A stretch of 64,000 bases of DNA, from NCBI GenBank assembly GCA_021775875.1, contig JAJFHA010000024.1:1-64000 (forward strand). The letters are read 5' to 3'. Below are positions 1-64,000 of this stretch, in pieces (positions within the stretch are counted from its first letter, which is position 1; every line of letters starts with the position of its first letter). The notes beneath the pieces are model-generated. The model was given only the letters and a program-made list of their open reading frames with translations, searched no databases and was not told where the DNA came from. This DNA comes from Hyphomicrobiales bacterium (GTDB lineage Bacteria; Pseudomonadota; Alphaproteobacteria; Rhizobiales; NORP267). A program made the position numbers and the translations under genes.

Positions 1-1
1 G

Positions 2-121
2 CAGGATGTGTTCGATTACATTGAGATGTTCTACAATCCCAAACGCAAACACGCTAACAACGGGCTGCTGTCACCCGCCGACTTCGAATTGCAGCAAAAA
101 CTGAAACCGCAAGGTGTCTAG
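2..121 (+). CDS. IS3-family transposase (OrfB), C-terminal end only
   Basis: The left edge carries the last 39 codons of an open frame ending in TAG at 119-121. The peptide contains FDYIEMFYNPKRKH followed by NGLLSPADFE, which is the characteristic C-terminus of IS3-family OrfB (DDE, rve-domain) transposases. The catalytic core lies outside the window, so it cannot be judged whether the element is intact. The stop codon lies in or beside the likely right terminal repeat, as is common in this family. Confidence 0.85.
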   Translation, partial: QDVFDYIEMFYNPKRKHANNGLLSPADFELQQKLKPQGV

Positions 122-139
122 AAAACGCGGGGCTATTCA
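114..139. repeat. putative right terminal repeat of the IS3-family element
   Basis: The sequence around the transposase stop codon, beginning TGTCTAGAAAACGCGG, has the position and GC-rich look of an IS3-family right inverted repeat. The left end is outside the window, so the exact boundary and any target duplication cannot be seen. Positional inference only. Confidence 0.3.
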
Positions 140-253
140 AATATACTAGACAGTTTGAGATTAATTAATGCTTCGAGCTCAGAGTTACCAACATAATTAA
201 GGTATATCTCAACCAAACAGACGATTGAAATTTGATGTATCTGGTAATTCTGC

Positions 254-922
254 TCAGACCTTGGCGGCAGCTACCAATGCTTCGACATGTATCTCAAGCG
301 CATCGATCACGCGATAGTCGAGCTTTTGTCCATTGAAAGCCAACCCTAGATCGGTACCTGCGAGAAGGATTGCTTCAGCATTTTGATCCTGAATCATATC
401 AGAGCCCGCTGAGATGAACCATTGCCGACTTTTTTCAGTGCATATACCTGAGTCAGCCATCTCCAAGTAAGCTTTTCCTAGCTCCTCAAGATCGTTCTGC
501 GGGACAACCGTGTCGGGAGTTTGCAACAAGCCGAAAAGGTGTGACGCCATCACGGTTGGGCTACCTAACAGGCCAAGCACACCTATTCCTTGTGCTTTAC
601 AATGACTATCAATTAGATCAATGGCATTCATCAGCGGCAGCGGGGATAGGCGTTCAGTTTCGTCAAAACAGAAATGTCCAGTCAAAGCGGTGATAGTTGC
701 GATATTACATCCAGCACCTTTCAACTGACGAAGGTGGCGGGCAAAAACCTCTGCTTGAGCCTCACGCTGATCAGCCTCGGCGTTCTTCCCCAAAACCGAT
801 ATATCGGCGTGCGCAATCGTGAGTTCCAACTTTAGATCAGCTCTTTTAAACTCCTCGACAAGTCGTAAGTAATAGGTGGTAGTAGCAGCTGGCCCGATCC
901 CACCAATTAGACCTATATGCAT
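254..922 (-). CDS. aspartate/glutamate racemase family protein lacking both catalytic cysteines
   Basis: A 222-residue protein of the aspartate/glutamate racemase superfamily, with the N-terminal MHIGLIGGIGPAAT signature and the expected length. Family racemases use two cysteines as acid/base pair, one in a CNTxH motif and one in a GCTE motif. Here the equivalent stretches read TALTGH (Ala79 replaces the first Cys) and LLAGTDL (Gly189 replaces the second). Normal two-base racemisation is therefore unlikely. It may be a lyase, isomerase or binding protein of the superfamily. It stands alone beside the IS3 remnant. The ATG start sits immediately at the conserved N-terminus. Confidence 0.75.
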   Translation of the reverse strand: MHIGLIGGIGPAATTTYYLRLVEEFKRADLKLELTIAHADISVLGKNAEADQREAQAEVFARHLRQLKGAGCNIATITALTGHFCFDETERLSPLPLMNAIDLIDSHCKAQGIGVLGLLGSPTVMASHLFGLLQTPDTVVPQNDLEELGKAYLEMADSGICTEKSRQWFISAGSDMIQDQNAEAILLAGTDLGLAFNGQKLDYRVIDALEIHVEALVAAAKV

Positions 923-978
923 CGCTTTCTCCAGAAATTTTGATGACGCCAGTAGACTGTATCCGTTAAGATAAAAGC

Positions 979-1296
979 TTGCAAAATCCGCATTGCCGCC
1001 GGGAAACGATTAATGGCGGCGCTGGCGATGATACGCTAGCCGGTGGAACAGAGAATTATGCGTTTCAGTACGACACAGGCTGGAACTACGACACGATTCT
1101 CGATTGGGCCAACGGAAGCAACGTAACCGATCTGGTCAGCCTCAGCACCAACTTCGCAGCGCTGACGATCGAAGACTTCAATGTCGGCGCCGAAGCCCGC
1201 ATCTTTATCATCGCAGAGGGCCCCGCTACCGACACCATAGTCATCTCTAATGTGAACCACATCACCATTGACGCTACAGACTTCATCTTCGTGTGA
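979..1296 (+). pseudogene. RTX/haemolysin-type calcium-binding repeat protein, C-terminal fragment
   Basis: A short open frame of about 105 codons with no ATG start (TTG at best). It contains NGGAGDDTLAGG, a near-canonical GGxGxDxLx RTX nonapeptide, and then a beta-rich acidic tail typical of the C-terminal secretion region of type I-secreted RTX proteins. The long repeat array and any catalytic domain are missing, so this looks like the 3' remnant of a larger gene. Its position beside an IS3 end fits truncation by transposition or deletion. Confidence 0.6.
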
Positions 1297-1349
1297 GCGC
1301 AAATCTTGGTGATGGGTCTCGAGAACTAAGTGTAGCCGAAATAGATTAT

Positions 1350-1629
1350 TTCCCTGTTCTGATCGGTAAATTCCCTGTTATTTGACTTAGGGAATTTGCA
1401 ACGTAAGTATCTGTGATTACGTCTCTATTTCGTGCGAAAATGGTTTATTTTCCGGTAAAAATACGAAAATTCCCTGTATTTTCCCGGTTAACAGGGAAAA
1501 TGGACGAGAGAGGTTCGCTTAAGACTGCGCACACCGCCATTACGTTCGGCTACCGCCTTGATCTCCAGATAGCAATCCGCCTCCATGGGGAAAATTCTCA
1601 ATAGTCGGTTATGTAGTTTTTTCCCTGTC
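1350..1629. repeat. cluster of TTCCCTGT words in a gene-free stretch
   Basis: The 335-base gap at 1297-1631 holds no convincing gene. It contains repeated TTCCCTGT words at about 1350, 1371, 1470 and 1621, plus the reverse complement ACAGGGAA at 1491. A 63-codon frame at 1413-1604 encodes part of these repeats (FPVKIRKFPV) but has no recognisable family. The stretch resembles debris often found beside insertion elements. No function can be assigned. Confidence 0.4.
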
Positions 1630-1631
1630 GA

Positions 1632-2420
1632 TCATAAAACTGAAATCAACGCATCCAGCACCTCGTCGGGCTGTTCGGCCATCATCATATGGCCGCAGCC
1701 GGAAAGGATAATAGTGCGGGCACCCGGAATCGAGTCAGCTAAGGGTTTGGCCGCTTTGGCAGGGGTCATGGCGTCACGGGTGCCGAGCACCAGCAGGGTC
1801 GGGCATGTAATATTGCCGGCAAGTTCGAGGCCGTCTAGATACTCGTTGGCGGCGTTCAGGCCTGCGTGCAATATGCCGGGGGCGGAGCGTTCCAGCAGGC
1901 TGACTGAGCCGCCAGTCATCCACAGGCCCGGGGCCTTGTTAGCGCCGTTCTGGCCGTCCTGACTGTGACCCCAGAGCGTTACCATGTCGAACGCCGAATG
2001 GTCATTTTCCTTGGCCGCATTGAGCAACAAGTCTGTCACCCCCATGGGGATAGAGATGCCGAGCAGCGCCAGCGCGGTTACACGATTTGGGTAACGCGCG
2101 GCGGCATCAAACGCGACCAGTGATCCGAGGCTGTGGCCAACCAGGGCCGCCGCGTCGATATCCAGGGCGTCGAGCATTGCCATAATCCAGTCGGCCATTT
2201 CGGGAATGGATCTCAGCACCGGGCCGGGCGTGCGGCCATGGCCGGGCATATCGATGGCGAGCACGTTATAGCCGTGATAGGCAAAATAGCGGGTTTGCAG
2301 AGACCAGACGCTGCGGTCCAGGCCAGCGCCGTGGATAAACACAATTGTCGGCTGGGCTTTATCGAAGGAGCGTCCGCCGGTCGCTGCGAATGCGGTTGCA
2401 TTGCCAATTTTAACATCCAT
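1632..2420 (-). CDS. alpha/beta-fold hydrolase
   Basis: A 262-residue alpha/beta hydrolase. The nucleophile elbow GHSLGS gives Ser97, Asp216 lies in GTRDAMTP and His244 in GCGHMMM, a complete catalytic triad in the usual order. The oxyanion-hole HG motif (FIHGAG) is near residue 30. The ATG at 2420 is preferred over an upstream start because the family fold begins there and it lies four bases after the metY stop, implying a metY-hydrolase transcription unit. The substrate is unknown. Related proteins include esterases, C-C hydrolases and homoserine acetyltransferase-like enzymes, but no diagnostic feature separates them here. Confidence 0.85.
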   Translation of the reverse strand: MDVKIGNATAFAATGGRSFDKAQPTIVFIHGAGLDRSVWSLQTRYFAYHGYNVLAIDMPGHGRTPGPVLRSIPEMADWIMAMLDALDIDAAALVGHSLGSLVAFDAAARYPNRVTALALLGISIPMGVTDLLLNAAKENDHSAFDMVTLWGHSQDGQNGANKAPGLWMTGGSVSLLERSAPGILHAGLNAANEYLDGLELAGNITCPTLLVLGTRDAMTPAKAAKPLADSIPGARTIILSGCGHMMMAEQPDEVLDALISVL

Positions 2421-2424
2421 TGCC

Positions 2425-3720
2425 CTAAACCCTTTGCGAAGATTTAAGTGCACGGGCCAGGTCATCGCGGAGATCATCGATATCTTCCAGTCCGACCGAG
2501 AGCCGGACGAGGCCGTCGCTGATACCAGCCGCTTTCATGGAATCCGCATCCATCTGCTGGTGGGTGGTGGAGCCCGGGTGGATCACCAGGGATTTGGCGT
2601 CGCCGACATTTGCAAGGTGAGAGAATAAATTCAGGCTCTCTATAAATTTTTTGCCAGCCGCGCGGCCACCCTTGATGCCAAAACTGAAAACCGCACCCGG
2701 CCCCTTGGGCAACATTTTAGCTGCCAGTTGATGGTCTGGATGGTCAGGTAGTTCGGGCCATGTCACCCAGTCGACAGCGTCGTGGTCGACCAGAAATTTA
2801 ACAATGGCACGGGCGTTCTCTACGTGGCGGGCCATGCGCACCGGCAATGTTTCGACGCCTTGTAGAATTTGAAAGGCGTTAGTCGGGGAAAGACACGCAC
2901 CGAAATCTCTGAGGCCCTCGGTGCGGGCACGCATGATGAACGCCTGGGGGCCGAATTCTTCGGCATAATCGATGCCGTGATAGCCCGCATAAGGCTCCGT
3001 CAAAGTGGGGAATTTACCGGATGCTTCCCAATCGAAGCTTCCCCCGTCAACAATCACTCCGCCGATGGCGATGCCATGACCGCCCATGAATTTGGTGATC
3101 GAATGGTGCACGATATCAGCACCCCATTCGAGCGGCCGGCAGAGATAAGGTGTGGCAAATGTGTTGTCGATCATGAGCGGGAGGCCAGCGGAATGGGCAA
3201 TGTCTGAAATGGCCCGCATGTCGGGCACTTCCAGACCCGGATTGCCCAGGGTTTCAGCGAACAACAGCCGGGTGTTCGGCTTGATCGCAGCTTCGAAGGC
3301 GGATGGATCGCGGGGGTCGACAAAACTGGTCTCGATGCCGAAGCGAGGCAAGGTATGCAGGAACAGATTGTGCGAGCCGCCGTAAATCGATTGTGACGAA
3401 ACGATATGCGATCCGGCATCCATCAGGGTCATGACAGCCAATGTGAGCGCCGCCTGACCGCTTGCCGTGCAAACTGCGCCGACGCCGCCCTCAAGCGCTG
3501 CGATACGTTCCTCAAGGACCGCAACTGTCGGGTTCGATATGCGCGAATAGAGGTGCCCCGCGCGTTCCAGATTGAACAAGGCGGCTGCATGGTCAGTATT
3601 GTCAAATACGTAAGAGGTGGTCTGGTAAATCGGCACGGCCCGTGCGCCGTGGACCGGGTCCGGGCGCTGGCCCGCATGCAAACTTAATGTGTCAGGCTTG
3701 ATATAACGCGGTCCACTCAT
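2425..3720 (-). CDS. metY: O-acetylhomoserine (thiol)-lyase / Cys-Met metabolism PLP enzyme
   Basis: A 431-residue member of the Cys/Met metabolism PLP family (fold type I). Seen are the N-terminal PIYQTTSYVF, the LYSRISNPT phosphate-binding region near residue 60, the TASGQAA segment near 86 and the Schiff-base Lys210 in HHSITKFMGGHG. Length and motifs fit O-acetylhomoserine sulfhydrylase, which makes homocysteine from O-acetylhomoserine and sulfide. O-succinylhomoserine sulfhydrylase (MetZ) is the main alternative. The ATG at 3720 has AGGAGA about nine bases upstream and starts at the conserved MSGPRY, so longer starts are not needed. A hairpin lies just before the ribosome-binding site. 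Confidence 0.88.
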   Translation of the reverse strand: MSGPRYIKPDTLSLHAGQRPDPVHGARAVPIYQTTSYVFDNTDHAAALFNLERAGHLYSRISNPTVAVLEERIAALEGGVGAVCTASGQAALTLAVMTLMDAGSHIVSSQSIYGGSHNLFLHTLPRFGIETSFVDPRDPSAFEAAIKPNTRLLFAETLGNPGLEVPDMRAISDIAHSAGLPLMIDNTFATPYLCRPLEWGADIVHHSITKFMGGHGIAIGGVIVDGGSFDWEASGKFPTLTEPYAGYHGIDYAEEFGPQAFIMRARTEGLRDFGACLSPTNAFQILQGVETLPVRMARHVENARAIVKFLVDHDAVDWVTWPELPDHPDHQLAAKMLPKGPGAVFSFGIKGGRAAGKKFIESLNLFSHLANVGDAKSLVIHPGSTTHQQMDADSMKAAGISDGLVRLSVGLEDIDDLRDDLARALKSSQRV

Positions 3721-3736
3721 GAGGCAAGTCTCCTGG

Positions 3737-3759
3737 GGTTGCTCAGGTACTTCGCAACC
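3737..3759 (-). promoter_or_regulatory. hairpin in the metY leader next to the ribosome-binding site
   Basis: Read in the metY direction, GGTTGC and GCAACC form a perfect 6-bp stem with an 11-base loop, and the AGGAGA ribosome-binding site begins a few bases later. This position could allow translational control. I could not match it to the conserved cores of the SAM riboswitch classes I know, so it is recorded only as a leader hairpin. Confidence 0.35.
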
Positions 3760-3927
3760 GTTTTCGCTAGTCAACGTCCACTGGCAATCTGGATCAGCGG
3801 AGACACTAACATATCTGGTTTTATCTGATATCCCCCAGATGAGTATATTTGGCTATATGAAAACAGCATATGCCGTTCCTTTTTCCAATTCTGGTTTGGT
3901 GCAGCATCGGTCTGATTTTCCAAGGTT

Positions 3928-4247
3928 TTGACGATATTCGCCGGGACTGGTGTTGTGTTGTTGTATTTTGATATTCAGCGTTTCCCCCACGGGCACAAAA
4001 GCAACCACAGTCTAACCGGCTCCAACAACTTTATCTGCGCGCCGACAGGCACCGCCCCTTTCGGCATCATGACAAACTTTGACGACGTGTTCGTGGACAT
4101 TGAGACCGGCCTCACGGTTGATACCAGTATCGGCGTCAATGCTCCGTGACGGTTTTTGGTGGAGCGGAAGATGGCACGATCGTGCTGACCGTAGGCGATG
4201 ATCTTATGGTCAAAACTGGCAGTGCTGGCAGGCAAAGCCTGTTTCAG
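3928..4247 (+). pseudogene. frameshifted remnant of an unidentified (possibly surface) protein
   Basis: One frame runs to 4149 and ends in FVDIETGLTVDTSIGVNAP. A one-base (-1) shift at about 4146 continues smoothly as VTVFGGAEDGTIVLTVGDD until it enters the emrB coding region. The Gly/Asp-rich beta-strand-like composition is typical of autotransporter or RTX-like repeat proteins. Two consecutive readable frames suggest decay of a once longer gene. The rest of 3775-4247 shows nothing else convincing. Family identity is not established. Confidence 0.3.
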
Positions 4248-5777
4248 TCAGGGACCTTGCTTGGATGCTGGTGGTGGCTGGCGCAGAAATAGGACCAACG
4301 GCAGCGCGAAGGCCGAGGCAACGGCGGCGACATAGAACACATCCAGATAACCGATCATCATAGATTGTCGTATGATCTCAACATCTAAACGGCCAATTTG
4401 CTGCACATCCAGTGAGGTAGACCGGTTGCTGAGATTATAAAAATTGAGCGAGTCATTAAATGGCGTTATATGCCCGGTCAGGTCAGCCCGACTGGTAGCA
4501 CTCATTCGAACCAGGATCACCAGAGATATTGAGATACCCAGACTGCTGCCAATGCTGCGGATCAAATTCCATACAGAAGCCGCTTCAGTTCGGTAGTCAG
4601 GATCAAGGGTAGAGAAAGTAAGTGTTGCCATAGGCACGTAGATTGCGCCGGCACCGATGCCCTGCAAAGCTCCGATCCAGATCACATCCCACATTTCTGT
4701 ATCCAGATTCCATCCTGTCATTGTCCAACTGCTCATTGCCAGCATAGCGAAGCCGAAGCCGACTGGAATCCTCGGATCAATCCGAGGCCCGACGTAACCC
4801 AGTACCATCATGGATAACATTAACCCAAGGCCTCTGGGGGCCAATACGAGGCCAACCAACGTGATTGGATATCCTCTGAGATCCTGCAGGAATGGAGGCA
4901 TCAGGACGATAGGTGCAAGCGTCAGTAAACCATACAAAAATATGACAACAGACCCGAGTGCATAGTTTCTGTCCTGAAATATTCGCAAGTTGATAAGCGA
5001 CCGTGGCGATGTCAGGCTGTGCACAACGAAAATATAGAGCCCAAGAAGGATAAGCGTTGCTTCGATAATGATCTCAGTTGATTGGAACCAGTCGAGCCGC
5101 TGACCACGATCCAGCATCATCTGCAGCGCACCGATAGAAAGCCCTAATACGCTGAAACCGAACCAGTCAAATTGCTGAACCTCACTGTCGCCCGGCTCTC
5201 CCGGCAAACACAACCAACCGGCGATCAACGCGATGCAACCCGCTGGCAAGTTAATATAAAATACCCACCGCCATGATGATATTTCGGTCAGATAACCGCC
5301 AATGGTCGGACCGATGACGGGCCCAAGCATAACGCCAATGCCCCAGATCGCCATCGCCTTGGAATGTTCTTCTTTCGGGTAAGTGTCGAGCATGATCGAC
5401 TGAGACAGGGGGATTAGATAGGCACCGCTCATCCCTTGGCCGATCCGGAAGGCTACCTCGGTGCCTAGGCTGTTTGCCGAACCGCAGGCCAGGGAAAAAA
5501 GTGTAAAACTCCCGATAGACATCAAGAACAGTCGTTTGCGACCCAATCGCCGACTTAGCCATCCCGTAGTTGGCAGCATGATGGCGCTCATCACAATGTA
5601 CGAGGTCAAAACCCAGGATATCTGGTCTTGGGTTGTTGAAAATGTACCCTGCATGTGCGGCAGTGCGACAGCGGCGATGGTCCAATCGAGCGCATATATG
5701 CCGCTTGCCAACATCATCGTCAATGTGATCAGGCCACGATTGCCTAACAACCGAGCCTGCGGAGCAATGGTAATCAT
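4248..5777 (-). CDS. emrB: MFS drug efflux permease, DHA2 family (EmrB/QacA type)
   Basis: A 509-residue polytopic membrane protein with the features of 14-helix DHA2 drug:proton antiporters. Seen are LDWTIAAVALPHM at helix 1 (the LDxTIxNVALP motif), the loop motif GWLSRRLGRKRLF, and the motif-C region GVMLGPVIGPTIGGYL followed by SWRWVFYINLP. It acts in the inner membrane with the periplasmic adaptor encoded just upstream at 5958-7022 to expel hydrophobic compounds, presumably through a TolC-type channel encoded elsewhere. A 180-base gap separating it from the adaptor gene contains one copy of a diverged direct repeat. Confidence 0.88.
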   Translation of the reverse strand: MITIAPQARLLGNRGLITLTMMLASGIYALDWTIAAVALPHMQGTFSTTQDQISWVLTSYIVMSAIMLPTTGWLSRRLGRKRLFLMSIGSFTLFSLACGSANSLGTEVAFRIGQGMSGAYLIPLSQSIMLDTYPKEEHSKAMAIWGIGVMLGPVIGPTIGGYLTEISSWRWVFYINLPAGCIALIAGWLCLPGEPGDSEVQQFDWFGFSVLGLSIGALQMMLDRGQRLDWFQSTEIIIEATLILLGLYIFVVHSLTSPRSLINLRIFQDRNYALGSVVIFLYGLLTLAPIVLMPPFLQDLRGYPITLVGLVLAPRGLGLMLSMMVLGYVGPRIDPRIPVGFGFAMLAMSSWTMTGWNLDTEMWDVIWIGALQGIGAGAIYVPMATLTFSTLDPDYRTEAASVWNLIRSIGSSLGISISLVILVRMSATSRADLTGHITPFNDSLNFYNLSNRSTSLDVQQIGRLDVEIIRQSMMIGYLDVFYVAAVASAFALPLVLFLRQPPPASKQGP

Positions 5778-5899
5778 TTTGTCTTTCTACCCGGAACAAT
5801 GCGGATTGCTGAAGTGGTCCTGGTTTTCCGAACAATTTGGCGGCAAAGTTAAGGTGTATCGGGTTCGATGATCGTTCCGTCTTTTCGTTGTTTTGCTTC

Positions 5900-5950
5900 T
5901 CTCTCAAAAGTTTGGGACACACCTTAACCGGCTATCCGAATTTTCAGGAT
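5900..5950. repeat. diverged direct repeat, copy A (emrA-emrB gap)
   Basis: About 50 bases beginning TCTCTCAAAAGTTTGGGACA and containing ACACCTTA recur with base changes and small indels at 7196-7248. The two copies bracket the adaptor gene. Either a shared control site or the ends of an old duplication or insertion would explain this. Confidence 0.5.
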
Positions 5951-5957
5951 ACCAATT

Positions 5958-7022
5958 TCAATCATCTCCGGTGCTCGCCAACACCCAGGTAATGAAGTCT
6001 TCAACGTGGTTATTTTGCTCGGTATCGATCTCTATCGTTGCTGTCATTCCCGCTCTGAGCGTCGGCATTTCAGGTGTCGGGACAAGTTGCAATTTAACGG
6101 GTACGCGCTGAACAACTTTTACCCAGTTGCCTGTTGCATTTTGTGCCGGAAGCAAGGAAAATTCGGCACCAGTGGCAGGACTGATGCTCATCACAGTGGC
6201 ACGCCAGATGCGTCCTGGATAGCTGTCGATCTCAACTGTTGCCTCCTGTCCTACCATTACATTGGCAAGTTGGACTTCCTTCAGATTGGCCTCGATCCAG
6301 TGTTCACTTGATTTGATCAGCGGGAATACAGCCTCGCCGACATCCACCTGCTCTCCGGCTTCAAGCGTGACATTGCCAAGAAACCCGGCTGACGGAGCAC
6401 GAATTCTCGTTCGGGCCACATTGAGCGCGGCCTGATTTCTGGTTACCATCGCCCGCAAATAACTGGGATGTTCTTCGATGGGCAAATCGGAACGGCCTCC
6501 CAGATCTGCGATGACCATGAGTCTTTTTTGCTCAAGGGAATGAATTTGCTGGCGAGCTGTCGCCAGTTCGTGTTCTGCCGTCTCCAATTGAGCCTGGGTA
6601 CTATGGCCATTTCCTGCCAGTTCGCGACGGCGCTCAAACTCCAATGCCAAGAAACGGACTAACTCTTTGGCAATTCGGATATCGACTTCGTTCTGTTTAT
6701 ACCGGGCACGGTGGGATTCGATTTGCTGTTGAACAATCGCCAAATTGGCTTCGGCCGCATCAAGTTCCAGCTCGAAAGATTCAGCGTCGATTTCGAACAA
6801 TACCTGGTTTGTTTCGACGAATACGTTGTCGTCAACAAATACTCTGGCAACCCGGCCGTCTATTTCGGAACTGATGTTTACAATATTGGCCCGAACATAA
6901 GCATTGTCAGTAGAAACATAACGACCTCCCAGTCCGTAGACATACACACCACCAAGCACCACTGCTAAAGGAGGGAGATATAACAGCAATGTTCTAAAAT
7001 ATTTATATGCAACGCCAGACAT
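5958..7022 (-). CDS. emrA: HlyD/EmrA-type membrane fusion protein
   Basis: A 354-residue periplasmic adaptor. One N-terminal transmembrane helix (LLLYLPPLAVVLGGVYVYG, residues about 11-30) is followed by YVSTDNAYVRANIVNISSEI, the biotinyl-lipoyl-like entry motif of EmrA proteins. Next come a coiled-coil hairpin rich in Glu/Gln/Ala (about 85-175) and a C-terminal beta-barrel with AGEQVDVGEAVFPLI. It links the inner-membrane MFS pump encoded next to it to an outer-membrane channel. The ATG at 7022 is preferred over the TTG one codon earlier. No strong ribosome-binding site is visible. Confidence 0.87.
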   Translation of the reverse strand: MSGVAYKYFRTLLLYLPPLAVVLGGVYVYGLGGRYVSTDNAYVRANIVNISSEIDGRVARVFVDDNVFVETNQVLFEIDAESFELELDAAEANLAIVQQQIESHRARYKQNEVDIRIAKELVRFLALEFERRRELAGNGHSTQAQLETAEHELATARQQIHSLEQKRLMVIADLGGRSDLPIEEHPSYLRAMVTRNQAALNVARTRIRAPSAGFLGNVTLEAGEQVDVGEAVFPLIKSSEHWIEANLKEVQLANVMVGQEATVEIDSYPGRIWRATVMSISPATGAEFSLLPAQNATGNWVKVVQRVPVKLQLVPTPEMPTLRAGMTATIEIDTEQNNHVEDFITWVLASTGDD

Positions 7023-7397
7023 CAAGCTCGATTGCCAGGGTCAAAGCCCGCTGCGTGACGAGGATATGTTGGGTAAACTAAATTCATGGTGATCAAACAC
7101 TATAAAATAATGAAGCCTCAGCCTCGCATCATTCATATCTAGAGATCAAGGGCCTTAAACTGATCTGTAAATCAACACCACTTTGTCATCTAGGGTCTCT
7201 CGCAAAGGTTCGGGATACACCTTAGCCAACTGTCCTAATTTCAGGGATCACTTCACCAACAAATGGTCTCACAATACCACTGCATCAACGCTTCTCTAGT
7301 GACGAAGCTGAGGTCTTAGAGGCGTACCCACCAGGGTTTCAACGGAGCGGTCTAGAATACTCAAAATAATGGGCCTGAGTGAGTAAGAATTGTAATC
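7023..7397. other. gene-free stretch holding the emrA upstream region
   Basis: 375 bases with no credible open frame on either strand. It must contain the emrA promoter. The only recognisable structure is the second copy of the diverged direct repeat at 7196-7248. Confidence 0.5.
7196..7248. repeat. diverged direct repeat, copy B (upstream of emrA)
   Basis: Begins TCTCTCGCAAAGGTTCGGGA and shares ACACCTTA and TCAGG with copy A at 5900-5950, in the same orientation, about 1.3 kb away. Confidence 0.5.
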
Positions 7398-7955
7398 CTA
7401 TTTGAGCCGTTCGATCACAAGTAATTCGGGAGGTGGGGTCAGCGCATTGAGGCGCGCATAGTGGTTTACGGAAAAATCCTGAGACAGATTTTGTGCGTAT
7501 GATCGCACTGCCTCAGATTCCTCCGCACCGCCCGGATGGCCGGGATAAAGCAGCAGCGTTATCAGGCCGTGGATTGCCAAAAAGCTGATTGCCTGTTCGA
7601 GCGCGGCCAATGTGGTGTCCGCTCTGGTTACGATACTTTTGTCGCCGCCCGGCAAATAGCCGAGGTTGAACATCACGCCAGCCAGATCAACATTGCTGTG
7701 AGCTTCCAGATATGCGCCCAGCATTTCGTGCCCGGCATGAATGAGCGTTACCTGGGACAGGCCTGCAACCCGCCTGCGTGCCTCCACCAAGGCCGCCTGT
7801 TGCACATCAAACCCGATGACATGCCCTGATGGTCCAACAAGCTCAGCCATAAAAAACGTGTCATGCCCGTTTCCCAATGTGGCATCGACTACCCGGTCGC
7901 CGGGTTGCAGGGTCTGGCGCATCAATTGATGGGCAAGTTCGGTGACGCGCATCAT
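7398..7955 (-). CDS. mnmM: SAM-dependent methyltransferase of the YtqB/MnmM family (tRNA wobble-uridine methylation)
   Basis: A 185-residue Rossmann methyltransferase with the glycine-rich SAM loop DATLGNGHDTFF (residues about 24-35) and the family-specific FNLGYLPGGDKSI near 97-109. These motifs belong to the rRNA_methylase/YtqB family, whose Bacillus member (MnmM) methylates nm5U34-type tRNA to mnm5U34. It overlaps the stop of the upstream FAD oxidoreductase gene by four bases (ATGA), so the two are translationally coupled. That oxidoreductase resembles the MnmC1 domain, which supplies the substrate of this methylation. Family assignment is firm. The tRNA role here is inferred from family and neighbour. 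Confidence 0.85.
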   Translation of the reverse strand: MMRVTELAHQLMRQTLQPGDRVVDATLGNGHDTFFMAELVGPSGHVIGFDVQQAALVEARRRVAGLSQVTLIHAGHEMLGAYLEAHSNVDLAGVMFNLGYLPGGDKSIVTRADTTLAALEQAISFLAIHGLITLLLYPGHPGGAEESEAVRSYAQNLSQDFSVNHYARLNALTPPPELLVIERLK

Positions 7956-9007
7956 CGGACAAAAAGCCTGTCGACATTGATTTCATCAGGGAGCGGGGTT
8001 TGGTGCACAATAAAATCGCTGAATTGTTGTGCATACCAGGGCGCATGCAGTGATCCTTTTGAGCCGAGCCCGTTGAAAAACCCAAGCCGACCGTGTTCCG
8101 GATGCAAGCCGATATAGGCTTTGCTTTCCTTGATGATCGGGCGCACCGCCGCTTTGTGATCCAGTACCGTATAGGGAATTCGAAAAAATTCTTTCAGCCG
8201 ACGCTCAATATCATCACGCGCCGCCGCATTTGGCGCTTGATCCAGATTTTCCCAATCATAGGTTGAGCCGATCCGGAATATTTCGGGGTCAGCGGTCGGT
8301 GCAATCCAGATACCCCGATGCAGGCAGAGTGAGGGCACGGATGCGTGAAACCGCACCGTCAGAATATCACCCTTGGCGGCGATGAAAGGCATCTGGGAAA
8401 AATATGGATTGGTTGTAGCGGCATGCCCTTCACAGGAAACAAGAAGGCGGGTCTGATGATTGCCAACCGAAACTCCGTTTGCGTTGATTGACACATCTTT
8501 CAGCCAATCGAGCTTCATTGGTTCCCATGCCAACACCGCCCGCGACGCTTCCAGATACGCCGCTACATCAAGTTGCGCCGCGTGCATTGCAAAACCACCC
8601 CTCTCGGTTTCCGCCAGATCGGGATCGAGTAATGGAGCAGAAACCGGGACAACCAGGCGCGATTGGTATTCGGGACGTTGCCCACGCTTGGCCCAGTTTT
8701 CCTGTTCGTCGTCCGATTTGAATAGCCGGATCGCGGTCCGTTCGTTAAAAAAAAGCTGGCTGGTGCGCCGCTCAATTGATCTATAAAAATTCCGAGCCAC
8801 AGGCAGGAATTCATCATATCGCCAACTTAATACCATCCGCATACCGGTGATAGGGGTGATCAACCCGGCCGCGATTTTTGACGATGTGACGGCTTCATTG
8901 GTGTCGATGATCAGGATCCGTTGTCCGGCCTCCTGCAAGTGCCAGGCGAGCGTTGTGCCAGCCAATCCCTGACCAACAATTATGACATCCCATGTTGTTC
9001 CCGCCAT
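7952..9007 (-). CDS. FAD-dependent oxidoreductase resembling the MnmC1 (cmnm5U demodifying) domain
   Basis: A 351-residue protein of the DAO/glycine-oxidase flavoprotein fold. The N-terminal dinucleotide motif VGQGLAG is at residues 11-17, with acidic LIIDTN closing the first beta-alpha-beta unit. Near the C-terminus, RPIIKES followed by FNGLGSKGSLHAPWYAQ resembles the GLGSRG-type segment of MnmC's oxidoreductase domain. MnmC1 removes the carboxymethyl group of cmnm5s2U34 to leave nm5s2U34. The protein is free-standing, without the usual MnmC methyltransferase domain, but overlaps a YtqB/MnmM-type methyltransferase gene. A D-amino-acid or glycine oxidase function is the alternative. Confidence 0.75.
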   Translation of the reverse strand: MAGTTWDVIIVGQGLAGTTLAWHLQEAGQRILIIDTNEAVTSSKIAAGLITPITGMRMVLSWRYDEFLPVARNFYRSIERRTSQLFFNERTAIRLFKSDDEQENWAKRGQRPEYQSRLVVPVSAPLLDPDLAETERGGFAMHAAQLDVAAYLEASRAVLAWEPMKLDWLKDVSINANGVSVGNHQTRLLVSCEGHAATTNPYFSQMPFIAAKGDILTVRFHASVPSLCLHRGIWIAPTADPEIFRIGSTYDWENLDQAPNAAARDDIERRLKEFFRIPYTVLDHKAAVRPIIKESKAYIGLHPEHGRLGFFNGLGSKGSLHAPWYAQQFSDFIVHQTPLPDEINVDRLFVR

Positions 9008-9018
9008 GCCCGTCGATC

Positions 9019-9912
9019 CTAAGTCGTCACCCTGGCTTTTGTTTTTTTCAGGTTCAAAAGGTTTCCCACCAGAATCAAGGCTGCGCCGGTCGCCGTATAA
9101 ATATCGATCACTTCGCTATAGACCGCCCATCCCGCCAATGCCGTCAATGGCACCCGCAGGAAATCCATTGGGACAACAATGGTCGCATCCGCGTAAGTCA
9201 TAGCTTTCGCCATGCAGAAATGGGAGAATGTGCCGCAGACTGCGACAACGAAAACCCAACCCCAAAGATCGTTGGGAACAGGTTTCCAGAAATAAATTGC
9301 CGGGATGATGCCGATAATGGTTTGAATGACCAGCATCCAGAAAATGATCCGCACCACGCTATCTGTACGTGTCAGCGATTTCACTAAAATGATAGATATG
9401 CTGAACCCGATTGCTGCGAGCAGGGATATCGCTTGCCCGGTTCCAATATTGCCAGATCCTGGGCGAACAATAATCAACACACCAATCAGGCCCAATATAA
9501 CAGCCGCCAATTTCCACCGGCTCATTTTTTCGCCAAGGAATATGACCGCCAGCAAAGCGGTCCAGATTGGCATGGTGAATTCAATTGAGACCACCTGGGC
9601 AAGCGGGATCAGGGTGACCGCGATCAGCCAGGCATATTGGGCCCCGTAATGAACTGCGTTGCGCCAGATATGTTGCCAGGGATGCTTGGTTTTCATGGCG
9701 CCATACCCGCCAGCTGAAAATACCAACGGCTGCAACAAAACAAAACCGATGACAGAGCGCAGCACCATCACCTGAAATGCGCTCAATTGGCTGACGGCTT
9801 CGCGGCCTGCGACGGCCATGGTAACCATGGCCGCCAACCACCCGGCCATCCACAACGCGGCCTTGAACAGATCGTCGCCTGAATTGCGTGAAGACGAATT
9901 TGAAACGGTCAT
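9019..9912 (-). CDS. EamA/DMT-family permease
   Basis: A 10-helix drug/metabolite transporter of about 297 residues with the two EamA repeats. The first repeat ends in LAVIFLGEKMSRWKLAAVILGL, split here as IFLGEKMSRWK and AVILGLIGV, a typical EamA helix 4-5 junction. The ATG at 9912 gives the usual family length; a TTG at 9969 would add 19 residues. Substrate cannot be predicted. It lies 11 bases downstream of the MnmC1-like gene start in the same direction and may share its transcript. Confidence 0.85.
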   Translation of the reverse strand: MTVSNSSSRNSGDDLFKAALWMAGWLAAMVTMAVAGREAVSQLSAFQVMVLRSVIGFVLLQPLVFSAGGYGAMKTKHPWQHIWRNAVHYGAQYAWLIAVTLIPLAQVVSIEFTMPIWTALLAVIFLGEKMSRWKLAAVILGLIGVLIIVRPGSGNIGTGQAISLLAAIGFSISIILVKSLTRTDSVVRIIFWMLVIQTIIGIIPAIYFWKPVPNDLWGWVFVVAVCGTFSHFCMAKAMTYADATIVVPMDFLRVPLTALAGWAVYSEVIDIYTATGAALILVGNLLNLKKTKARVTT

Positions 9913-10064
9913 GAATTGGTTCGCTAAATAACTTGTATCAATGCGACGGCCCGAATTTGAGAAATACAAACAGACCCGTAATTTTACCAGTCTAAACTGC
10001 GTTGATAATATTAAATAGTGATTTGCTGCCGGTCAGAGATGTTGATCGGCGGAAATTTTCAAGA

Positions 10065-10099
10065 CCCCGAAGCCGGCGTAATGTCGCCAGGCTTCAGGG
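10065..10099 (-). terminator. stem-loop after the chemoreceptor gene
   Basis: In the minus direction CCCTGAAGCC pairs with GGCTTCGGGG (10 bp, one G-U), with an inner GGCG/CGCC pairing. It begins 27 bases after the chemoreceptor stop. No clear U-tract follows, so it may act as a 3' stabiliser or a weak terminator. Confidence 0.45.
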
Positions 10100-10125
10100 T
10101 GATTGAGATCGACGGCAGCTCTGGC

Positions 10126-12246
10126 CTAGGCAGACCGCACGTTGGAAGTGAATTTGCCGACCTCGGTTTTCAATGTCTCGGACAAATTCATAAGATCGTT
10201 AGCCGAACTCATAACCTGGCTTGAAGCCGCACCGGCTTCCTGGGAAGACTGGGTTACACCTGAAATGTTGGATGTAACTTCCTGTGTGCCCGATGCGGCT
10301 TCCTGAACATTGCGGGCAATTTCCTGTGTCGCCGCGCCCTGCTCTTCCATTGCGGCAGCGATGGATGTTGAAATTTCCTCGACCTCGCCAATGACCTTTC
10401 CAATGCTGCCCATGGAAATAACGGCCTGGTGCGTTGCCTTCTGGATGGCTTCGATATGAAGCGTGATCTCTTCCGTTGCGTTGGCAGTTTGACCGGCCAG
10501 TCCTTTTACTTCGGACGCAACCACGGCAAAGCCTTTGCCGGCTTCCCCGGCACGCGCAGATTCAATCGTTGCATTGAGCGCCAGAAGGTTGGTCTGATCG
10601 GCAATCTCGGAAATCATCGCAACGACCTCTCCGATCTTGTCAGCGGTCCCGGCAAGAGCTTTCATTTCGGTGCCGGTTTTCTCAACCTCTGATACGGCGG
10701 CCTTGGCTGTTTTCGAGGCTGAACTCACCTGCATATTGATTTCACCGATTGAGCTGGACATTTCCTGGCTGGCGGCGGCGACGGTTTGCACATTGACGGA
10801 TGCTTCTTCAGAAGCAGCGGCAACGGCGGTCGCCTGGCTACTGGTTTCATCCGAGATACTGGTCATTGTCTGGGCAGTGCCTTGAAGTTCTTGAGACGCA
10901 GATGCGACAGATTCAACGATCCCGCCAATACTGGAATCAAAGTCATCCGCCATCTGGTGCATCAATTGGCGTTTCTCTTCTTCTGCTCTTTGCTTTTGTT
11001 GATCCTGATCAGCTTCGAGTTCCCGATTTTGCATGGCGTTTGATTTGAAGATCTGTACGGCCGCACTCATTTCACCAATTTCATCTTTGCGGTCCTGTGC
11101 CGGGACTTCTGTTTCAAGGTGGCCCTCGGAAATTTGCAACATTGCACCGGCCATTTTCTGCAATGGGGTGGAGATTGCACGAACAGAGAAGATCGAAATC
11201 ATAGCGCCCGATACGAGGCCGATGGCCAACAAGACCCATTGAATCAGGAGCAATTCAGAAATGTTGGCGGCATTCTCTTCTGAGTCTGCAGCCAAGGCAG
11301 ATTGCTGATGCTTGACCATCCCACCAATTCGGGTCCCGTCTTCCTGTATTTCACCTTCGAGAATTGTAAGGAGCCGCGCCGCGCGTGGGGCAGCTTCGTT
11401 GAGAAGAACATAATTTGCCATGTTCCATTGCGCGGACCCTCGTATTTCAAATATTGTGGCTGGCAGAGCGGCAAAAATTGTACGGGCTTCAGAAAAGGTT
11501 TCAAACAATACCCTTTGTCCCGAGGACATTAAATTTGTTGATCCTGCAAGGTCGTTAAACCGCCGCTCGTTTTTGACCCACAATTCATTAAATTGTGCGG
11601 CGAATTTTTCTTCGCCTGTAATGAGGTAAGCCCGGATGTTGGCCAAGCCCAACCCGAGTGTTCCGCGAACATCGGCCATCATGCCAAGAAATTGCACCCG
11701 GTTTCCAAATGCAGCTTCGTTGTTCTCCAACTCCAAATCGATCATGCCGGTAATCGCAGATGCCATTGCGGCTGCGCGCGGAGCTGCTTCATTGTTAAGA
11801 ATTTCAAGAGCTGGTTGCTCTTCGCTTGAATTTGAGATCGCCTCAACGCGTGTTTGGATTAGCTCAAATTCGTCCAGGACTGTTTTAAACTCCTCCCACA
11901 GGGCGATATCTTCTTGATTTGCCCAGTCAGTAGAAAATTCGTCCATGGCGTGGCGTGAATGCGCTATATCTTCCCAGATTAATATTCTGTCGGCTTTGAA
12001 CGAAGGGTTTCCCGATATCATCCAGCCCCGCAAAGCTGCGAATGAAGCGTTAATATCGTTTGTCAGGTGGCTACTGGCTTCAGCGGTCGGTGTCCGCACT
12101 TCCACAATTCTATCTGTCGTCTGTTCTATATGCGTGACTTCCCATATGGTCACGCTGACTGCAGCGACAAGAAGAAATATAAATAGCGCATAGCCTGCAA
12201 TCAGACGTTGCGATATTTTCAAATTGAATTTTAACAGGGATGTCAT
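10126..12246 (-). CDS. methyl-accepting chemotaxis protein with a long helical periplasmic sensor
   Basis: A 706-residue chemoreceptor. The N-terminal membrane helix ([16 protein letters not shown]) is followed by a periplasmic all-helical sensor of about 300 residues. The sensor contains two copies of NEAAPRAA, consistent with a bimodular helical-bundle sensor. A second membrane helix lies near 332-354, then a HAMP domain with [10 protein letters not shown]. The cytoplasmic coiled coil carries the kinase-contacting tip [20 protein letters not shown] near residue 560. The ATG at 12246 is chosen because GAAAGG lies just upstream and the first membrane helix follows directly. No che genes are nearby, so it is an orphan receptor. 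The ligand is unknown. Confidence 0.92.
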
Positions 12247-12390
12247 TGGAAAACCTTTCGTGCCCGCGAACATATTGTTCTGCATAGAGAAAAGGCCTTT
12301 ATGCTTAAAATTTTGATAATGGTTGCTACTTCCCTAACGTTAAAGTTGTGGAGATACAGGCAGCAAAGCTGGCCAGCGTTTGTTTTGGGG

Positions 12391-13911
12391 TTATGTCTTT
12401 TCAGAAAAAAGGTCGGCATAATCTGATCGAAGCGCCTGTTTCTGCACCTTTCCCATGGTATTTCTGGGCAATTCAGCCACAAAAATCACCTTTTTTGGTT
12501 GTTTGAATCTGGCAATTCTATCGGCGAGAAAATCCGTGATTATTTCCGCTGTTACAGTGGCGCTCGCCTCTCGCACCACAATCGCTGTAACCCCTTCACC
12601 AAAATCCGGATGTGGGACACCGATCACAGCTGATTCCCTGACACCGTCTATGAGGTCGATCTCGCTCTCGATTTCTTTGGGATAGACATTGAAGCCGCCT
12701 GAAATCACCAGGTCTTTGGCGCGTCCGACAATCGCAATGCGCCCATCCTTGTCCATGGTCGCCACATCGCCGGTTATGAAAAATCCGTCATCGCGAAATT
12801 CTTCTGCGGTCTTTTCCGGCAGACCCCAATAGCCTTTGAAGACGTTCGGTCCCTTGATTTCAAGAACACCCGGATCACCCGTTTCAATTTCTTTTCCGGC
12901 CTCATCGGCAACCCGCGCTTCAATTCCGGGCAAGGCAAAGCCAACACCGCCAGCGATTCGTTCCCCATGATATGGATTTGAGGTGATCATGCCGGCTTCG
13001 GTCATGCCGTAGCGCTCAAGAATGATATGCCCGGTGCGGGTTTCAAAAAGATCGAAGGTCTCGGAAAGCAAAGGTGCTGATCCTGCCAGAAACAGGCGCA
13101 TGTTCTTGCATTGCTCACGGCCAAAACGCGGGACATCAAGCAACCGGGTATAAAAGGTCGGAACGCCCATCATAACTGTACATTCAGGTAATGCCGCCAG
13201 CACCGGATCGATCTCGAATTTATTGTGAAAGATCACAGACGATCCGTTCAGCAAAGCACAATGCAGAGCGACAAACAGGCCGTGGACATGAAAAATCGGC
13301 AACACATGCAGCAACACATCGCCCGGTTCCCAAGCCCAATATTCGTGAATCACAAGAGCGTTGGACGCCAGATTGTCATGGCTGAGCATGGCGCCTTTTG
13401 GCTTGCCCGTGGTGCCGGATGTATAAAGGATAGCCGCGATATCATCTTTGTCGCGGGCCGCTATCTCAAAGTCCGGGGCGATATTCGAGGCCTGCTCGAT
13501 AAGGGTGCCATGCCCGTCACTATCGAGGGTGAGGATGGTTTCGACCTGATGCGTCGCGCCAATGTCGCCGATGATTTTCAATGCGTCCGGGCGACACACA
13601 ATCAAAGTTGGCTTGGCATCCCCCACCAGAAAATCAATTTCCGCTGGCATATAACCGGTATTCAGCGGAATGAAGACAGCGCCCATCCGCAGACAAGCAA
13701 GGTAAAGCACCACTGCTTCCGGAGATTTATCCACCTGCACGATAACCCGGTCACCGGTCGCCACGCCGCTCTGTTTCAGGATTGCTGCATATCTGGCGGT
13801 CGCATCGTCCAGCGCGGCATAGCGCAACTCACCGCGATCATGGTGCAGAAAAACGGCGCTGCCAGAATTTGGAAACCGGCTTTGCAACAGCAGGTACAGA
13901 TTGTCAGACAT
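12391..13911 (-). CDS. matB: malonyl-CoA synthetase (MatB-type AMP-forming ligase)
   Basis: A 506-residue ANL-superfamily ligase. The phosphate-binding loop LYTSGTTGKPKGAM lies near residue 160, RYGMTEAGM is motif A5, TGDVATMDKDGR is A7-A8, and NTMGKVQK carries the catalytic lysine near the C-terminus. The N-terminal NLYLLLQSRFP and the HGLFVALHCALLNGS region are typical of malonate-CoA ligases. It would convert malonate, ATP and CoA to malonyl-CoA. It lies downstream of an M20 amidohydrolase gene on the same strand. Such a pair could release and activate malonate from ureidomalonate-like intermediates. Other short dicarboxylates are possible substrates. Confidence 0.8.
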   Translation of the reverse strand: MSDNLYLLLQSRFPNSGSAVFLHHDRGELRYAALDDATARYAAILKQSGVATGDRVIVQVDKSPEAVVLYLACLRMGAVFIPLNTGYMPAEIDFLVGDAKPTLIVCRPDALKIIGDIGATHQVETILTLDSDGHGTLIEQASNIAPDFEIAARDKDDIAAILYTSGTTGKPKGAMLSHDNLASNALVIHEYWAWEPGDVLLHVLPIFHVHGLFVALHCALLNGSSVIFHNKFEIDPVLAALPECTVMMGVPTFYTRLLDVPRFGREQCKNMRLFLAGSAPLLSETFDLFETRTGHIILERYGMTEAGMITSNPYHGERIAGGVGFALPGIEARVADEAGKEIETGDPGVLEIKGPNVFKGYWGLPEKTAEEFRDDGFFITGDVATMDKDGRIAIVGRAKDLVISGGFNVYPKEIESEIDLIDGVRESAVIGVPHPDFGEGVTAIVVREASATVTAEIITDFLADRIARFKQPKKVIFVAELPRNTMGKVQKQALRSDYADLFSEKT

Positions 13912-13951
13912 GAAGGAATTGCTTTCTGGGAGCGATATTGAACGGAATTTC

Positions 13952-15199
13952 CTAATCGACAATCTCTGCTGTTTCAAGCACAGCATGCAGCAGCACATCG
14001 GTGCCAGCCGTCGCCCATTCAACGGATATTTCTTCATCTTCATTGTGGCTGAGGCCGTCGACGCAGGGGCACATGATCATCGAGGTGGGGGCCACTGCAT
14101 TGATCCAGCAGGCATCATGCCCGGCCCCTGAAACCAGATCCCGGTGGGCATAGCCAAGCCGCTCGGCGGCATTGCGCACAGCAGCAACGCATCCGGCGTC
14201 GAAGGTGATTGGATCAAAGCCGCCAACAATTTCAATCTCCAGACCGAGACCATCTTTATCGCAAATTTCTTTTGCCCCGGCACGCAACCGTGCTTCCATA
14301 TCTTCAAGCACCGCAAGATCGGGAGACCGGAAATCAACCGTGAACACAACACGGCCAGGAATGATATTGCGTGAATTTGGATAGACGTCGCAATGCCCGA
14401 TCGCCCCGACCGCATTTGGGGCATGCGAGAGCGCAATATCATCCACCAGGATCGTTATTCTGGCCATGCCGAGCCCGGCATTCTTGCGCATCGGCATAGG
14501 CGTTGAGCCGGTATGGCTTTCCGTGCCGGTGACCGTGATCTGTATCCATTTCAGACCCTGACCATGGGTCACGACGCCGATATCCTTGCCTTCGTCTTCG
14601 AGGATAGGACCCTGTTCAATATGCAATTCAAACATGGCGTGCATTTGGCGATCACCCACTGTTTCTTTGCCGCGCCATCCAACATTTTCCAGCGCCTCTC
14701 CCATGGTGACACCATCAGCATCTTCACGCGAATAAGCCCAGCTTTGCGTAAATTTTCCGGCGAAAACCCCCGACGCCATCATCGCCGGAGCAAACCGGGT
14801 GCCTTCTTCGTTGGTCCAGTTGACCACTACAATCGGATGCCTGGTCTTAATGTCGAGATCGTTGAGGGTGCGGATCAATTCCAGCCCGCCGAGCACGCCG
14901 AGAATGCCGTCATATTTACCGCCCGTCGGCTGGGTATCCAGATGCGACCCCACATAGACCGGCAGGGCGTCGGGGTCAGTACCAGCGCGTTTGGCGAACA
15001 TCGTTCCCATCTGGTCGAGGCCCATTTCAAGACCCGCCTCTTCGCACCATTTTTGGAACAGCGCACGGCCCTCGCCATCTTCTGCCGTTAAGGTCTGGCG
15101 ATTGTTGCCGCCCCGGATACCGGGTCCGATTTTAGCCATCTCCATCAACGAATCCCAAAGCCGCGCCCCGTCGATCCGTAAGTTGCTCTCTAACGCCAT
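13952..15199 (-). CDS. M20-family N-carbamoyl-amino-acid/ureido-acid amidohydrolase
   Basis: A 415-residue binuclear metal hydrolase of the allantoate amidohydrolase / beta-ureidopropionase / N-carbamoyl-L-amino-acid hydrolase group. Metal ligands are visible in order: His86 (GSHLDT), Asp97 (KYDG), Glu132 (NEEGTRF), His193 (ELHIEQGP) and His385 (GLSHNEDE). Family members split ureido groups to amine, CO2 and ammonia. Divergent transcription from a nucleobase-type ABC importer and CodA-like deaminase, with RutE nearby, favours a role in pyrimidine-like catabolism. It is probably co-transcribed with the malonyl-CoA synthetase gene 40 bases downstream. Exact substrate undetermined. Confidence 0.85.
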   Translation of the reverse strand: MALESNLRIDGARLWDSLMEMAKIGPGIRGGNNRQTLTAEDGEGRALFQKWCEEAGLEMGLDQMGTMFAKRAGTDPDALPVYVGSHLDTQPTGGKYDGILGVLGGLELIRTLNDLDIKTRHPIVVVNWTNEEGTRFAPAMMASGVFAGKFTQSWAYSREDADGVTMGEALENVGWRGKETVGDRQMHAMFELHIEQGPILEDEGKDIGVVTHGQGLKWIQITVTGTESHTGSTPMPMRKNAGLGMARITILVDDIALSHAPNAVGAIGHCDVYPNSRNIIPGRVVFTVDFRSPDLAVLEDMEARLRAGAKEICDKDGLGLEIEIVGGFDPITFDAGCVAAVRNAAERLGYAHRDLVSGAGHDACWINAVAPTSMIMCPCVDGLSHNEDEEISVEWATAGTDVLLHAVLETAEIVD

Positions 15200-15440
15200 T
15201 AGTCATGTTCCCCCTGCAAACTTATCCCCATCTTGTCCTGCCTGTTCTGATCTGCAGCGACGATTGGTATGGACTCATTGGAATCCATGTTAGTGATCGT
15301 AATAAGGCAACGTCAAATCGATTCCGGCATCGCTGGATGGACAGACAGGCCGACAGGTAACAGGTATAGAAGCCCGGCGGGACGGAAAAAGAATTTCAAG
15401 CTCATGCCGGGCAAGGTCAGACAGAAACCCGGAGGGAAGA

Positions 15441-16430
15441 ATGGTAAAGAATTTATCCATGAACATAACGCGCCGGACGCTTTTGGCGGGCGCCGCAGGC
15501 ACCGCCGCGATGAGCGTTCTGCCGACATGGGCAGTAGCAGGTGATCTGAGCGTGGCAGCGATTTATACGCTCCCCGTCGAGCAGCAATGGATCGGCCGTA
15601 TCCACAAAGCGCTGAATGCCGCGACCGGTATTTCCTATGAATATTCCGAAAATGTATCGAACACCGATTACGAGCGTGTGATGCGCGAATATGCGGAAAA
15701 AGGCGTCAAGCTGATTGTCGGCGAAGCTTTCTCCGTTGAAACCGGTGCCCGTAAAGTGGCGGCGGATTATCCAGATGTTGCGATGCTGCTCGGATCGTCC
15801 TTTGGCCCCGAAGCGCCGAATTTTTCCGTGTTTGATAATTTCATCCACGAACCAAGCTATCTGACCGGCATGATTGCTGGTGCTGAAACCAAATCCAATC
15901 TGATTGGCATGGTCGGCGGCTTCGCCATTCCGGAAGTGAACCGGCTCATGCATGCTTTCATGGCGGGTGCGCTTTCGGTCAATGCCGATGTTAAGTTCCT
16001 GGTGACCTTCATCAATTCCTGGTACGACCCGCCGAAGGCCAAGGAATCCGCTTTCGCAATGATCGACAAGGGCGCGGACGTTATGTATGCCGAGCGTTTT
16101 GGGGTATCTGACGCAGCACAAGAACGTGGCATCAAGGCCATCGGCAACGTCATCGATACAGCAAGCGATTATCCGGGCACCATCCTGGCCAGCGCCATCT
16201 GGCACATGGAACCAACCGTCAACGCCGCCATCGCCGCCGTTAAGGGCGGCACTTTCACGGCCGAGGATTACGGTATCTACAGCTACATGCAGCATGGCGG
16301 CGGCAGCGTCATTTTTGACGAAACCCTGGTGCCTGCTGAAATGGTGGCGCAGGTAACGGCCAAAGAGGCGGCGATCAAGGACGGTTCCTTCGTTGTCGAA
16401 ATTGACAACGAAGAGCCTGTATCCAGCTAA
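15441..16430 (+). CDS. BMP-family ABC transporter substrate-binding protein (nucleoside/nucleobase type)
   Basis: A 329-residue periplasmic binding protein of the Bmp/Med family. The N-terminus carries NITRRTLLAGAAG followed by a hydrophobic stretch and AVAG, a twin-arginine-like signal peptide. The binding fold contains GVKLIVGEAF and DYPDVAMLLG, as in purine/nucleoside receptors. GGAGGG lies seven bases before the ATG at 15441. It heads an operon with one double-ATPase and two permease genes, the standard nucleoside-importer arrangement, and is transcribed away from the M20 hydrolase gene across a 241-base divergent promoter region. Confidence 0.88.
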   Translation: MVKNLSMNITRRTLLAGAAGTAAMSVLPTWAVAGDLSVAAIYTLPVEQQWIGRIHKALNAATGISYEYSENVSNTDYERVMREYAEKGVKLIVGEAFSVETGARKVAADYPDVAMLLGSSFGPEAPNFSVFDNFIHEPSYLTGMIAGAETKSNLIGMVGGFAIPEVNRLMHAFMAGALSVNADVKFLVTFINSWYDPPKAKESAFAMIDKGADVMYAERFGVSDAAQERGIKAIGNVIDTASDYPGTILASAIWHMEPTVNAAIAAVKGGTFTAEDYGIYSYMQHGGGSVIFDETLVPAEMVAQVTAKEAAIKDGSFVVEIDNEEPVSS

Positions 16431-16505
16431 CCGGAATTGGGTGACCTCGTGGTGGTGTGAATAACATCGTCACGGGGTGCATCCCAGCCGCCAGAGGCCA
16501 ACGTC

Positions 16506-18086
16506 ATGTCGGCAGCCAAACGCACATCTGCGCCTGAAGCCGGCATAGAGCTGCCGGTTATTCTGGAACTGGACAATATCACCAAACGCTTTGGCCCGGT
16601 CATTGCCAATGATGGCATCTCGCTGACATTGCGCCGGGGCGAAGTAGTGGCGCTGCTTGGCGAAAACGGCTCCGGCAAGACCACATTGATGAATGTCCTG
16701 TTCGGTCATTATGTGGCAGAAGACGGCGAAGTTCGGGTCGCAGGCAAAAATGACAACCTTGTTCAGCTCGCCCCAGGCTCGCCCCAGACAGCGCTGGAAG
16801 CTGGCATCGGCATGGTGCACCAGCATTTCACATTGGCCGAAAACCTGACCGGATTTGAAAATATCCTGCTTGGCGTTGAATCCCTTTTCGGGCTGGCCAG
16901 AGGGCGCGGCGCGGCGCGGCAAAAGGTGCAAAATATAGTCAGGGAAAGCGGTCTTGCGGTCGATCTCGATATACGCGTGTCGTCCCTGACTGTTGGCGAG
17001 AAACAGCGCGTCGAGATTTTAAAGGCGCTTTATCGCGATGCCCGGATATTGGTACTGGATGAACCAACTGCCGTTTTGACGCCGCAGGAATCGGAAGGCC
17101 TGTTCGAGATCATCGCAAAACTCTCGGCTGGCGGTCTAGCGGTAATTTTCATCTCTCATAAATTGCATGAAGTGCTGGCCGCATCCCACCGTATGGTCAT
17201 TTTGCGCGGTGGCAAAGTGGCTGGAAAATTGGTCACCGCTGATGCTGATCGCACCATGATCGCGGAAATGATGGTTGGCCGTAGCGTTCCCGGCAGCAAA
17301 CGCAGCGCCATGGCCCCCGGTGAAATTATCCTGAAATTCGACGGTGCGCATGTGGACGGCGTTGATGCCAGGCGTTCTCTGCATAATGCCTCGATAGAAG
17401 TTCGCGAACACGAGATTGTCGGTATCGCTGGCGTTACCGGCAATGGTCAGGCGGCGCTCGCCGCCCTGATTTCCGGGCTGGTGAAACCGGATAAGGGCAG
17501 TGTCCAATTTCTTGGCGAGAGGGTTTCAAAATTTACGCCAAAATCCTTCATGGATGCGGGCATCGGTCGCATCCCCGAAGACCGCCACCATGACGGTGTG
17601 GTCGGTGCCATGTCGGTTGCCGAAAATCTGGCGATTGAAAATCTGGAGGATGGCCGGTTTTCCAGCAATGGCATGTTGCGGTTTGCAGGATTCCGCGAAT
17701 ATGCAGACGCCATGATCGACACATATGACATTCGTTGCTCAGGACCGGACGCTGAAACGCGGCTATTGTCCGGCGGTAATATGCAGAAACTGATTTTGGC
17801 TCGGGTTCTTGATTGTGAACCAAAATTGATCCTCGCCAACCAGCCGACCCGGGGCCTTGATGTGGGCGCACAAACGGATGTGCATAATCGCCTTCTGGCG
17901 GCGCGGGAGCGCGGGGCGGCTATCGTCCTGATCTCGGAAGACCTTGATGAGCTGTTTGCTTTGGCCGACCGGATTGTTGTGATTCATGCCGGTAATCTTG
18001 AAGATGCCGGTGCCATTGAAAATCTAGACCGCACCTCGGTTGGGTTGATGATGGCGGGCCATCAAGACGAGGCGCGTGCGTCATGA
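16506..18086 (+). CDS. ABC transporter ATPase with two nucleotide-binding domains (nucleoside importer)
   Basis: A 526-residue tandem ATPase. Domain 1 has Walker A GENGSGKT at residues 52-59, signature LTVGEKQRVEI and Walker B ILVLDEPTAVL. Domain 2 has the degenerate Walker A GVTGNGQAA, signature LSGGNMQKL and the LANQPTRGLDVGA segment. This asymmetry is typical of sugar- and BMP-type nucleoside importers. The stop overlaps the next permease start by four bases, so the two genes are translationally coupled. It energises uptake through the two permeases that follow. Confidence 0.92.
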   Translation: MSAAKRTSAPEAGIELPVILELDNITKRFGPVIANDGISLTLRRGEVVALLGENGSGKTTLMNVLFGHYVAEDGEVRVAGKNDNLVQLAPGSPQTALEAGIGMVHQHFTLAENLTGFENILLGVESLFGLARGRGAARQKVQNIVRESGLAVDLDIRVSSLTVGEKQRVEILKALYRDARILVLDEPTAVLTPQESEGLFEIIAKLSAGGLAVIFISHKLHEVLAASHRMVILRGGKVAGKLVTADADRTMIAEMMVGRSVPGSKRSAMAPGEIILKFDGAHVDGVDARRSLHNASIEVREHEIVGIAGVTGNGQAALAALISGLVKPDKGSVQFLGERVSKFTPKSFMDAGIGRIPEDRHHDGVVGAMSVAENLAIENLEDGRFSSNGMLRFAGFREYADAMIDTYDIRCSGPDAETRLLSGGNMQKLILARVLDCEPKLILANQPTRGLDVGAQTDVHNRLLAARERGAAIVLISEDLDELFALADRIVVIHAGNLEDAGAIENLDRTSVGLMMAGHQDEARAS

Positions 18087-19156
18087 TCAGGATGGAACCA
18101 CGGACGGAAATTTCCCGTCGCATGACAATCATCGCGCCTGTTGCCGCCGTGCTGGTGGCATTGGCGCTGGCATCTATCCCGCTGCTCGCCGCCGGGCAGA
18201 ATTTATTCGAAGCCTATGGCCTGATGTTCAAGGGCGCGTTCGGGTCTGCTTTCGCGATTTCCGAAACTTTTACCAGAGCGACACCGTTGATCCTGACCGG
18301 GTTGGCGGCGGCGGTCGCGTTCCGGGCCAAATTCTGGAATATCGGCGGCGAAGGCCAGTTTTATCTGGGCGCACTCGGCGCGGTGGTGGTTGGTACAGGC
18401 GCTATCTCGGCCCCGGTCTGGATTTTACTACCGCTGGTTTTGATCGCAGGAGCCGCCGCAGGCGCGATTGGATTGATCGGCCCGGCCTACCTCAAGACCC
18501 GGTTCAATACCGACGAAGTGGTCACCACCCTGCTGTTGAATTTCATCATTCTGCTGTTCGTCCAGATGCTGCTGCAAGGCTGGCTCAAGGACCCGATGTC
18601 GCTCGGATGGCCGCAATCGTCCCCGATTGTGGATGAAGCATTGTTGCCACCACTGGTTGGCAGGCTCAGGGTCCATGCCGGATTGTTGGTGGCACTCGGC
18701 GCGGCAATCGGTGTCTATATCCTGATGCGCCATACCGTTCTCGGGTTCAGGCTTCGCGCCGTTGGTGAAAATCCCCATGCCGCGCGCCACGCCGGAATTT
18801 CAGTAAGCCGCACCATGCTTTGGGCGGCCGCTATCTCGGGTGCGTTGGCGGGCTTGGCTGGGGTTAGCGAGGTGATTGGCCTCAAAGGTTATCTGACCTC
18901 TGACATTTCGCCGGGCTTTGGCTATGCAGGCATCGTGGTTGCCATGCTGGCGGGCCTGTCACCCATCGGCGTGGTGATTTCATCCGTCTTTATCGCGGCC
19001 ATTTTTGTCGGCGCAGATTCCATGAGCCGTGCCATCGGCGTTTCAAATTATATCGCCGATCTGGTGGTTGCTCTCTCGTTATTGTGCGTGCTGGTCGGCG
19101 GCGTTGCGGCGCGCTACCGATTCCGCTGGATGGGCCTCAAGGGCAGGGAGGTCTAG
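18083..19156 (+). CDS. ABC transporter permease, BMP-type importer (subunit 1)
   Basis: A 357-residue inner-membrane permease of the BPD_transp_2 family with eight or more hydrophobic helices. It carries AVAFRAKFWNIGGEGQFYLG, the segment shared by nucleoside-type permeases of this family, and RAVGENPHAARHAGI, the cytoplasmic loop contacting the ATPase. It starts within the ATPase gene (ATGA overlap) and is followed five bases later by the second permease. The pair would form the transmembrane channel of the importer. Confidence 0.9.
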   Translation: MIRMEPRTEISRRMTIIAPVAAVLVALALASIPLLAAGQNLFEAYGLMFKGAFGSAFAISETFTRATPLILTGLAAAVAFRAKFWNIGGEGQFYLGALGAVVVGTGAISAPVWILLPLVLIAGAAAGAIGLIGPAYLKTRFNTDEVVTTLLLNFIILLFVQMLLQGWLKDPMSLGWPQSSPIVDEALLPPLVGRLRVHAGLLVALGAAIGVYILMRHTVLGFRLRAVGENPHAARHAGISVSRTMLWAAAISGALAGLAGVSEVIGLKGYLTSDISPGFGYAGIVVAMLAGLSPIGVVISSVFIAAIFVGADSMSRAIGVSNYIADLVVALSLLCVLVGGVAARYRFRWMGLKGREV

Positions 19157-19160
19157 GTAA

Positions 19161-20102
19161 ATGGAATTTCTCGAAATCTTCCTGTCTGCAAATTTCTGGG
19201 CGGCGTCTTTGCGCATCGCCACGCCCTTGATTTTCGGTACATTGGGCGCGCTTATCTGCGAACGCGCTGGTGTGCTCAACCTTGGTATTGAAGGCATTTT
19301 CACAGCCGGTGCCATGTCCGGGTGGCTGGCCGTATGGCTCGGAGCCGGGCTGATCGGCGGGCTGCTTGTCGCTATGGTCGTCGGTGCTCTGATCGGGCTG
19401 ATCCACGGCATCCTGACAGTTCCTTTAGGCCTGTCTCAGCATGTATCCGGCATCGGCGTGACCCTGCTTGCCACCAGCGTTGCCTATTTCACCTACCGAA
19501 CAACTTTGCCGGATGTCACATCGCCGCCGCGCATTGAACCCTTCAGGCCGCTCGATATTCCAATCCTGTCAGATTTACCGTTCATCGGGCCGGCGCTGTT
19601 TCAGCAAACCTTCATGACCTATCTGGCCATCGCGCTTGTATTCATTGTGGGTTGGGTTTTGGCGCGCACCCCGCTTGGTCTGGCGATCAGGGCGGTTGGC
19701 GACAACCCGGCATCTGTCGATAGCCAGGGCATGTCGGTTTACGGGCTGCGCATCGGCGCGGTCATGGTCGGATCATCAATCATGGCCCTTGGCGGTGCGT
19801 TCCTCACAATGGCTGCGTTCGATGCGTTCTTCTTCGGCATGGTCAATGGCCGCGGATGGATATGTATTGCGCTGACGGTATTTGCATCCTGGCGACCGCG
19901 CAAAGCGCTGCTCGGGGCTTTGCTTTTCGGTGCGTTTGAAGCCTATCAGGTGCGCCTGCAAACCGAAGTGGGATCGTTTGTGCCGGGCGAGGTATTCCTG
20001 ATGGCGCCCTATGTTCTCTCGATCATCGCCTTGATTGTTGCGGCGCGAAGTGCAGATTATCCTCGTGCCCTTCTGGTCCCGTGGTTCAAGGGACAACGCT
20101 AG
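19161..20102 (+). CDS. ABC transporter permease, BMP-type importer (subunit 2)
   Basis: A 313-residue partner permease, shorter than subunit 1 as usual for this importer class. It contains RIATPLIFGTLGALICERAG and NLGIEGIFTAGA near the N-terminus and the coupling loop IRAVGDNPASVDSQGMSVYG. It is followed after 14 bases by the deaminase-like gene, which implies that transport and deamination are expressed together. Confidence 0.9.
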   Translation: MEFLEIFLSANFWAASLRIATPLIFGTLGALICERAGVLNLGIEGIFTAGAMSGWLAVWLGAGLIGGLLVAMVVGALIGLIHGILTVPLGLSQHVSGIGVTLLATSVAYFTYRTTLPDVTSPPRIEPFRPLDIPILSDLPFIGPALFQQTFMTYLAIALVFIVGWVLARTPLGLAIRAVGDNPASVDSQGMSVYGLRIGAVMVGSSIMALGGAFLTMAAFDAFFFGMVNGRGWICIALTVFASWRPRKALLGALLFGAFEAYQVRLQTEVGSFVPGEVFLMAPYVLSIIALIVAARSADYPRALLVPWFKGQR

Positions 20103-20116
20103 AGCCGGAGACGATA

Positions 20117-21418
20117 ATGACTTTTGATCTGATCATCCGGAATGCCAATTTGCCCGACGGCCGCAAAGGCATGGATATCGGCGTTGCCAAGGGCAAAATA
20201 AAGGCCGTTGGTTCAAACCTGGTCGGAGACGCCGCGACCGAAATTGATGCCGCAGGCATGTTGGTATCACCACCTTTTGTCGATCCCCATTTTCATATGG
20301 ACGCAACTTTGTCGCTTGGCCGCCCCCGCTTGAACCAATCCGGCACCCTACTCGAAGGGATCGCGCTTTGGGGCGAATTGAAGCCCATTCAGACCCGGGA
20401 TGACATTGTTGAACGAGCCCTGCGTTATTGCGACCTGGCGGTTTCGCAAGGATTATTGGCGATCAGAAGCCACGTCGATATTTGCGACGATACCTTGCTC
20501 GGCGTCGAAGCGCTTCTCGACGTGAAAGCCAAGGTTGCGCCCTATCTGGATTTACAATTGGTGGCCTTCCCGCAGGACGGGTTTTATCGTTCTGCGTCCG
20601 CTGAACAAAATCTGATCCGGGCGCTGGGTATGGGCGTCGATGTGGTTGGTGGCATTCCCCATTTCGAACGGACCATGGCGGATGGCGCACGCAGCGTGCG
20701 GGCGCTTTGCGAAATCGCGGCTGAACGCGGATTGCGCGTCGATATGCATTGCGACGAGACCGATGATCCGAATTCACGCCATATCGAGACGCTTGCCTTT
20801 GAAGCTCAACGCCTTGGTCTTCAGGGTCGCGTTGCCGGATCGCATCTAACTTCGATGCATTCTATGGATAATTATTACGTCTCCAAATTGCTGCCACTGA
20901 TCGAGGAAGCGGGTGTGGCCGCGATCGCTAATCCGCTGATCAACATGGTGATCCAGGGCCGCCACGATACCTACCCGAAACGCCGCGGGATGACTCGGGT
21001 GCCGGAAATGACCGGGGCTGGAATTCCGGTGGCGTTCGGGTCAGATTGCGTCATGGATCCTTGGTATCCCCTGGGCCAGGCCGATATGCTGGAAGTTGCC
21101 CATATGGGTTTGCATGTGGCCCAGCTTACCAGTCGCGACCAGATGAAATGGTGTTTTGAAGCGGTGACCGAAACCCCGGCCCGGATCCTCGGGCTGGAAG
21201 GGTATGGCCTGGAACCTGGCTGTAACGCGGATATGATTGTGCTTCAGGCCAAAGACCCAATCGACGCCATCCGCACCAAGGCGGCCCGGCTCCATGTTAT
21301 CCGGCGCGGTAAGGTGATCGCATCGCAATCTCGCAAAATAAGTAATTTGTCTCTTGAAGGTCGCCCGGCAATTGTTGATCCTGCCGATTACGCGCCAACG
21401 GAAAATCCCAAATCATAA
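20117..21418 (+). CDS. cytosine deaminase-like amidohydrolase (CodA family) with an altered active-site residue
   Basis: A 433-residue amidohydrolase. Its active-site residues match E. coli CodA with a constant offset of three: His58/His60 (PHFHMD), Gln153, His211 and Glu214 (HCDETDD), His243, Asp310 and Trp316 (DPWYPLG). The exception is Cys311, where CodA has Asp314, the residue that contacts the cytosine amino group. It should therefore deaminate a cytosine-like or related N-heterocycle, but specificity may differ. GGAG precedes the ATG at 20117, so that start is preferred to one inside the permease gene. It belongs to the importer operon. Confidence 0.82.
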   Translation: MTFDLIIRNANLPDGRKGMDIGVAKGKIKAVGSNLVGDAATEIDAAGMLVSPPFVDPHFHMDATLSLGRPRLNQSGTLLEGIALWGELKPIQTRDDIVERALRYCDLAVSQGLLAIRSHVDICDDTLLGVEALLDVKAKVAPYLDLQLVAFPQDGFYRSASAEQNLIRALGMGVDVVGGIPHFERTMADGARSVRALCEIAAERGLRVDMHCDETDDPNSRHIETLAFEAQRLGLQGRVAGSHLTSMHSMDNYYVSKLLPLIEEAGVAAIANPLINMVIQGRHDTYPKRRGMTRVPEMTGAGIPVAFGSDCVMDPWYPLGQADMLEVAHMGLHVAQLTSRDQMKWCFEAVTETPARILGLEGYGLEPGCNADMIVLQAKDPIDAIRTKAARLHVIRRGKVIASQSRKISNLSLEGRPAIVDPADYAPTENPKS

Positions 21419-21430
21419 GGAAATACGATC

Positions 21431-22057
21431 ATGGAAATGAATGGCGAACAGCGCATTGCTGCTTCACGGGAAAAGGTATGGGAAGCCCTGAATGACCCGG
21501 CGGTCTTGGAAGCCTGTATTCCCGGTTGTCAGGAGTTGAACAAGACAGGCGAAAACGGTTTCGAAGCCGTGGTTCAGGTCAAGGTTGGCCCGGTCAAAGC
21601 CAAGTTTAACGGCAAGGTCGAATTGTCAAATATCAACCCACCGGAAAGCTACACCATTTCGGGTGAGGGCAAAGGCGGCGCTGCCGGTATGGCAAAAGGC
21701 GGTGCTGATGTAACGTTGGAACAGGATGGCGATGCCACGATCCTGCGCTATCAGGTCAAGGCCGATGTGGGCGGCAAGCTGGCGCAAATCGGTTCGCGGC
21801 TGGTTCAATCAACCGCGAACAAATATGCCCGCGATTTTTTCGCAACTTTTTCAGATATCGTCACCGGGGTGGCTCCGCTCGAAGGCGAAGCAGCAGTGCC
21901 AGACGCCGAAGTCGCGGCAATACCCGCTGCCGCCGCTGCTACAGCTTCGCCGACCGACGCGGCGGATTCCAATGTGAGCCATCTCAAGAACCTCAATTGG
22001 GCATTTCTGGCGATCATCGTTGGTTTGCTGACTTACATATTTCTGGGGCAGGGCTGA
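21431..22057 (+). CDS. CoxG/SRPBCC family protein with C-terminal membrane anchor
   Basis: A 208-residue protein. Residues 1-150 form an SRPBCC (CoxG, carbon monoxide dehydrogenase subunit G) domain with NDPAVLEACIPGC and GGAAGMAKGGADV. An Ala/Pro-rich linker and a single C-terminal helix (FLAIIVGLLTYIFLG) follow. CoxG proteins help recruit or mature xanthine-oxidase-type molybdenum hydroxylases at the membrane. The nearest such enzyme is about 21 kb away at 43236-46901, so this gene is separated from its probable client. AAGGAAA precedes the start. It is the last gene of the importer operon. Confidence 0.85.
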   Translation: MEMNGEQRIAASREKVWEALNDPAVLEACIPGCQELNKTGENGFEAVVQVKVGPVKAKFNGKVELSNINPPESYTISGEGKGGAAGMAKGGADVTLEQDGDATILRYQVKADVGGKLAQIGSRLVQSTANKYARDFFATFSDIVTGVAPLEGEAAVPDAEVAAIPAAAAATASPTDAADSNVSHLKNLNWAFLAIIVGLLTYIFLGQG

Positions 22058-22075
22058 TAATCTGCAGGCAATCGA

Positions 22076-22750
22076 CTAGATGATCCTGGCTACCTCGTCG
22101 AATTCCAGTCGGGGCAGGCGGCGGAATAATTTTTCCGTATCGGCATAGCCAAGACAGCACAGGAAATTTGTATGCTGGGCAGTGCCGTGTAGGAATTCCG
22201 CGTCCACTTCCGATTTTTTAAAACCCGAAATGGGGCCGCAATCGAGGCCGAGGGCGCGGGCGGCAAACATGAAATACGCGCCTTGCAGGGTGCCGTTGCG
22301 AAACGCATCGTCGAAAATCGCTTCGTCATTGCCGCGAAAATAATCGACCGCTTTCGGCTCATGAGGAAATACCCGCGACAGGGTTTTCCAGAAATCAAGA
22401 TCATAGGTGATGATTGCGGTGACCGGAGCGGAGAGAATTTTATCGGCGTTGCTGCCATAGACACATTTGCCAAGGCGTTGCTTTTCTTGCGCACTAGCGA
22501 CAAAAACATACCGCGCCGGCTGCTGGTTCATACTGGTCGGACCCCATTTCATAAGATTATAAAGTTCGCGCAGAGTGTCTTCAGATACCGGCTTTTGGGT
22601 CCAGCCGTTATGGCTGCGTGCCTCCGTCAGCAACAGCCGGATGGTTTCCGGGTCAGCTCGCAATACCTCATCCTTCAACCGCGCCGCATGGGCCTGGGCG
22701 TTCATGTCTTCGGCACTCGTGTCTTCGGGCGTTTCACTGATGCGTGCCAT
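22076..22750 (-). CDS. rutE: RutE-like malonic semialdehyde reductase (nitroreductase fold)
   Basis: A 224-residue FMN nitroreductase-fold protein matching RutE: LLTEARSHNGWTQKPV near the N-terminus, LMKWGPTSMNQQPARYVFV at the flavin site, GTLQGAYFMFAARALGLDCGP and the FLCCLGY segment. RutE reduces malonic semialdehyde to 3-hydroxypropionate, the last step of Rut uracil catabolism. No rutABCD genes are seen here, but the adjacent importer, CodA-like deaminase and M20 hydrolase fit a pyrimidine theme. GGAG lies eight bases before the ATG at 22750, which decides that start. It is convergent with coxG. Confidence 0.82.
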   Translation of the reverse strand: MARISETPEDTSAEDMNAQAHAARLKDEVLRADPETIRLLLTEARSHNGWTQKPVSEDTLRELYNLMKWGPTSMNQQPARYVFVASAQEKQRLGKCVYGSNADKILSAPVTAIITYDLDFWKTLSRVFPHEPKAVDYFRGNDEAIFDDAFRNGTLQGAYFMFAARALGLDCGPISGFKKSEVDAEFLHGTAQHTNFLCCLGYADTEKLFRRLPRLEFDEVARII

Positions 22751-22980
22751 TAAAATCTCCACCGGGCATTATTTCTTAACGCAGATTAGCTGTGGAGCAT
22801 GGTTTCGGCAAATCAAAGCGGAGCGCAATCGCCATATCCCTTTGGCCCGATAAGCCAGCAAAACCTTTGAACCGATATATACCTTCAAGACTGTTTTTGC
22901 CGGAACAATATATCCCGTTCAGTCCGATACTGGCTTCATCCATATGCATAATGCCAAAAAAAATGGGTGAGGAAACAATC

Positions 22981-24057
22981 ATGAGAATTGCAATTGTCGG
23001 CGGCGGACCGGCAGGTCTCTATTTTGCATCCCTTTGGAAACAGCGGCACCAAAAAGATGAAGTGCACTTGTTTGAACAAAACCCGGCAGACGCGACGTTT
23101 GGCTTTGGTGTTGTTTTTTCAGATTCAGCGCTCAAGTTTCTGCGCGATGATGACCCCGATATCTACAACCTGATCGCACCTCATATGGAATTGTGGAAGG
23201 ATCTTTCGATCAACCACAAGGGCAAAAAAATCCAGATCAAAGATGTAGGGTTTTCCGCCATCGGTCGCCTTGAATTACTGCAATTGTTGCAAAAACCGGT
23301 GCGTGACGCTGGCGTTGAAATGCATTTTGAAACCCCGCTTGATGATCTGTCCATGATTGAGAGCTTTGACCTTGTCGTGGTGGCTGATGGGGTAAATTCT
23401 TTCATACGCAGAAATTTTGAAGGCGATTTCGGAACATCATTCAGCTATCTGAACAATAAATTCATCTGGTACGGAACAACTAAACGCTTCGACACTTTGA
23501 CCCAGACTTTTGTGGCCACACCGTCGGGAACGTTCAACGCTCACCATTACCGCTATTCGGATAATATGAGCACTTTCCTCGTCGAGTGCGACCGTGACAC
23601 CTGGTTGAAAACCGGGTTTGATGTCATGCCGGAGGAAGAATGCCGCGCGCTTTGCGCCCGGATTTTTAAAGAAACGCTGGATGGACACGTCCTGGTTTCC
23701 AATCATTCCTATTGGCGCAATTTCCCCTGGATCTGGAACGAGCGCTGGTCATTCCGAAACATGGTGCTGGTTGGCGATGCGCTGCGAACCGCCCATTATT
23801 CGATCGGCTCGGGCACCCGCCTGGCGATGGAAGATGTGATTGCTTTGGTCAGGGGGCTAGAGGCCCATATGGGCGATGTCCAGGCCGGGTTACAAGAATA
23901 TGAAGCCATCCGCCGCCCGGTAGTTGAAAAGCTGATGACTGCCGCTAAATCGTCAGCCGCATGGTATGAAAATTTCGCGGATCATATGCAGATGCCGCCC
24001 CAGGAATTAGCGGACAGTTATATGAAACGCTCCATCGCGCCGACAATGCTAAATTAG
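22981..24057 (+). CDS. FAD-dependent aryl-CoA monooxygenase (2-aminobenzoyl-CoA / salicylyl-CoA hydroxylase type)
   Basis: A 358-residue flavoprotein of the para-hydroxybenzoate hydroxylase fold. It has VGGGPAGLYFA at residues 6-16, FGFGVVFSDSALKFL after the first strand, ADGVNSFIR (the DG motif) and VGDALRTAHYSIGSGTRLAMED, the GD motif. The FGxGVVFSD and HxSIGSGT-type segments are those of 2-aminobenzoyl-CoA monooxygenase/reductase and salicylyl-CoA 5-hydroxylase. Those aminobenzoyl enzymes carry an additional OYE-like reductase half that is absent here. GTGAGGAA precedes the ATG at 22981, so the longer frame is rejected. It is followed 19 bases later by an aryl-CoA-ligase-type gene. Confidence 0.82.
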   Translation: MRIAIVGGGPAGLYFASLWKQRHQKDEVHLFEQNPADATFGFGVVFSDSALKFLRDDDPDIYNLIAPHMELWKDLSINHKGKKIQIKDVGFSAIGRLELLQLLQKPVRDAGVEMHFETPLDDLSMIESFDLVVVADGVNSFIRRNFEGDFGTSFSYLNNKFIWYGTTKRFDTLTQTFVATPSGTFNAHHYRYSDNMSTFLVECDRDTWLKTGFDVMPEEECRALCARIFKETLDGHVLVSNHSYWRNFPWIWNERWSFRNMVLVGDALRTAHYSIGSGTRLAMEDVIALVRGLEAHMGDVQAGLQEYEAIRRPVVEKLMTAAKSSAAWYENFADHMQMPPQELADSYMKRSIAPTMLN

Positions 24058-24076
24058 GCAGGTAATATAATTCAAT

Positions 24077-25711
24077 ATGACAAATTCCACTGAGACCCAA
24101 TTGATCGATACCGTCCCTGCTGGCAGCCCCGGCAGCGTGGAAATTGGTTTTTCCTGTCCAGAACAATATAATGCCAGCGCCATCCTGTTTGATAATCTGG
24201 CAAAAGGCCGCGCCGAAAAAACGGCTATTCTCAGCCCGTCCGGCGATTATAGCTATGGCCAGATGTGCGCCTGGGCCAACCGATTTGGCAACGCGCTTCT
24301 GGCTGGTGGGCTGGAGCGTGGCGACCGGGTTTTGCTGTTCCTTGATGATACCCCGTCTTGTCCGGCGGCGTTCTTTGGTGCCATCCGGGCAGGGCTTGTC
24401 CCGGTCCTGATCAACATTCTGACGCCGGATGATTTGCTTCAATATTATCTGGAAGATTCCGCCGCCCGGATCGCGATTGCGGACGCCGCCTTTGCTGACC
24501 GATTTTCCGCCAAAGCCTGCAAAGGTACGAAGCTGGCGACACTAATTGTGGTCAACGGCAGCGCCGACGCCAACGAGAATGTCGAGGTCCGTGATGGTGA
24601 TACATGGATCAATAATTTCAGCGAAGATTTGCAGGCCGCCGATACCAGGCGCAACGACATGGCGTTCTGGATGTATTCGTCCGGCTCAACCGGGCGTCCC
24701 AAAGGCATCGTCCATTTGCAGCACGATATGGCCTATACCGCCCTCTCATATGGTGACAATATTTTGCGCCTGACACCGGACGATATCTGTTTTTCGGTGC
24801 CGAAAATTTTCTTCGCTTACGGCCTGGGAAATTCCATCACCTTCCCGTTTGCAGCCGGTGCGACAAGCTTGTTGATATCGGGTCAACCGCGCCCGGCCGC
24901 AATTTTAGAAGCAATCTCTGAAACCAGACCCAGTGTCTTTTTCGGACTGCCAACGCTGTATACCGCGTTGGTGAAAGCACCAGAGGCCGAGGCGGCGGAT
25001 CTTTCCAGCTTGCGACTTTGCCTGTCAGCTGCTGAAATTCTGTCAGAAGAAATTTTCGCCGCGTGGAAAAAATTGTCGGGGCAGGAAATTGTCGAAGGGC
25101 TGGGCTCCACCGAAGTGCTTCACATGTACCTCTCCAATTATGAAGATAATAAACGCCCTGGCGCGGCGGGGCGGCAATTTCCGGGTTATGAAATTCTGCT
25201 CAAGACTTCAGCCGGCGAAATTATTGGCGATGATACTGAAGGGATTTTATGGGTGCGCGGCGATTCCAGTTCACCAGGCTATTGGAACCAGTCGGAGAAA
25301 ACCGCTGACACCATGAAGGATGATGGCTGGATTTATACCGGCGACAGGTTCCGACGGGACAAGGATGGCTTTTATTATTTCCTTGGCCGCGCCGACGATC
25401 TGGTGAAGGTTTCCGGCCAATGGGTCTACCCGATGGAGGTTGAGGTTTGCCTGAACGAACATCCAAGCGTGCGCGAATGCGCGGTGCTGGCAGTGCAACT
25501 GGAAGACAAGCGGACAATCCTGAAAGCTTTTGTCGCCCTGAATAGCGAAGATGGTGGTGATGGTATGACGGCTAACATCCAGAATTTCGTCAAAACCCGC
25601 CTGCTGCCCTACAAATATCCCCGCGTCGTGATTTATCTCGATGATTTGCCAAAAACCGGAACCGGCAAAATTGACCGTCAGGGACTTTTGAAAATGCCAG
25701 ACGGGGTATGA
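24077..25711 (+). CDS. benzoate-CoA-ligase family acyl/aryl-CoA synthetase
   Basis: A 544-residue AMP-forming ligase. Motifs are MYSSGSTGRPKGIVH near residue 200, VPKIFFAYGLGNSITFP (the aryl-pocket region of benzoate-CoA ligases), EGLGSTEVLHMYLSN (A5), TGDRFRRDKDG and the C-terminal catalytic lysine in KTGTGKIDR. This subfamily activates benzoate, 2-aminobenzoate and related aromatic acids. In this setting anthranilate or indoleacetate are the likely substrates (inference). The gene lies directly after the aryl-CoA monooxygenase gene. A 159-base gap separates it from the next gene. Confidence 0.82.
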   Translation: MTNSTETQLIDTVPAGSPGSVEIGFSCPEQYNASAILFDNLAKGRAEKTAILSPSGDYSYGQMCAWANRFGNALLAGGLERGDRVLLFLDDTPSCPAAFFGAIRAGLVPVLINILTPDDLLQYYLEDSAARIAIADAAFADRFSAKACKGTKLATLIVVNGSADANENVEVRDGDTWINNFSEDLQAADTRRNDMAFWMYSSGSTGRPKGIVHLQHDMAYTALSYGDNILRLTPDDICFSVPKIFFAYGLGNSITFPFAAGATSLLISGQPRPAAILEAISETRPSVFFGLPTLYTALVKAPEAEAADLSSLRLCLSAAEILSEEIFAAWKKLSGQEIVEGLGSTEVLHMYLSNYEDNKRPGAAGRQFPGYEILLKTSAGEIIGDDTEGILWVRGDSSSPGYWNQSEKTADTMKDDGWIYTGDRFRRDKDGFYYFLGRADDLVKVSGQWVYPMEVEVCLNEHPSVRECAVLAVQLEDKRTILKAFVALNSEDGGDGMTANIQNFVKTRLLPYKYPRVVIYLDDLPKTGTGKIDRQGLLKMPDGV

Positions 25712-25870
25712 CGGAGAATGAAGTAACTATAAAGAAAAATACGGTCACCTGGTGGGGAACCGGGTGGTGACAGGGCTTGCGGATACAGACTGCTTCGTGA
25801 GACCATAAATCAAATAATTGAACCTGCCCTTTGAAGCGGGTTCAGATCAGGAAATTTAGCGGGAGCGATA

Positions 25871-28006
25871 ATGCCAGAAAGATCATTTGCCAAAGAAGTG
25901 AAGCAACTTCGTATTGGCACCGGCGAAGTGTTTGAAGGCGAGGGCATTCTTGCTGTCACCAAAGGGTTGCTGCAATCGGGCATCTCCTATGTGGGCGGTT
26001 ATCAGGGTGCGCCGATTTCTCATCTGACGGACGTATTGAGTGACGCCCAGGATATTCTCGGCGAACTGGGCATCCATCTGGAAACCTGTGCCAACGAAGC
26101 CGGCGCCGTGGCGATGTTGGGTGCGTCGATTAATTACCCGATCCGTGGGGCGGTCACATTCAAATCTATTGTTGGCACCAATGTGGCGTCTGACGCTCTT
26201 TCAAATCTGGCCTCTCCCGGCGTGACCGGCGGCGCACTGATCGTGCTTGGCGAAGATTACGGCGAAGGTTCCAGCATCATCCAGGAACGCACCCATGCCA
26301 TCGCCATGAAATCCCAGGTCTGGCTGCTGGACCCCAAACCAGATCTCACAACAATCGTTGACCTGACCGAGAAAGCATTTGAATTATCGGAAGCCACCAA
26401 CACCCCGGTACTGATGGAGTTGCGGGCGCGGGTTTGTCATATGAGTGGGCGGTTCGAAGCGCGAGACAATGTGGCGGCCGAACATTCGCTGAACAACAAA
26501 ATTGAAACCCCGCATTTCGATCTGAATCATATAAGTCTTCCGCCCGGCACGTATATTCAGGAGAAACTGAAAGTTGATGTGCGGTGGCCAGCGGCGATTA
26601 AGTTTATCAAAGAAAACAAGCTCAACGAATTTCACAAGGGCAAGATCAGGGATACGGGCATTATTCTGCAAGGCGGCATGTATAACGGCGTTGTCCGAGC
26701 GCTTCAGGCATTTGGGTTGGCAGATGAGTTTGGCAATTCCGATATCCCGCTGCTGGTCCTCAACGTGGTTTATCCGCTGGTGCCGGATGAATTGAAAAAA
26801 TTCTGCAAAGACAAGAAAGCGGTTTTGATCGTTGAAGAAGGTCAGCCGAAATTCATGGAACACGAGATCAAATCTCTGGTTCTTGATACTGGCATGAAAA
26901 CCAAAATCTCCGGCAGCGACGTAATGTTGATGGCGGGCGAACTGAATGGCGAAGCCATGTTGCGCGGCATCTCGGCTTTTTTCAAAAAACACAGATCGAA
27001 AGATATCCAAATTGCGCCTGTCGCCCGCGCCGTGAAGGAAATGGACAATGTCCAGGCCAAGGCCGCCGAAATTCTGGGTGAACCAGTACCATTGCGCCCA
27101 CCCGGATTTTGTACCGGCTGTCCGGAGCGGCCTATTTTCGCCGCTATCAAACTTGTCGAAGAACAAATCGGCAAGGTGCATATCAGTGCCGATATCGGGT
27201 GCCATACATTCGCGGCGCTCGCTCCGTTCAACCTGGGAAATACCGTGCTCGGCTACGGACTTGGTCTTGCTTCATCAACCGGTCTGTCCTCGATGATGAG
27301 CCGCAAGGTTGTCTCGATGATGGGGGATGGTGGCTTCTGGCATAACGGCCTCACTACCGGTGTCGCCAACCATGTCTTCAACCAGGACGACGGTGTATTG
27401 ATTGTCGTTTCCAACGGCTATTCATCCGCCACAGGGCATCAGCATATTCCGTCCACTGGAACAAATTCCAGAGATCAGGAAACTGGTATGGAGATAGAAA
27501 CAGCTTTGCGCGGGGTCGGTGTTAAATCTGTTGAGCGGGTGGAAACCTACAATATTGCCAAGATGATGAGCACGCTGAAAAGCGCCATCACCACGAAGAA
27601 AAAAGGCCTCAAGGTCATCATCGCCGAAGGCGAATGCCGGCTGGCCCTCCAGCGCCGGGAAAAACCGAAAATTGCTGCCGCTTTATCGGATGGCAAGCGG
27701 GTCGAGCGGGTGCGCTTCGGGGTCGATGAAGAAAGCTGCACAGGGGATCATGCCTGTATTCGCCTGTCCGGCTGTCCAACCTTGACCATCAAGGAGAGTA
27801 GTGATCCGTTGCGCAAAGACCCGGTGACCCAGGTCACCAACGGCTGCGTCGGGTGCGGCAATTGCGGCGAAGTGGCTCATGCGGCAATTCTCTGCCCTTC
27901 ATTTTATCGGACAACCATTGTCCAGAACCCGAAATTTATGGACCGCGTTTTGTATAGCGTCCGGCGCACAGTGATCGGCTGGATGCAGCGCGGGGAGATG
28001 GCATAA
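25871..28006 (+). CDS. iorA: indolepyruvate:ferredoxin oxidoreductase alpha subunit-like (TPP, Fe-S)
   Basis: A 711-residue 2-oxoacid oxidoreductase subunit. An N-terminal pyrimidine-binding domain (YVGGYQGAPISHLTDVL) is followed by a TPP domain with CTGCPERP and the diphosphate motif GDGGFWHNGLTTGVANH at about 484-500. A C-terminal ferredoxin-like region has cysteines in ESCTGDHACIRLSGCP and NGCVGCGNCGEVAHA. IorA-type enzymes oxidatively decarboxylate arylpyruvates such as indolepyruvate to aryl-acetyl-CoA. GGGAGCG precedes the ATG. The stop overlaps the beta-subunit start (TAATG). Confidence 0.85.
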   Translation: MPERSFAKEVKQLRIGTGEVFEGEGILAVTKGLLQSGISYVGGYQGAPISHLTDVLSDAQDILGELGIHLETCANEAGAVAMLGASINYPIRGAVTFKSIVGTNVASDALSNLASPGVTGGALIVLGEDYGEGSSIIQERTHAIAMKSQVWLLDPKPDLTTIVDLTEKAFELSEATNTPVLMELRARVCHMSGRFEARDNVAAEHSLNNKIETPHFDLNHISLPPGTYIQEKLKVDVRWPAAIKFIKENKLNEFHKGKIRDTGIILQGGMYNGVVRALQAFGLADEFGNSDIPLLVLNVVYPLVPDELKKFCKDKKAVLIVEEGQPKFMEHEIKSLVLDTGMKTKISGSDVMLMAGELNGEAMLRGISAFFKKHRSKDIQIAPVARAVKEMDNVQAKAAEILGEPVPLRPPGFCTGCPERPIFAAIKLVEEQIGKVHISADIGCHTFAALAPFNLGNTVLGYGLGLASSTGLSSMMSRKVVSMMGDGGFWHNGLTTGVANHVFNQDDGVLIVVSNGYSSATGHQHIPSTGTNSRDQETGMEIETALRGVGVKSVERVETYNIAKMMSTLKSAITTKKKGLKVIIAEGECRLALQRREKPKIAAALSDGKRVERVRFGVDEESCTGDHACIRLSGCPTLTIKESSDPLRKDPVTQVTNGCVGCGNCGEVAHAAILCPSFYRTTIVQNPKFMDRVLYSVRRTVIGWMQRGEMA

Positions 28007-29553
28007 TGGCAAAATCAACAAAGGCGCAGCCATTCGGGATTTTGATCGCCGCCCTTGGCGGCGAAGGCGGCGGCGTGCTCGCCAACTGGATCGTCAAAGC
28101 GGTTTCCGAATGCGGATATTATGTGCAATCAACGTCGCTGCCGGGGGTCGCTCAACGCACCGGCGGGACGACTTATTTTATCGAATTTTACCCGGTCCCT
28201 ATTTCCGACCTTGGTGACCAGCGGCCAAACCTGTCCCTGACCCCGATGCCGGGGCGGGTGGATGTGGTGTTGGCGTCCGAACTGATCGAAGCCGCCCGCA
28301 CCGTGCAAAATGGATTTGTTGATCCAAAACGCACAACGCTGATTGCATCATCCCACCGGGTTTTTGCGATTGCGGAAAAAGCCGCGATGGGTGACGGCAC
28401 TTTCGATATTGGCCCGGCCTTGAAGGCTTGCAATGAAATGGCCAAACGCGCGGTTCTGTTCGATATGGAAGAAATGGCCGCTGAAGCAGGGACGGTCATT
28501 TCATCCGTCCTTCTGGGTGGTCTTGCCGGCACAGGTGTTGTTCCGATTGACCCGAATAAATTCGAAGAAGTGATCTCAAATTCGGGTCGCGCCGCCAAAG
28601 CCAGTCTCGCCGGGTTCAGGCTCGGTTATGATGCGGTGACCAACAAGAGCACGGCGTCAACACCTTTGGCTGCGGTTCCAGATGTGGGCAATGTGTCGGC
28701 GCGTCTCCGCGAACGGCTCGAAGGGGAATGGCCCATCGAAGCACAATATATCGGCATGTCTGCCCTCGCTCGCCTGACCGATTATCAAAACGAAAAATAT
28801 GCCGGACTGTTTCTCGACCGAATGGCGCCGATTGTCACTTTGGACAAAGAGAAGGGCGGCGCGCGCCAGGGCTGGAATATAACCAAGGAAACGGCCCGCT
28901 ATCTTGCCCTGCGCATGAGCTATGAAGACATTATGCGGGTCGCTTATTTGAAAACTCGCAAATCCCGTTACGACCGGATCCGGGACGAGGCGCTCGCCAA
29001 AAATTCTGAACCGGTCCAGGTGCGGGAATATCTAAAACCGGGTCCAGAAGAATTATGCGCCATTTTGCCGGAAGGTATCGGCAATTGGTTGCTCAACCGG
29101 GTCCGCCGAAACGGCAACGAAGCTCGCTTCCATGTCGGCATGCATGTGCGCTCCGATACCATTACCGGCTTTATCACCATGCGGTTGCTGGCCGCCCTGC
29201 GTCGCTTGCGTAAAACCTCATGGCGCTTCAAACAGGAAACCAGATTGATCGAATCCTGGTTAGCGACGGTCCAGAAGGCGGGCGCGGTCAATTACAAATT
29301 CGGCGTTGAAGTTGCGGAATGTGCCCGTCTGATCAAGGGCTATGGTAATACTTATCGCCGGGGTCTGGAAAATTTCAACAGCATCATGGATGAAATTGTC
29401 GCGCCGGCGCTTTCCGCTGGCCGCAATGGTGCCAAAGCTGTGGCAGAGGCCAGAGATGCGGCCCTTGCCGATTCAGAAGGTAAGGCGCTCGCTGGAATTA
29501 TCCCGTCGGCTGGGCCGGTTGAAAAAACAATTGGTGGCAGATTGCTGCAATAA
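28006..29553 (+). CDS. iorB: indolepyruvate oxidoreductase beta subunit-like, with C-terminal extension
   Basis: A 515-residue protein. Residues 1-200 match the gamma-type domain of pyruvate/indolepyruvate oxidoreductases: ALGGEGGGVLANWIVKA, STSLPGVAQRTGGTTYFIEF and VVLASELIEAARTVQNGF. A long, largely helical C-terminal extension (about 220-515) is of the kind found in proteobacterial IorB proteins. It pairs with the alpha subunit encoded immediately upstream and coupled by overlapping codons. It would complete an arylpyruvate-to-arylacetyl-CoA step feeding the aromatic cluster. Confidence 0.85.
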   Translation: MAKSTKAQPFGILIAALGGEGGGVLANWIVKAVSECGYYVQSTSLPGVAQRTGGTTYFIEFYPVPISDLGDQRPNLSLTPMPGRVDVVLASELIEAARTVQNGFVDPKRTTLIASSHRVFAIAEKAAMGDGTFDIGPALKACNEMAKRAVLFDMEEMAAEAGTVISSVLLGGLAGTGVVPIDPNKFEEVISNSGRAAKASLAGFRLGYDAVTNKSTASTPLAAVPDVGNVSARLRERLEGEWPIEAQYIGMSALARLTDYQNEKYAGLFLDRMAPIVTLDKEKGGARQGWNITKETARYLALRMSYEDIMRVAYLKTRKSRYDRIRDEALAKNSEPVQVREYLKPGPEELCAILPEGIGNWLLNRVRRNGNEARFHVGMHVRSDTITGFITMRLLAALRRLRKTSWRFKQETRLIESWLATVQKAGAVNYKFGVEVAECARLIKGYGNTYRRGLENFNSIMDEIVAPALSAGRNGAKAVAEARDAALADSEGKALAGIIPSAGPVEKTIGGRLLQ

Positions 29554-29574
29554 TCATCTGCGCGGCAGAAATAT

Positions 29575-30912
29575 TTATCTTCCCAGATTGGGCAGCCAAA
29601 GCGCAATGTCCGGCCAGATAATAAGCAACCCGACCAACACCATGGCGCAGGCCATGAACGGGATTGCGGCCATATAAATATCGCGCATGGTAGTGTCCGG
29701 CGACGAGACGCCTTTCATCACAAATAGCAGCAGCCCAAAGGGCGGCGTGGTGAAACTGATTTCGAGCGCCAATAAAACAATGACCGCGAACCAGATCAGG
29801 TCGAATCCGAGCTGGGTTGCGAGTGGGAAAAAGATCGGCACTGTCAGCAGCATCATGGAAAGCTGGTCCATGAACATCCCCAGCACCAGTAATATTCCGA
29901 ACATAATCAGCAACATGGTGATGGCATCAAAATCAAACCCGGTGGCCCAGCGGATCAACCCGGAACTGGCGCCGGAAAATGCCAGTAGTGCGGAAAAAGT
30001 CGCGGAGCCGAAAATAATCAGCAACGCCATCGTCGTAACTTTCAGCGCACCGGTGACGGATTTAACAATCGAATTCCAGGTGAGCTTGCGATAAATCATT
30101 GCCAGTATCAGCACACCGAGGCAGCCAAAGGCGGCGGATTCCGATGGCGTCGCCCAGCCATTCAGGATCATCAGAATTACCCCGATGACAATGGAGATCA
30201 TGGGCGCGACATCCATGGTCAATAGTCGCAATTTTTGCAGCCACGAAATCCGCTCAACCTCATAGGAAGGCGCTGCATCGGGGTCAATCAGACACATCGC
30301 CAAAATCAGTATTGCGTAAAAGCTTGCCAGAACCAGACCGGGCACGACGCCGGCTATCAGCAATCGGCCCACATCCAGATTGGCCAATGTCGCCAGCAAC
30401 ACCGCGAGCGCCGATGGTGGAATAAGCATGGCCAGCCCACCGGTACCCAAAATCGGGCCGATCGCCATATGCTTCTTGTAACCGCGCTTTTCCATTTCCG
30501 GAACCATCAGCGATCCGAGCAGGGCGGTAGACCCCATTGACGAACCGGACAGGGTGGCAAACGCGGTGCCGCCCGCAACGGTTACAAACGACAGCCGCGC
30601 CGGGAGACGTCCCATCAATTGATCAATGGCCGAGAACATTCGGTTGGCGAGGCCGGTGAAGAAAAATATCTCTCCCATCAGCAGAAACATCGGGACCGGC
30701 ATCAGGTTGAAAGTGGTGACTGTAGGGATCGCATTATTGGCGAGTTGGCCGATGCCGCGCGACATCTGGGTCAACAGATCGCCGTTGCCGCCCATAAAAT
30801 ATGTCGCGCCGATCATGTTGGCAGCAAGAAATGCTAGTGCAATCGGCACACCGACAAACATGAAAGCGAGCACGGTTCCGAGCAGGAAGAAAAGTGCAAA
30901 ATACCATTCCAT
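29575..30912 (-). CDS. dctM: TRAP transporter large permease (DctM)
   Basis: A 445-residue multi-helix permease of the DctM family (ion transporter superfamily). It contains FMFVGVPIALAFLAANMIG near the N-terminus, SGSSMGSTALLGSLMVPEM and LIPPSALAVLLA, all typical DctM segments. With the small subunit and binding protein encoded upstream it forms a sodium-driven, binding-protein-dependent importer for organic acids. It is the last gene of a three-gene minus-strand operon and converges on iorB with 21 bases between stops. Confidence 0.92.
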   Translation of the reverse strand: MEWYFALFFLLGTVLAFMFVGVPIALAFLAANMIGATYFMGGNGDLLTQMSRGIGQLANNAIPTVTTFNLMPVPMFLLMGEIFFFTGLANRMFSAIDQLMGRLPARLSFVTVAGGTAFATLSGSSMGSTALLGSLMVPEMEKRGYKKHMAIGPILGTGGLAMLIPPSALAVLLATLANLDVGRLLIAGVVPGLVLASFYAILILAMCLIDPDAAPSYEVERISWLQKLRLLTMDVAPMISIVIGVILMILNGWATPSESAAFGCLGVLILAMIYRKLTWNSIVKSVTGALKVTTMALLIIFGSATFSALLAFSGASSGLIRWATGFDFDAITMLLIMFGILLVLGMFMDQLSMMLLTVPIFFPLATQLGFDLIWFAVIVLLALEISFTTPPFGLLLFVMKGVSSPDTTMRDIYMAAIPFMACAMVLVGLLIIWPDIALWLPNLGR

Positions 30913-30943
30913 GGCCTACGCGCTCCCGGGCGCGTTGAAGGCC

Positions 30944-31438
30944 CTATTCATGAACCCCGGCTTCGCCGGTATGAAGGGTCTCTGGTCCCCAAACGAATCG
31001 TGAAAATTGCACCGCCATCAGCCCAAAACAGATGGGCATGGCACCAAGTAGCAACCATTTAGGCATGTCCAGAGAGCGCATGTCGACATCGTTGCGCACA
31101 TACGCCTTGATCGTAGCGGCCCCTGTATACCAGACCAAGGTCAGGCAGATCAGAATGCACAAGGCAGCAACCAGTCTGGAAAATTTGGGAGCCAGCGTCT
31201 CGGGTAAAGCCGCCGTCAGCATTTCAATAAAAACATGGCCCTTGATGCGCACCAGCCAGGGTGATGCCATCATGGCGATGTATAGAAGGCCGTATTCGGT
31301 GAATGTGAAAATATGAGACGAGCCGGAAAAACCAAACGTGCGAGCGGTTGCCTGAAAGACAATCGCCACCATGATGGCGACCAGATATATGCCTGCCAGA
31401 ATGGCCAGCAGATCACATATCCGGTCTATCACGCGCAT
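30944..31438 (-). CDS. dctQ: TRAP transporter small permease (DctQ)
   Basis: A 164-residue four-helix membrane protein of the DctQ family, with GFSGSSHIFTFTEYGLLYIA and RIKGHVFIEMLTAALP, the conserved segment following helix 2. It lies between dctP and dctM with gaps of about 30 bases, as expected for a TRAP operon. Confidence 0.88.
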   Translation of the reverse strand: MRVIDRICDLLAILAGIYLVAIMVAIVFQATARTFGFSGSSHIFTFTEYGLLYIAMMASPWLVRIKGHVFIEMLTAALPETLAPKFSRLVAALCILICLTLVWYTGAATIKAYVRNDVDMRSLDMPKWLLLGAMPICFGLMAVQFSRFVWGPETLHTGEAGVHE

Positions 31439-31470
31439 CGGTTGTTCCGACCCGTATCTGGTTTATTTGC

Positions 31471-32472
31471 CTATTCGCCGTAATAAAGCGAACGCAGACC
31501 TTCGTAATGTTCCATGCCGTCCATTTCTTCCAGGCGACCGCGCATCCGCGCCCATGCAGCATCATCGGCTGTGCGCTGATAGAGCGCCGCAGCTTCGCCG
31601 GTCATGGCCACAAATTCCATGCCGTTTGCCTGCAAGGTTGCTTCATCGGAAACCCGGTTAGCCTGACGGGCATCGTAAGAGCGTTGTTCCCATTCGATCA
31701 CCACTTCATTGATCAGGGCCTGCGATTCAGCGGACAATGCGTTCCACGAATCTAGGTTCATAATCACGCCAATATCCGTATTGTAGAAGCTGGGATCAAC
31801 GCGGTAATTGAGGAACTGGTCCCATTTCAGATCAATCAGGCCGATGGAGGTCCATGCGGTAGATTCGACAACGCCTTTTTCAAGCGCCGAATAAACTTCG
31901 GTCGAAGGCATCGAAGATGTCGTCGCGTTGAGCGCTTCAAAGAAAGCGTGATAAATCGGGTTATCGCGCAATTTGACGCCGGTCAGGTCGAGCATGCCGT
32001 TGCTGTCAAAGACGGGTGCATTGACGGAATAGATGTGGAAATTGACACCACCATCGATCCAGCCCAGATGTCTGACATTGAAACGAGCCTGATGAATTTC
32101 ATCCATCAATGCCGCACCGCCATTGGCACGCGCTTCCATCGGGGTGACCCGGGCTGCGACCATGGCATCAATTTCAGGAACTGACGCGCCGTAAAAACTT
32201 CCTGGTGTATGGATCATGTCCACGACCCCTTCGCGTACCGCGCCAGGTTGTTCAAACATGCCGATAGCTTCAGGGCCGCCGCGCACTTCAACTTCAAGAA
32301 TGCCTGCGCCGCGTTCATTCAGATCGTCGATCATGGCCAGGAAGGTTTTGGTATAAACAAGAAAGGTCGGAAACGCGTGGACCGCTGTAATCTTGTCCAC
32401 GGCCAAAGCCGGGCCGCTCATCACCATGGCCGAAAGGCCGACGGCGGAAAAAAATGTTTTCAGAAATTTCAT
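31471..32472 (-). CDS. dctP: TRAP transporter substrate-binding protein (DctP)
   Basis: A 333-residue periplasmic binding protein. A Sec signal peptide of about 24 residues (hydrophobic core, ending GPALA) precedes VDKITAVHAFPTFLVYTKTF. The DctP-family receptor region LTGVKLRDNPIYHAFFEALN contains the conserved arginine that usually grips the substrate carboxylate. GGGAG upstream of the ATG at 32472 fixes this start against the longer frame. The operon is preceded at 32620-32637 by a palindrome matching those beside the TetR gene, so uptake is probably controlled with the catabolic genes. An aromatic or indolic acid is a plausible ligand (inference). Confidence 0.9.
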   Translation of the reverse strand: MKFLKTFFSAVGLSAMVMSGPALAVDKITAVHAFPTFLVYTKTFLAMIDDLNERGAGILEVEVRGGPEAIGMFEQPGAVREGVVDMIHTPGSFYGASVPEIDAMVAARVTPMEARANGGAALMDEIHQARFNVRHLGWIDGGVNFHIYSVNAPVFDSNGMLDLTGVKLRDNPIYHAFFEALNATTSSMPSTEVYSALEKGVVESTAWTSIGLIDLKWDQFLNYRVDPSFYNTDIGVIMNLDSWNALSAESQALINEVVIEWEQRSYDARQANRVSDEATLQANGMEFVAMTGEAAALYQRTADDAAWARMRGRLEEMDGMEHYEGLRSLYYGE

Positions 32473-32619
32473 GACTAGTCTCCCAAATTTGCGGGTCTGT
32501 TTTGCCCGCTTATCAGATAAGTTGACGCGAAGAGATCGCCGTCTCTCTGGTCGGGTTTTCGAGCCTGAAGGCTCCAATCCAATTTGAGCTTAGGATAAGG
32601 GGCATCACCCGGCAATCAA

Positions 32620-32637
32620 TTTTACGATTTTGTAAAA
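32620..32637. promoter_or_regulatory. candidate TetR operator upstream of the TRAP operon
   Basis: Perfect palindrome TTTTAC-GATTTT-GTAAAA, about 150 bases upstream of dctP and overlapping the end of the EthD gene. It has the same half-sites and 6-base centre as the site at 34024-34041 next to the TetR gene. Confidence 0.55.
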
Positions 32638-33329
32638 CCATAACGCCGGTTCATGGCGTGGTGGGTGGATCCATTGAAGGGCGGAAATGTTTTTGTATCC
32701 GCTCGCAAGTCTGGCATCACATCAGACGACATCGCTTTGTTCAAGGCATCCAGATTGTCAAAGACAACTTCGTTGCCAAGTTCAACACCGGATCGAGGCA
32801 GATCTCCAATATCAATGCCTCGAGGCAGGTAGCAGAATACGTTTCTGACATCTGGGAACCGCGCCAGAATAGGTGGATGATTGTCCACATAAATCTGGCG
32901 GAACTTGGCGGCATTTGCGATCGGTGAAAAATACCGGATCACAAATGATAGCCCGGCATGGCGGGTTTCTGGCGCCGGTACATCTTTGATAGGGGTCGTG
33001 ACAATCTCATACACGTCAAAGCTGGCAGCAATGCCGTCGATCCCGGATGGGTCATCCATGAACGCTGTGCGGAAAGTATCTGAGCTGGCAAATCCCGATA
33101 GAATTTCCGGATCATCAGACGTGAAATGAATCATCGCTGCCGGGCCCGGACCGTCATCAAAATGCAGAACGTCACCGGGAGCCGGGGTCATGATTTCCGG
33201 CTGTAGCAATCCCGGAATATCGCAAATTTTGTCCAGCGCGGACGAAAATAACCAGTTCATAAAAGGTGCTTCCCAGGCTTTACCCTGGTCGTTATATGTC
33301 TCGTAAGTAGCGATCATGCGATAGGACAT
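32622..33329 (-). CDS. EthD-domain dimeric alpha/beta-barrel protein
   Basis: A 235-residue protein. The C-terminal half has YVDNHPPILARFPDVRN, the EthD-type segment of ferredoxin-like alpha/beta barrels. The N-terminal half looks like a second, diverged ferredoxin-like unit, so the chain may form an intramolecular barrel. EthD-family proteins occur in degradation operons but often lack a defined reaction. It lies 28 bases after the TetR gene in the same direction and is probably co-transcribed with it. The ATG at 33329 is the most sensible start, though its ribosome-binding site is weak. Confidence 0.7.
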   Translation of the reverse strand: MSYRMIATYETYNDQGKAWEAPFMNWLFSSALDKICDIPGLLQPEIMTPAPGDVLHFDDGPGPAAMIHFTSDDPEILSGFASSDTFRTAFMDDPSGIDGIAASFDVYEIVTTPIKDVPAPETRHAGLSFVIRYFSPIANAAKFRQIYVDNHPPILARFPDVRNVFCYLPRGIDIGDLPRSGVELGNEVVFDNLDALNKAMSSDVMPDLRADTKTFPPFNGSTHHAMNRRYGFTKS

Positions 33330-33357
33330 AAGGTGGTCAGGGGACTCCCGTTTCCTG

Positions 33358-33933
33358 TCAGGCGCGTGGCTGCATGCCTTCAAAGGTCAGCTTGAAATAA
33401 GTGTCGGTGATTTCTTCGAGCGATTGGTGTTTTTCAGGATCAAACCAGCGTGACAACCAGTTACACATGCCAAGAATGGCGTAAGAGACAAGTTTAGCAT
33501 CAAGGTCTGCGCGGAACGCGCCGGTGGCTTGCCCGTCTTCCACCAATTTGCACCACATATCGCCATAGCGTTGCCAGATATCGCGTAATTCCTCGAATTT
33601 TTTATCGTCGCTGAACAAATGATCTTCGCGCAACGCCACACTCATTTCCAGATAGCGCGGGTTATAGGCATTTACATGACTGCGGATCGCATTCATCAGC
33701 TTTTCATTGCCGGGAACATTGCTTTTGAGAATGTCTTCAATGCCGGTCAGCAATTCCCGGCTCGACGGGACGATGATCTCAAGCAAAATATCGTGGCGGC
33801 CCTTGAAGTAATAGTAAATTGCTTCGCGCTTGATACCCACTTCGCGGGCAATGTCTTCAAGCGAAGTTTGGGTAACACCCTTACGCTCAAACACCTCGGT
33901 TGCCCGCTGTAATATCTCGCTTCGCCGTCCCAT
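33358..33933 (-). CDS. TetR-family transcriptional regulator
   Basis: A 191-residue regulator with an N-terminal helix-turn-helix (TSLEDIAREVGIKREAIYYYF, split as TSLEDIAREVG and IKREAIYYYFKG, residues about 23-45) and a C-terminal TetR_C-type ligand domain. It is divergent from the maoC-thiolase-hyuAB operon. Two palindromes lie between the two genes and a third lies before the TRAP operon. It probably represses both until an aromatic acid or acyl-CoA ligand binds. The EthD gene follows in the same direction. Confidence 0.9.
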   Translation of the reverse strand: MGRRSEILQRATEVFERKGVTQTSLEDIAREVGIKREAIYYYFKGRHDILLEIIVPSSRELLTGIEDILKSNVPGNEKLMNAIRSHVNAYNPRYLEMSVALREDHLFSDDKKFEELRDIWQRYGDMWCKLVEDGQATGAFRADLDAKLVSYAILGMCNWLSRWFDPEKHQSLEEITDTYFKLTFEGMQPRA

Positions 33934-34002
33934 GCTTCTAGCTTTCCGAAAATTTCAGGTTTGCACCATGATAGAATGTTGAGACGCGCCTGCACAGAGA
34001 AA

Positions 34003-34018
34003 TTTACAGGTGTGTAAA
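34003..34018. promoter_or_regulatory. candidate TetR operator, site 1
   Basis: Palindrome TTTAC-AGGTGT-GTAAA in the divergent region between the TetR gene and the maoC operon. Its centre is 22 bases, about two helical turns, from site 2. Confidence 0.6.
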
Positions 34019-34023
34019 ATTTG

Positions 34024-34041
34024 TTTTACAGGTGCGTAAAA
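34024..34041. promoter_or_regulatory. candidate TetR operator, site 2
   Basis: Perfect TTTTAC-AGGTGC-GTAAAA, same side of the helix as site 1, about 100 bases before the first maoC-type start. Confidence 0.6.
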
Positions 34042-34139
34042 TTTGGATATGAGAATGGTTGTAGATACCGTCAGATCTACTCAATTTTCAGGGTTTTGGC
34101 CATTAAGCCAGGGTTATGATTTCAAGACCGGAGGCGACC

Positions 34140-34583
34140 ATGTGGGATACAGCCTTGATAGGCAAAGAATATGCGCCCTTCGATGCGGGTGTGGATACGG
34201 CGCAGATAGCCGCCTTTGCAGCCTCTATTGGTGAAGACGATCCGATATACCGGGAGGAAGCTGCAGCCAGGGCGGCAGGATATCCGGCAATCCCGGCACC
34301 GCTCACATTCCCATTTTCGCTGATGATGGTTGCGGGACAATCGTTTCTCGTCCACGCCGACCTGGATATCCCGATCCCGAAAACGGTTCACGGCGAACAA
34401 TGGTTTGATTTTCACAATAATCTTTACGCGGGCGATGTTGTGACCGGCCAGCAGAAAATTGCCGACATGTTCGAGAAAAAAGGCGGCGCGCTGCAATTCA
34501 TTATCACCGAAACACGCATGGATAATCAGGATGGGGTCCATATCTGCGACCTCAGAACATCCGTCGTTGTTCTAAATAATTAG
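34140..34583 (+). CDS. MaoC-like protein, FAS1-type dehydratase N-terminal-domain half
   Basis: A 147-residue hot-dog-fold protein resembling the N-terminal MaoC dehydratase-like domain: ASIGEDDPIYREEAAARAAG and YPAIPAPLTFPFSLMM. GGAGG lies about seven bases before the ATG at 34140. It is followed nine bases later by a canonical MaoC hydratase gene. Paired half-proteins of this kind form heterodimeric enoyl-CoA hydratases. It opens the large plus-strand operon downstream of the TetR sites. Confidence 0.78.
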   Translation: MWDTALIGKEYAPFDAGVDTAQIAAFAASIGEDDPIYREEAAARAAGYPAIPAPLTFPFSLMMVAGQSFLVHADLDIPIPKTVHGEQWFDFHNNLYAGDVVTGQQKIADMFEKKGGALQFIITETRMDNQDGVHICDLRTSVVVLNN

Positions 34584-34592
34584 GAGCGCCCG

Positions 34593-35012
34593 GTGACCAA
34601 ATTGACATACGACCAAATCACAATCGGCGACACATTGCCGCCCGTCGAAATCGGTCCGGTGACGCGTGAAGACATCGCAGCTTTCGCGAGAGCATCCGGC
34701 GACCCGAGCCCGATCCATCTTGATGATGAAATCGCCCGCTCCAGCGGATTGCCCGGTATAATCATCCATGGCATGTTCAATATGGCCGTGCTTGGGCGAT
34801 TGCTGACAGACTGGGCAGGCCAGACCCGGATAAAATCTTTCTCGAACAGATTTGCCGCAATGGCGGTTCCGGGAGACACGATTACCTGTCGCGGCAAGGT
34901 TGCAGACAAAAGCGATTTGGGCGGCAAAAATCTGGTTGATCTTGATATCGAGGCGATCAATCAAAAGGGCGATGTGTTGCTCACCGGCAAAGCGGTTATT
35001 GCGCTTTCCTGA
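34593..35012 (+). CDS. MaoC-like enoyl-CoA hydratase, catalytic half
   Basis: A 139-residue hot-dog-fold protein. It carries the hydratase motif ASGDPSPIHLDDEIAR with Asp37 and His42 as the catalytic pair, followed by GIIIHGMF. It starts with GTG preceded by GGAG. With the previous gene it probably forms a heteromeric hydratase for an unsaturated (possibly aryl) acyl-CoA such as 2-aminocinnamoyl-CoA (inference from the cluster). Confidence 0.82.
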   Translation: MTKLTYDQITIGDTLPPVEIGPVTREDIAAFARASGDPSPIHLDDEIARSSGLPGIIIHGMFNMAVLGRLLTDWAGQTRIKSFSNRFAAMAVPGDTITCRGKVADKSDLGGKNLVDLDIEAINQKGDVLLTGKAVIALS

Positions 35013-35047
35013 GACAGGACACAGGCAGATACAGGAGTATGGTTTAG

Positions 35048-36256
35048 ATGAATTTCAAGGCAGAAATCCCGTATGGTGCATATTGGTCAACGCCGTTTTC
35101 GCGCTGGCAGGGAAGCTTTGCGGGGCTGAATTCAGTTGAATTTGCCGCCCATGTGACAAAGGCCGAAATGGCCAAGCGTAATATCGATCCTAAAGAGATT
35201 GATTATGGTGTGCTTGGCATGAGCGTCATTCAAAACCATTCTTTTTACGGCTTGCCTTGGTTTACCGGTCTGATTGGTGCCGAAAAAGTCGGCGGTCCCA
35301 CTCTGGCCCAGGCTTGCGCTACATCGGTGCGCTGTTTGCTGGCGGGCGCCCAGGAAATCGAAGTGGGTATGGCAACCAATACTATCGTTGCCACCTGCGA
35401 CCGGCTCTCCAACGGTCCTCATGTTTATTATCCGAACCCCTGTGGTCCGGGCGGCACCGGGGTGTCGGAAGATTGGGTGCTGGGTAATTTTTCCTGCGAC
35501 CCTCTTGGCGGCCATGCCATGGTTACGACAGCAGAGAATGTCGCCAAAAAGCACGGGATAGGCATGGAACGTCAGCACGAATTGGTGCTGCGGCGTACCG
35601 AACAATATCAGGACGCCATTGCCGACGATCACGCGTTCCAGAAGCGTTATATGACTCTGCCATTCGATGTGCCGGATGCCAGGTATCGCAAGACGGTGAC
35701 TACCATGCAGGGCGACGAAGGCATTACATTTTCAACCGCCGAAGGCCTGGCCGGATTGCGGCCTGTCCTTGAAGGCGGCACGGTTAGCTATGGTGCACAG
35801 ACCCATCCTGCCGACGGCAATGCCGGGATGATGATGACCAACGCCGACAAGGCCAAAGAAATGTCCAGCAACCCGAATATCCGGGTCGAAATTCTGGGCT
35901 TTGGTCTTGATAGGGCCGAGCTGGCCTATATGCCGGAAGCTACAATTCCTGCCGCCCGCCGGGCGCTGGATGCGGCTGGATTGAAGATCGATGAAATCGA
36001 CGCGATCAAATCCCACAACCCGTTTGCGGTGAATGATATTATTTTTGCGGAAGCCATGGGGATCGATGCCAACAAGATGAACAATTACGGTTGTTCGCTG
36101 ATCTGGGGCCATCCACAAGGTGCAACCGGCATGCGTGCTGTCATCGAAATGATTGAAGAGCTGGCGCTGCGCGGTGGTGGCTATGGCCTGTTCGAAGGCT
36201 GTGCCGCCGGTGATACGGCGATGGCCGTTGTGTTGAAAGTTAGTGACCGGAAATAA
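35048..36256 (+). CDS. thiolase-family acyl-CoA acyltransferase
   Basis: A 402-residue thiolase. Cys90 in AQACATSVR is the acylated nucleophile, His323 lies in KSHNPFAVND, His355 in IWGHPQGATG and Cys385 in EGCAAGD. The set is complete but the surrounding residues differ from classical acetoacetyl-CoA thiolases (HNPFA instead of HEAFA). It would cleave a 3-oxoacyl-CoA, in this cluster perhaps a 3-aryl-3-oxopropionyl-CoA, to acetyl-CoA plus aroyl-CoA. It lies in the operon between maoC and hyuA genes. Confidence 0.85.
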   Translation: MNFKAEIPYGAYWSTPFSRWQGSFAGLNSVEFAAHVTKAEMAKRNIDPKEIDYGVLGMSVIQNHSFYGLPWFTGLIGAEKVGGPTLAQACATSVRCLLAGAQEIEVGMATNTIVATCDRLSNGPHVYYPNPCGPGGTGVSEDWVLGNFSCDPLGGHAMVTTAENVAKKHGIGMERQHELVLRRTEQYQDAIADDHAFQKRYMTLPFDVPDARYRKTVTTMQGDEGITFSTAEGLAGLRPVLEGGTVSYGAQTHPADGNAGMMMTNADKAKEMSSNPNIRVEILGFGLDRAELAYMPEATIPAARRALDAAGLKIDEIDAIKSHNPFAVNDIIFAEAMGIDANKMNNYGCSLIWGHPQGATGMRAVIEMIEELALRGGGYGLFEGCAAGDTAMAVVLKVSDRK

Positions 36257-36268
36257 ACGGATCTTTTT

Positions 36269-38380
36269 ATGAAACTTGGTGTCGATGTTGGCGGAACCTT
36301 CACGGATTTTTTTCTGACCCGAGATGGTTATGCTCCGCAAATTTTCAAAACCCTTTCAACTCCGGAAGACCCATCCATCGCGGTGGTGACCGGTTTGACA
36401 GACATTGCAGCCAGCCTTGAACCGGCCATGTCGCTGGCGGAATTTGCCGGCGGTCTGGAAACGATTGTTCACGGCACAACCGTGACGACCAATGCCACCC
36501 TGACAAGGCGCGGCGCCAAATCCGGACTGATCACCACCGAAGGTCTGCGCGACGCGCTCGAAATGCGCCGCGGTGTCCGTGAGGAACAATTCAATAACCG
36601 CTACACAAATGTGGTGCCGCTGGTGCCGCGCCGCCGCCGGATCGGTGTCGAGGGCCGCATCGACCGGGATGGTAAGGAACTCACACCCCTCAATCTAGAT
36701 GATGTCAGGGTGGCGATTGACCAGTTTCGGGAAGCAGGCGTTGAAGCGATTTCGATCTGTTTCATGAATGCATTCGCTAACCCGGACCATGAACGCCAGG
36801 CGGCGGAACTTGTCCGCGCCGAATTGCCCGATGCCTATCTCACCGTCTCGACCGACCTGTTACCGTCGATCCGGTTTTACGAGCGCGTCTCCACTACGGC
36901 GCTAAATTCCTATATCGGGCCGATTTTGGCTCATTATCTCGACCAGTTGCGCTCTCGCCTGCGTGATGTCGGCTTTGACGGTCTGTTGATGATCATGCAG
37001 TCCAATGGTGGTGTCATGTCACCGGAAATTGCCCGCTCTCATGCAGCCCTGACACTTCTGTCCGGCCCGGCAGCGGGTCCAGGCGCGGGACTGGTTTATG
37101 TCCGCGCCCATGACCTCAATAAATGTATCGTCGTCGATATGGGCGGCACCAGCTTTGAAGCGGCTCTGGTCGATGAAAGCCCGGTGATGGTCAATGAGGG
37201 TGAAATTGATCGCCACAAATTGGCGCTTCCAATGCTGGGCATCCATACAATCGGTGCTGGTGGTGGCAGCATTGGCTGGATCGATGAGGGTGGCCTGTTA
37301 CGTATGGGGCCGCAAAGCGCAGGCGCTGATCCAGGCCCGGTTTGTTATCGTAAGGGCGGTGAATTGCCAGCCTGTACCGATGCCAATCTGGTGCTTGGAT
37401 ATCTGAACCCCGGATTCTTTGCAGGCGGCAAGATCAGCCTCGATATGGAAGGGTCACGCAAGGCGATCGAGACCCATATCGCCAAACCGCTTGGCATGGA
37501 TGTTGAGACAGCGGCTGCCGGGATGTACCGGGTAGTCTGCAATAATATGGCCCAGGGCGTGCGCGAAGTAACCATCAAACGTGGCTTCGATCCGCGCGAA
37601 TTTCCGCTTGTCGTCGCCGGTGGTGCAGGGCCAATCCATTCCTGCCTGATCTGCAACGAACTTGAAATCCCGCTCCAGATTGTCCCCCGCGAATCTTCTG
37701 TATTATGCGCGGTCGGCATGTTGATGAGCGACATGCGCCACGATCTGGTGCGCACTTTTGTGGCCCGTTTGGGCGAGCATGACTGGGACGCGCTTGAGGC
37801 AAAAATTGACGAGATGAAGTCAGCCGCGTCCGAGATGCTGGAAGATGAAGGCATCGCCGAAAAGGACCGGCAGTACCACGTAAAATTCGATTGCCGCTAT
37901 TTGAAGCAATATCACGAAGTATCGTTCGTGGTTGATGACAAACTGATCGCGGCTCGTGACAGCGATGCCATCCGCGAAGCCTTCCATAAGGAACATAACC
38001 GGCTTTACGGCTATTCCCTCGATGACGGCGATGTAATTGTCGAAATCATCAATGTCCGCATCCAGGCCGTGGGCGAGACCGTTAAACCTGCGCTTGGCAC
38101 CACAGAAGCAACAGACACCAAAGCCGCCGACGCCATCAAGGGCAATCGCCGGGTCTATATTCCTGAAGACGAAGCCTTTGCCGAAATCCCGGTTTACGAT
38201 GGCGCTATGCTGCAATCCGGCCACCGCGTCGAAGGCCCGGCCATGATCGAGCAGGTCACCACGGCAATTTTCCTGAGCGCCTCGTTTGATTGCGTACTCG
38301 ACCGGAACAATTCATTTGCCCTTTACCGCAAGGGCCGGGAAGACCTTGTGGAAACGGCCTTGAAGGGAGCAACAGCATGA
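36269..38380 (+). CDS. hydantoinase/oxoprolinase family protein, HyuA-type ATP-binding subunit
   Basis: A 703-residue subunit. The N-terminal ASKHA motif is KLGVDVGGTFTDFFL, then VHGTTVTTNA, the ADPGPVCY segment and CIVVDMGGTSFEAAL. HyuA/HyuB pairs catalyse ATP-dependent opening of cyclic amides (5-oxoproline, N-methylhydantoin, 2-oxoindoleacetate) or ATP-dependent carboxylations (acetone, acetophenone). In a cluster with a molybdenum hydroxylase, a B12 mutase and a CoA transferase, opening of an oxindole lactam is the best fit. Its stop overlaps the hyuB start (ATGA). Confidence 0.88.
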   Translation: MKLGVDVGGTFTDFFLTRDGYAPQIFKTLSTPEDPSIAVVTGLTDIAASLEPAMSLAEFAGGLETIVHGTTVTTNATLTRRGAKSGLITTEGLRDALEMRRGVREEQFNNRYTNVVPLVPRRRRIGVEGRIDRDGKELTPLNLDDVRVAIDQFREAGVEAISICFMNAFANPDHERQAAELVRAELPDAYLTVSTDLLPSIRFYERVSTTALNSYIGPILAHYLDQLRSRLRDVGFDGLLMIMQSNGGVMSPEIARSHAALTLLSGPAAGPGAGLVYVRAHDLNKCIVVDMGGTSFEAALVDESPVMVNEGEIDRHKLALPMLGIHTIGAGGGSIGWIDEGGLLRMGPQSAGADPGPVCYRKGGELPACTDANLVLGYLNPGFFAGGKISLDMEGSRKAIETHIAKPLGMDVETAAAGMYRVVCNNMAQGVREVTIKRGFDPREFPLVVAGGAGPIHSCLICNELEIPLQIVPRESSVLCAVGMLMSDMRHDLVRTFVARLGEHDWDALEAKIDEMKSAASEMLEDEGIAEKDRQYHVKFDCRYLKQYHEVSFVVDDKLIAARDSDAIREAFHKEHNRLYGYSLDDGDVIVEIINVRIQAVGETVKPALGTTEATDTKAADAIKGNRRVYIPEDEAFAEIPVYDGAMLQSGHRVEGPAMIEQVTTAIFLSASFDCVLDRNNSFALYRKGREDLVETALKGATA

Positions 38381-40065
38381 CAAAAATTGATCCCATTCTG
38401 CTTTCGGTTTACGCCCGTACCTTCAAATCAATCACCGACGAAATGAGCATGTCGGTGGAAAAAACCGCCCGTTCGCCGATCCTGTGCGAGGCCAAGGATT
38501 TCGTCACCGGCCTTTATGACGCCGAGGGGCGGATGCTGGAACAGACCGAAAACCTCCCCATCCTGGCTTTCTCGCTGGCACCTGTCTGCAAATACCTGAT
38601 AGAATTTTTCGATGGCGACATTAATCCGGGCGACGTTATTTTTCACAATGACGTCTTCTCCATGGGCAACCAGAATAATGACGTCGCGGTCTACCGGCCG
38701 ATCTTTTTTGAAGACAAGCTGGTGGCCTGGTCTGCGGCAAAGGGACACCAGGCCGATATCGGCGGCAATGTGCCCGGCGGTTACAATCCGCGCGCAACCG
38801 AGGTCTGGCAGGAGGCGTTACGTATCCCGCCGGTCAAGGTCTATGACCGGGGCGTTCTTCGCAAGGATGTCTGGGATCTGATCTTTGCCAATATCCGGTT
38901 TGATATTGTCGAGCATGATCTGAAAGCCCAGATGGGAGCCTGCGCCGTTGGCGAACGACGGGTCCAGGCACTTTTGGAGAAATATGGCCGGGACAGTTAT
39001 GACGCCCATAAAGCGGCTTTGTTCGATGCCACTCGTAAGATGATGGAAGCGGAAATCGCCCAGGTTCCCAACGGCACCTATAGCGGCGAAGGCAAGGTCT
39101 TTTTCGATGGTCACAATGTGGGATCTGAATTCACCATCCGGGTAAAAATAACGGTCGAAGACAAGCGCATTATATTTGATTATTCCGATACTGACGCCCA
39201 GACCAACGGCTTCGTCAACGGCACCTATACATCGAGCGCCTCGGCGACGATCCTGACCTTCCTGCAGATGGTCAACCCTGATATCCCGCATAATGAAGGC
39301 ATGGTGCAGCCGATCGAAATGATCATTCCCGAGGGCACCATCCTCAACGCCTCCTATCCAAAGGCGACCACTTTTGGCAACCATCTTTGCCCGCCCAACG
39401 CCGACGCGATCATGCGCGCGCTGGCACCGGTCATCCCGGATCGGGTTACGGCAGGGTGGAACAACCTGCTTTGTTCCCTCACCACCGGCATCCACCCCGA
39501 CACTGGCGATACCTATGTGGATATTTGTTTTCTCGGGCAGAAGGGCGGTTCAGGCGGCATGAAGGGCACCGATGGCTACGACCATATCGGCATGATCGAT
39601 GCCTCCGGTGGCCTGCTCGATCAGGATTATGAAATGTTTGAGCAACAGACGCCGCACCGGTTGATACGCCACGAATATCAACCGGATTCAGCAGGCGCCG
39701 GCGAATGGCGCGGTGGGCTAGGCACTGAAACAATATTCGAGATCGGGTCTGAAGACACCCAGATGGTGACCTTTGGAGACGGCGATTTCGAACCCGCCTT
39801 TGGCCTTTTTGGCGGCAGTGACGGGACCTTGAATTCGATCACTCTCACATACCCTGATGGCACCGAACTGGTTCCTCGCAACAAGGACCTGATTGAGAAC
39901 GTGCCCCTTGGGACCCGGTATCATCAATTTGCCGGTGGCGGTGGCGGCTATGGTGACCCGAAAAAACGCGATCCTGAGGTGCTCGCCGAAGAGGTTAGCA
40001 ACGGCATCATTTCATCAGAACAGGCTGAATCCGCGTATGGCTTCAAAGCGGAGCAGGCGGGCTGA
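38377..40065 (+). CDS. hydantoinase/oxoprolinase family protein, HyuB-type subunit
   Basis: A 562-residue HyuB-type subunit. It begins TKIDPILLSVYARTFKSI and contains EDKLVAWSAAKGHQADIGG and TFGNHLCPPNADAIMRAL, hallmarks of the family. The ATG at 38377 overlaps the hyuA stop. The stop codon in turn overlaps the next gene start (TGATG), so three consecutive genes are translationally coupled. It forms the catalytic complex with the HyuA-type subunit. Confidence 0.88.
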   Translation: MTKIDPILLSVYARTFKSITDEMSMSVEKTARSPILCEAKDFVTGLYDAEGRMLEQTENLPILAFSLAPVCKYLIEFFDGDINPGDVIFHNDVFSMGNQNNDVAVYRPIFFEDKLVAWSAAKGHQADIGGNVPGGYNPRATEVWQEALRIPPVKVYDRGVLRKDVWDLIFANIRFDIVEHDLKAQMGACAVGERRVQALLEKYGRDSYDAHKAALFDATRKMMEAEIAQVPNGTYSGEGKVFFDGHNVGSEFTIRVKITVEDKRIIFDYSDTDAQTNGFVNGTYTSSASATILTFLQMVNPDIPHNEGMVQPIEMIIPEGTILNASYPKATTFGNHLCPPNADAIMRALAPVIPDRVTAGWNNLLCSLTTGIHPDTGDTYVDICFLGQKGGSGGMKGTDGYDHIGMIDASGGLLDQDYEMFEQQTPHRLIRHEYQPDSAGAGEWRGGLGTETIFEIGSEDTQMVTFGDGDFEPAFGLFGGSDGTLNSITLTYPDGTELVPRNKDLIENVPLGTRYHQFAGGGGGYGDPKKRDPEVLAEEVSNGIISSEQAESAYGFKAEQAG

Positions 40066-41198
40066 TGGATTTTACCCTGAGCGAAGAGCAACAGGCGGTC
40101 CGCGATACCTTCGCGCGGTTCACCGACGAGCGCATCGTGCCGGCTGCTGAGGCCATCGATGAAAGTCACGCCTATCCCCGCAAGATTATAGAAGATCTGG
40201 CAGGCCTTGGTTTTATCTCCATGCGCTACCCGGAAGAAGACGGCGGGTCTGGTGTTGATCTGCAAACCTTCTGCATCGCGTTGCGTGAGATCGCGCGCGG
40301 CTCCCTTTCGGTTGGCGGCTGTGTTGCCATGCAATCCCTGATGGGCACCAAATTTCTGCATATGCTCGGCAACGATGACATCAAGGAGCGCCTGTTTGCT
40401 CCTGCCATCCAAGCCAAGAAAATTGGTGCGATCTGCATGACCGAACCCAATTCCGGCAGCGATCTTGGGGGCATGACAACAAACGCGGTCAAGGTTGATG
40501 GTGGCTATCGGCTCAACGGCCAAAAAATGTGGGTAACGGCGGCGCCAATCGCGGATTTTTTCACCGTTTTTGCCAAAACCGGCGAAGACCAGAAAATCAC
40601 GATTTTTCTGGTCGAGAAAGACTTCGAGGGTCTGGTGATCGGCAAAACCATCGAGAAAATGGGGGTCTGGGCGCTACCCACATCCGAAGTTGCCTTCAAC
40701 GATTGTTTTGTGCCGGACAGCCACCGGTTGAGCGTCGAGGAAGGCGATGGCACCGCGCATTTGCGCAAATTGCTGGCTGAAATTCGCATCATCACCGCAG
40801 CCATGGGGCTTGGCGTTGGCCAGGCCGCCCTTGACGCAGCCGTCGCGTATGCCGCCGAGCGGGTTCAGTTCGGCAAGCCGATCAACCGCTTTCAGGCGAT
40901 CCAGATGAAGCTCGCCGAAATGGCAACCGAGCTGGAAGCTGCCACCCATATTGTATCCCGCGCCGCGTGGCTCAAGGACACCGGCCTGCCGCACCACAAG
41001 GAAGCCTCGATGGCGAAATTATTCGCCACCGAAGCCGCCGCCACGATTTGTGACAAGGCGGCCCGGGTGCTGGCATCCTACGGCTATGCCATGGAATATC
41101 CGGTTCAGCGCTATTTGCGCGACGTCCGCTTCCTGCTGATTGGTGGCGGCACCAGCGAAATTCTGAAATTGATCATTGCAAAGGAATTGTCGGCGTGA
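40065..41198 (+). CDS. acyl-CoA dehydrogenase
   Basis: A 377-residue FAD acyl-CoA dehydrogenase with MTEPNSGSDLGG (flavin-binding signature), QKMWVTAAP, the VQFGKPINRFQAIQ region and IGGGTSEI near the C-terminus. The usual catalytic glutamate of the YEGT motif is replaced by Gly361, so the base must be elsewhere, as in several other subfamilies. In the proposed pathway it would oxidise, perhaps with decarboxylation, a benzylmalonyl-type CoA ester. It is coupled by overlap to hyuB upstream and to the B12-binding subunit gene downstream (GTGA). Confidence 0.87.
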   Translation: MDFTLSEEQQAVRDTFARFTDERIVPAAEAIDESHAYPRKIIEDLAGLGFISMRYPEEDGGSGVDLQTFCIALREIARGSLSVGGCVAMQSLMGTKFLHMLGNDDIKERLFAPAIQAKKIGAICMTEPNSGSDLGGMTTNAVKVDGGYRLNGQKMWVTAAPIADFFTVFAKTGEDQKITIFLVEKDFEGLVIGKTIEKMGVWALPTSEVAFNDCFVPDSHRLSVEEGDGTAHLRKLLAEIRIITAAMGLGVGQAALDAAVAYAAERVQFGKPINRFQAIQMKLAEMATELEAATHIVSRAAWLKDTGLPHHKEASMAKLFATEAAATICDKAARVLASYGYAMEYPVQRYLRDVRFLLIGGGTSEILKLIIAKELSA

Positions 41199-41608
41199 AT
41201 GCGCAAACAAAAAAAATCAAGATACTGATCGCCAAGCCGGGCCTCGATGGCCACGATGTGGGTGCCAAGGTTGTGGTGCGTGCTTTGATCGAAGCCGGAT
41301 TTGAAGTGATCTATACAGGTCTGCGCAAAAGCCCGGAAGAGATTGCGCTCGCTGCCCGCGACGCCGATGTCGATGTGATCGGTTTATCAATCCTGTCAGG
41401 CTCGCATCTGCCGATCTGTCACGACATGAAATCGGAAATTGAAAAATACCAGCTCGCCAGCAAGGTCTGGGTGATCGGCGGCAATATCCCGAAAGAAGAC
41501 CATGATGCGCTGCTTGAAATCGGCGTTGAGGGTGTTTTCAACACGGGATCAAAACTCGACGACATTATCGCATTTATCAGGGAGAAGGTCGGTGAACGAG
41601 CAAGTTAA
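41195..41608 (+). CDS. B12-dependent acyl-CoA mutase, small cobalamin-binding subunit
   Basis: A 137-residue free-standing cobalamin-binding domain. It has the base-off/His-on motif as Asp18-x-His20-x-x-Gly23 in LDGHDVGAKV, GLSILSGSH and VIGGNIP. Separate small subunits of this size occur in isobutyryl-CoA and 2-hydroxyisobutyryl-CoA mutases and some related enzymes. It begins with GTG overlapping the dehydrogenase stop. It overlaps the large-subunit gene by 17 bases. Confidence 0.9.
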   Translation: MNAQTKKIKILIAKPGLDGHDVGAKVVVRALIEAGFEVIYTGLRKSPEEIALAARDADVDVIGLSILSGSHLPICHDMKSEIEKYQLASKVWVIGGNIPKEDHDALLEIGVEGVFNTGSKLDDIIAFIREKVGERAS

Positions 41609-43211
41609 AGTCGACGTGCGCTGGAACGAATCCGGCATCGAGATCAAACCGCTTTATACGGCTGAAGATGTGGCCGCGACCCGTATTGAGGAAGCAGGTA
41701 TTCCCGATGGTGTCGGCTTGCCGGGGCAATATCCGTTCACCCGCGGCATCCACGACATGATGTACCGCAAGCGCCCCTGGACCATGCGCCAATATACCGG
41801 ATTCGGGAATGCCGAAGACACCAACAAGCGATTCAAATACCTGATCGAGACCGGCAATACCGGGCTCAATGTTGCCTTCGATCTGCCAACCCAGTGCGGG
41901 TTTGATTCCGACGATCCCATGGCCGCCGGAGAGGTTGGCCGGGTCGGCATGGCGATCGATACGTTGAAAGATATGGAAATTGCGTTTGAGGGCATCGACA
42001 TCGAAAATGTCACCGTCTCGCTGACCATCAACGGCACCGCCGCGATCATGATCGCTATGTATCTGGCCATGGCCGAAAAGCGTGGTTTTGATCTGAAGAA
42101 AATGCGCGGCACCTGCCAGAACGATATTTTGAAGGAATATGTTGGACGCGGCACCTGGATCTACCCGGTCGACCCGTCGGTCCGGCTGGTGGCCGACACG
42201 ATGGAATACTGCGCGTCTGAAGCCCCGCTCTATAGCCCGGTTTCGGTCTGCGGCTATCATATCCGCGAATCCGGTGCGACCCCGGTTGAAGAAATGGCTT
42301 ACGGGTTTTGTATCGCGCGTGCTTATTTTGATCAGGTCCTGAAACGCGGTCTGGATATCGACGACTTCGCCTATCGGATGTCGTTCAACTTCAATATTTT
42401 CGGGCAATTGTTCGAGCAGATTTGTAAATTCCGGGCAGGCCGTCGTTTGTGGGCAAAGATCGTCAAAAACGAATTTGGCGCCAGGAACCCGAAATCCATG
42501 TGGCTCCGGATGATTGCCGGTGGTGGTGGTTCTGGCCTTACTATTGAACAACCCGAAAACAACATCGTGCGTGGCTCATATTATGCCCTGATCTCGGCCC
42601 TTTCGGGTGCGCAAACCGTAGCGCTTTGTTGCTACGACGAGGCCTATACGATCCCGTCGGAAAAAGCCCAGCGCATCTCGACCCGCACCATGCAGATCCT
42701 GATCGAGGAAATGGGCATGACCGATACGGTCGACCCATTGGCCGGGTCCCATTATGTGGAAACCCTCACCAACCAGATGGAATCCGAGATGGTTCGGATC
42801 ATGAAAGAGGTCGATGACGATGGTGGCATCCTGAAACTGATTTCGGAAGGCAAGATCCAGTCCCACGTTTCCAAACAGGCCCATGATCACCAAAAAGACC
42901 TGGAAGACGGATCATTCCGCAAGGTCGGTGTCAATTGTTTTGAGATCGAGCAGGAAGACCATGCGGTCGAAATGCACCCCTATAAGCGTGAAGACGCCGA
43001 CAAGCAGGTCGAACGCCTGAACAAGGTCAAAGCCGACCGCGACGATGCGGCCGTAACACTTGCACTGGACAATCTACGCGCCGCCGCTAATGGCAGCGAC
43101 AATATGATGCCGGCGATCATGGAAGCCGTGAAGGCCTATGCGAGCGTTGGGGAAATGAACGCAGTCCTTGTCGATGTGTTCGGCAAATACAAAGAACCGG
43201 TTATTTTCTGA
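41592..43211 (+). CDS. B12-dependent acyl-CoA mutase, large catalytic subunit with methylmalonyl-type carboxylate pocket
   Basis: A 539-residue TIM-barrel mutase subunit starting at GTG, preceded by GGGAGAAGG. His223 and Tyr222 (SVCGYHIRESG) equal His244 and Tyr243 of methylmalonyl-CoA mutase. At the same constant offset, Tyr68 (RQYTGFGNAEDTN) equals Tyr89 and Arg186 (VGRGTWIYP) equals Arg207, the residues that bind the substrate carboxylate. Isobutyryl- and hydroxyisobutyryl-CoA mutases have other residues there. The two-subunit layout is Icm/Hcm-like, but the pocket is for a dicarboxylic acyl-CoA. The cluster suggests an arylsuccinyl-CoA to benzylmalonyl-CoA rearrangement. No MeaB-type chaperone gene is present. 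Confidence 0.88.
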   Translation: MNEQVKVDVRWNESGIEIKPLYTAEDVAATRIEEAGIPDGVGLPGQYPFTRGIHDMMYRKRPWTMRQYTGFGNAEDTNKRFKYLIETGNTGLNVAFDLPTQCGFDSDDPMAAGEVGRVGMAIDTLKDMEIAFEGIDIENVTVSLTINGTAAIMIAMYLAMAEKRGFDLKKMRGTCQNDILKEYVGRGTWIYPVDPSVRLVADTMEYCASEAPLYSPVSVCGYHIRESGATPVEEMAYGFCIARAYFDQVLKRGLDIDDFAYRMSFNFNIFGQLFEQICKFRAGRRLWAKIVKNEFGARNPKSMWLRMIAGGGGSGLTIEQPENNIVRGSYYALISALSGAQTVALCCYDEAYTIPSEKAQRISTRTMQILIEEMGMTDTVDPLAGSHYVETLTNQMESEMVRIMKEVDDDGGILKLISEGKIQSHVSKQAHDHQKDLEDGSFRKVGVNCFEIEQEDHAVEMHPYKREDADKQVERLNKVKADRDDAAVTLALDNLRAAANGSDNMMPAIMEAVKAYASVGEMNAVLVDVFGKYKEPVIF

Positions 43212-43235
43212 ACCCGGTCACAGGAGTAAACATTT

Positions 43236-44120
43236 ATGACATTGCCGCAAAATCAATCTCCGGCAGAGTTTGAATATTACGTCAATGCGACCAGCATTGA
43301 AGAGGCCTGCCGCGCTCTTGGCGACGGCGTCGGCACAATATTAGCCGGGGGGTCTGACCTCTGGGTCCAGAAAGACGAAGGGGTCAAGATATTCGGCCCG
43401 CGCCTGATCAATATTTCACGCGTTGATGAATTGGCGGAAATCAGCATCGGCAACGATCATGTCAGGCTCGGTGCGCGGGTCACCATGACCGATATTTTGA
43501 ACCATGGTGAATTGGGCAATATTGCGCCCGGTTTGTTGGAAGCAGCGAACCGGTTCGCCAGCCCGCAAATTCGCAATGTTGCCACCGTCGGCGGCAATTT
43601 CGCAAACGCATCTCCTGCAGCTGATAGCGTCATTCCGCTGATCTGCCTTGATGCTGAAATTGAGCTGGCGCGTCTGGATGGCAACGCGGTTGCAATCCGC
43701 AGCATCCCGTCAGCAGATTTTTTTACCGGACCCGGAAAAACTGTTCGCACCGATGATGAGTTGATTACGGCCATTTCGTTCAAGCCGCGTGACGGAAAAT
43801 CTCTGGCCCGCTTCTTCAAAAGTGGCCCACGCCCGGCGCTCGAAATCTCCATTGTGTCACTTGGCATTGCCGCAGACATATTGGACGGCAAATTATCGAA
43901 CGTGCGCATCGCCCTCGGTGCTGTAGCACCAATCCCGTTCCGGGCGCGCAAGACCGAAGCCCTGATCGAGGGGCAAAAAATTGACGATAAACTTATTCAT
44001 GCAGCACTTGAATGTCTGGTGTCTGAAATTTCCCCGATCGGCGATGTGCGCGGTTCAAAATGGTACCGCCAGCATCTGGCCCGAACCTATTTGCAGGAGG
44101 CATTGACCGATGTCGCTTAA
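43236..44120 (+). CDS. molybdenum hydroxylase FAD-binding subunit (CoxM/HcrB type)
   Basis: A 294-residue subunit. The FAD-binding segments are ILAGGSDLWVQ near residue 35 and NVATVGGNFANASPAADS near residue 112, and a CO dehydrogenase flavoprotein C-terminal domain follows. AGGAG precedes the ATG. It is the first of three genes (FAD, 2Fe-2S, molybdopterin) for a xanthine-oxidase-family hydroxylase. It transfers electrons from the iron-sulfur subunit to the acceptor. Confidence 0.9.
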   Translation: MTLPQNQSPAEFEYYVNATSIEEACRALGDGVGTILAGGSDLWVQKDEGVKIFGPRLINISRVDELAEISIGNDHVRLGARVTMTDILNHGELGNIAPGLLEAANRFASPQIRNVATVGGNFANASPAADSVIPLICLDAEIELARLDGNAVAIRSIPSADFFTGPGKTVRTDDELITAISFKPRDGKSLARFFKSGPRPALEISIVSLGIAADILDGKLSNVRIALGAVAPIPFRARKTEALIEGQKIDDKLIHAALECLVSEISPIGDVRGSKWYRQHLARTYLQEALTDVA

Positions 44121-44583
44121 AGTTGAAATCGCATTCAAACTGAATGGCCGTTCTGTTGCCCGGGAAATCCTGACATCTACATCCTCCCTTCAGGTGCTGA
44201 ACCGGGATTTTGATCTGGCCGGGGCCAAGCTTGCCTGCGGCGAAGGCGAATGCGGCGCTTGCACGATTATGGTCGATGGCGTCTCGCGCAATGCCTGCCT
44301 GATGGCGGGCGTCGATCTTGATGGCCGCGACGTTGAAACCGTTGAAGGTCTTTGGGAAGGTAACGGCCTTGATCCGCTGCAGGAAGCATTTGTGAATTCC
44401 GGCGCGGTCCAGTGCGGTTTTTGCACGCCGGGCATGGTGATGCAGGCCAAATATCTTCTGAAACCCGGCAAGAAACTGAGCCGCGACGAAGTTATTCGCG
44501 GGCTTGAAGGCAATGTCTGCCGCTGCACCGGTTATCACAAAATCATCGATGCAGTCGTCGCTGCCAGCGGAGAAGCCTCATGA
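44110..44583 (+). CDS. molybdenum hydroxylase 2Fe-2S subunit (CoxS type)
   Basis: A 157-residue two-cluster iron-sulfur subunit. Cys43, 48, 51 and 63 (CGEGECGAC...C) bind the plant-type 2Fe-2S cluster. Cys102, 105, 137 and 139 (CGFC...CRC) bind the second cluster. It overlaps the FAD-subunit gene by 11 bases, with GGAGG about ten bases upstream, and overlaps the large-subunit start (ATGA). Confidence 0.93.
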   Translation: MSLKVEIAFKLNGRSVAREILTSTSSLQVLNRDFDLAGAKLACGEGECGACTIMVDGVSRNACLMAGVDLDGRDVETVEGLWEGNGLDPLQEAFVNSGAVQCGFCTPGMVMQAKYLLKPGKKLSRDEVIRGLEGNVCRCTGYHKIIDAVVAASGEAS

Positions 44584-46901
44584 ACAAAATCATCGAAAAA
44601 GAAGAGATTGTTGGCGCCCGAATTGCCAAGCTCGACGCTCCGGAAAAGGTGACCGGTCGTACCCGTTACATCAACGACATGGTGCTGCCGCGCATGTTGT
44701 ACGCGAAGATTTTTCGTACCGACCGGGTCCACGCCAAAATTCTGAAAATTGATGTTTCCAAAGCTGAAGCTTTGCCGGGCGTCCATGCGGTGATTACAGC
44801 CGCCGACACCCCGGATGGCAAAATTGGCGTGATCAAGGACAACCCGCCGTTAAAGGGCGATAAAGTCCGCTGCATCCGTGACGAACTCGCAGCAATTGCC
44901 GCTGACACGGAAGAAATCTGCGATGCAGCTTTGCGCCTGGTCGAGGTTGAATATGAAGACCTTGAACCTGTTTTCACCTGCGAGGATGCATTGAAACCCG
45001 GCGCCCCGGTCATCGATGAAGAGCGCCCCGACAACATCGCCATGGGACAGAATTTCAGCCACGGCGACATCAGCGAAGGTGAGAAAGCCTCTGACCATAT
45101 CGTCGAAGGCGCGTATAACGTTCACTACGTCACCCATTGTAATATGGGCACGAGCTGCTGCATCGCTGATATTTCAGCGAGCGGCAAAGTAACGCTTTAT
45201 TCTCAAAGCCAATATCCCTACATCATGAAGATGGACCTCGCCCCGGCGCTTGATATCCATCCGGGCGATCTGCGCATCGTTCAACCGCCGGTCGGTGGCG
45301 CGTTTGGTTCCAAACTCGATGTTTATCCAAATGAGCCAATCTGTATTTTGTTGGCGAAAAAGACCCGCCGCCCGGTCAAGCTGACTTATAGCCGGGAAGA
45401 GGAATTTATAGTCTCTCCAACCCGCCAGCCGGTGGAATTCAAAATTCGTGCGGGCATGACATCGGATGGCATTTTCACATTCCGCGAAGTGGATTCATTT
45501 CTGAATAATGGCGGCTACACCTCATGGGGTGCAACAACACCATATGTCACCATGCGCACTTGCACATCCCATTATGTGGTGCCTCATGTGAGCTATTCGG
45601 CCCGCGCGGTTTATACCAACAACCCCTTTGCCGGGTCGTTCCGGGGATACGGTAACGTACAGGCCACATGGTGCGTTGAAATCCACGTCGACAAGATGGC
45701 CGAAGTCGCCAATCTTGACCCAATTGAGATCAGGTTGCGCAACGCCAACGAGCCGAATTCAATCACGCCCCAAGGCTCCGACCTTGGCTGCATTGATCTT
45801 GTCGGCTGCATCAATATTGCCGCTGAAAAATCAGGCTTTCTTGAAAAATGGAAAACCAACCGCGCCACTTGGGATGATGGCGAACGCTATAAGCGCGGCA
45901 TCGGCATCGCTACGTCACTGCACAATGCAGGCGGCGCCAAAATCCACAAATCCGATGGCTGCGGCACCATCCTGACCATGGATGATTATGCCCGCGTCAC
46001 GGTGATGACCGGCGCTTCCGACATCGGCCAGGGTAGTGATACCGTGATTGCCCAGATCGTGGCCCAGGAACTTGGCGTCCCGATCCGCGATATAACGATC
46101 ATCAACAACGATACCGCGCTCGGGCCGTGGGACGTCGGGGTTCATGCCAGCCGCACCACATATATTGCCGGCAATTCGGCAAAGCGCGCAGCTATCGATG
46201 CCCGTGGGCAACTTTTGTCTGCTGCTGAGAAACAATCAAACGTCACCGCCGATCTACTCGATCTTCGGGGCGGCTATGTGGTGCAGGCGGACAATGGCGA
46301 AGTTGTGATCGAGATTGCAAAGCTATTACGTCAGATCCATTTTGCCGGGGAAGATTCAACGCTTGTGATGGCAACCGACTATTACGAACCGCCGACCGAG
46401 CCGGAAGATAAAGACCATATGGGTGATATGTCGGCAGCTTATTCCCACGCCGCCCATGTTGCCGAAATTGTGGTTGATACACTCACCGGCGAGATCAGAA
46501 TCGAAAAAATCTGGTCGGTTCAGGATGTGGGCAAGATTATCAACCTGAACGGCCTTGAAGGTCAGATCGAAGGTGGTATCGCCATGGGCATTGGCTTTGG
46601 GTTGCACGAAAATATGCAGATCGAAGAAGGAATCGTCAAAAATCCGTCCTTCCGCGATTATCATCTGGTCACAGCGCCGGAAATGCCTCCAATCGACATG
46701 ACCTTTATCGAGACCGATGATCATGAAGGCCCGGAAGGCGCCAAGGGAATTGCGGAGCTGCCGACAATCGTGATCGCGCCAGCCATCGGCAACGCATTTT
46801 TTAATGCGACCGGGGTCTGGATCGACCATCCACCCCTGACGCCGGAAAAAGTGGCGCGGGCGATCTGGGAGCGGGATAATCCAAATTTGGCGGCAGAATA
46901 G
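44580..46901 (+). CDS. molybdenum hydroxylase large molybdopterin-binding subunit
   Basis: A 773-residue xanthine-oxidase-family catalytic subunit. It has an N-terminal hammerhead domain (VTGRTRYINDM), QPPVGGAFGSK, SFRGYGNVQATW and, near the C-terminus, GAKGIAELPT where Glu726 is the conserved catalytic glutamate. The family hydroxylates N-heterocycles or aldehydes using water, or reduces 4-hydroxybenzoyl-CoA. The cluster context favours hydroxylation of an indole ring at C2, but the substrate cannot be read from sequence. A CoxG-type helper is encoded 21 kb upstream. Confidence 0.88.
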   Translation: MNKIIEKEEIVGARIAKLDAPEKVTGRTRYINDMVLPRMLYAKIFRTDRVHAKILKIDVSKAEALPGVHAVITAADTPDGKIGVIKDNPPLKGDKVRCIRDELAAIAADTEEICDAALRLVEVEYEDLEPVFTCEDALKPGAPVIDEERPDNIAMGQNFSHGDISEGEKASDHIVEGAYNVHYVTHCNMGTSCCIADISASGKVTLYSQSQYPYIMKMDLAPALDIHPGDLRIVQPPVGGAFGSKLDVYPNEPICILLAKKTRRPVKLTYSREEEFIVSPTRQPVEFKIRAGMTSDGIFTFREVDSFLNNGGYTSWGATTPYVTMRTCTSHYVVPHVSYSARAVYTNNPFAGSFRGYGNVQATWCVEIHVDKMAEVANLDPIEIRLRNANEPNSITPQGSDLGCIDLVGCINIAAEKSGFLEKWKTNRATWDDGERYKRGIGIATSLHNAGGAKIHKSDGCGTILTMDDYARVTVMTGASDIGQGSDTVIAQIVAQELGVPIRDITIINNDTALGPWDVGVHASRTTYIAGNSAKRAAIDARGQLLSAAEKQSNVTADLLDLRGGYVVQADNGEVVIEIAKLLRQIHFAGEDSTLVMATDYYEPPTEPEDKDHMGDMSAAYSHAAHVAEIVVDTLTGEIRIEKIWSVQDVGKIINLNGLEGQIEGGIAMGIGFGLHENMQIEEGIVKNPSFRDYHLVTAPEMPPIDMTFIETDDHEGPEGAKGIAELPTIVIAPAIGNAFFNATGVWIDHPPLTPEKVARAIWERDNPNLAAE

Positions 46902-46951
46902 GCCATGCTGATGTTCCTTCATGACAACACCATGAGCCTGCCTGTTTCGTC

Positions 46952-47068
46952 CCTTCTCCCCGTCGGGGAGAAGGACAGGATGAGGGGGTTGGACGGGTTG
47001 CTGTTCAATCACCGCAAGTCCCCCCTCACCCGGTGCTGTGCACCGACCTCTCCCCATCGGGGAGAGGT
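46952..47068. repeat. intergenic palindromes of the CTCCCC-GGGGAG type
   Basis: The 311-base gap at 46902-47212 is filled with palindromic repeats. CCTTCTCCCC-gtc-GGGGAGAAGG (46952-46974) and ACCTCTCCCC-atc-GGGGAGAGGT (47046-47068) are perfect 10-bp stems. Between them lies CGGTGC-tgt-GCACCG (47031-47045). Such GGGGAG palindromes are common interspersed repeats in alphaproteobacterial genomes. They may attenuate transcription into the CoA-transferase gene. Confidence 0.75.
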
Positions 47069-47093
47069 GTAATGATGTCGCTAAGCCTTCCTC

Positions 47094-47178
47094 GTCATTC
47101 CGGCGAAAGCCGGAATCCAGTCTTGGGTTCAGCGTGTCCCGAACCATCGTCCTGGACTCCGGCTTTCGCCGGAGTGAC
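47094..47178. repeat. inverted pair of GTCATTCCGGCGAAAGCCGGAAT-type repeat units
   Basis: Two 27-base units (47094-47120 and 47152-47178) are near-perfect inverted copies of each other, with two mismatches. Each also contains an internal palindrome ATTCCGGC-gaaa-GCCGGAAT or its counterpart. This is the widespread bacterial GTCATTCC(G/C)GCGAAAGC repeat. It ends about 35 bases before the CoA-transferase start. Confidence 0.75.
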
Positions 47179-47212
47179 AGATTCTCTCTGATATTTGGAT
47201 AGATATTGTGCC

Positions 47213-48412
47213 ATGAAACGTCGCACCATCCTCTCCCTCGAACAGGCCCTCTCGATGCCGTACGCCACCCTGCGCTTTGCGCAACTCGGGTGGCGGGTGA
47301 TCCGCATCGAAGCTACCCCCACCGGCAAGGGACCGCCCGGCGATCCAAATCGCTATATCGGCTCGACAATCGCCGACGATGACCGCCGCAGCTATTTCGT
47401 TGCGCCAAATGTCGGCAAGGAAGCCATCGCGCTTAATCTAAAGGAAGCCGCGGGCCGGGAAATTTTGCATCGCCTGATCCGAGAACTGGACGTGGATATT
47501 TTCTGCTGCAACACCTTGCCCGGTCGCTACGAAAATTTTGGCATTGATTACGAGACCTTGTCAGCCATTCGCCCGGAACTGATCTGGGCCGGGATTTCCG
47601 CCCTTGGTCCGGAATATCCAGATACGCCGGGTTACGATCCGGGCATTCAGGCCATGGCCGGATATATGGAAACAACTGGTGATCCCGACGGCCCGCCGAT
47701 GCTGGCCGGGATCCCGATCATTGATCTGAAAGCTGGTGATGAGGTTTTCGCCCAAACCTGTCTGGCGCTTGCCGAACGTGCAGAGACCGGCAAAGGCAAA
47801 CGGATTGATGTGTCGATGCTGCAAGCGGCGTCATCATGGCTGATCACAACCTTGCCGCTGATCGATTTTGGCGCGGAGCCAGAAGAAATGTCGCGCTGGG
47901 GCAACGCCCACCGCAAATTTATCCCCTCAAACGTCTACCCGACCAAAGACGGTTTTCTCTATGTGGCGATGGGATCGGACCGCCAATGGCAGCGTATGGT
48001 TGCGGTTGAAAAATTCAAATCTCTCGATACTCCTGAACGCGCCAGTAATAGCGGACGTTATGACGACCGGGAGAATATCTACGCCGATATCAGCGCCATT
48101 ACCGCGCAGTATGGCACCGCCGAATTGCAGGCGGATTTCTCCGGCGCCACCGTCCCGAATTCTGTGATCAATACGATCCCTATGGTGCGTGAAGAACCGG
48201 CGATAAAATCTCGCCTGACAACAACCCATGCCCCGGACGGCAATCTGGTGCGGATGCCACCCATGGCGGTGGATTCCGAAAACGGTTTGTCAGAACTCGA
48301 ATTCGCGCCCCGCTACGGCGAACATACCAAAGCCATTTTAAGTGAAGTCGGACTCGGGGACGAAGAAATCTCAGCGCTCGCCGGGCAGGGAGTTATTTCT
48401 TCAACGCTCTAA
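47213..48412 (+). CDS. class III CoA-transferase (CaiB/BaiF family)
   Basis: A 399-residue family III CoA-transferase. Asp171 in [10 protein letters not shown] is the residue that forms the aspartyl-CoA intermediate, and [18 protein letters not shown] is the typical C-terminal segment of the first lobe. The ATG at 47213 is preferred to a TTG 18 bases earlier. Enzymes of this class activate dicarboxylic or aryl acids such as (2-aminophenyl)succinate or benzylsuccinate using a CoA ester donor. It follows the repeat-rich gap and precedes the SDR gene by 23 bases. Confidence 0.87.
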
Positions 48413-48435
48413 TTGGTAATAAAGGAACTGAAATC

Positions 48436-49266
48436 ATGAGTGGAAATCTTGATGGGCGGGTCGCCCTGGTAACCGGATCAGGCCGGGGCATCGGTAGGGC
48501 AATTGCGGAAAAGCTGGCATCCGAAGGTGCGTTGATTGTGGTCAACGATCTCGACGCCGATATCGCCGGTGAGACCGTCGACGCGATCTCAGCTCTTGGC
48601 AGCAAGGCGGTCGCTTGTGTCGGCGATGTTACAACGCCTGATTTCGGCAAGCAGTTTGTGGAAACCGCCGTGAAGGAATTTGGCGGTGTCGATATTGTCA
48701 TCAACAATGCCGGCTATGTCTGGGACGCGGTTATCCAGAAAATGACCGACGAACAGTTTGAGGCGATGCTGGCGGTGCACACAATAGCGCCGTTCCGCAT
48801 CCTGCGGGCGGCAGCCGATTTTATTCGTCCCGCCGCCAAGGCCGAACTGGAAAAGGGCGTGGTCAATCACCGGAAAGTGGTCAATATTTCCTCGATTTCT
48901 GGCCTCTACGGCAATGCCGGCCAGATGGGTTATTCGGCGGGTAAATCCGCCCTTGTCGGCATGACCCGGACACTGGCGAAAGAATGGGGGCGCTATAATG
49001 TTAACGTCAATTGCGTGGCTTTCGGTTTTATCCGGACCCGCATGACCCAGGAACTGGGCGCTGGCGAAGCGATCGCCAAAATAGGCAACCGCGAAATTGG
49101 CATGGGTATCCACCCCGACATGATCAAGGCGATGGAACAGATGATCCCCATGGGCCGAGGCGGCACGCCGGAGGAGGCAGCTGGTGCCGTCTATCTAATG
49201 TGCATTCCGGAATCGAATTATATTTCAGGCCAGGTCCTGTTGGCAGGTGGTGGCCTGATCATGTGA
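48436..49266 (+). CDS. short-chain dehydrogenase/reductase (3-hydroxyacyl-CoA dehydrogenase-like)
   Basis: A 276-residue classical SDR with the cofactor motif TGSGRGIG at residues 13-20, NNAG at 90-93 and catalytic Ser153, Tyr166 and Lys170 (YSAGK). It resembles FabG-type and multifunctional-enzyme 3-hydroxyacyl-CoA dehydrogenases, which fits the oxidation step between the MaoC hydratase and the thiolase. Asp38 after the second strand suggests NAD preference. It is the last gene of the catabolic block and abuts a convergent gene with no base between the stop codons. Confidence 0.87.
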   Translation: MSGNLDGRVALVTGSGRGIGRAIAEKLASEGALIVVNDLDADIAGETVDAISALGSKAVACVGDVTTPDFGKQFVETAVKEFGGVDIVINNAGYVWDAVIQKMTDEQFEAMLAVHTIAPFRILRAAADFIRPAAKAELEKGVVNHRKVVNISSISGLYGNAGQMGYSAGKSALVGMTRTLAKEWGRYNVNVNCVAFGFIRTRMTQELGAGEAIAKIGNREIGMGIHPDMIKAMEQMIPMGRGGTPEEAAGAVYLMCIPESNYISGQVLLAGGGLIM

Positions 49267-50193
49267 TCAGGGTTGGCCGTCCGAACCAGCTTCCAGCCGG
49301 CGTTTTTCTCTGGCTATGGTTATCAGGGAATAGATGGCGACACTGGCGATAACAATTATTCCGCCCACAAGCGTCGCCGAGCCTGGTGTCTCGCCGATGA
49401 ACAGCCAGACAAGCAACGGCGCAAGGATTGCTTCGATCAGGACCAGCATTGAAACTTCCGCTGCCTTGATCAGTTTGGCGGCCAGCGTGATGAACACGAA
49501 ACCGGCACCCACCTGAAATATGCCCGAGATAATGCTCAGCGCAGCATCCCCGGGCGCAAGCGAGATATCACCACCTGCCATCCAGATCGCGATTGCCGCC
49601 GATATCAATCCGCCAATTCCCGAGGCGGCAAAAGTATCAATCGACCCTGCGATGCGTAGAAGAATAACCAACACTATGTAAGTCGCGAGCGCACCCAATG
49701 CGAACATCACGCCAACAATGTGATCATCACTTATGCCTCCCGCAAACATGATCCCGATCCCGGTCATGGCGCCTGCCAACGCTAGAAGGCCTCGCGCGGT
49801 TAGAACCTCGCCAAGCACCAGCCACGCAGCCAATGCCACGAAAAGTGGGGCTGACCCGAGCAAAAACGTTACGTTAGCGACGCTGGTATGGACCAGTCCC
49901 ATCAAATAGAAAATTTGCCCAAGACCCAGCGCCAATGCGATCAGGGGGGCGAGAATTCCAGCTTTCGCGAAATCGGTAAAAACCTGGCGTAAAGACTCGG
50001 CACGCACAATCGAGACCGTGAACATGAGAGCGGCAAAGGCTAGGCTGCGCCACCCCAGAATGTGCCAGCCATCGGCTTCAACGCTCATCAGGCGCACAAT
50101 GAGACCACCAAGGCCAAGAGTAATCCCTGCCATCGCCCCAAAAACAATACCGCGACTGCGGTCCGTTAAAAATGTGCCTGAATTGTTTGCCAT
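49267..50193 (-). CDS. EamA/DMT-family permease
   Basis: A 308-residue protein with ten hydrophobic segments and two EamA repeats. IFYLMGLVHTSVANVTFLLG and ALAAWLVLGEVLTARGLLAL mark the end of the first repeat, and LLVWLFIGETPGSATLVGG the second. The ATG at 50193 or the GTG one codon earlier may be used. Substrate unknown. It reads towards the SDR gene and has no room for its own terminator before it. Confidence 0.87.
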   Translation of the reverse strand: MANNSGTFLTDRSRGIVFGAMAGITLGLGGLIVRLMSVEADGWHILGWRSLAFAALMFTVSIVRAESLRQVFTDFAKAGILAPLIALALGLGQIFYLMGLVHTSVANVTFLLGSAPLFVALAAWLVLGEVLTARGLLALAGAMTGIGIMFAGGISDDHIVGVMFALGALATYIVLVILLRIAGSIDTFAASGIGGLISAAIAIWMAGGDISLAPGDAALSIISGIFQVGAGFVFITLAAKLIKAAEVSMLVLIEAILAPLLVWLFIGETPGSATLVGGIIVIASVAIYSLITIAREKRRLEAGSDGQP

Positions 50194-50507
50194 CACCCAC
50201 TATATCCGCCCTTGTCCGTGAGCGTGATTTTGGACGGTTTTGTCCATACGGCAAGCGATTAGTTCAATCGCAGCAGATATTTACCAGGAACGTTTATCCT
50301 TCCATTGCTGCGAGATCATTTGATTCGTACTTTTCTCTACTCTTTGGATTACTAACCAAATCTAGACGCCGGGTTGACCACTGGAACTAAGGAAAACCCA
50401 GCATCTTAGAAAAATTATCAAAAGGGGCTTTTCCAGATTAGAATAATTCTTTAGTATGTATGGGAATTAAGTGGAATATTCGGTGGCAGCAAAAAGAGGG
50501 AAATACG
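50194..50507. other. gene-free stretch between divergent genes
   Basis: About 310 bases with no credible open frame. It must hold the promoters for the permease (left) and the small Tat-signal peptide gene (right). It is AT-rich near 50400-50460. No clear operator was recognised. Confidence 0.4.
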
Positions 50508-50798
50508 ATGAAACTCAAAAAAGAAGATATCGAGACGCTTCGTGAATTGGACCGTCGTCGTCTTTTGAAACTCGGGTCAGCGGGCGCATTTGTTACCTTT
50601 GCAGGCGCATCTTTGCTGACAACCACCACAAGCGCGGAAGCCAAAGATGGCGATCCGGGCGATCCTTATGATAACGATCCGTATGATGATACGGATATCC
50701 GCGATGGCCGCACAGGCAATCGTCGGCGTCGGCGTCGGCGGCAGCGTGTTTCCGATCCGGCTGATTCTGATCCGTATAACGGCGCAGATTCCGACTAG
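50508..50798 (+). CDS. small Tat-signal peptide with Asp/Pro/Tyr repeats and an arginine run
   Basis: A 96-residue protein of no family I recognise. GAGGGAAA lies before the ATG. Residues 14-43 look like a twin-arginine signal (DRRRLLKLG, hydrophobic AGAFVTFAGASLL, ending AEA). The mature part is low-complexity: GDPGDPYDNDPYDD, then N followed by seven Arg, then SDPADSDPYNGADSD. The DPYD/DPYN units are repeated. A strong terminator follows at 50861. The next gene encodes a JmjC/ROX-type hydroxylase, so the peptide could be its substrate, but only adjacency supports that. Confidence 0.6.
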   Translation: MKLKKEDIETLRELDRRRLLKLGSAGAFVTFAGASLLTTTTSAEAKDGDPGDPYDNDPYDDTDIRDGRTGNRRRRRRRQRVSDPADSDPYNGADSD

Positions 50799-50860
50799 GG
50801 TATTTTTCAGTCCGATGGTCGTTATTTGACCGGAAATAGGCTGAATTATGAATTTGAAAG

Positions 50861-50900
50861 CGGGACTACAGAGGTAAATCCTCTGTGGTCCCGTTTTGTT
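50861..50900 (+). terminator. strong rho-independent terminator
   Basis: CGGGACTACAGAGG and CCTCTGTGGTCCCG form a 14-bp stem with one G-U pair and a TAAAT loop, followed by TTTTGTTT. It ends the small-peptide transcript 63 bases after its stop codon. Confidence 0.85.
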
Positions 50901-51051
50901 TCAGGCGCTGAAAAATAGTCAAAAACATGAAACAGGAATAATTTCCAGAGCCGGTTATCTGCTTATTGTCAGAGATGGTTTCAGTCTCTAGACTAATTTT
51001 ACGGTGCACAGGAATTGCGGGCAGACTAAAATATTTTTTGAAGGAGCCCGA

Positions 51052-51111
51052 ATGAAAATTTTCCGAAATGTATCCTGGCAATCCCTGATCCGGATTGCAG
51101 GTGTTTGCTGA
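51052..51111 (+). CDS. possible 19-residue peptide with a strong ribosome-binding site
   Basis: A minimal open frame, MKIFRNVSWQSLIRIAGVC, preceded by AAGGAG at ideal spacing. It lies between the terminator and the oxygenase gene. It may be a leader peptide, a tiny peptide substrate or chance. No homology or repeat supports it beyond the ribosome-binding site. The remainder of 50799-51283 shows no other gene. Confidence 0.25.
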   Translation: MKIFRNVSWQSLIRIAGVC

Positions 51112-51283
51112 AAATGCTTTTCACCAATTTCAGTAAACCACATGCCGTTAGTGATTGAATATACAGCAGCCGTCCGCCGGGCGGGTCTTTGGGTGAACCG
51201 GTTGCTATTCAATTGGCATGAAGCAAAGTGGTCTGACCGCCACAAACCGAAGTTTTTCCAAACACCAGCCAAAGGTGCGTACA

Positions 51284-52477
51284 ATGCTAAAATCCGTTGA
51301 AACAAAGCCAATCCGCCAAATCTCAGACCTATTGCAAGGCATGACACGCGAGGTCTTTTTCAAAGAATATTTCCAGAAAAAGCCGTTTGTCCTGAAACGT
51401 AACGATCCTGATTTTTATGGGGATATTTTGCGGCTCGAAGATCTGGAATATTTCATCGAGTGCAACACTGACCATATTTCGACGGTCAGCGCGGTTGAAG
51501 AAGATGGTGCCCGTGCCAGATTTGAGGGTGGCTCCAAAACCTCCTATGTGGAACAGGTCTATGACAAATTGCACAACGGTTTTTCGATTGTGCTGGACGC
51601 GCTGCAATTAAATCATCCGCCCCTGAAGGATATGTGCCTCGGACTTCAGTCCGAAACCATGTATAGGTTCCAGACCAACATATACATCACGCCACCTGCA
51701 GCACGCGCTTTCAAGCTGCACTTTGACGGTCACGATGTCTTTATCCTGCAAACTCATGGCACCAAGAAATGGTTTGTTGATGAAGAAGCGCTGATGGTTC
51801 CAATTGAAGGTGATCATTATAAGGGCCCGGACACGATGGAGGGGCGGACCTATACCGAACATCTCATGGAACCTGGTGACTTTATGTATGTGCCAAAGGG
51901 TTTTTTGCACAGGGCGGAATCCAGTGATACCGAGTTTTCCATTCATATCACCCTCGGCTTTCATCCTCCCATCTGGGAACGCCTGATGGATCAGGTCGTT
52001 GAGTCCGCGGTTCGTGAAAACGCCGAATTGCGCGCCGCCATGCCGATGTGGGAAGTGTCCGGTGCCAGTGAGCCTGACCTCCGGAAATGGGCCAAAATGA
52101 TCTCCGGGTATCTCAATGAAGATTTCATCGTTCGCGAATTGCGCGAATTTCCCAAACTTTGGGGTGATACGCTTGACGGCCAATTCGGTGGACAATTCCT
52201 GTCAGCTATCAATTATCTGAGCAAGGACGTTGAGAAATCCTATCGCGGAAACAAATCGATCCCGGTGAAGGAATATAACGAAGATGAGAATTTCGTGCTC
52301 CGCTTTTACGGCAAGGAAGTGCGGTTCCCGGCAGGCGCTGCTAACGCGGTTGCGTTTTGCCTGAAAAGCGACAAATTCGCACAGACCGATATCCCCGATC
52401 TGGAAGACGATGAAAGTCGCGAAGTTTTGATTGATAGCCTGGTCCGCGAAGGCCTGGTGTTGGTCGAGAAAGCCTGA
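51284..52477 (+). CDS. JmjC/ROX-type 2-oxoglutarate-dependent oxygenase (cupin_4 family)
   Basis: A 397-residue iron(II)/2-oxoglutarate oxygenase. His146-x-Asp148 (KLHFDGHDVFILQTHG) and His209 (PKGFLHRAE) form the facial triad, with the same spacing as bacterial ribosomal oxygenases such as YcfD. The N-terminal FFKEYFQKKPFVLKR is the typical JmjC entry segment, and a C-terminal winged-helix-like part follows. AAAGGTG precedes the ATG at 51284. Family members hydroxylate Arg or His in ribosomal proteins, and others modify peptides. An Arg-rich small protein is encoded just upstream. Confidence 0.82.
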   Translation: MLKSVETKPIRQISDLLQGMTREVFFKEYFQKKPFVLKRNDPDFYGDILRLEDLEYFIECNTDHISTVSAVEEDGARARFEGGSKTSYVEQVYDKLHNGFSIVLDALQLNHPPLKDMCLGLQSETMYRFQTNIYITPPAARAFKLHFDGHDVFILQTHGTKKWFVDEEALMVPIEGDHYKGPDTMEGRTYTEHLMEPGDFMYVPKGFLHRAESSDTEFSIHITLGFHPPIWERLMDQVVESAVRENAELRAAMPMWEVSGASEPDLRKWAKMISGYLNEDFIVRELREFPKLWGDTLDGQFGGQFLSAINYLSKDVEKSYRGNKSIPVKEYNEDENFVLRFYGKEVRFPAGAANAVAFCLKSDKFAQTDIPDLEDDESREVLIDSLVREGLVLVEKA

Positions 52478-52492
52478 CGGGCAAGTTCTGTT

Positions 52493-53227
52493 CTAAGCGA
52501 TACGTGAAATTGAGATTGCTGCATCAAAGATATGATCGGCAATCTCTTTTTCGTCACTCTGTTCCGGTGCCCCATAGGCGTTGCGGGCATCTAACTGTTT
52601 AGCAGCTGAAGGTTCAATATTCAGATTGACGGGATTTGCTAAAGACGCGCTCTCGTCCTCCCCGCTACTTTCCGCAGGACTTTTTTCAACCAATTCGGCC
52701 TGGGCCTGGGTCCGGGCTTGTTGGGCTTGGCGTGCTACTTGCAAATCCTGTGACGATGGGTTGGCGGGCGCAAGCGCCGCCCGGATGACCACATCCATCT
52801 TGCGGATCGTGGCTTCGGGATTGCCACGCACGGGCGCGGAATCAATTTGAACTTCGCCGCCCGTCGCGTAGCGTTTGCCGTCTGGCCCGGCTGTGAAATC
52901 GTAGCTCGGCGATCCGGCTAATTCTCCGCCTGCAGTCGCGTGCGCGCGCTCATGGGCGCGGACTTCGTCGTCCCTGCGTTTAAGCTCCTGGACCGCGCGC
53001 TCTTCGTCTTTCGATAAATCCTGATCAGACGATTTTCCTGTATTTTCTGATTCAGATACGGGCGCGATAGAACGGTTGGATGCTGGCGATTGTGAGCCCG
53101 AAGAATGTGCACGGGCCTCGTTGCCGGAAGAATGACTGTGATTGACCGGTTCACCAGCGCCAGCGCGATTTGCACCTGCAAAGCCCGTATTCGCAAAAAC
53201 CGGGACAGATCCTAAGCCTGAAATCAT
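52493..53227 (-). CDS. SprA-family putative metalloprotease-related protein
   Basis: A protein of about 244 residues. A low-complexity Ser/Asn/His-rich N-terminal third is followed by a conserved block: RDDEVRAHERAHATAGG, the YDFTAGPDGKRYATGGEV segment and MDVVIRAALAPANPS. This block defines the SprA-related/CJM1_0395 family, which carries a degenerate HExxH-like HERAH. Function in proteobacteria is not established. The ATG at 53227 lacks a clear ribosome-binding site; a TTG at 53272 is the alternative. It is divergent from the exbB operon. Confidence 0.75.
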   Translation of the reverse strand: MISGLGSVPVFANTGFAGANRAGAGEPVNHSHSSGNEARAHSSGSQSPASNRSIAPVSESENTGKSSDQDLSKDEERAVQELKRRDDEVRAHERAHATAGGELAGSPSYDFTAGPDGKRYATGGEVQIDSAPVRGNPEATIRKMDVVIRAALAPANPSSQDLQVARQAQQARTQAQAELVEKSPAESSGEDESASLANPVNLNIEPSAAKQLDARNAYGAPEQSDEKEIADHIFDAAISISRIA

Positions 53228-53403
53228 GGAGACAATGTGACGGATCTTGGTTGACGGGACCTTAACCGGCAATCACGCCTTGGTGAAGGTGACCTTGCAT
53301 GTCTGGTATCAGGAATTATCTGATATTATTCACGCAAACAGTCCGGTAATACAATTTCTGACCGAAAACTTGTTAGGCAATACCTGTTGGAGAATACGCA
53401 ATT

Positions 53404-54087
53404 ATGGAAAATGCGGAATTGGCTGCCGAATCGTCGGCAAGTGGGATCTGGGAAAGCACTTTGAGCGCGGCGATGTCGCTCGCCGAACAGGGCGGATTGG
53501 TCATTTATATTCTGGGAATTCTGTCGGTTTTTGGCCTAGCGTTGATTCTATACAAGCTGACCCAGTTCACGATTTTGCGTAGCCAAATGGCGCGGGAAAA
53601 ACGCGCCCTTGACCTTTGGCGCGAAGCCGCCCCGGTCGAAGCCTTGAAGCTGGTCAAAGGCAAACAGGGTCCGGTCTCGCGACTGATGACGGCCGCCGTG
53701 ACCGCCAGAATAAACGGAGTTGCTGATAAATCAGCCCTCGAAGACCGGTTAGAGATTGCCGCGGCGCAAGAAATTACAGGATTGCGTCAATTCATGCGGA
53801 CGCTGGAATTGATCGCCATAACCTCGCCATTACTTGGTCTTCTCGGCACCGTGATTGGGATGATCGAAGCCTTCCGGGCCCTTGAAGCCGCTGGTAGCCG
53901 GGTCGATCCGTCTATCCTGTCCGGTGGTATCTGGGTTGCCTTGCTAACCACCGCCGCTGGTCTTGTAGTGGCGATTCCTGCTGCAACCTTTCACAGCTTG
54001 TTTGAAGGCGCAATTGACAAGACTATTGCCCGGATGGAGCAGGCCCTGACCCTTGTTTTATTGGGGTTGAGTAACTCAAAAAAATGA
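53404..54087 (+). CDS. exbB: ExbB/TolQ/MotA-type proton channel protein
   Basis: A 227-residue membrane protein with three helices. The first is VIYILGILSVFGLALILY near residue 33. A cytoplasmic helical domain follows, then the conserved pair TSPLLGLLGTVIGMIEAF and GGIWVALLTTAAGLVVAIP. It forms the pentameric proton channel that, with ExbD, energises TonB. It starts a four-gene overlapping operon (exbB-exbD-exbD-tonB). Confidence 0.9.
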   Translation: MENAELAAESSASGIWESTLSAAMSLAEQGGLVIYILGILSVFGLALILYKLTQFTILRSQMAREKRALDLWREAAPVEALKLVKGKQGPVSRLMTAAVTARINGVADKSALEDRLEIAAAQEITGLRQFMRTLELIAITSPLLGLLGTVIGMIEAFRALEAAGSRVDPSILSGGIWVALLTTAAGLVVAIPAATFHSLFEGAIDKTIARMEQALTLVLLGLSNSKK

Positions 54088-54503
54088 TCAAGCTCGCCAA
54101 ACCAAAGCCTTCAGGAAAGGTCCTTGTGGGCCTGACTTCGCTTGTCGATGTGGTTTTTATCCTGTTGATTTTTTTCATGCTGGCATCAAGTTTCAACGAT
54201 TGGCGCGGGATCCAGATGAGCCTCCCGTCAACATCTGGTGAAAGCGTAGAAAATCTGAATCCAATTCTTCTCTCTCTGGATGGCGGGAACCGGATATCTT
54301 TTGAGAATCAGGAAATTGATTCCGCTGAACTAGCGCTCCGCCTCAGCGCGGCAATCAAGGCTGGTCCCGATCGCCAGATCATTGTCCGCGTCGCTGCCGA
54401 AGTGCCACTCCAGGACAGTGTAAATTTGCTGGACTTGATTGATCGTGTCGGCGGGCACGACGCCCTGTTAATCGAAAAACGCGACGGGGAGGAGGTAAGC
54501 TGA
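54084..54503 (+). CDS. exbD: ExbD/TolR-type protein 1
   Basis: A 139-residue protein with one N-terminal membrane helix (TSLVDVVFILLIFFMLAS) containing the proton-carrying aspartate in LVDVVF and a periplasmic ExbD domain. It overlaps exbB by four bases (ATGA) and overlaps the second exbD-type gene. Confidence 0.9.
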   Translation: MIKLAKPKPSGKVLVGLTSLVDVVFILLIFFMLASSFNDWRGIQMSLPSTSGESVENLNPILLSLDGGNRISFENQEIDSAELALRLSAAIKAGPDRQIIVRVAAEVPLQDSVNLLDLIDRVGGHDALLIEKRDGEEVS

Positions 54504-54904
54504 AACTTCGTCACCCGCTGGCGCGGGCCAAACCCGAATTCAATCTTCCGATGATCAACATCGTATTTTTGCTGTTGTTGTTTTTCATGCTCGCAGGTTC
54601 GGTTGAGGCGATAGATATCGTCCGCATCACCCCACCTGATTCCACCGCTGGCGAGCAGGAAGATAATGGCATCGCTGATATTTTGATGGATAGCGAGGGC
54701 AAGCTGTATTTCGAAAGCGAAGCGGTTGAGTTGGCCAATCTCAGCGCAGAACTGGTGGCGAAACTGGCTGAGGACCCTGAACGTCAGGTTCGTTTCAAAG
54801 TCGATGGTGCGGCGTCTACCATCCAGGTCATTCATGTTCTCGACGCGTTGCGAAACGCAGGCGTCCCGGAACTGGTATTGCTGACATTGGAATCAATTCA
54901 ATGA
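54500..54904 (+). CDS. ExbD/TolR-type protein 2, probable CTG start
   Basis: A second ExbD-type protein (NLPMINIVFLLLLFFMLAG membrane helix). The first ATG (54551) would cut off the basic cytoplasmic segment that ExbD proteins need. The frame is open upstream to a CTG at 54500, preceded by GGAGG at 54491-54495, giving KLRHPLARAKPEFNLP before the helix. No ATG, GTG or TTG lies at this site, so CTG is the likely start. The usual aspartate in the helix is replaced by Asn (MINIVF), so this subunit may be structural. It overlaps the tonB-like gene (ATGA). Confidence 0.75.
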   Translation: MKLRHPLARAKPEFNLPMINIVFLLLLFFMLAGSVEAIDIVRITPPDSTAGEQEDNGIADILMDSEGKLYFESEAVELANLSAELVAKLAEDPERQVRFKVDGAASTIQVIHVLDALRNAGVPELVLLTLESIQ

Positions 54905-55986
54905 CCATGCGCCCCGCATGGCTGATGGTGGCCCTGTTTGCCGCATTCATTTTGCACGCTGCTGCTTTCATGTTGTTGAGTTTGAGGGAAGAACGAGGCG
55001 TAGCCGAAACCGGCGACGAAGGTATTCTGGTTTCGCTCGGCACCCCGTCGGACATTGGCGCAGGTGGCGCCAGCAATGTTGATCAGTCCGTTGAAGAAGA
55101 AATCGAGCAAGAAACTGAAATTGAAGCGGAAGCCGAAAGCGAAACTGAGGCAGTAGCTGAACAGGCAACTGAAGCTGAAAACGCTCATGACGACCAGACT
55201 GTACCTGTGGCCCCCAACGATATTGTTAGCGATCAGATAGCAACAGATGAATCGGCGCTGGTAGATGAGGCGGCCTCCGAACCACCGGTCGAGCCAATCC
55301 CAACAGAAGCAGTTCAGGAAGTAGAAACGGAGCCGAACTCGGCACCTCTTGACGAGACGATTCCAGTTGAGACAGTGCAGGACGAAGTTTTACCAAATTC
55401 GGAACAGGTCGAGGAGATAGCCGAGGACCCTACGCTTGCAGAGCCGGAAATTTCCGAACCAGCCAGCACTGAACCAGCGCAAACAGCTGAGCCGATGCAG
55501 CCAGAGGAAACCAAACGAACGGCAATGCCGTTACCGCAATTCAGGCCACCGCAACCGGAAGACGAAGCCCGCCGTCGTCGTGCCGTCACCAGATCACGTC
55601 AAGCGGAAACCCCTACCCGCCGATCAAGCGGGGCGGCGGCCAGTGGCAACAGCCAGAGAGAAAGCGATAACGCCCGGACCGGTGGTGGCAATGCAGCCGA
55701 ACAAGCGGACTATCTGTCCAGGCTCCATGCCCAGTTGGTAGGTGCCAAACGCTATCCCCGATCTGCCCGCGCCGCCGGTATCGAAGGGGTTGCCCAGATC
55801 AGCATGACCATCAACCGCGAAGGCCGCATTACCGCATTTCGGATTACCCGCAGTTCGGGGCACCAGGTTCTGGATCAGGAAATCAACAATATGGTTTCCA
55901 GGGTTCAGCCCCTGCCGCGTATGCCAGCAAGCATGCCCCAGCGCCAGATCAGCATCAACATGGCGGTCCGGTTCAAACTGGATTGA
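54901..55986 (+). CDS. tonB: TonB-family energy transducer
   Basis: A 361-residue protein. It has an N-terminal membrane anchor (LMVALFAAFILHAAAFMLL), a long acidic Glu/Pro-rich spacer (about 45-215) that would cross the periplasm, a basic patch, and a C-terminal TonB domain with LVGAKRYPRSARAAGIEG and ISMTINREGRI. Unlike classical TonB, the spacer is Glu-rich rather than Lys/Pro-rich. The overlap with the ExbD genes indicates a dedicated ExbBD-TonB complex for outer-membrane uptake. No TonB-dependent receptor is in the window. Confidence 0.87.
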   Translation: MTMRPAWLMVALFAAFILHAAAFMLLSLREERGVAETGDEGILVSLGTPSDIGAGGASNVDQSVEEEIEQETEIEAEAESETEAVAEQATEAENAHDDQTVPVAPNDIVSDQIATDESALVDEAASEPPVEPIPTEAVQEVETEPNSAPLDETIPVETVQDEVLPNSEQVEEIAEDPTLAEPEISEPASTEPAQTAEPMQPEETKRTAMPLPQFRPPQPEDEARRRRAVTRSRQAETPTRRSSGAAASGNSQRESDNARTGGGNAAEQADYLSRLHAQLVGAKRYPRSARAAGIEGVAQISMTINREGRITAFRITRSSGHQVLDQEINNMVSRVQPLPRMPASMPQRQISINMAVRFKLD

Positions 55987-55998
55987 TATTGAAAGGAT

Positions 55999-56028
55999 TG
56001 GTGCAGCTGGGAGGAATTGAATCACTGA
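55999..56028 (+). repeat. partial copy of the tRNA-His 3' end (att-like)
   Basis: Thirty bases beginning TGGTGCAGCTGGGAGGAATT match the 3' end of tRNA-His at 58122-58151 at 27 of 30 positions, in the same orientation. The copy lies downstream of the tRNA 3' end, where integration into a tRNA gene leaves the displaced 3' fragment. Confidence 0.7.
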
Positions 56029-56048
56029 ACTGCCCCTACAATTGTAAA

Positions 56049-56079
56049 CACCTTGTCACCTAAAAATGAGGACAAGGTG
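56049..56079. repeat. inverted repeat downstream of tonB
   Basis: CACCTTGTC and GACAAGGTG form a perfect 9-bp stem with a 13-base loop, 63 bases after the tonB stop. No T-run follows on the plus strand. Possible 3' stabiliser or weak terminator. Confidence 0.4.
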
Positions 56080-56241
56080 ATCATCATAGCAATGTACGAT
56101 TTATGGAAGAAAACGACTTCGCGGTGGCGTTATGTTCAACTCTGCGCGTAACTGCTGATCGCCGTTCCTGATAGAGCGGAATCACCGGAAGCTCACTGTA
56201 CGAATAACTGTATAAATTGGTCTGTTATAGGAAGGAATGAC

Positions 56242-57348
56242 ATGGAATTCGGCCTTGTGGCACTGACGGCAGTGCTCTTGTTTTTTCTGGCTTTTTCGAA
56301 TGGTGCAAACGACGTTTCCAAAGCCGTAGCTACACTGGCTGGGGCCGGGCTGACATCGGTGCGCGGCGCTATTGCATGGGGAACGCTCTGGACGGTGGCA
56401 GGCGCGCTGGCCGGTCTGCTCTGGGGCAGCGCAATGATCAAGAATATCAGTGAAAGTATTTATGTGGAGGGACATGATTTTTATATGCCTTTGGCATTGG
56501 CAATCTGCATAGCGCCCACCCTCTGGGTTGCATTAGCGACCTGGCGCAAATGGCCTGTATCGACGACCCATGCGGTTGTTGGGGCGCTTGTCGGCGCGGG
56601 TCTGATGGCTTACGGAATGCAAGGCATTGATTGGCCGACCATCTTTGCAAAAATTGTCCTGCCACTTCTGGCCAGTCCATTTATGGCGATTGCATTGGCT
56701 TGGTTTTTGACACCTTCACTGGAAAAAGCAGCAAAGGTTATAGACCGTATAAGGCTATGCCTGACACCTGTGCCCAGAGTTGCTCTCGTCGGCAACCAAA
56801 TGACGCAGGCTCCAATAGAGGATTGTCTTGTGTGCACCTGCGACAGCCCACAAGCCGGGTTGACCCATGGCATAACCCTGTCGGTTGACAACATGCACTG
56901 GTTAACCAGCGGCCTTTTGTCCTTTTCCCGAGGTTTGAATGATACGCCGAAATTGATAGCCATCGTTATGCCGTTTCTGATGCTGGACAATCTTGTTGCT
57001 CCGGCATGGCTGTTTTTCTGGGGCGCGTTGGCTATGGGCGCGGGAAGCTGGTTAGCCGGGAGAAACATTACGGAAGTGCTTGGCTTTAATGTAACAAAAA
57101 TGAACCACGAGCAGGGCTTTTCCGCCAATCTGGTGTCTGCCTTTCTGGTGATCGGGGCCAGCCGCTTTGGACTGCCGGTTTCGACCACGCATGTGTCAGC
57201 CTCCTCGATCATGGGAGTGGGACTGAGTCATCGCACGGGGATGAACATGAAAACGATATCCGGTATGTTGTTTGCGTGGCTTGTTACTGCGCCGGTCGCC
57301 GCCCTGTTTGCTGCCCTGATTTATATGCTGGGGAAAGTATATGCGTGA
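56242..57348 (+). CDS. pit: PiT-family inorganic phosphate permease
   Basis: A 368-residue polytopic protein with the two PiT half-signatures, SNGANDVSKAVATLAGAGL near residue 19 and SRGLNDTPKLIAIV in the second half. Each is followed by PVSTTH (PVSTTHAVVGALVG and PVSTTHVSASSIMG). It is a low-affinity phosphate/cation symporter of the inner membrane. A central loop has three close cysteines (EDCLVCTC), unusual for the family. The gene lies alone between a tRNA-His partial copy and tRNA-His itself, inside a possible small integrated segment. AGGAA precedes the ATG. Confidence 0.9.
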   Translation: MEFGLVALTAVLLFFLAFSNGANDVSKAVATLAGAGLTSVRGAIAWGTLWTVAGALAGLLWGSAMIKNISESIYVEGHDFYMPLALAICIAPTLWVALATWRKWPVSTTHAVVGALVGAGLMAYGMQGIDWPTIFAKIVLPLLASPFMAIALAWFLTPSLEKAAKVIDRIRLCLTPVPRVALVGNQMTQAPIEDCLVCTCDSPQAGLTHGITLSVDNMHWLTSGLLSFSRGLNDTPKLIAIVMPFLMLDNLVAPAWLFFWGALAMGAGSWLAGRNITEVLGFNVTKMNHEQGFSANLVSAFLVIGASRFGLPVSTTHVSASSIMGVGLSHRTGMNMKTISGMLFAWLVTAPVAALFAALIYMLGKVYA

Positions 57349-58121
57349 GAACGAAAGACATTGTCGGTCGATTCTGAGGATAATCTTACCCTGGGCCTGG
57401 TCGGTCTGACCAAGCCAAGCCCATATGCAGCCGACGGCAACAAGGAACAGACCTTTCACACCGCCCTTGACCACAATGTTTCTCGCTATGTTCAACCCGG
57501 GATTGATAGTCTTGCTCGTGAAGCCAATGCAAGAGAGGCAATCCGTTTGGCCAAAGCTCAGGCAGACGGGCAACTGCTGCCAGGCACAGGCGCTGGATCA
57601 TTGAATATGATTTATGACACTCTGATTAGCGGCTCTCTGATCGGGCCAAGCAAAGCACGCCACAGAAATTATTGATGCAAGCAATCGATATGGCATTGTT
57701 GGTCAGGCCATCATGCGAACCTGACTGATTTGCCCTTCGAGGATGCTTAGTGATTTCCCGTTGGAACAACTCGCCGCGTTAGTTATGGCTGCCAGGCAAT
57801 TGGACGACAGCAGGTTTGCAGCAGCGGTAAAAATCGTTCAGATGCTTAATCAGCGGTAATGTATTTTATACGGCTTATGCTACATATTACGGAGGTAAAC
57901 CACCTTGATCTAAATCCAGAAATTTTTTGCACCGGGGTGCAAAATTTACTGGTTTGGGGTTCGATTATTCTTATGACATGACGATCTGAGAGGCTATATC
58001 AACCGGGGAGCTAAATTGATTCCATCAATCTGCGTCTTTCAAAACTCTGGAAACACCTACAACGTCACCGGACACACGTATAAGTCTTCCTCTATTTCAA
58101 ATGCTAAGTCATTGAAATGAA
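57349..58121. other. probable decayed DNA between the phosphate permease and tRNA-His
   Basis: No recognisable gene in about 770 bases. A 105-codon frame (57361-57675, TTG start) continues the permease reading frame after its stop and matches no family I know. A 38-codon frame (57743-57859) encodes SDFPLEQLAALVMAARQLDD with GAGG too close to its ATG. Both look like debris, which fits an eroded integrated element beside the tRNA. Confidence 0.4.
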
Positions 58122-58198
58122 TGGTACAGCTGGGAGGAATTGAACCACCGACCTCCTGATCCACAATCAGGCGCTCTAACCGACTGAGCTACAGCTGC
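58122..58198 (-). tRNA. tRNA-His (GTG)
   Basis: A complete 77-base cloverleaf on the minus strand including encoded CCA. The anticodon arm is CCTGA-TTGTGGA-TCAGG (anticodon GTG) and the D arm is GCTC/GAGC. The T arm is GGTGG-TTCAATT-CCTCC, with one T-T mismatch. The acceptor GCAGCTG/CAGCTGT has G1-U72 and discriminator A73, and the base before position 1 is T, so the usual G-1 and C73 are absent. This is the derived tRNA-His type known from a large alphaproteobacterial group. Confidence 0.95.
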
Positions 58199-58211
58199 AC
58201 GGGTCCTTGTC

Positions 58212-58238
58212 CATATAATGGACGTAAGGCGGGTGCAA
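58212..58238 (-). promoter_or_regulatory. candidate tRNA-His promoter
   Basis: Reading towards the tRNA, TTGCAC (58238-58233) and TATATG (58217-58212) are separated by 15 bases. The -10 element ends 13 bases before the mature 5' end. The spacing is short, so this is tentative. Confidence 0.35.
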
Positions 58239-58534
58239 CCTAAGCTTTCCCCCTCGCATTGGCAAGCAGAACAGTCGGATGTTTTTGTCGGTTATATCCA
58301 CATTCTTTACCTGCCCCGGTGAACGTGGTCTGGTTAACCAAATGTTAAAATACCAGGCCGTTTTCGGTGCCTGGGGCTGGGGATATCAAAAGCTTTGCCC
58401 TATAACAGGTTGAACCGGATTGTTATGTTTGGCGGAACAGCAATCTGGCGGCATTTGAGGCCCGTGCCGGTGTTTTTCAGGGGATTTCCTGCAAGGGATA
58501 TCTCCGCAAACGGTAAGACGGGATAAAGATCCGT
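58239..58534. other. gene-free stretch upstream of the histidine kinase
   Basis: About 300 bases without a credible gene. It should contain the kinase promoter. No clear binding site is recognised. Confidence 0.4.
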
Positions 58535-60823
58535 ATGGTTGATATTACAAATTTGGCAAATGAACCGGTGCTGGCTGCGCTCGTCAACGATGCAGCCCCG
58601 GCATGGCTCTGGTCAACAAAGAACCGGCATATTGCCTGGGCAAACCGGGCGGGATTGGCGTTTTGGGGACAATCTTCATTAGCAGACCTTGCTGCTCATT
58701 CACCCAACCAGTCCCATGGATTTCGTCATCTGGACAGGCTTGGCGGTGAACTGGATACAGGCCGCTCGCGGGTGGAGCGTCTACGCTTTTTCCGCCGTCG
58801 GCGAGATGTTCCCCTTACCTGCAAAGTGAGCGCGTTGACGTTTGAAGATGACAAATATCTTTTGGTCCATTCATTAAGCCAAATACCGGATATTGAACCC
58901 GTGCCGGAAATTTTGCCCAAGGACGTACAGGGTGAAAACGAGACCTTGATCGAAAATCAAAACGTGTCAGGTAGCGAAGAAATCACTACCGACATAACCG
59001 AGGAAACAAGTGCGGAAGCACCGCAAGAATCAGACGATACCAGTTCACCAGATGACAATGATGTCATTGAGACTTCTGAACCTTTAGCAAGGGCAAATGT
59101 GGTTCCGTTTCGCGGTCAAGAGCTTTCCGACGTGGCCGATCGCGGTCACTTGACTGGCGTAGAGGAAGAGGCTTTTCGTGCCATCGCCGACGCACTCGGA
59201 TTAGAGCAGGAAACCGCCCGGTCCCACAATACCTCGCAAGATGAGGAAACTGATACCCTGATCGTTGATGCGCCTGAATTCGACAAAAATATTACATCCT
59301 CGCAAGGCGGTTTTGATCAGGGCGTGATGATTTCTGCCGCCCCTGCGGGCAAGTTGCTTGAGTTCCAGAATTTGCTCGAAAAATTATCAGCGGCTTGTTT
59401 CATATACCGTGTTGGCGGCAATGACGCAGACGGTGAGGCGTTGTTTGCGAGCCGGGCTTATCTGGAATTTTTTGGCTATGAAAATATGGAAACGGCAGTT
59501 TCCGCAAAAGGAATAGCGGCCCTGCTGCCGGTTTCGCCACCATCCGGTGAAACAGCTGACGACCGGCGGATTGTGACAATCACCAGAGAAGACGGCGGTA
59601 CCCTGCCGGTGTTAGCCAAGCTTCATACAGTTGGCTGGGCCGGGAGCGCAGCCATGATGATGACGCTGACCGATCAGGTGCCGAACTCATCGAACCAAGA
59701 TGTAGATGCCCGGGGGGGTATTGATCTGGGGCATGTTTTCGAAACCGCGTTTGAAGCGGCGATTATCCTGAATGACGAAGGTGATATTCGCCACACAAAT
59801 GAGATGGCCAGGGACCTGTTCAATCTTGAAACCTGCAAACCGGACGAGATGACGATCACTGATTTACTAGATTCTGGCGAGGGTGAAACTGCTCCGGATA
59901 TTTTGCGCCGTTTGGCCGATGACAGAAGCTTGCAAGCCGGGACCGGGCATGAAGTAACCGGCAAGGTTTATGGCGGGGCGGACATTCCGTTATTCGTTAA
60001 GTTGCGCCCGCTTACTGACAATGCAGACGCAGCTTTTTGCGCAACATTTACCGATGTCAGCCGATGGCGGGAAATTGTCGATGCCGAGACCAGCGCCCGC
60101 AAAGCGGCTGAAAATGCGAACGAGAAAAAATCTGATTTTCTCTCAGGTCTCAGTCACGAAATTCGTACTTCTTTGAATCCGGTTCTTGGGTTTTCGGAAG
60201 CCATAATCGAAGAACGGTTTGGCCCCTTTGAACACGAACAATATGCGGACTATATCAAGGATATCTATGAAAGCGGAACCCACCTGTTGGCTCTCGTCAA
60301 CGATATGCTTGATTTGTCGAAAATCGAAGCCGGGCAGGCTGATCTCAATTTCGCCAGCGTCGATATTAACGAAGTGGCAAATACCTGCGTCAAGCTGATG
60401 CAGCCGGAAGCCAACAAGGAACACATCATTATCCGCACCAACCTCAGCCAGAACATGCCGGAGATCGTGGCGGACGAACAAAGCTTGCGTCAAATAACGC
60501 TGAACCTACTCTCCAATGCGGTCAAATATACCGGACCTGGTGGGCAAATTATTGTCAGCACACGAATGACAGATGCTGGAGAACAGCAATTACGGGTCCG
60601 CGATACCGGCCGTGGCATGTCTCAAGAAGAACTGGATATAGCCGTGCAGCCATTTGGCCGCGCCGAAACCGTTCGTGAGAATACCGAAGGTACAGGTCTG
60701 GGCCTGCCGTTGACGAACGCTTTGATTGAAGCCAATCGGGCACACTTTTCAATCGATAGTACGGCAGGCGAAGGTACGCTGGTTGAAGTTACATTCCCGG
60801 TCAACCGGGTGCTGGCTGGGTGA
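58535..60823 (+). CDS. PAS-containing sensor histidine kinase of the PleC/DivJ/PdhS type
   Basis: A 762-residue kinase with no membrane helix. N-terminal PAS-like segment (PAWLWSTKNRHIAWANRAG), an acidic low-complexity linker (about 130-200), two further PAS-like regions, then the dimerisation domain with His541 in GLSHEIRTSLNPVLGFSEA. The ATPase domain has LNLLSNAVKYT (N box), VRDTGRGM (G1) and GTGLGLPLT (G2). The EERFGP and KDIYESGTHLLALVNDMLDL segments are those of alphaproteobacterial cell-cycle kinases acting on DivK-type regulators. The usual HEIRTPLN has Ser for Pro. No response regulator gene is nearby. Confidence 0.88.
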   Translation: MVDITNLANEPVLAALVNDAAPAWLWSTKNRHIAWANRAGLAFWGQSSLADLAAHSPNQSHGFRHLDRLGGELDTGRSRVERLRFFRRRRDVPLTCKVSALTFEDDKYLLVHSLSQIPDIEPVPEILPKDVQGENETLIENQNVSGSEEITTDITEETSAEAPQESDDTSSPDDNDVIETSEPLARANVVPFRGQELSDVADRGHLTGVEEEAFRAIADALGLEQETARSHNTSQDEETDTLIVDAPEFDKNITSSQGGFDQGVMISAAPAGKLLEFQNLLEKLSAACFIYRVGGNDADGEALFASRAYLEFFGYENMETAVSAKGIAALLPVSPPSGETADDRRIVTITREDGGTLPVLAKLHTVGWAGSAAMMMTLTDQVPNSSNQDVDARGGIDLGHVFETAFEAAIILNDEGDIRHTNEMARDLFNLETCKPDEMTITDLLDSGEGETAPDILRRLADDRSLQAGTGHEVTGKVYGGADIPLFVKLRPLTDNADAAFCATFTDVSRWREIVDAETSARKAAENANEKKSDFLSGLSHEIRTSLNPVLGFSEAIIEERFGPFEHEQYADYIKDIYESGTHLLALVNDMLDLSKIEAGQADLNFASVDINEVANTCVKLMQPEANKEHIIIRTNLSQNMPEIVADEQSLRQITLNLLSNAVKYTGPGGQIIVSTRMTDAGEQQLRVRDTGRGMSQEELDIAVQPFGRAETVRENTEGTGLGLPLTNALIEANRAHFSIDSTAGEGTLVEVTFPVNRVLAG

Positions 60824-60945
60824 TCCCGCAGTAGGCCCTGACAACGAGATTAACTTGCCAAAGGAAGCTCTGGCAAAGGTGAGCCGATATCGGATAAGGT
60901 CTGCCAAACAGGGCTTGTAATAGCCAGATTTCGCACGAGGATAAT

Positions 60946-61434
60946 ATGAACGCCGACAATATAGTTTTTCATCATCTGGCAATTGCGCTCCGGCTGGAAT
61001 TGACCGCCGTCAATCAATATCTCCTTCATTCACATCTGCTGCGTGATTGGGGTTTTGACAAACTCGCCGATAAAATGCGCGAAGAAATGTCGGAAGAAGC
61101 TGGCCACGCAGATCTATTAATCGAGCGGCAATTGTTTTTGAAAAGCATTCCCGATCCATCAAAGCTTGATGAGATAAAGATCGTGACCAGTGTGCGCGAA
61201 ATGCTTGAGTTAGACCTTGAAAGCGAACACACAGCGCTGAAGGCCTATGTTGAAGCGGCTGCAGATTGCGAAAAGGTCGGAGATTATGTCAGTCGGAACC
61301 TGTTTGTAACGCTGATATCCGATGAAGAGCATCATATTGAATGGCTCGAAAAACAACTCGGCCTGATGAAACATCTTGGTGACGGCATTTATCTGCAATC
61401 ACAAATAGGTGCCGCTGGCGGCGAAAGCGGCTAG
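60946..61434 (+). CDS. bfr: bacterioferritin without the haem-ligand methionine
   Basis: A 162-residue four-helix ferritin-like protein aligning to bacterioferritin without offset. The ferroxidase residues Glu18 (LELTAVNQY), Glu51, His54 and the EEHHIEWLE pair near 127-130 are present. Position 52, normally the haem-binding Met, is Ala (EEAGHAD). It should oxidise and store iron but not bind haem in the usual way, like the Met-less subunit of two-subunit bacterioferritins. A ferric-type ABC permease gene follows 75 bases downstream. Confidence 0.85.
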   Translation: MNADNIVFHHLAIALRLELTAVNQYLLHSHLLRDWGFDKLADKMREEMSEEAGHADLLIERQLFLKSIPDPSKLDEIKIVTSVREMLELDLESEHTALKAYVEAAADCEKVGDYVSRNLFVTLISDEEHHIEWLEKQLGLMKHLGDGIYLQSQIGAAGGESG

Positions 61435-61509
61435 GGGTAACGCCTTGCGGATCTTTGTTTATAGCGTTGGTCGGCCTGAGGGATTGTTGCCTTTCCGACA
61501 TTTCACGCC

Positions 61510-63234
61510 ATGAAAACTAATATCGTGAAATCACAAATTGGCGCCGCACCGGCCAGATCGGGGAGCCGACTGTGGCTCTGGCTGGTGGGTGTCATCGTCT
61601 TGATAGCGATAGTGCCGATTATCGCCATTCTGGTGATAGCAATCAAATCCGAGAATAATATCTGGCCTCATCTGGTCTCAACCGTGCTACCGCGCGCCGC
61701 TTTCGATACCGCCCTGTTGTTGACAGGCGTTGGCCTGCTAACCCTGATTACTGGCACCAGCACAGCCTGGTTGGTGACCATGTACCGGTTTCCGGGCAGC
61801 CGGATATTTTCCTGGGCGTTACTATTGCCGCTCGCCATGCCCACCTACATCATGGCCTATTGCTATGTTGAATTGCTGGATTTTTCAGGTCCGGTTCAGG
61901 CGGCTCTGCGCGAGTTGACCGGATGGCGGACCAGCAGGGATTATTGGTTTCCTGAAATCCGCTCAACCGGCGGCGCGGTTTTTGTAATCGCCAGCGTTCT
62001 CTATCCATATGTTTACCTGACCGCACGGAGCGCGTTTCTGGCTCAATCGGTCTGTGTGCTCGATGTCAGCAGAACATTGGGGGCGGGGCCATGGAGCAGT
62101 TTTCGCCATGTAGCAATTCCGCTGGCGCGCCCGGCTTTGGTTGCCGGTGTCACCATCGCCTTGATGGAGACGTTGAATGATATCGGTGCGGTTGAGTTTT
62201 TTGGCGTCAGAACCCTGACCGTCACGATCTATACAACCTGGCTCGGGCGTGGGTCGTTATCCGGTGCGGCGCAGCTTGCTTGTGTGTTGCTGGTCATCAT
62301 AATGGTTCTGCTTTGGTTGGAGCGCTGGAGCCGTCGCAACCAGCGGTTCCACCACACTTCAGGTAAATATCATGACCTGCCCGCCAGGCAATTGGGGCGT
62401 TGGCCGGCCCTGGCCGCCAGCCTGTTTTGCGCCGCGCCTATCATGGCCGGGTTTTTTGTGCCCGCGAGTCTGCTTGGTGTTTACGCCTATGCCCGCATTG
62501 GCACCCCCGATAGCGGGTCTTTTTTGGGACTTGCAGGTAACAGCCTGCTGCTTTCGATGTCTGCGGCGGTGGCTGCAATTCTGGCTGGATTAGTCCTGGT
62601 ATATGCACGCCGGTTGGTATCCTGGCGACCGCTTCACGCGCTAACGCGGCTGGCAAGCATTGGCTATGCGGTTCCGGGAACCGTGCTCGCAATCGGTGTG
62701 CTGATCCCGCTTGCCGCTTTGGACAATCTAATCGATGGCTGGATGACCAGCTTCTTTGGTATCTCAACCGGGTTGATTTTGAGTGGCACGATTTTTGCGC
62801 TTGTTCTGACCTATACGATCAGGTTTCTGGCAATTTCCCACGGCGCTATCGAAGCCGGGTTAGGGAAAGTCAGTCCGAACCTGTCGCTCGCTGCGCGCAC
62901 GTTGGGGCGAAGCGCCGGGAGCACATTGCGGGAAATCGACCTGCCAATGATCCGTCCGGCGCTTGTCACGGCGGCCTTGCTGGTTTTTGTCGATTCTATG
63001 AAAGAGTTACCGGCAACTTTGCTGCTACGCCCGTTCAATTTCGAAACCCTGGCAACCCGGGTCTATACCTATGCCTCGATCGAGCGGTTTGAAGACGCCG
63101 CCCTTCCAGCCCTCACAATCGTCGCAGTCGGACTGGTCCCGGTCATTATCCTGAGCGCCACCATCCGGCTTGCTTTTCGCAAGGATCGTATCCAGCCGAC
63201 ATCAACAGCGCCCACGCTCTCCGCGCATCATTGA
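61510..63234 (+). CDS. ferric iron-type ABC transporter permease (FbpB family)
   Basis: A 574-residue permease made of two fused binding-protein-dependent transport domains. Each has an EAA loop: [20 protein letters not shown] in the first half and [20 protein letters not shown] in the second. The size and double-EAA layout are those of FbpB/SfuB ferric permeases. Cognate ATPase and binding protein genes are not seen in the window. It lies after the bacterioferritin gene, consistent with iron uptake and storage. Its stop overlaps the convergent ligase gene by seven bases. Confidence 0.85.
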
Positions 63235-64000
63235 CGTAATTCAGGCAGATCGACAAACAAATCCAAAGCTTCCGGATTGGCCAGCGCTTCCCGGTTTTTG
63301 ATGTTGCGGCCATGTACCACATCGCGAACGGCAATTTCAGTGATCTTGCCGGATTTGGTGCGCGGGATATCGCTGACCGCGACAATCACTGCCGGTACAT
63401 GGCGAGGCGAAGCGCCGATGCGGATGTTTTTCTTGATAAGGTTGGTTAGATCATCATCAAGTTCTACACCGTCAGCAAGAATGACAAACAGGACCACGCG
63501 GGTATCAAAATCCCATGTCTGCCCGATCGCCAATGCTTCGGTGATTTCGGACATTTTTTCGACCTGCGCATAAATTTCAGATGTGCCAATCCGCACGCCG
63601 CCCGGGTTCAGGGTCGCATCCGAGCGGCCATGAATAAAGACGCCACCATGTTCGGACCATTCGGCAAAATCCCCTTGGCACCAAACATTGTCGTAGCGGG
63701 CAAAATACGCATCATGATATTTTGATCCGTCGTCGTTCCAGAACTTGATCGGCATGGAGGGAAACGGAATTGTGCAGACAAGCTCACCTTTGCCTTCAGA
63801 CATTGGCTTGCTGTCATCGTCCCAAATCTCAACCGCCATGCCGAGCGCGGGAGCTTGAATTTCTCCGGTCCAGACCGGAGAGGTAGAATCGCCACCCACA
63901 AAACAGCCGCAAATGTCTGTGCCCCCGGACATGGAGGCCAGGTGAACATCTTGCTTGATTGCCTCATGGACGAATTCAAAGCTTTCAGGCACCAACGGGG
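63228..64000 (-). CDS. acetoacetyl-CoA synthetase, C-terminal part (runs off the window)
   Basis: A 257-codon open frame with no start inside the window. It contains [14 protein letters not shown] (A5-like motif), [20 protein letters not shown], the [19 protein letters not shown] hinge and the C-terminal catalytic lysine in [10 protein letters not shown]. These match acetoacetate-CoA ligases, which make acetoacetyl-CoA from acetoacetate, ATP and CoA. Roughly the last 40 percent of the usual 650 residues is present. It converges with the permease gene and overlaps its end. Confidence 0.87.

Follow-up and report, generated by a model that had tools for sequence, protein, structure and literature searches.

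A flavin-dependent oxidoreductase and a methyltransferase of the MnmM (YtqB) family, encoded by two overlapping genes in a Hyphomicrobiales bacterium, very probably constitute a two-protein replacement for the bifunctional tRNA wobble-uridine enzyme MnmC. The pair lies in the window analyzed here, the first 64,000 nucleotides of contig JAJFHA010000024.1, within a genome of 3.13 Mb that is estimated to be 100% complete. This reading was the core idea of an earlier note drawn from the DNA sequence, and it now finds support in the identity of the methyltransferase, the lack of an MnmC(m) domain in the genome, the co-occurrence and overlap of the two genes, and the existence of natural fusions between their products. 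We further consider it probable that the oxidoreductase represents a distinct FAD lineage, non-orthologous to MnmC(o), which in some Proteobacteria fills the vacant role of an MnmC(o)-like partner to MnmM, and that a second ‘MnmC’, occurring also as a fusion of reversed domain order, arose convergently by combining a non-homologous methyltransferase with an oxidase recruited separately, providing a third route to mnm5(s2)U34 besides MnmC and MnmL–MnmM. The features of the locus are as follows:

7398..7955, minus strand: MnmM (YtqB), predicted nm5(s2)U34 methyltransferase, 185 aa (NF053511, 202 bits)
7952..7955, minus strand: four-base overlap between the stop of the FAD gene and the start of mnmM (from the ORF coordinates)
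7952..9007, minus strand: FAD-dependent oxidoreductase, 351 aa (PF01266 (DAO), 88.9 bits; glycine-oxidase/MnmC(o) fold), proposed cmnm5(s2)U34 oxidase
9019..9969, minus strand: EamA-family transporter gene (PF00892), adjoining the FAD gene upstream in the same direction

In the pathway that we propose, MnmEG would place cmnm5 (or nm5) on U34 of NNA/NNG tRNAs, after which the FAD enzyme would oxidize the Cα–N bond of cmnm5(s2)U34, the type of reaction that glycine oxidase carries out on glycine and MnmC(o) on cmnm5(s2)U. Hydrolysis of the resulting imine would yield nm5(s2)U34 and glyoxylate, and MnmM, using SAM, would convert nm5(s2)U34 to mnm5(s2)U34. Both the substrate and reaction of the FAD enzyme and the ending of the tRNA as mnm5(s2)U are what we infer from sequence comparison. 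MnmG is encoded in the genome (818 bits). The earlier note had held that a complete mnmC elsewhere would speak against its proposal; a profile search of the whole genome recovered no PF05430 MnmC(m) domain, and hence no bifunctional MnmC. A genome-wide search likewise recovered no radical-SAM MnmL over the TIGR01212 cut-off of 180 bits, the best match reaching 35.1 bits. Were the FAD–mnmM pair missing, either cmnm5(s2)U or nm5(s2)U would be the expected end point; in the alphaproteobacterium Bartonella henselae, cmnm5s2U is present and mnm5s2U absent (PMC10965804). At least 10 other full-length DAO-family oxidoreductases are encoded in the same genome, and one of these paralogues could perform the oxidation instead. 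Some of them lie in long open frames of 839–841 aa.

The two open reading frames share exactly positions 7952–7955, confirming the four-base overlap reported earlier. The same −4 junction recurs in two other genomes (G001 and G002), and the spacing in the remaining Hyphomicrobiales loci ranges from about −17 to +3. Comparison of the flanks revealed that the EamA gene and the window's remaining genes at the locus are common only to the closest relative (L015), and the transporter was therefore judged to lie outside the unit. The other Hyphomicrobiales loci have only the FAD–mnmM pair in common, with differing flanks. The adjacency of the two genes is far beyond chance, being kept at all testable Hyphomicrobiales loci and in a second family.

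This coupling extends to the level of whole genomes. In a set of 61 genomes, mostly of the same order, the FAD protein was recovered from five (E < 1e-127; next match 1e-5), and MnmM from exactly these five, while MnmC(m) was found in none of the five and, with strong scores, in 12 of the other 56. A two-peptide-pattern scan of named species genomes retrieved 10 loci, titled Hyphomicrobiales, Rhizobiales or Afifella and including the complete chromosome of the cultured Rhizobiales bacterium IMCC20636; mnmM directly follows the FAD gene in eight of them, and in L022 the contig ends. At L024 (6030–6110), from a MAG, the FAD gene is followed by approximately the first 20–25 codons of mnmM and then by unrelated sequence, a remnant that reflects either a recent truncation or a misassembly. 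The pair does not amount to a general alphaproteobacterial solution, as MnmM exceeded its cut-off in only 1 of 385 sampled alphaproteobacterial genomes. A search of a plasmid collection returned no relative of the FAD protein, and full-length MnmM matches there came from Firmicutes and Neisseria only.

Among 398 genomes of the phylum Pseudomonadota, we identified the FAD family in 38, MnmM in 38 and both in 36, counts that are not independent events because the co-occurrence comes from essentially two lineages. Three of the four mismatched genomes (G628, G640 and G594) owe their status to genes at contig ends: the start of mnmM is visible at the contig end in G640, and the contig of G594 ends ~50 bp past the FAD gene. 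In the fourth, G528, the MnmM groups with Neisseria in the tree, and no MnmC(m) was found in the genome. The Neisseria-type mnmM genes of this genome (L055) and of Neisseria gonorrhoeae (L108) stand without the FAD gene, and no MnmL gene was found within the 1.5–4 kb examined around them.

The second lineage accounts for most of these genomes: 35 of the 36 with both genes belong to a single family, f231, which is probably Mariprofundaceae (Zetaproteobacteria). The FAD gene and mnmM overlap or abut in most f231 genomes, and several members of one of its genera, g380, have ~0.7–1.1 kb between them. At three g380 loci (L078, L080 and L083), a same-direction gene lies in between, whose ~350-aa product resembles a cyclic-nucleotide-binding-domain protein; at L077, also of g380, the FAD gene and mnmM are adjacent. 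Six genomes encode FAD–MnmM fusion proteins (554–583 aa in G550, G472, G620, G478 and G649; 572 aa in G496), in which the FAD domain precedes MnmM. No convincing MnmC(m) was detected in the f231 genomes, where matches reached 19–24 bits only, against >110 bits for genuine ones. The Hyphomicrobiales and f231 lineages form separate clades in both the FAD tree and the MnmM tree, a topology that is consistent with one old association, with ambiguous rooting. Taken together, the co-occurrence, the conserved overlap and the fusions bear out the earlier suggestion that the two genes serve one pathway.

The oxidoreductase itself appears to be MnmC(o)-like in its predicted fold and probable chemistry, while the curated model places it outside the MnmC1 family. 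Against the MnmC1 model TIGR03197 (cut-off 174.2 bits), the window protein scores 52.7 bits and its relatives 79.0 and 87.6 bits, all below the cut-off. Two paralogues from its own genome equal or exceed the score of the window protein, and therefore the MnmC1 model alone cannot single out this protein. Filing it as MnmC1 was rejected on both grounds. A structure predicted from 28 family sequences (pLDDT 90.5), which replaced a five-sequence model (pLDDT 70.6), displays the FAD-binding DAO fold seen in the C-terminal domain of MnmC. Its nearest solved folds are glycine oxidases (Z 32–34, with ThiO on top at 34.2), followed by MnmC of E. coli and Y. pestis (Z 30.7–30.8, rmsd ~3.6 Å, ~340 residues). 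This ranking of glycine oxidase above MnmC counts against an MnmC(o)-like reading; MnmC1/MnmC(o) is itself structurally closest to glycine oxidase and oxidizes the same kind of Cα–N bond (PMC3648344).

Sequence motifs and phylogeny place the protein similarly. The GLGSKG segment highlighted in the earlier note is indeed present, the matching C-terminal position of E. coli MnmC reads ALGSRG, and GSKG is retained in all but one (GSKA) of 28 aligned paired FAD proteins. Another MnmC1 (L084) has HASHG at this place, and GLGSKG is thus not a strict MnmC signature. In the tree, all 28 paired FAD proteins fall into one clade with a support of 100, which joins MnmC1 with a support of 56 only. Because it scores below the curated cut-off and belongs to a clade of its own, the protein is MnmC1-like and not a demonstrated orthologue. 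The earlier label of an MnmC1-like oxidoreductase consequently survives for the fold and the probable reaction, and not for curated family membership (52.7 against 174.2 bits).

Alternatively, the enzyme might act on the same U34 by other chemistry, either returning mnm5(s2)U to nm5(s2)U or generating a further derivative, with the ammonium route of MnmEG supplying the nm5(s2)U used by MnmM. N-demethylating sarcosine oxidases, which belong to the DAO superfamily, are among the fold matches of the model, and MnmEG can make nm5U without MnmC(o) (PMC3648344, PMC3936742). We nonetheless regard such a role as unlikely: the best match of a fused FAD domain among the NCBIfam models is MnmC1 (87.6 bits for the L074 fusion, with ThiO at 82.0, both under cut-off), the enzymes closest in fold, glycine oxidases and MnmC, have a carbon of the glycine type as their target, and a fusion of an eraser with its writer would be unusual. 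Very unlikely, in our estimate, is a ThiO-like oxidase of glycine or other small-molecule amino acids whose closeness to mnmM is functionally meaningless. ThiO does provide both the top curated match (TIGR02352, 66.0 bits) and the top fold, but this score is about one-quarter of the ThiO cut-off (250.8 bits), and a chance neighbor would not be expected to keep its overlap without other synteny, to co-occur almost perfectly with mnmM or to become fused to it.

The methyltransferase can be assigned with confidence on its predicted sequence. The 185-aa protein scores 202.1 bits against the NCBIfam equivalog NF053511, for which the MnmM cut-off is 135 bits, and 136 bits against Pfam PF06962; it matches the B. 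subtilis YtqB structure 4pon at 3e-42 and aligns end to end with YtqB/MnmM structures. Activity of B. subtilis MnmM is lost upon changes at D34, N101, Y104, K110, Y141 and H144, and also upon K11E (PMC9976899). The first six of these positions correspond to D32, N97, Y100, K106, Y137 and H140 in the window protein, and each of the 42 collected MnmM sequences retains the equivalents of D34, N101, Y141 and H144. The earlier placement in the MnmM/YtqB family therefore stands, with the cut-off passed and these six residues kept. The Lys11 site is occupied by His9 in the window protein and by His, Gln or Arg among the paired MnmMs; the Tyr104 site is Trp in 7 of the 42 sequences, the window protein not being one of these; and positions near the U35-reading ones are variable. 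Such substitutions would suit a methyltransferase of changed function, acting on rRNA or another tRNA target in an unrelated RNA-modification module, but the wide margin over the NF053511 cut-off and the four invariant residues make this the least credible of the alternatives.

The preferred reading, in which the FAD enzyme and MnmM jointly replace MnmC, gains further from comparison with the known routes. As in the bifunctional MnmC of E. coli and other gammaproteobacteria, the same two reactions are proposed and the activities are physically coupled; MnmC also resembles the paired FAD protein in the fold of its FAD domain (Z 30.7) and in its C-terminal LGS(R/K)G...AP segment. Unlike MnmC, the pair employs the unrelated MnmM instead of a PF05430 MnmC(m) methyltransferase, its FAD protein scores under the MnmC1 cut-off, and its fusions carry the FAD domain at the N-terminus, in the opposite order. 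The MnmL–MnmM systems of Bacillus, Streptococcus and Enterococcus use the same methyltransferase family, again with an upstream partner gene that overlaps mnmM (by 4 bp in Anoxybacillus and 1 bp in Enterococcus). There, however, the partner is a radical-SAM protein (TIGR01212), whereas that of the window pair is a flavoprotein. The statement in the earlier note that MnmM of Bacillus works with a FAD enzyme was mistaken, as these loci and the assignment of nm5s2U formation to MnmC/MnmL (PMC12548931) both point to MnmL. Since the FAD enzyme fills the slot before mnmM that MnmL occupies in Firmicutes, it would be an alternative oxidative partner of this methyltransferase, and we consider this swap in the mnmM-adjacent slot the best functional argument for the proposal. 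The ThiO glycine oxidase resembles the FAD protein in fold, FAD binding and the type of Cα–N oxidation chemistry, but the latter lies far under the ThiO cut-off and is linked to a tRNA methyltransferase by gene coupling or fusion.

In the 2023 study that discovered MnmM, the MnmC(o)-like enzyme of MnmM-containing organisms was described as unknown, MnmM was said to occur mostly outside Proteobacteria, and alphaproteobacteria were described as being without MnmC(o) (PMC9976899). MnmL has since been reported and fills the MnmC(o)-like place in Firmicutes. Our search of the literature, which did not extend to Jaroch et al. 2024 on MnmL, found no description of a FAD partner of MnmM. The pair thereby offers a concrete FAD candidate for the oxidase step in two proteobacterial lineages, and the natural FAD–MnmM fusion is a protein that lends itself to direct expression in E. 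coli mnmC mutants, of which the ΔmnmC(o) strain contains ~86% cmnm5s2U (PMC3936742). The abstract of the MnmL paper by Jaroch et al. (J Bacteriol 2024) reportedly mentions fusion proteins. If the proposal is true, it would clearly exemplify how a bifunctional wobble-uridine enzyme can be assembled convergently with a different methyltransferase. Family-based annotation would be corrected as well: PF01266 describes the first protein only as a generic FAD-dependent oxidoreductase, and PF06962 labels the second a putative rRNA methylase.

Beyond the FAD family of the window protein, stand-alone MnmC(m)/MnmD loci of other Hyphomicrobiales likewise place a U34 methyltransferase gene of its own beside one for a DAO-type flavoprotein; they differ in that the methyltransferase is of the PF05430 type and the FAD protein belongs to another clade. 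Specifically, a DAO-type FAD gene adjoins a stand-alone MnmC(m) gene in L085, L086, L087, L091 and L093 (at ~1–1450 or 2200–3360). The FAD proteins of these five loci form a clade of their own with a support of 100, apart from both MnmC1 and the window's family, and are candidates for the MnmC(o) said to be missing in alphaproteobacteria. A further, more distant FAD neighbor is encoded at L090.
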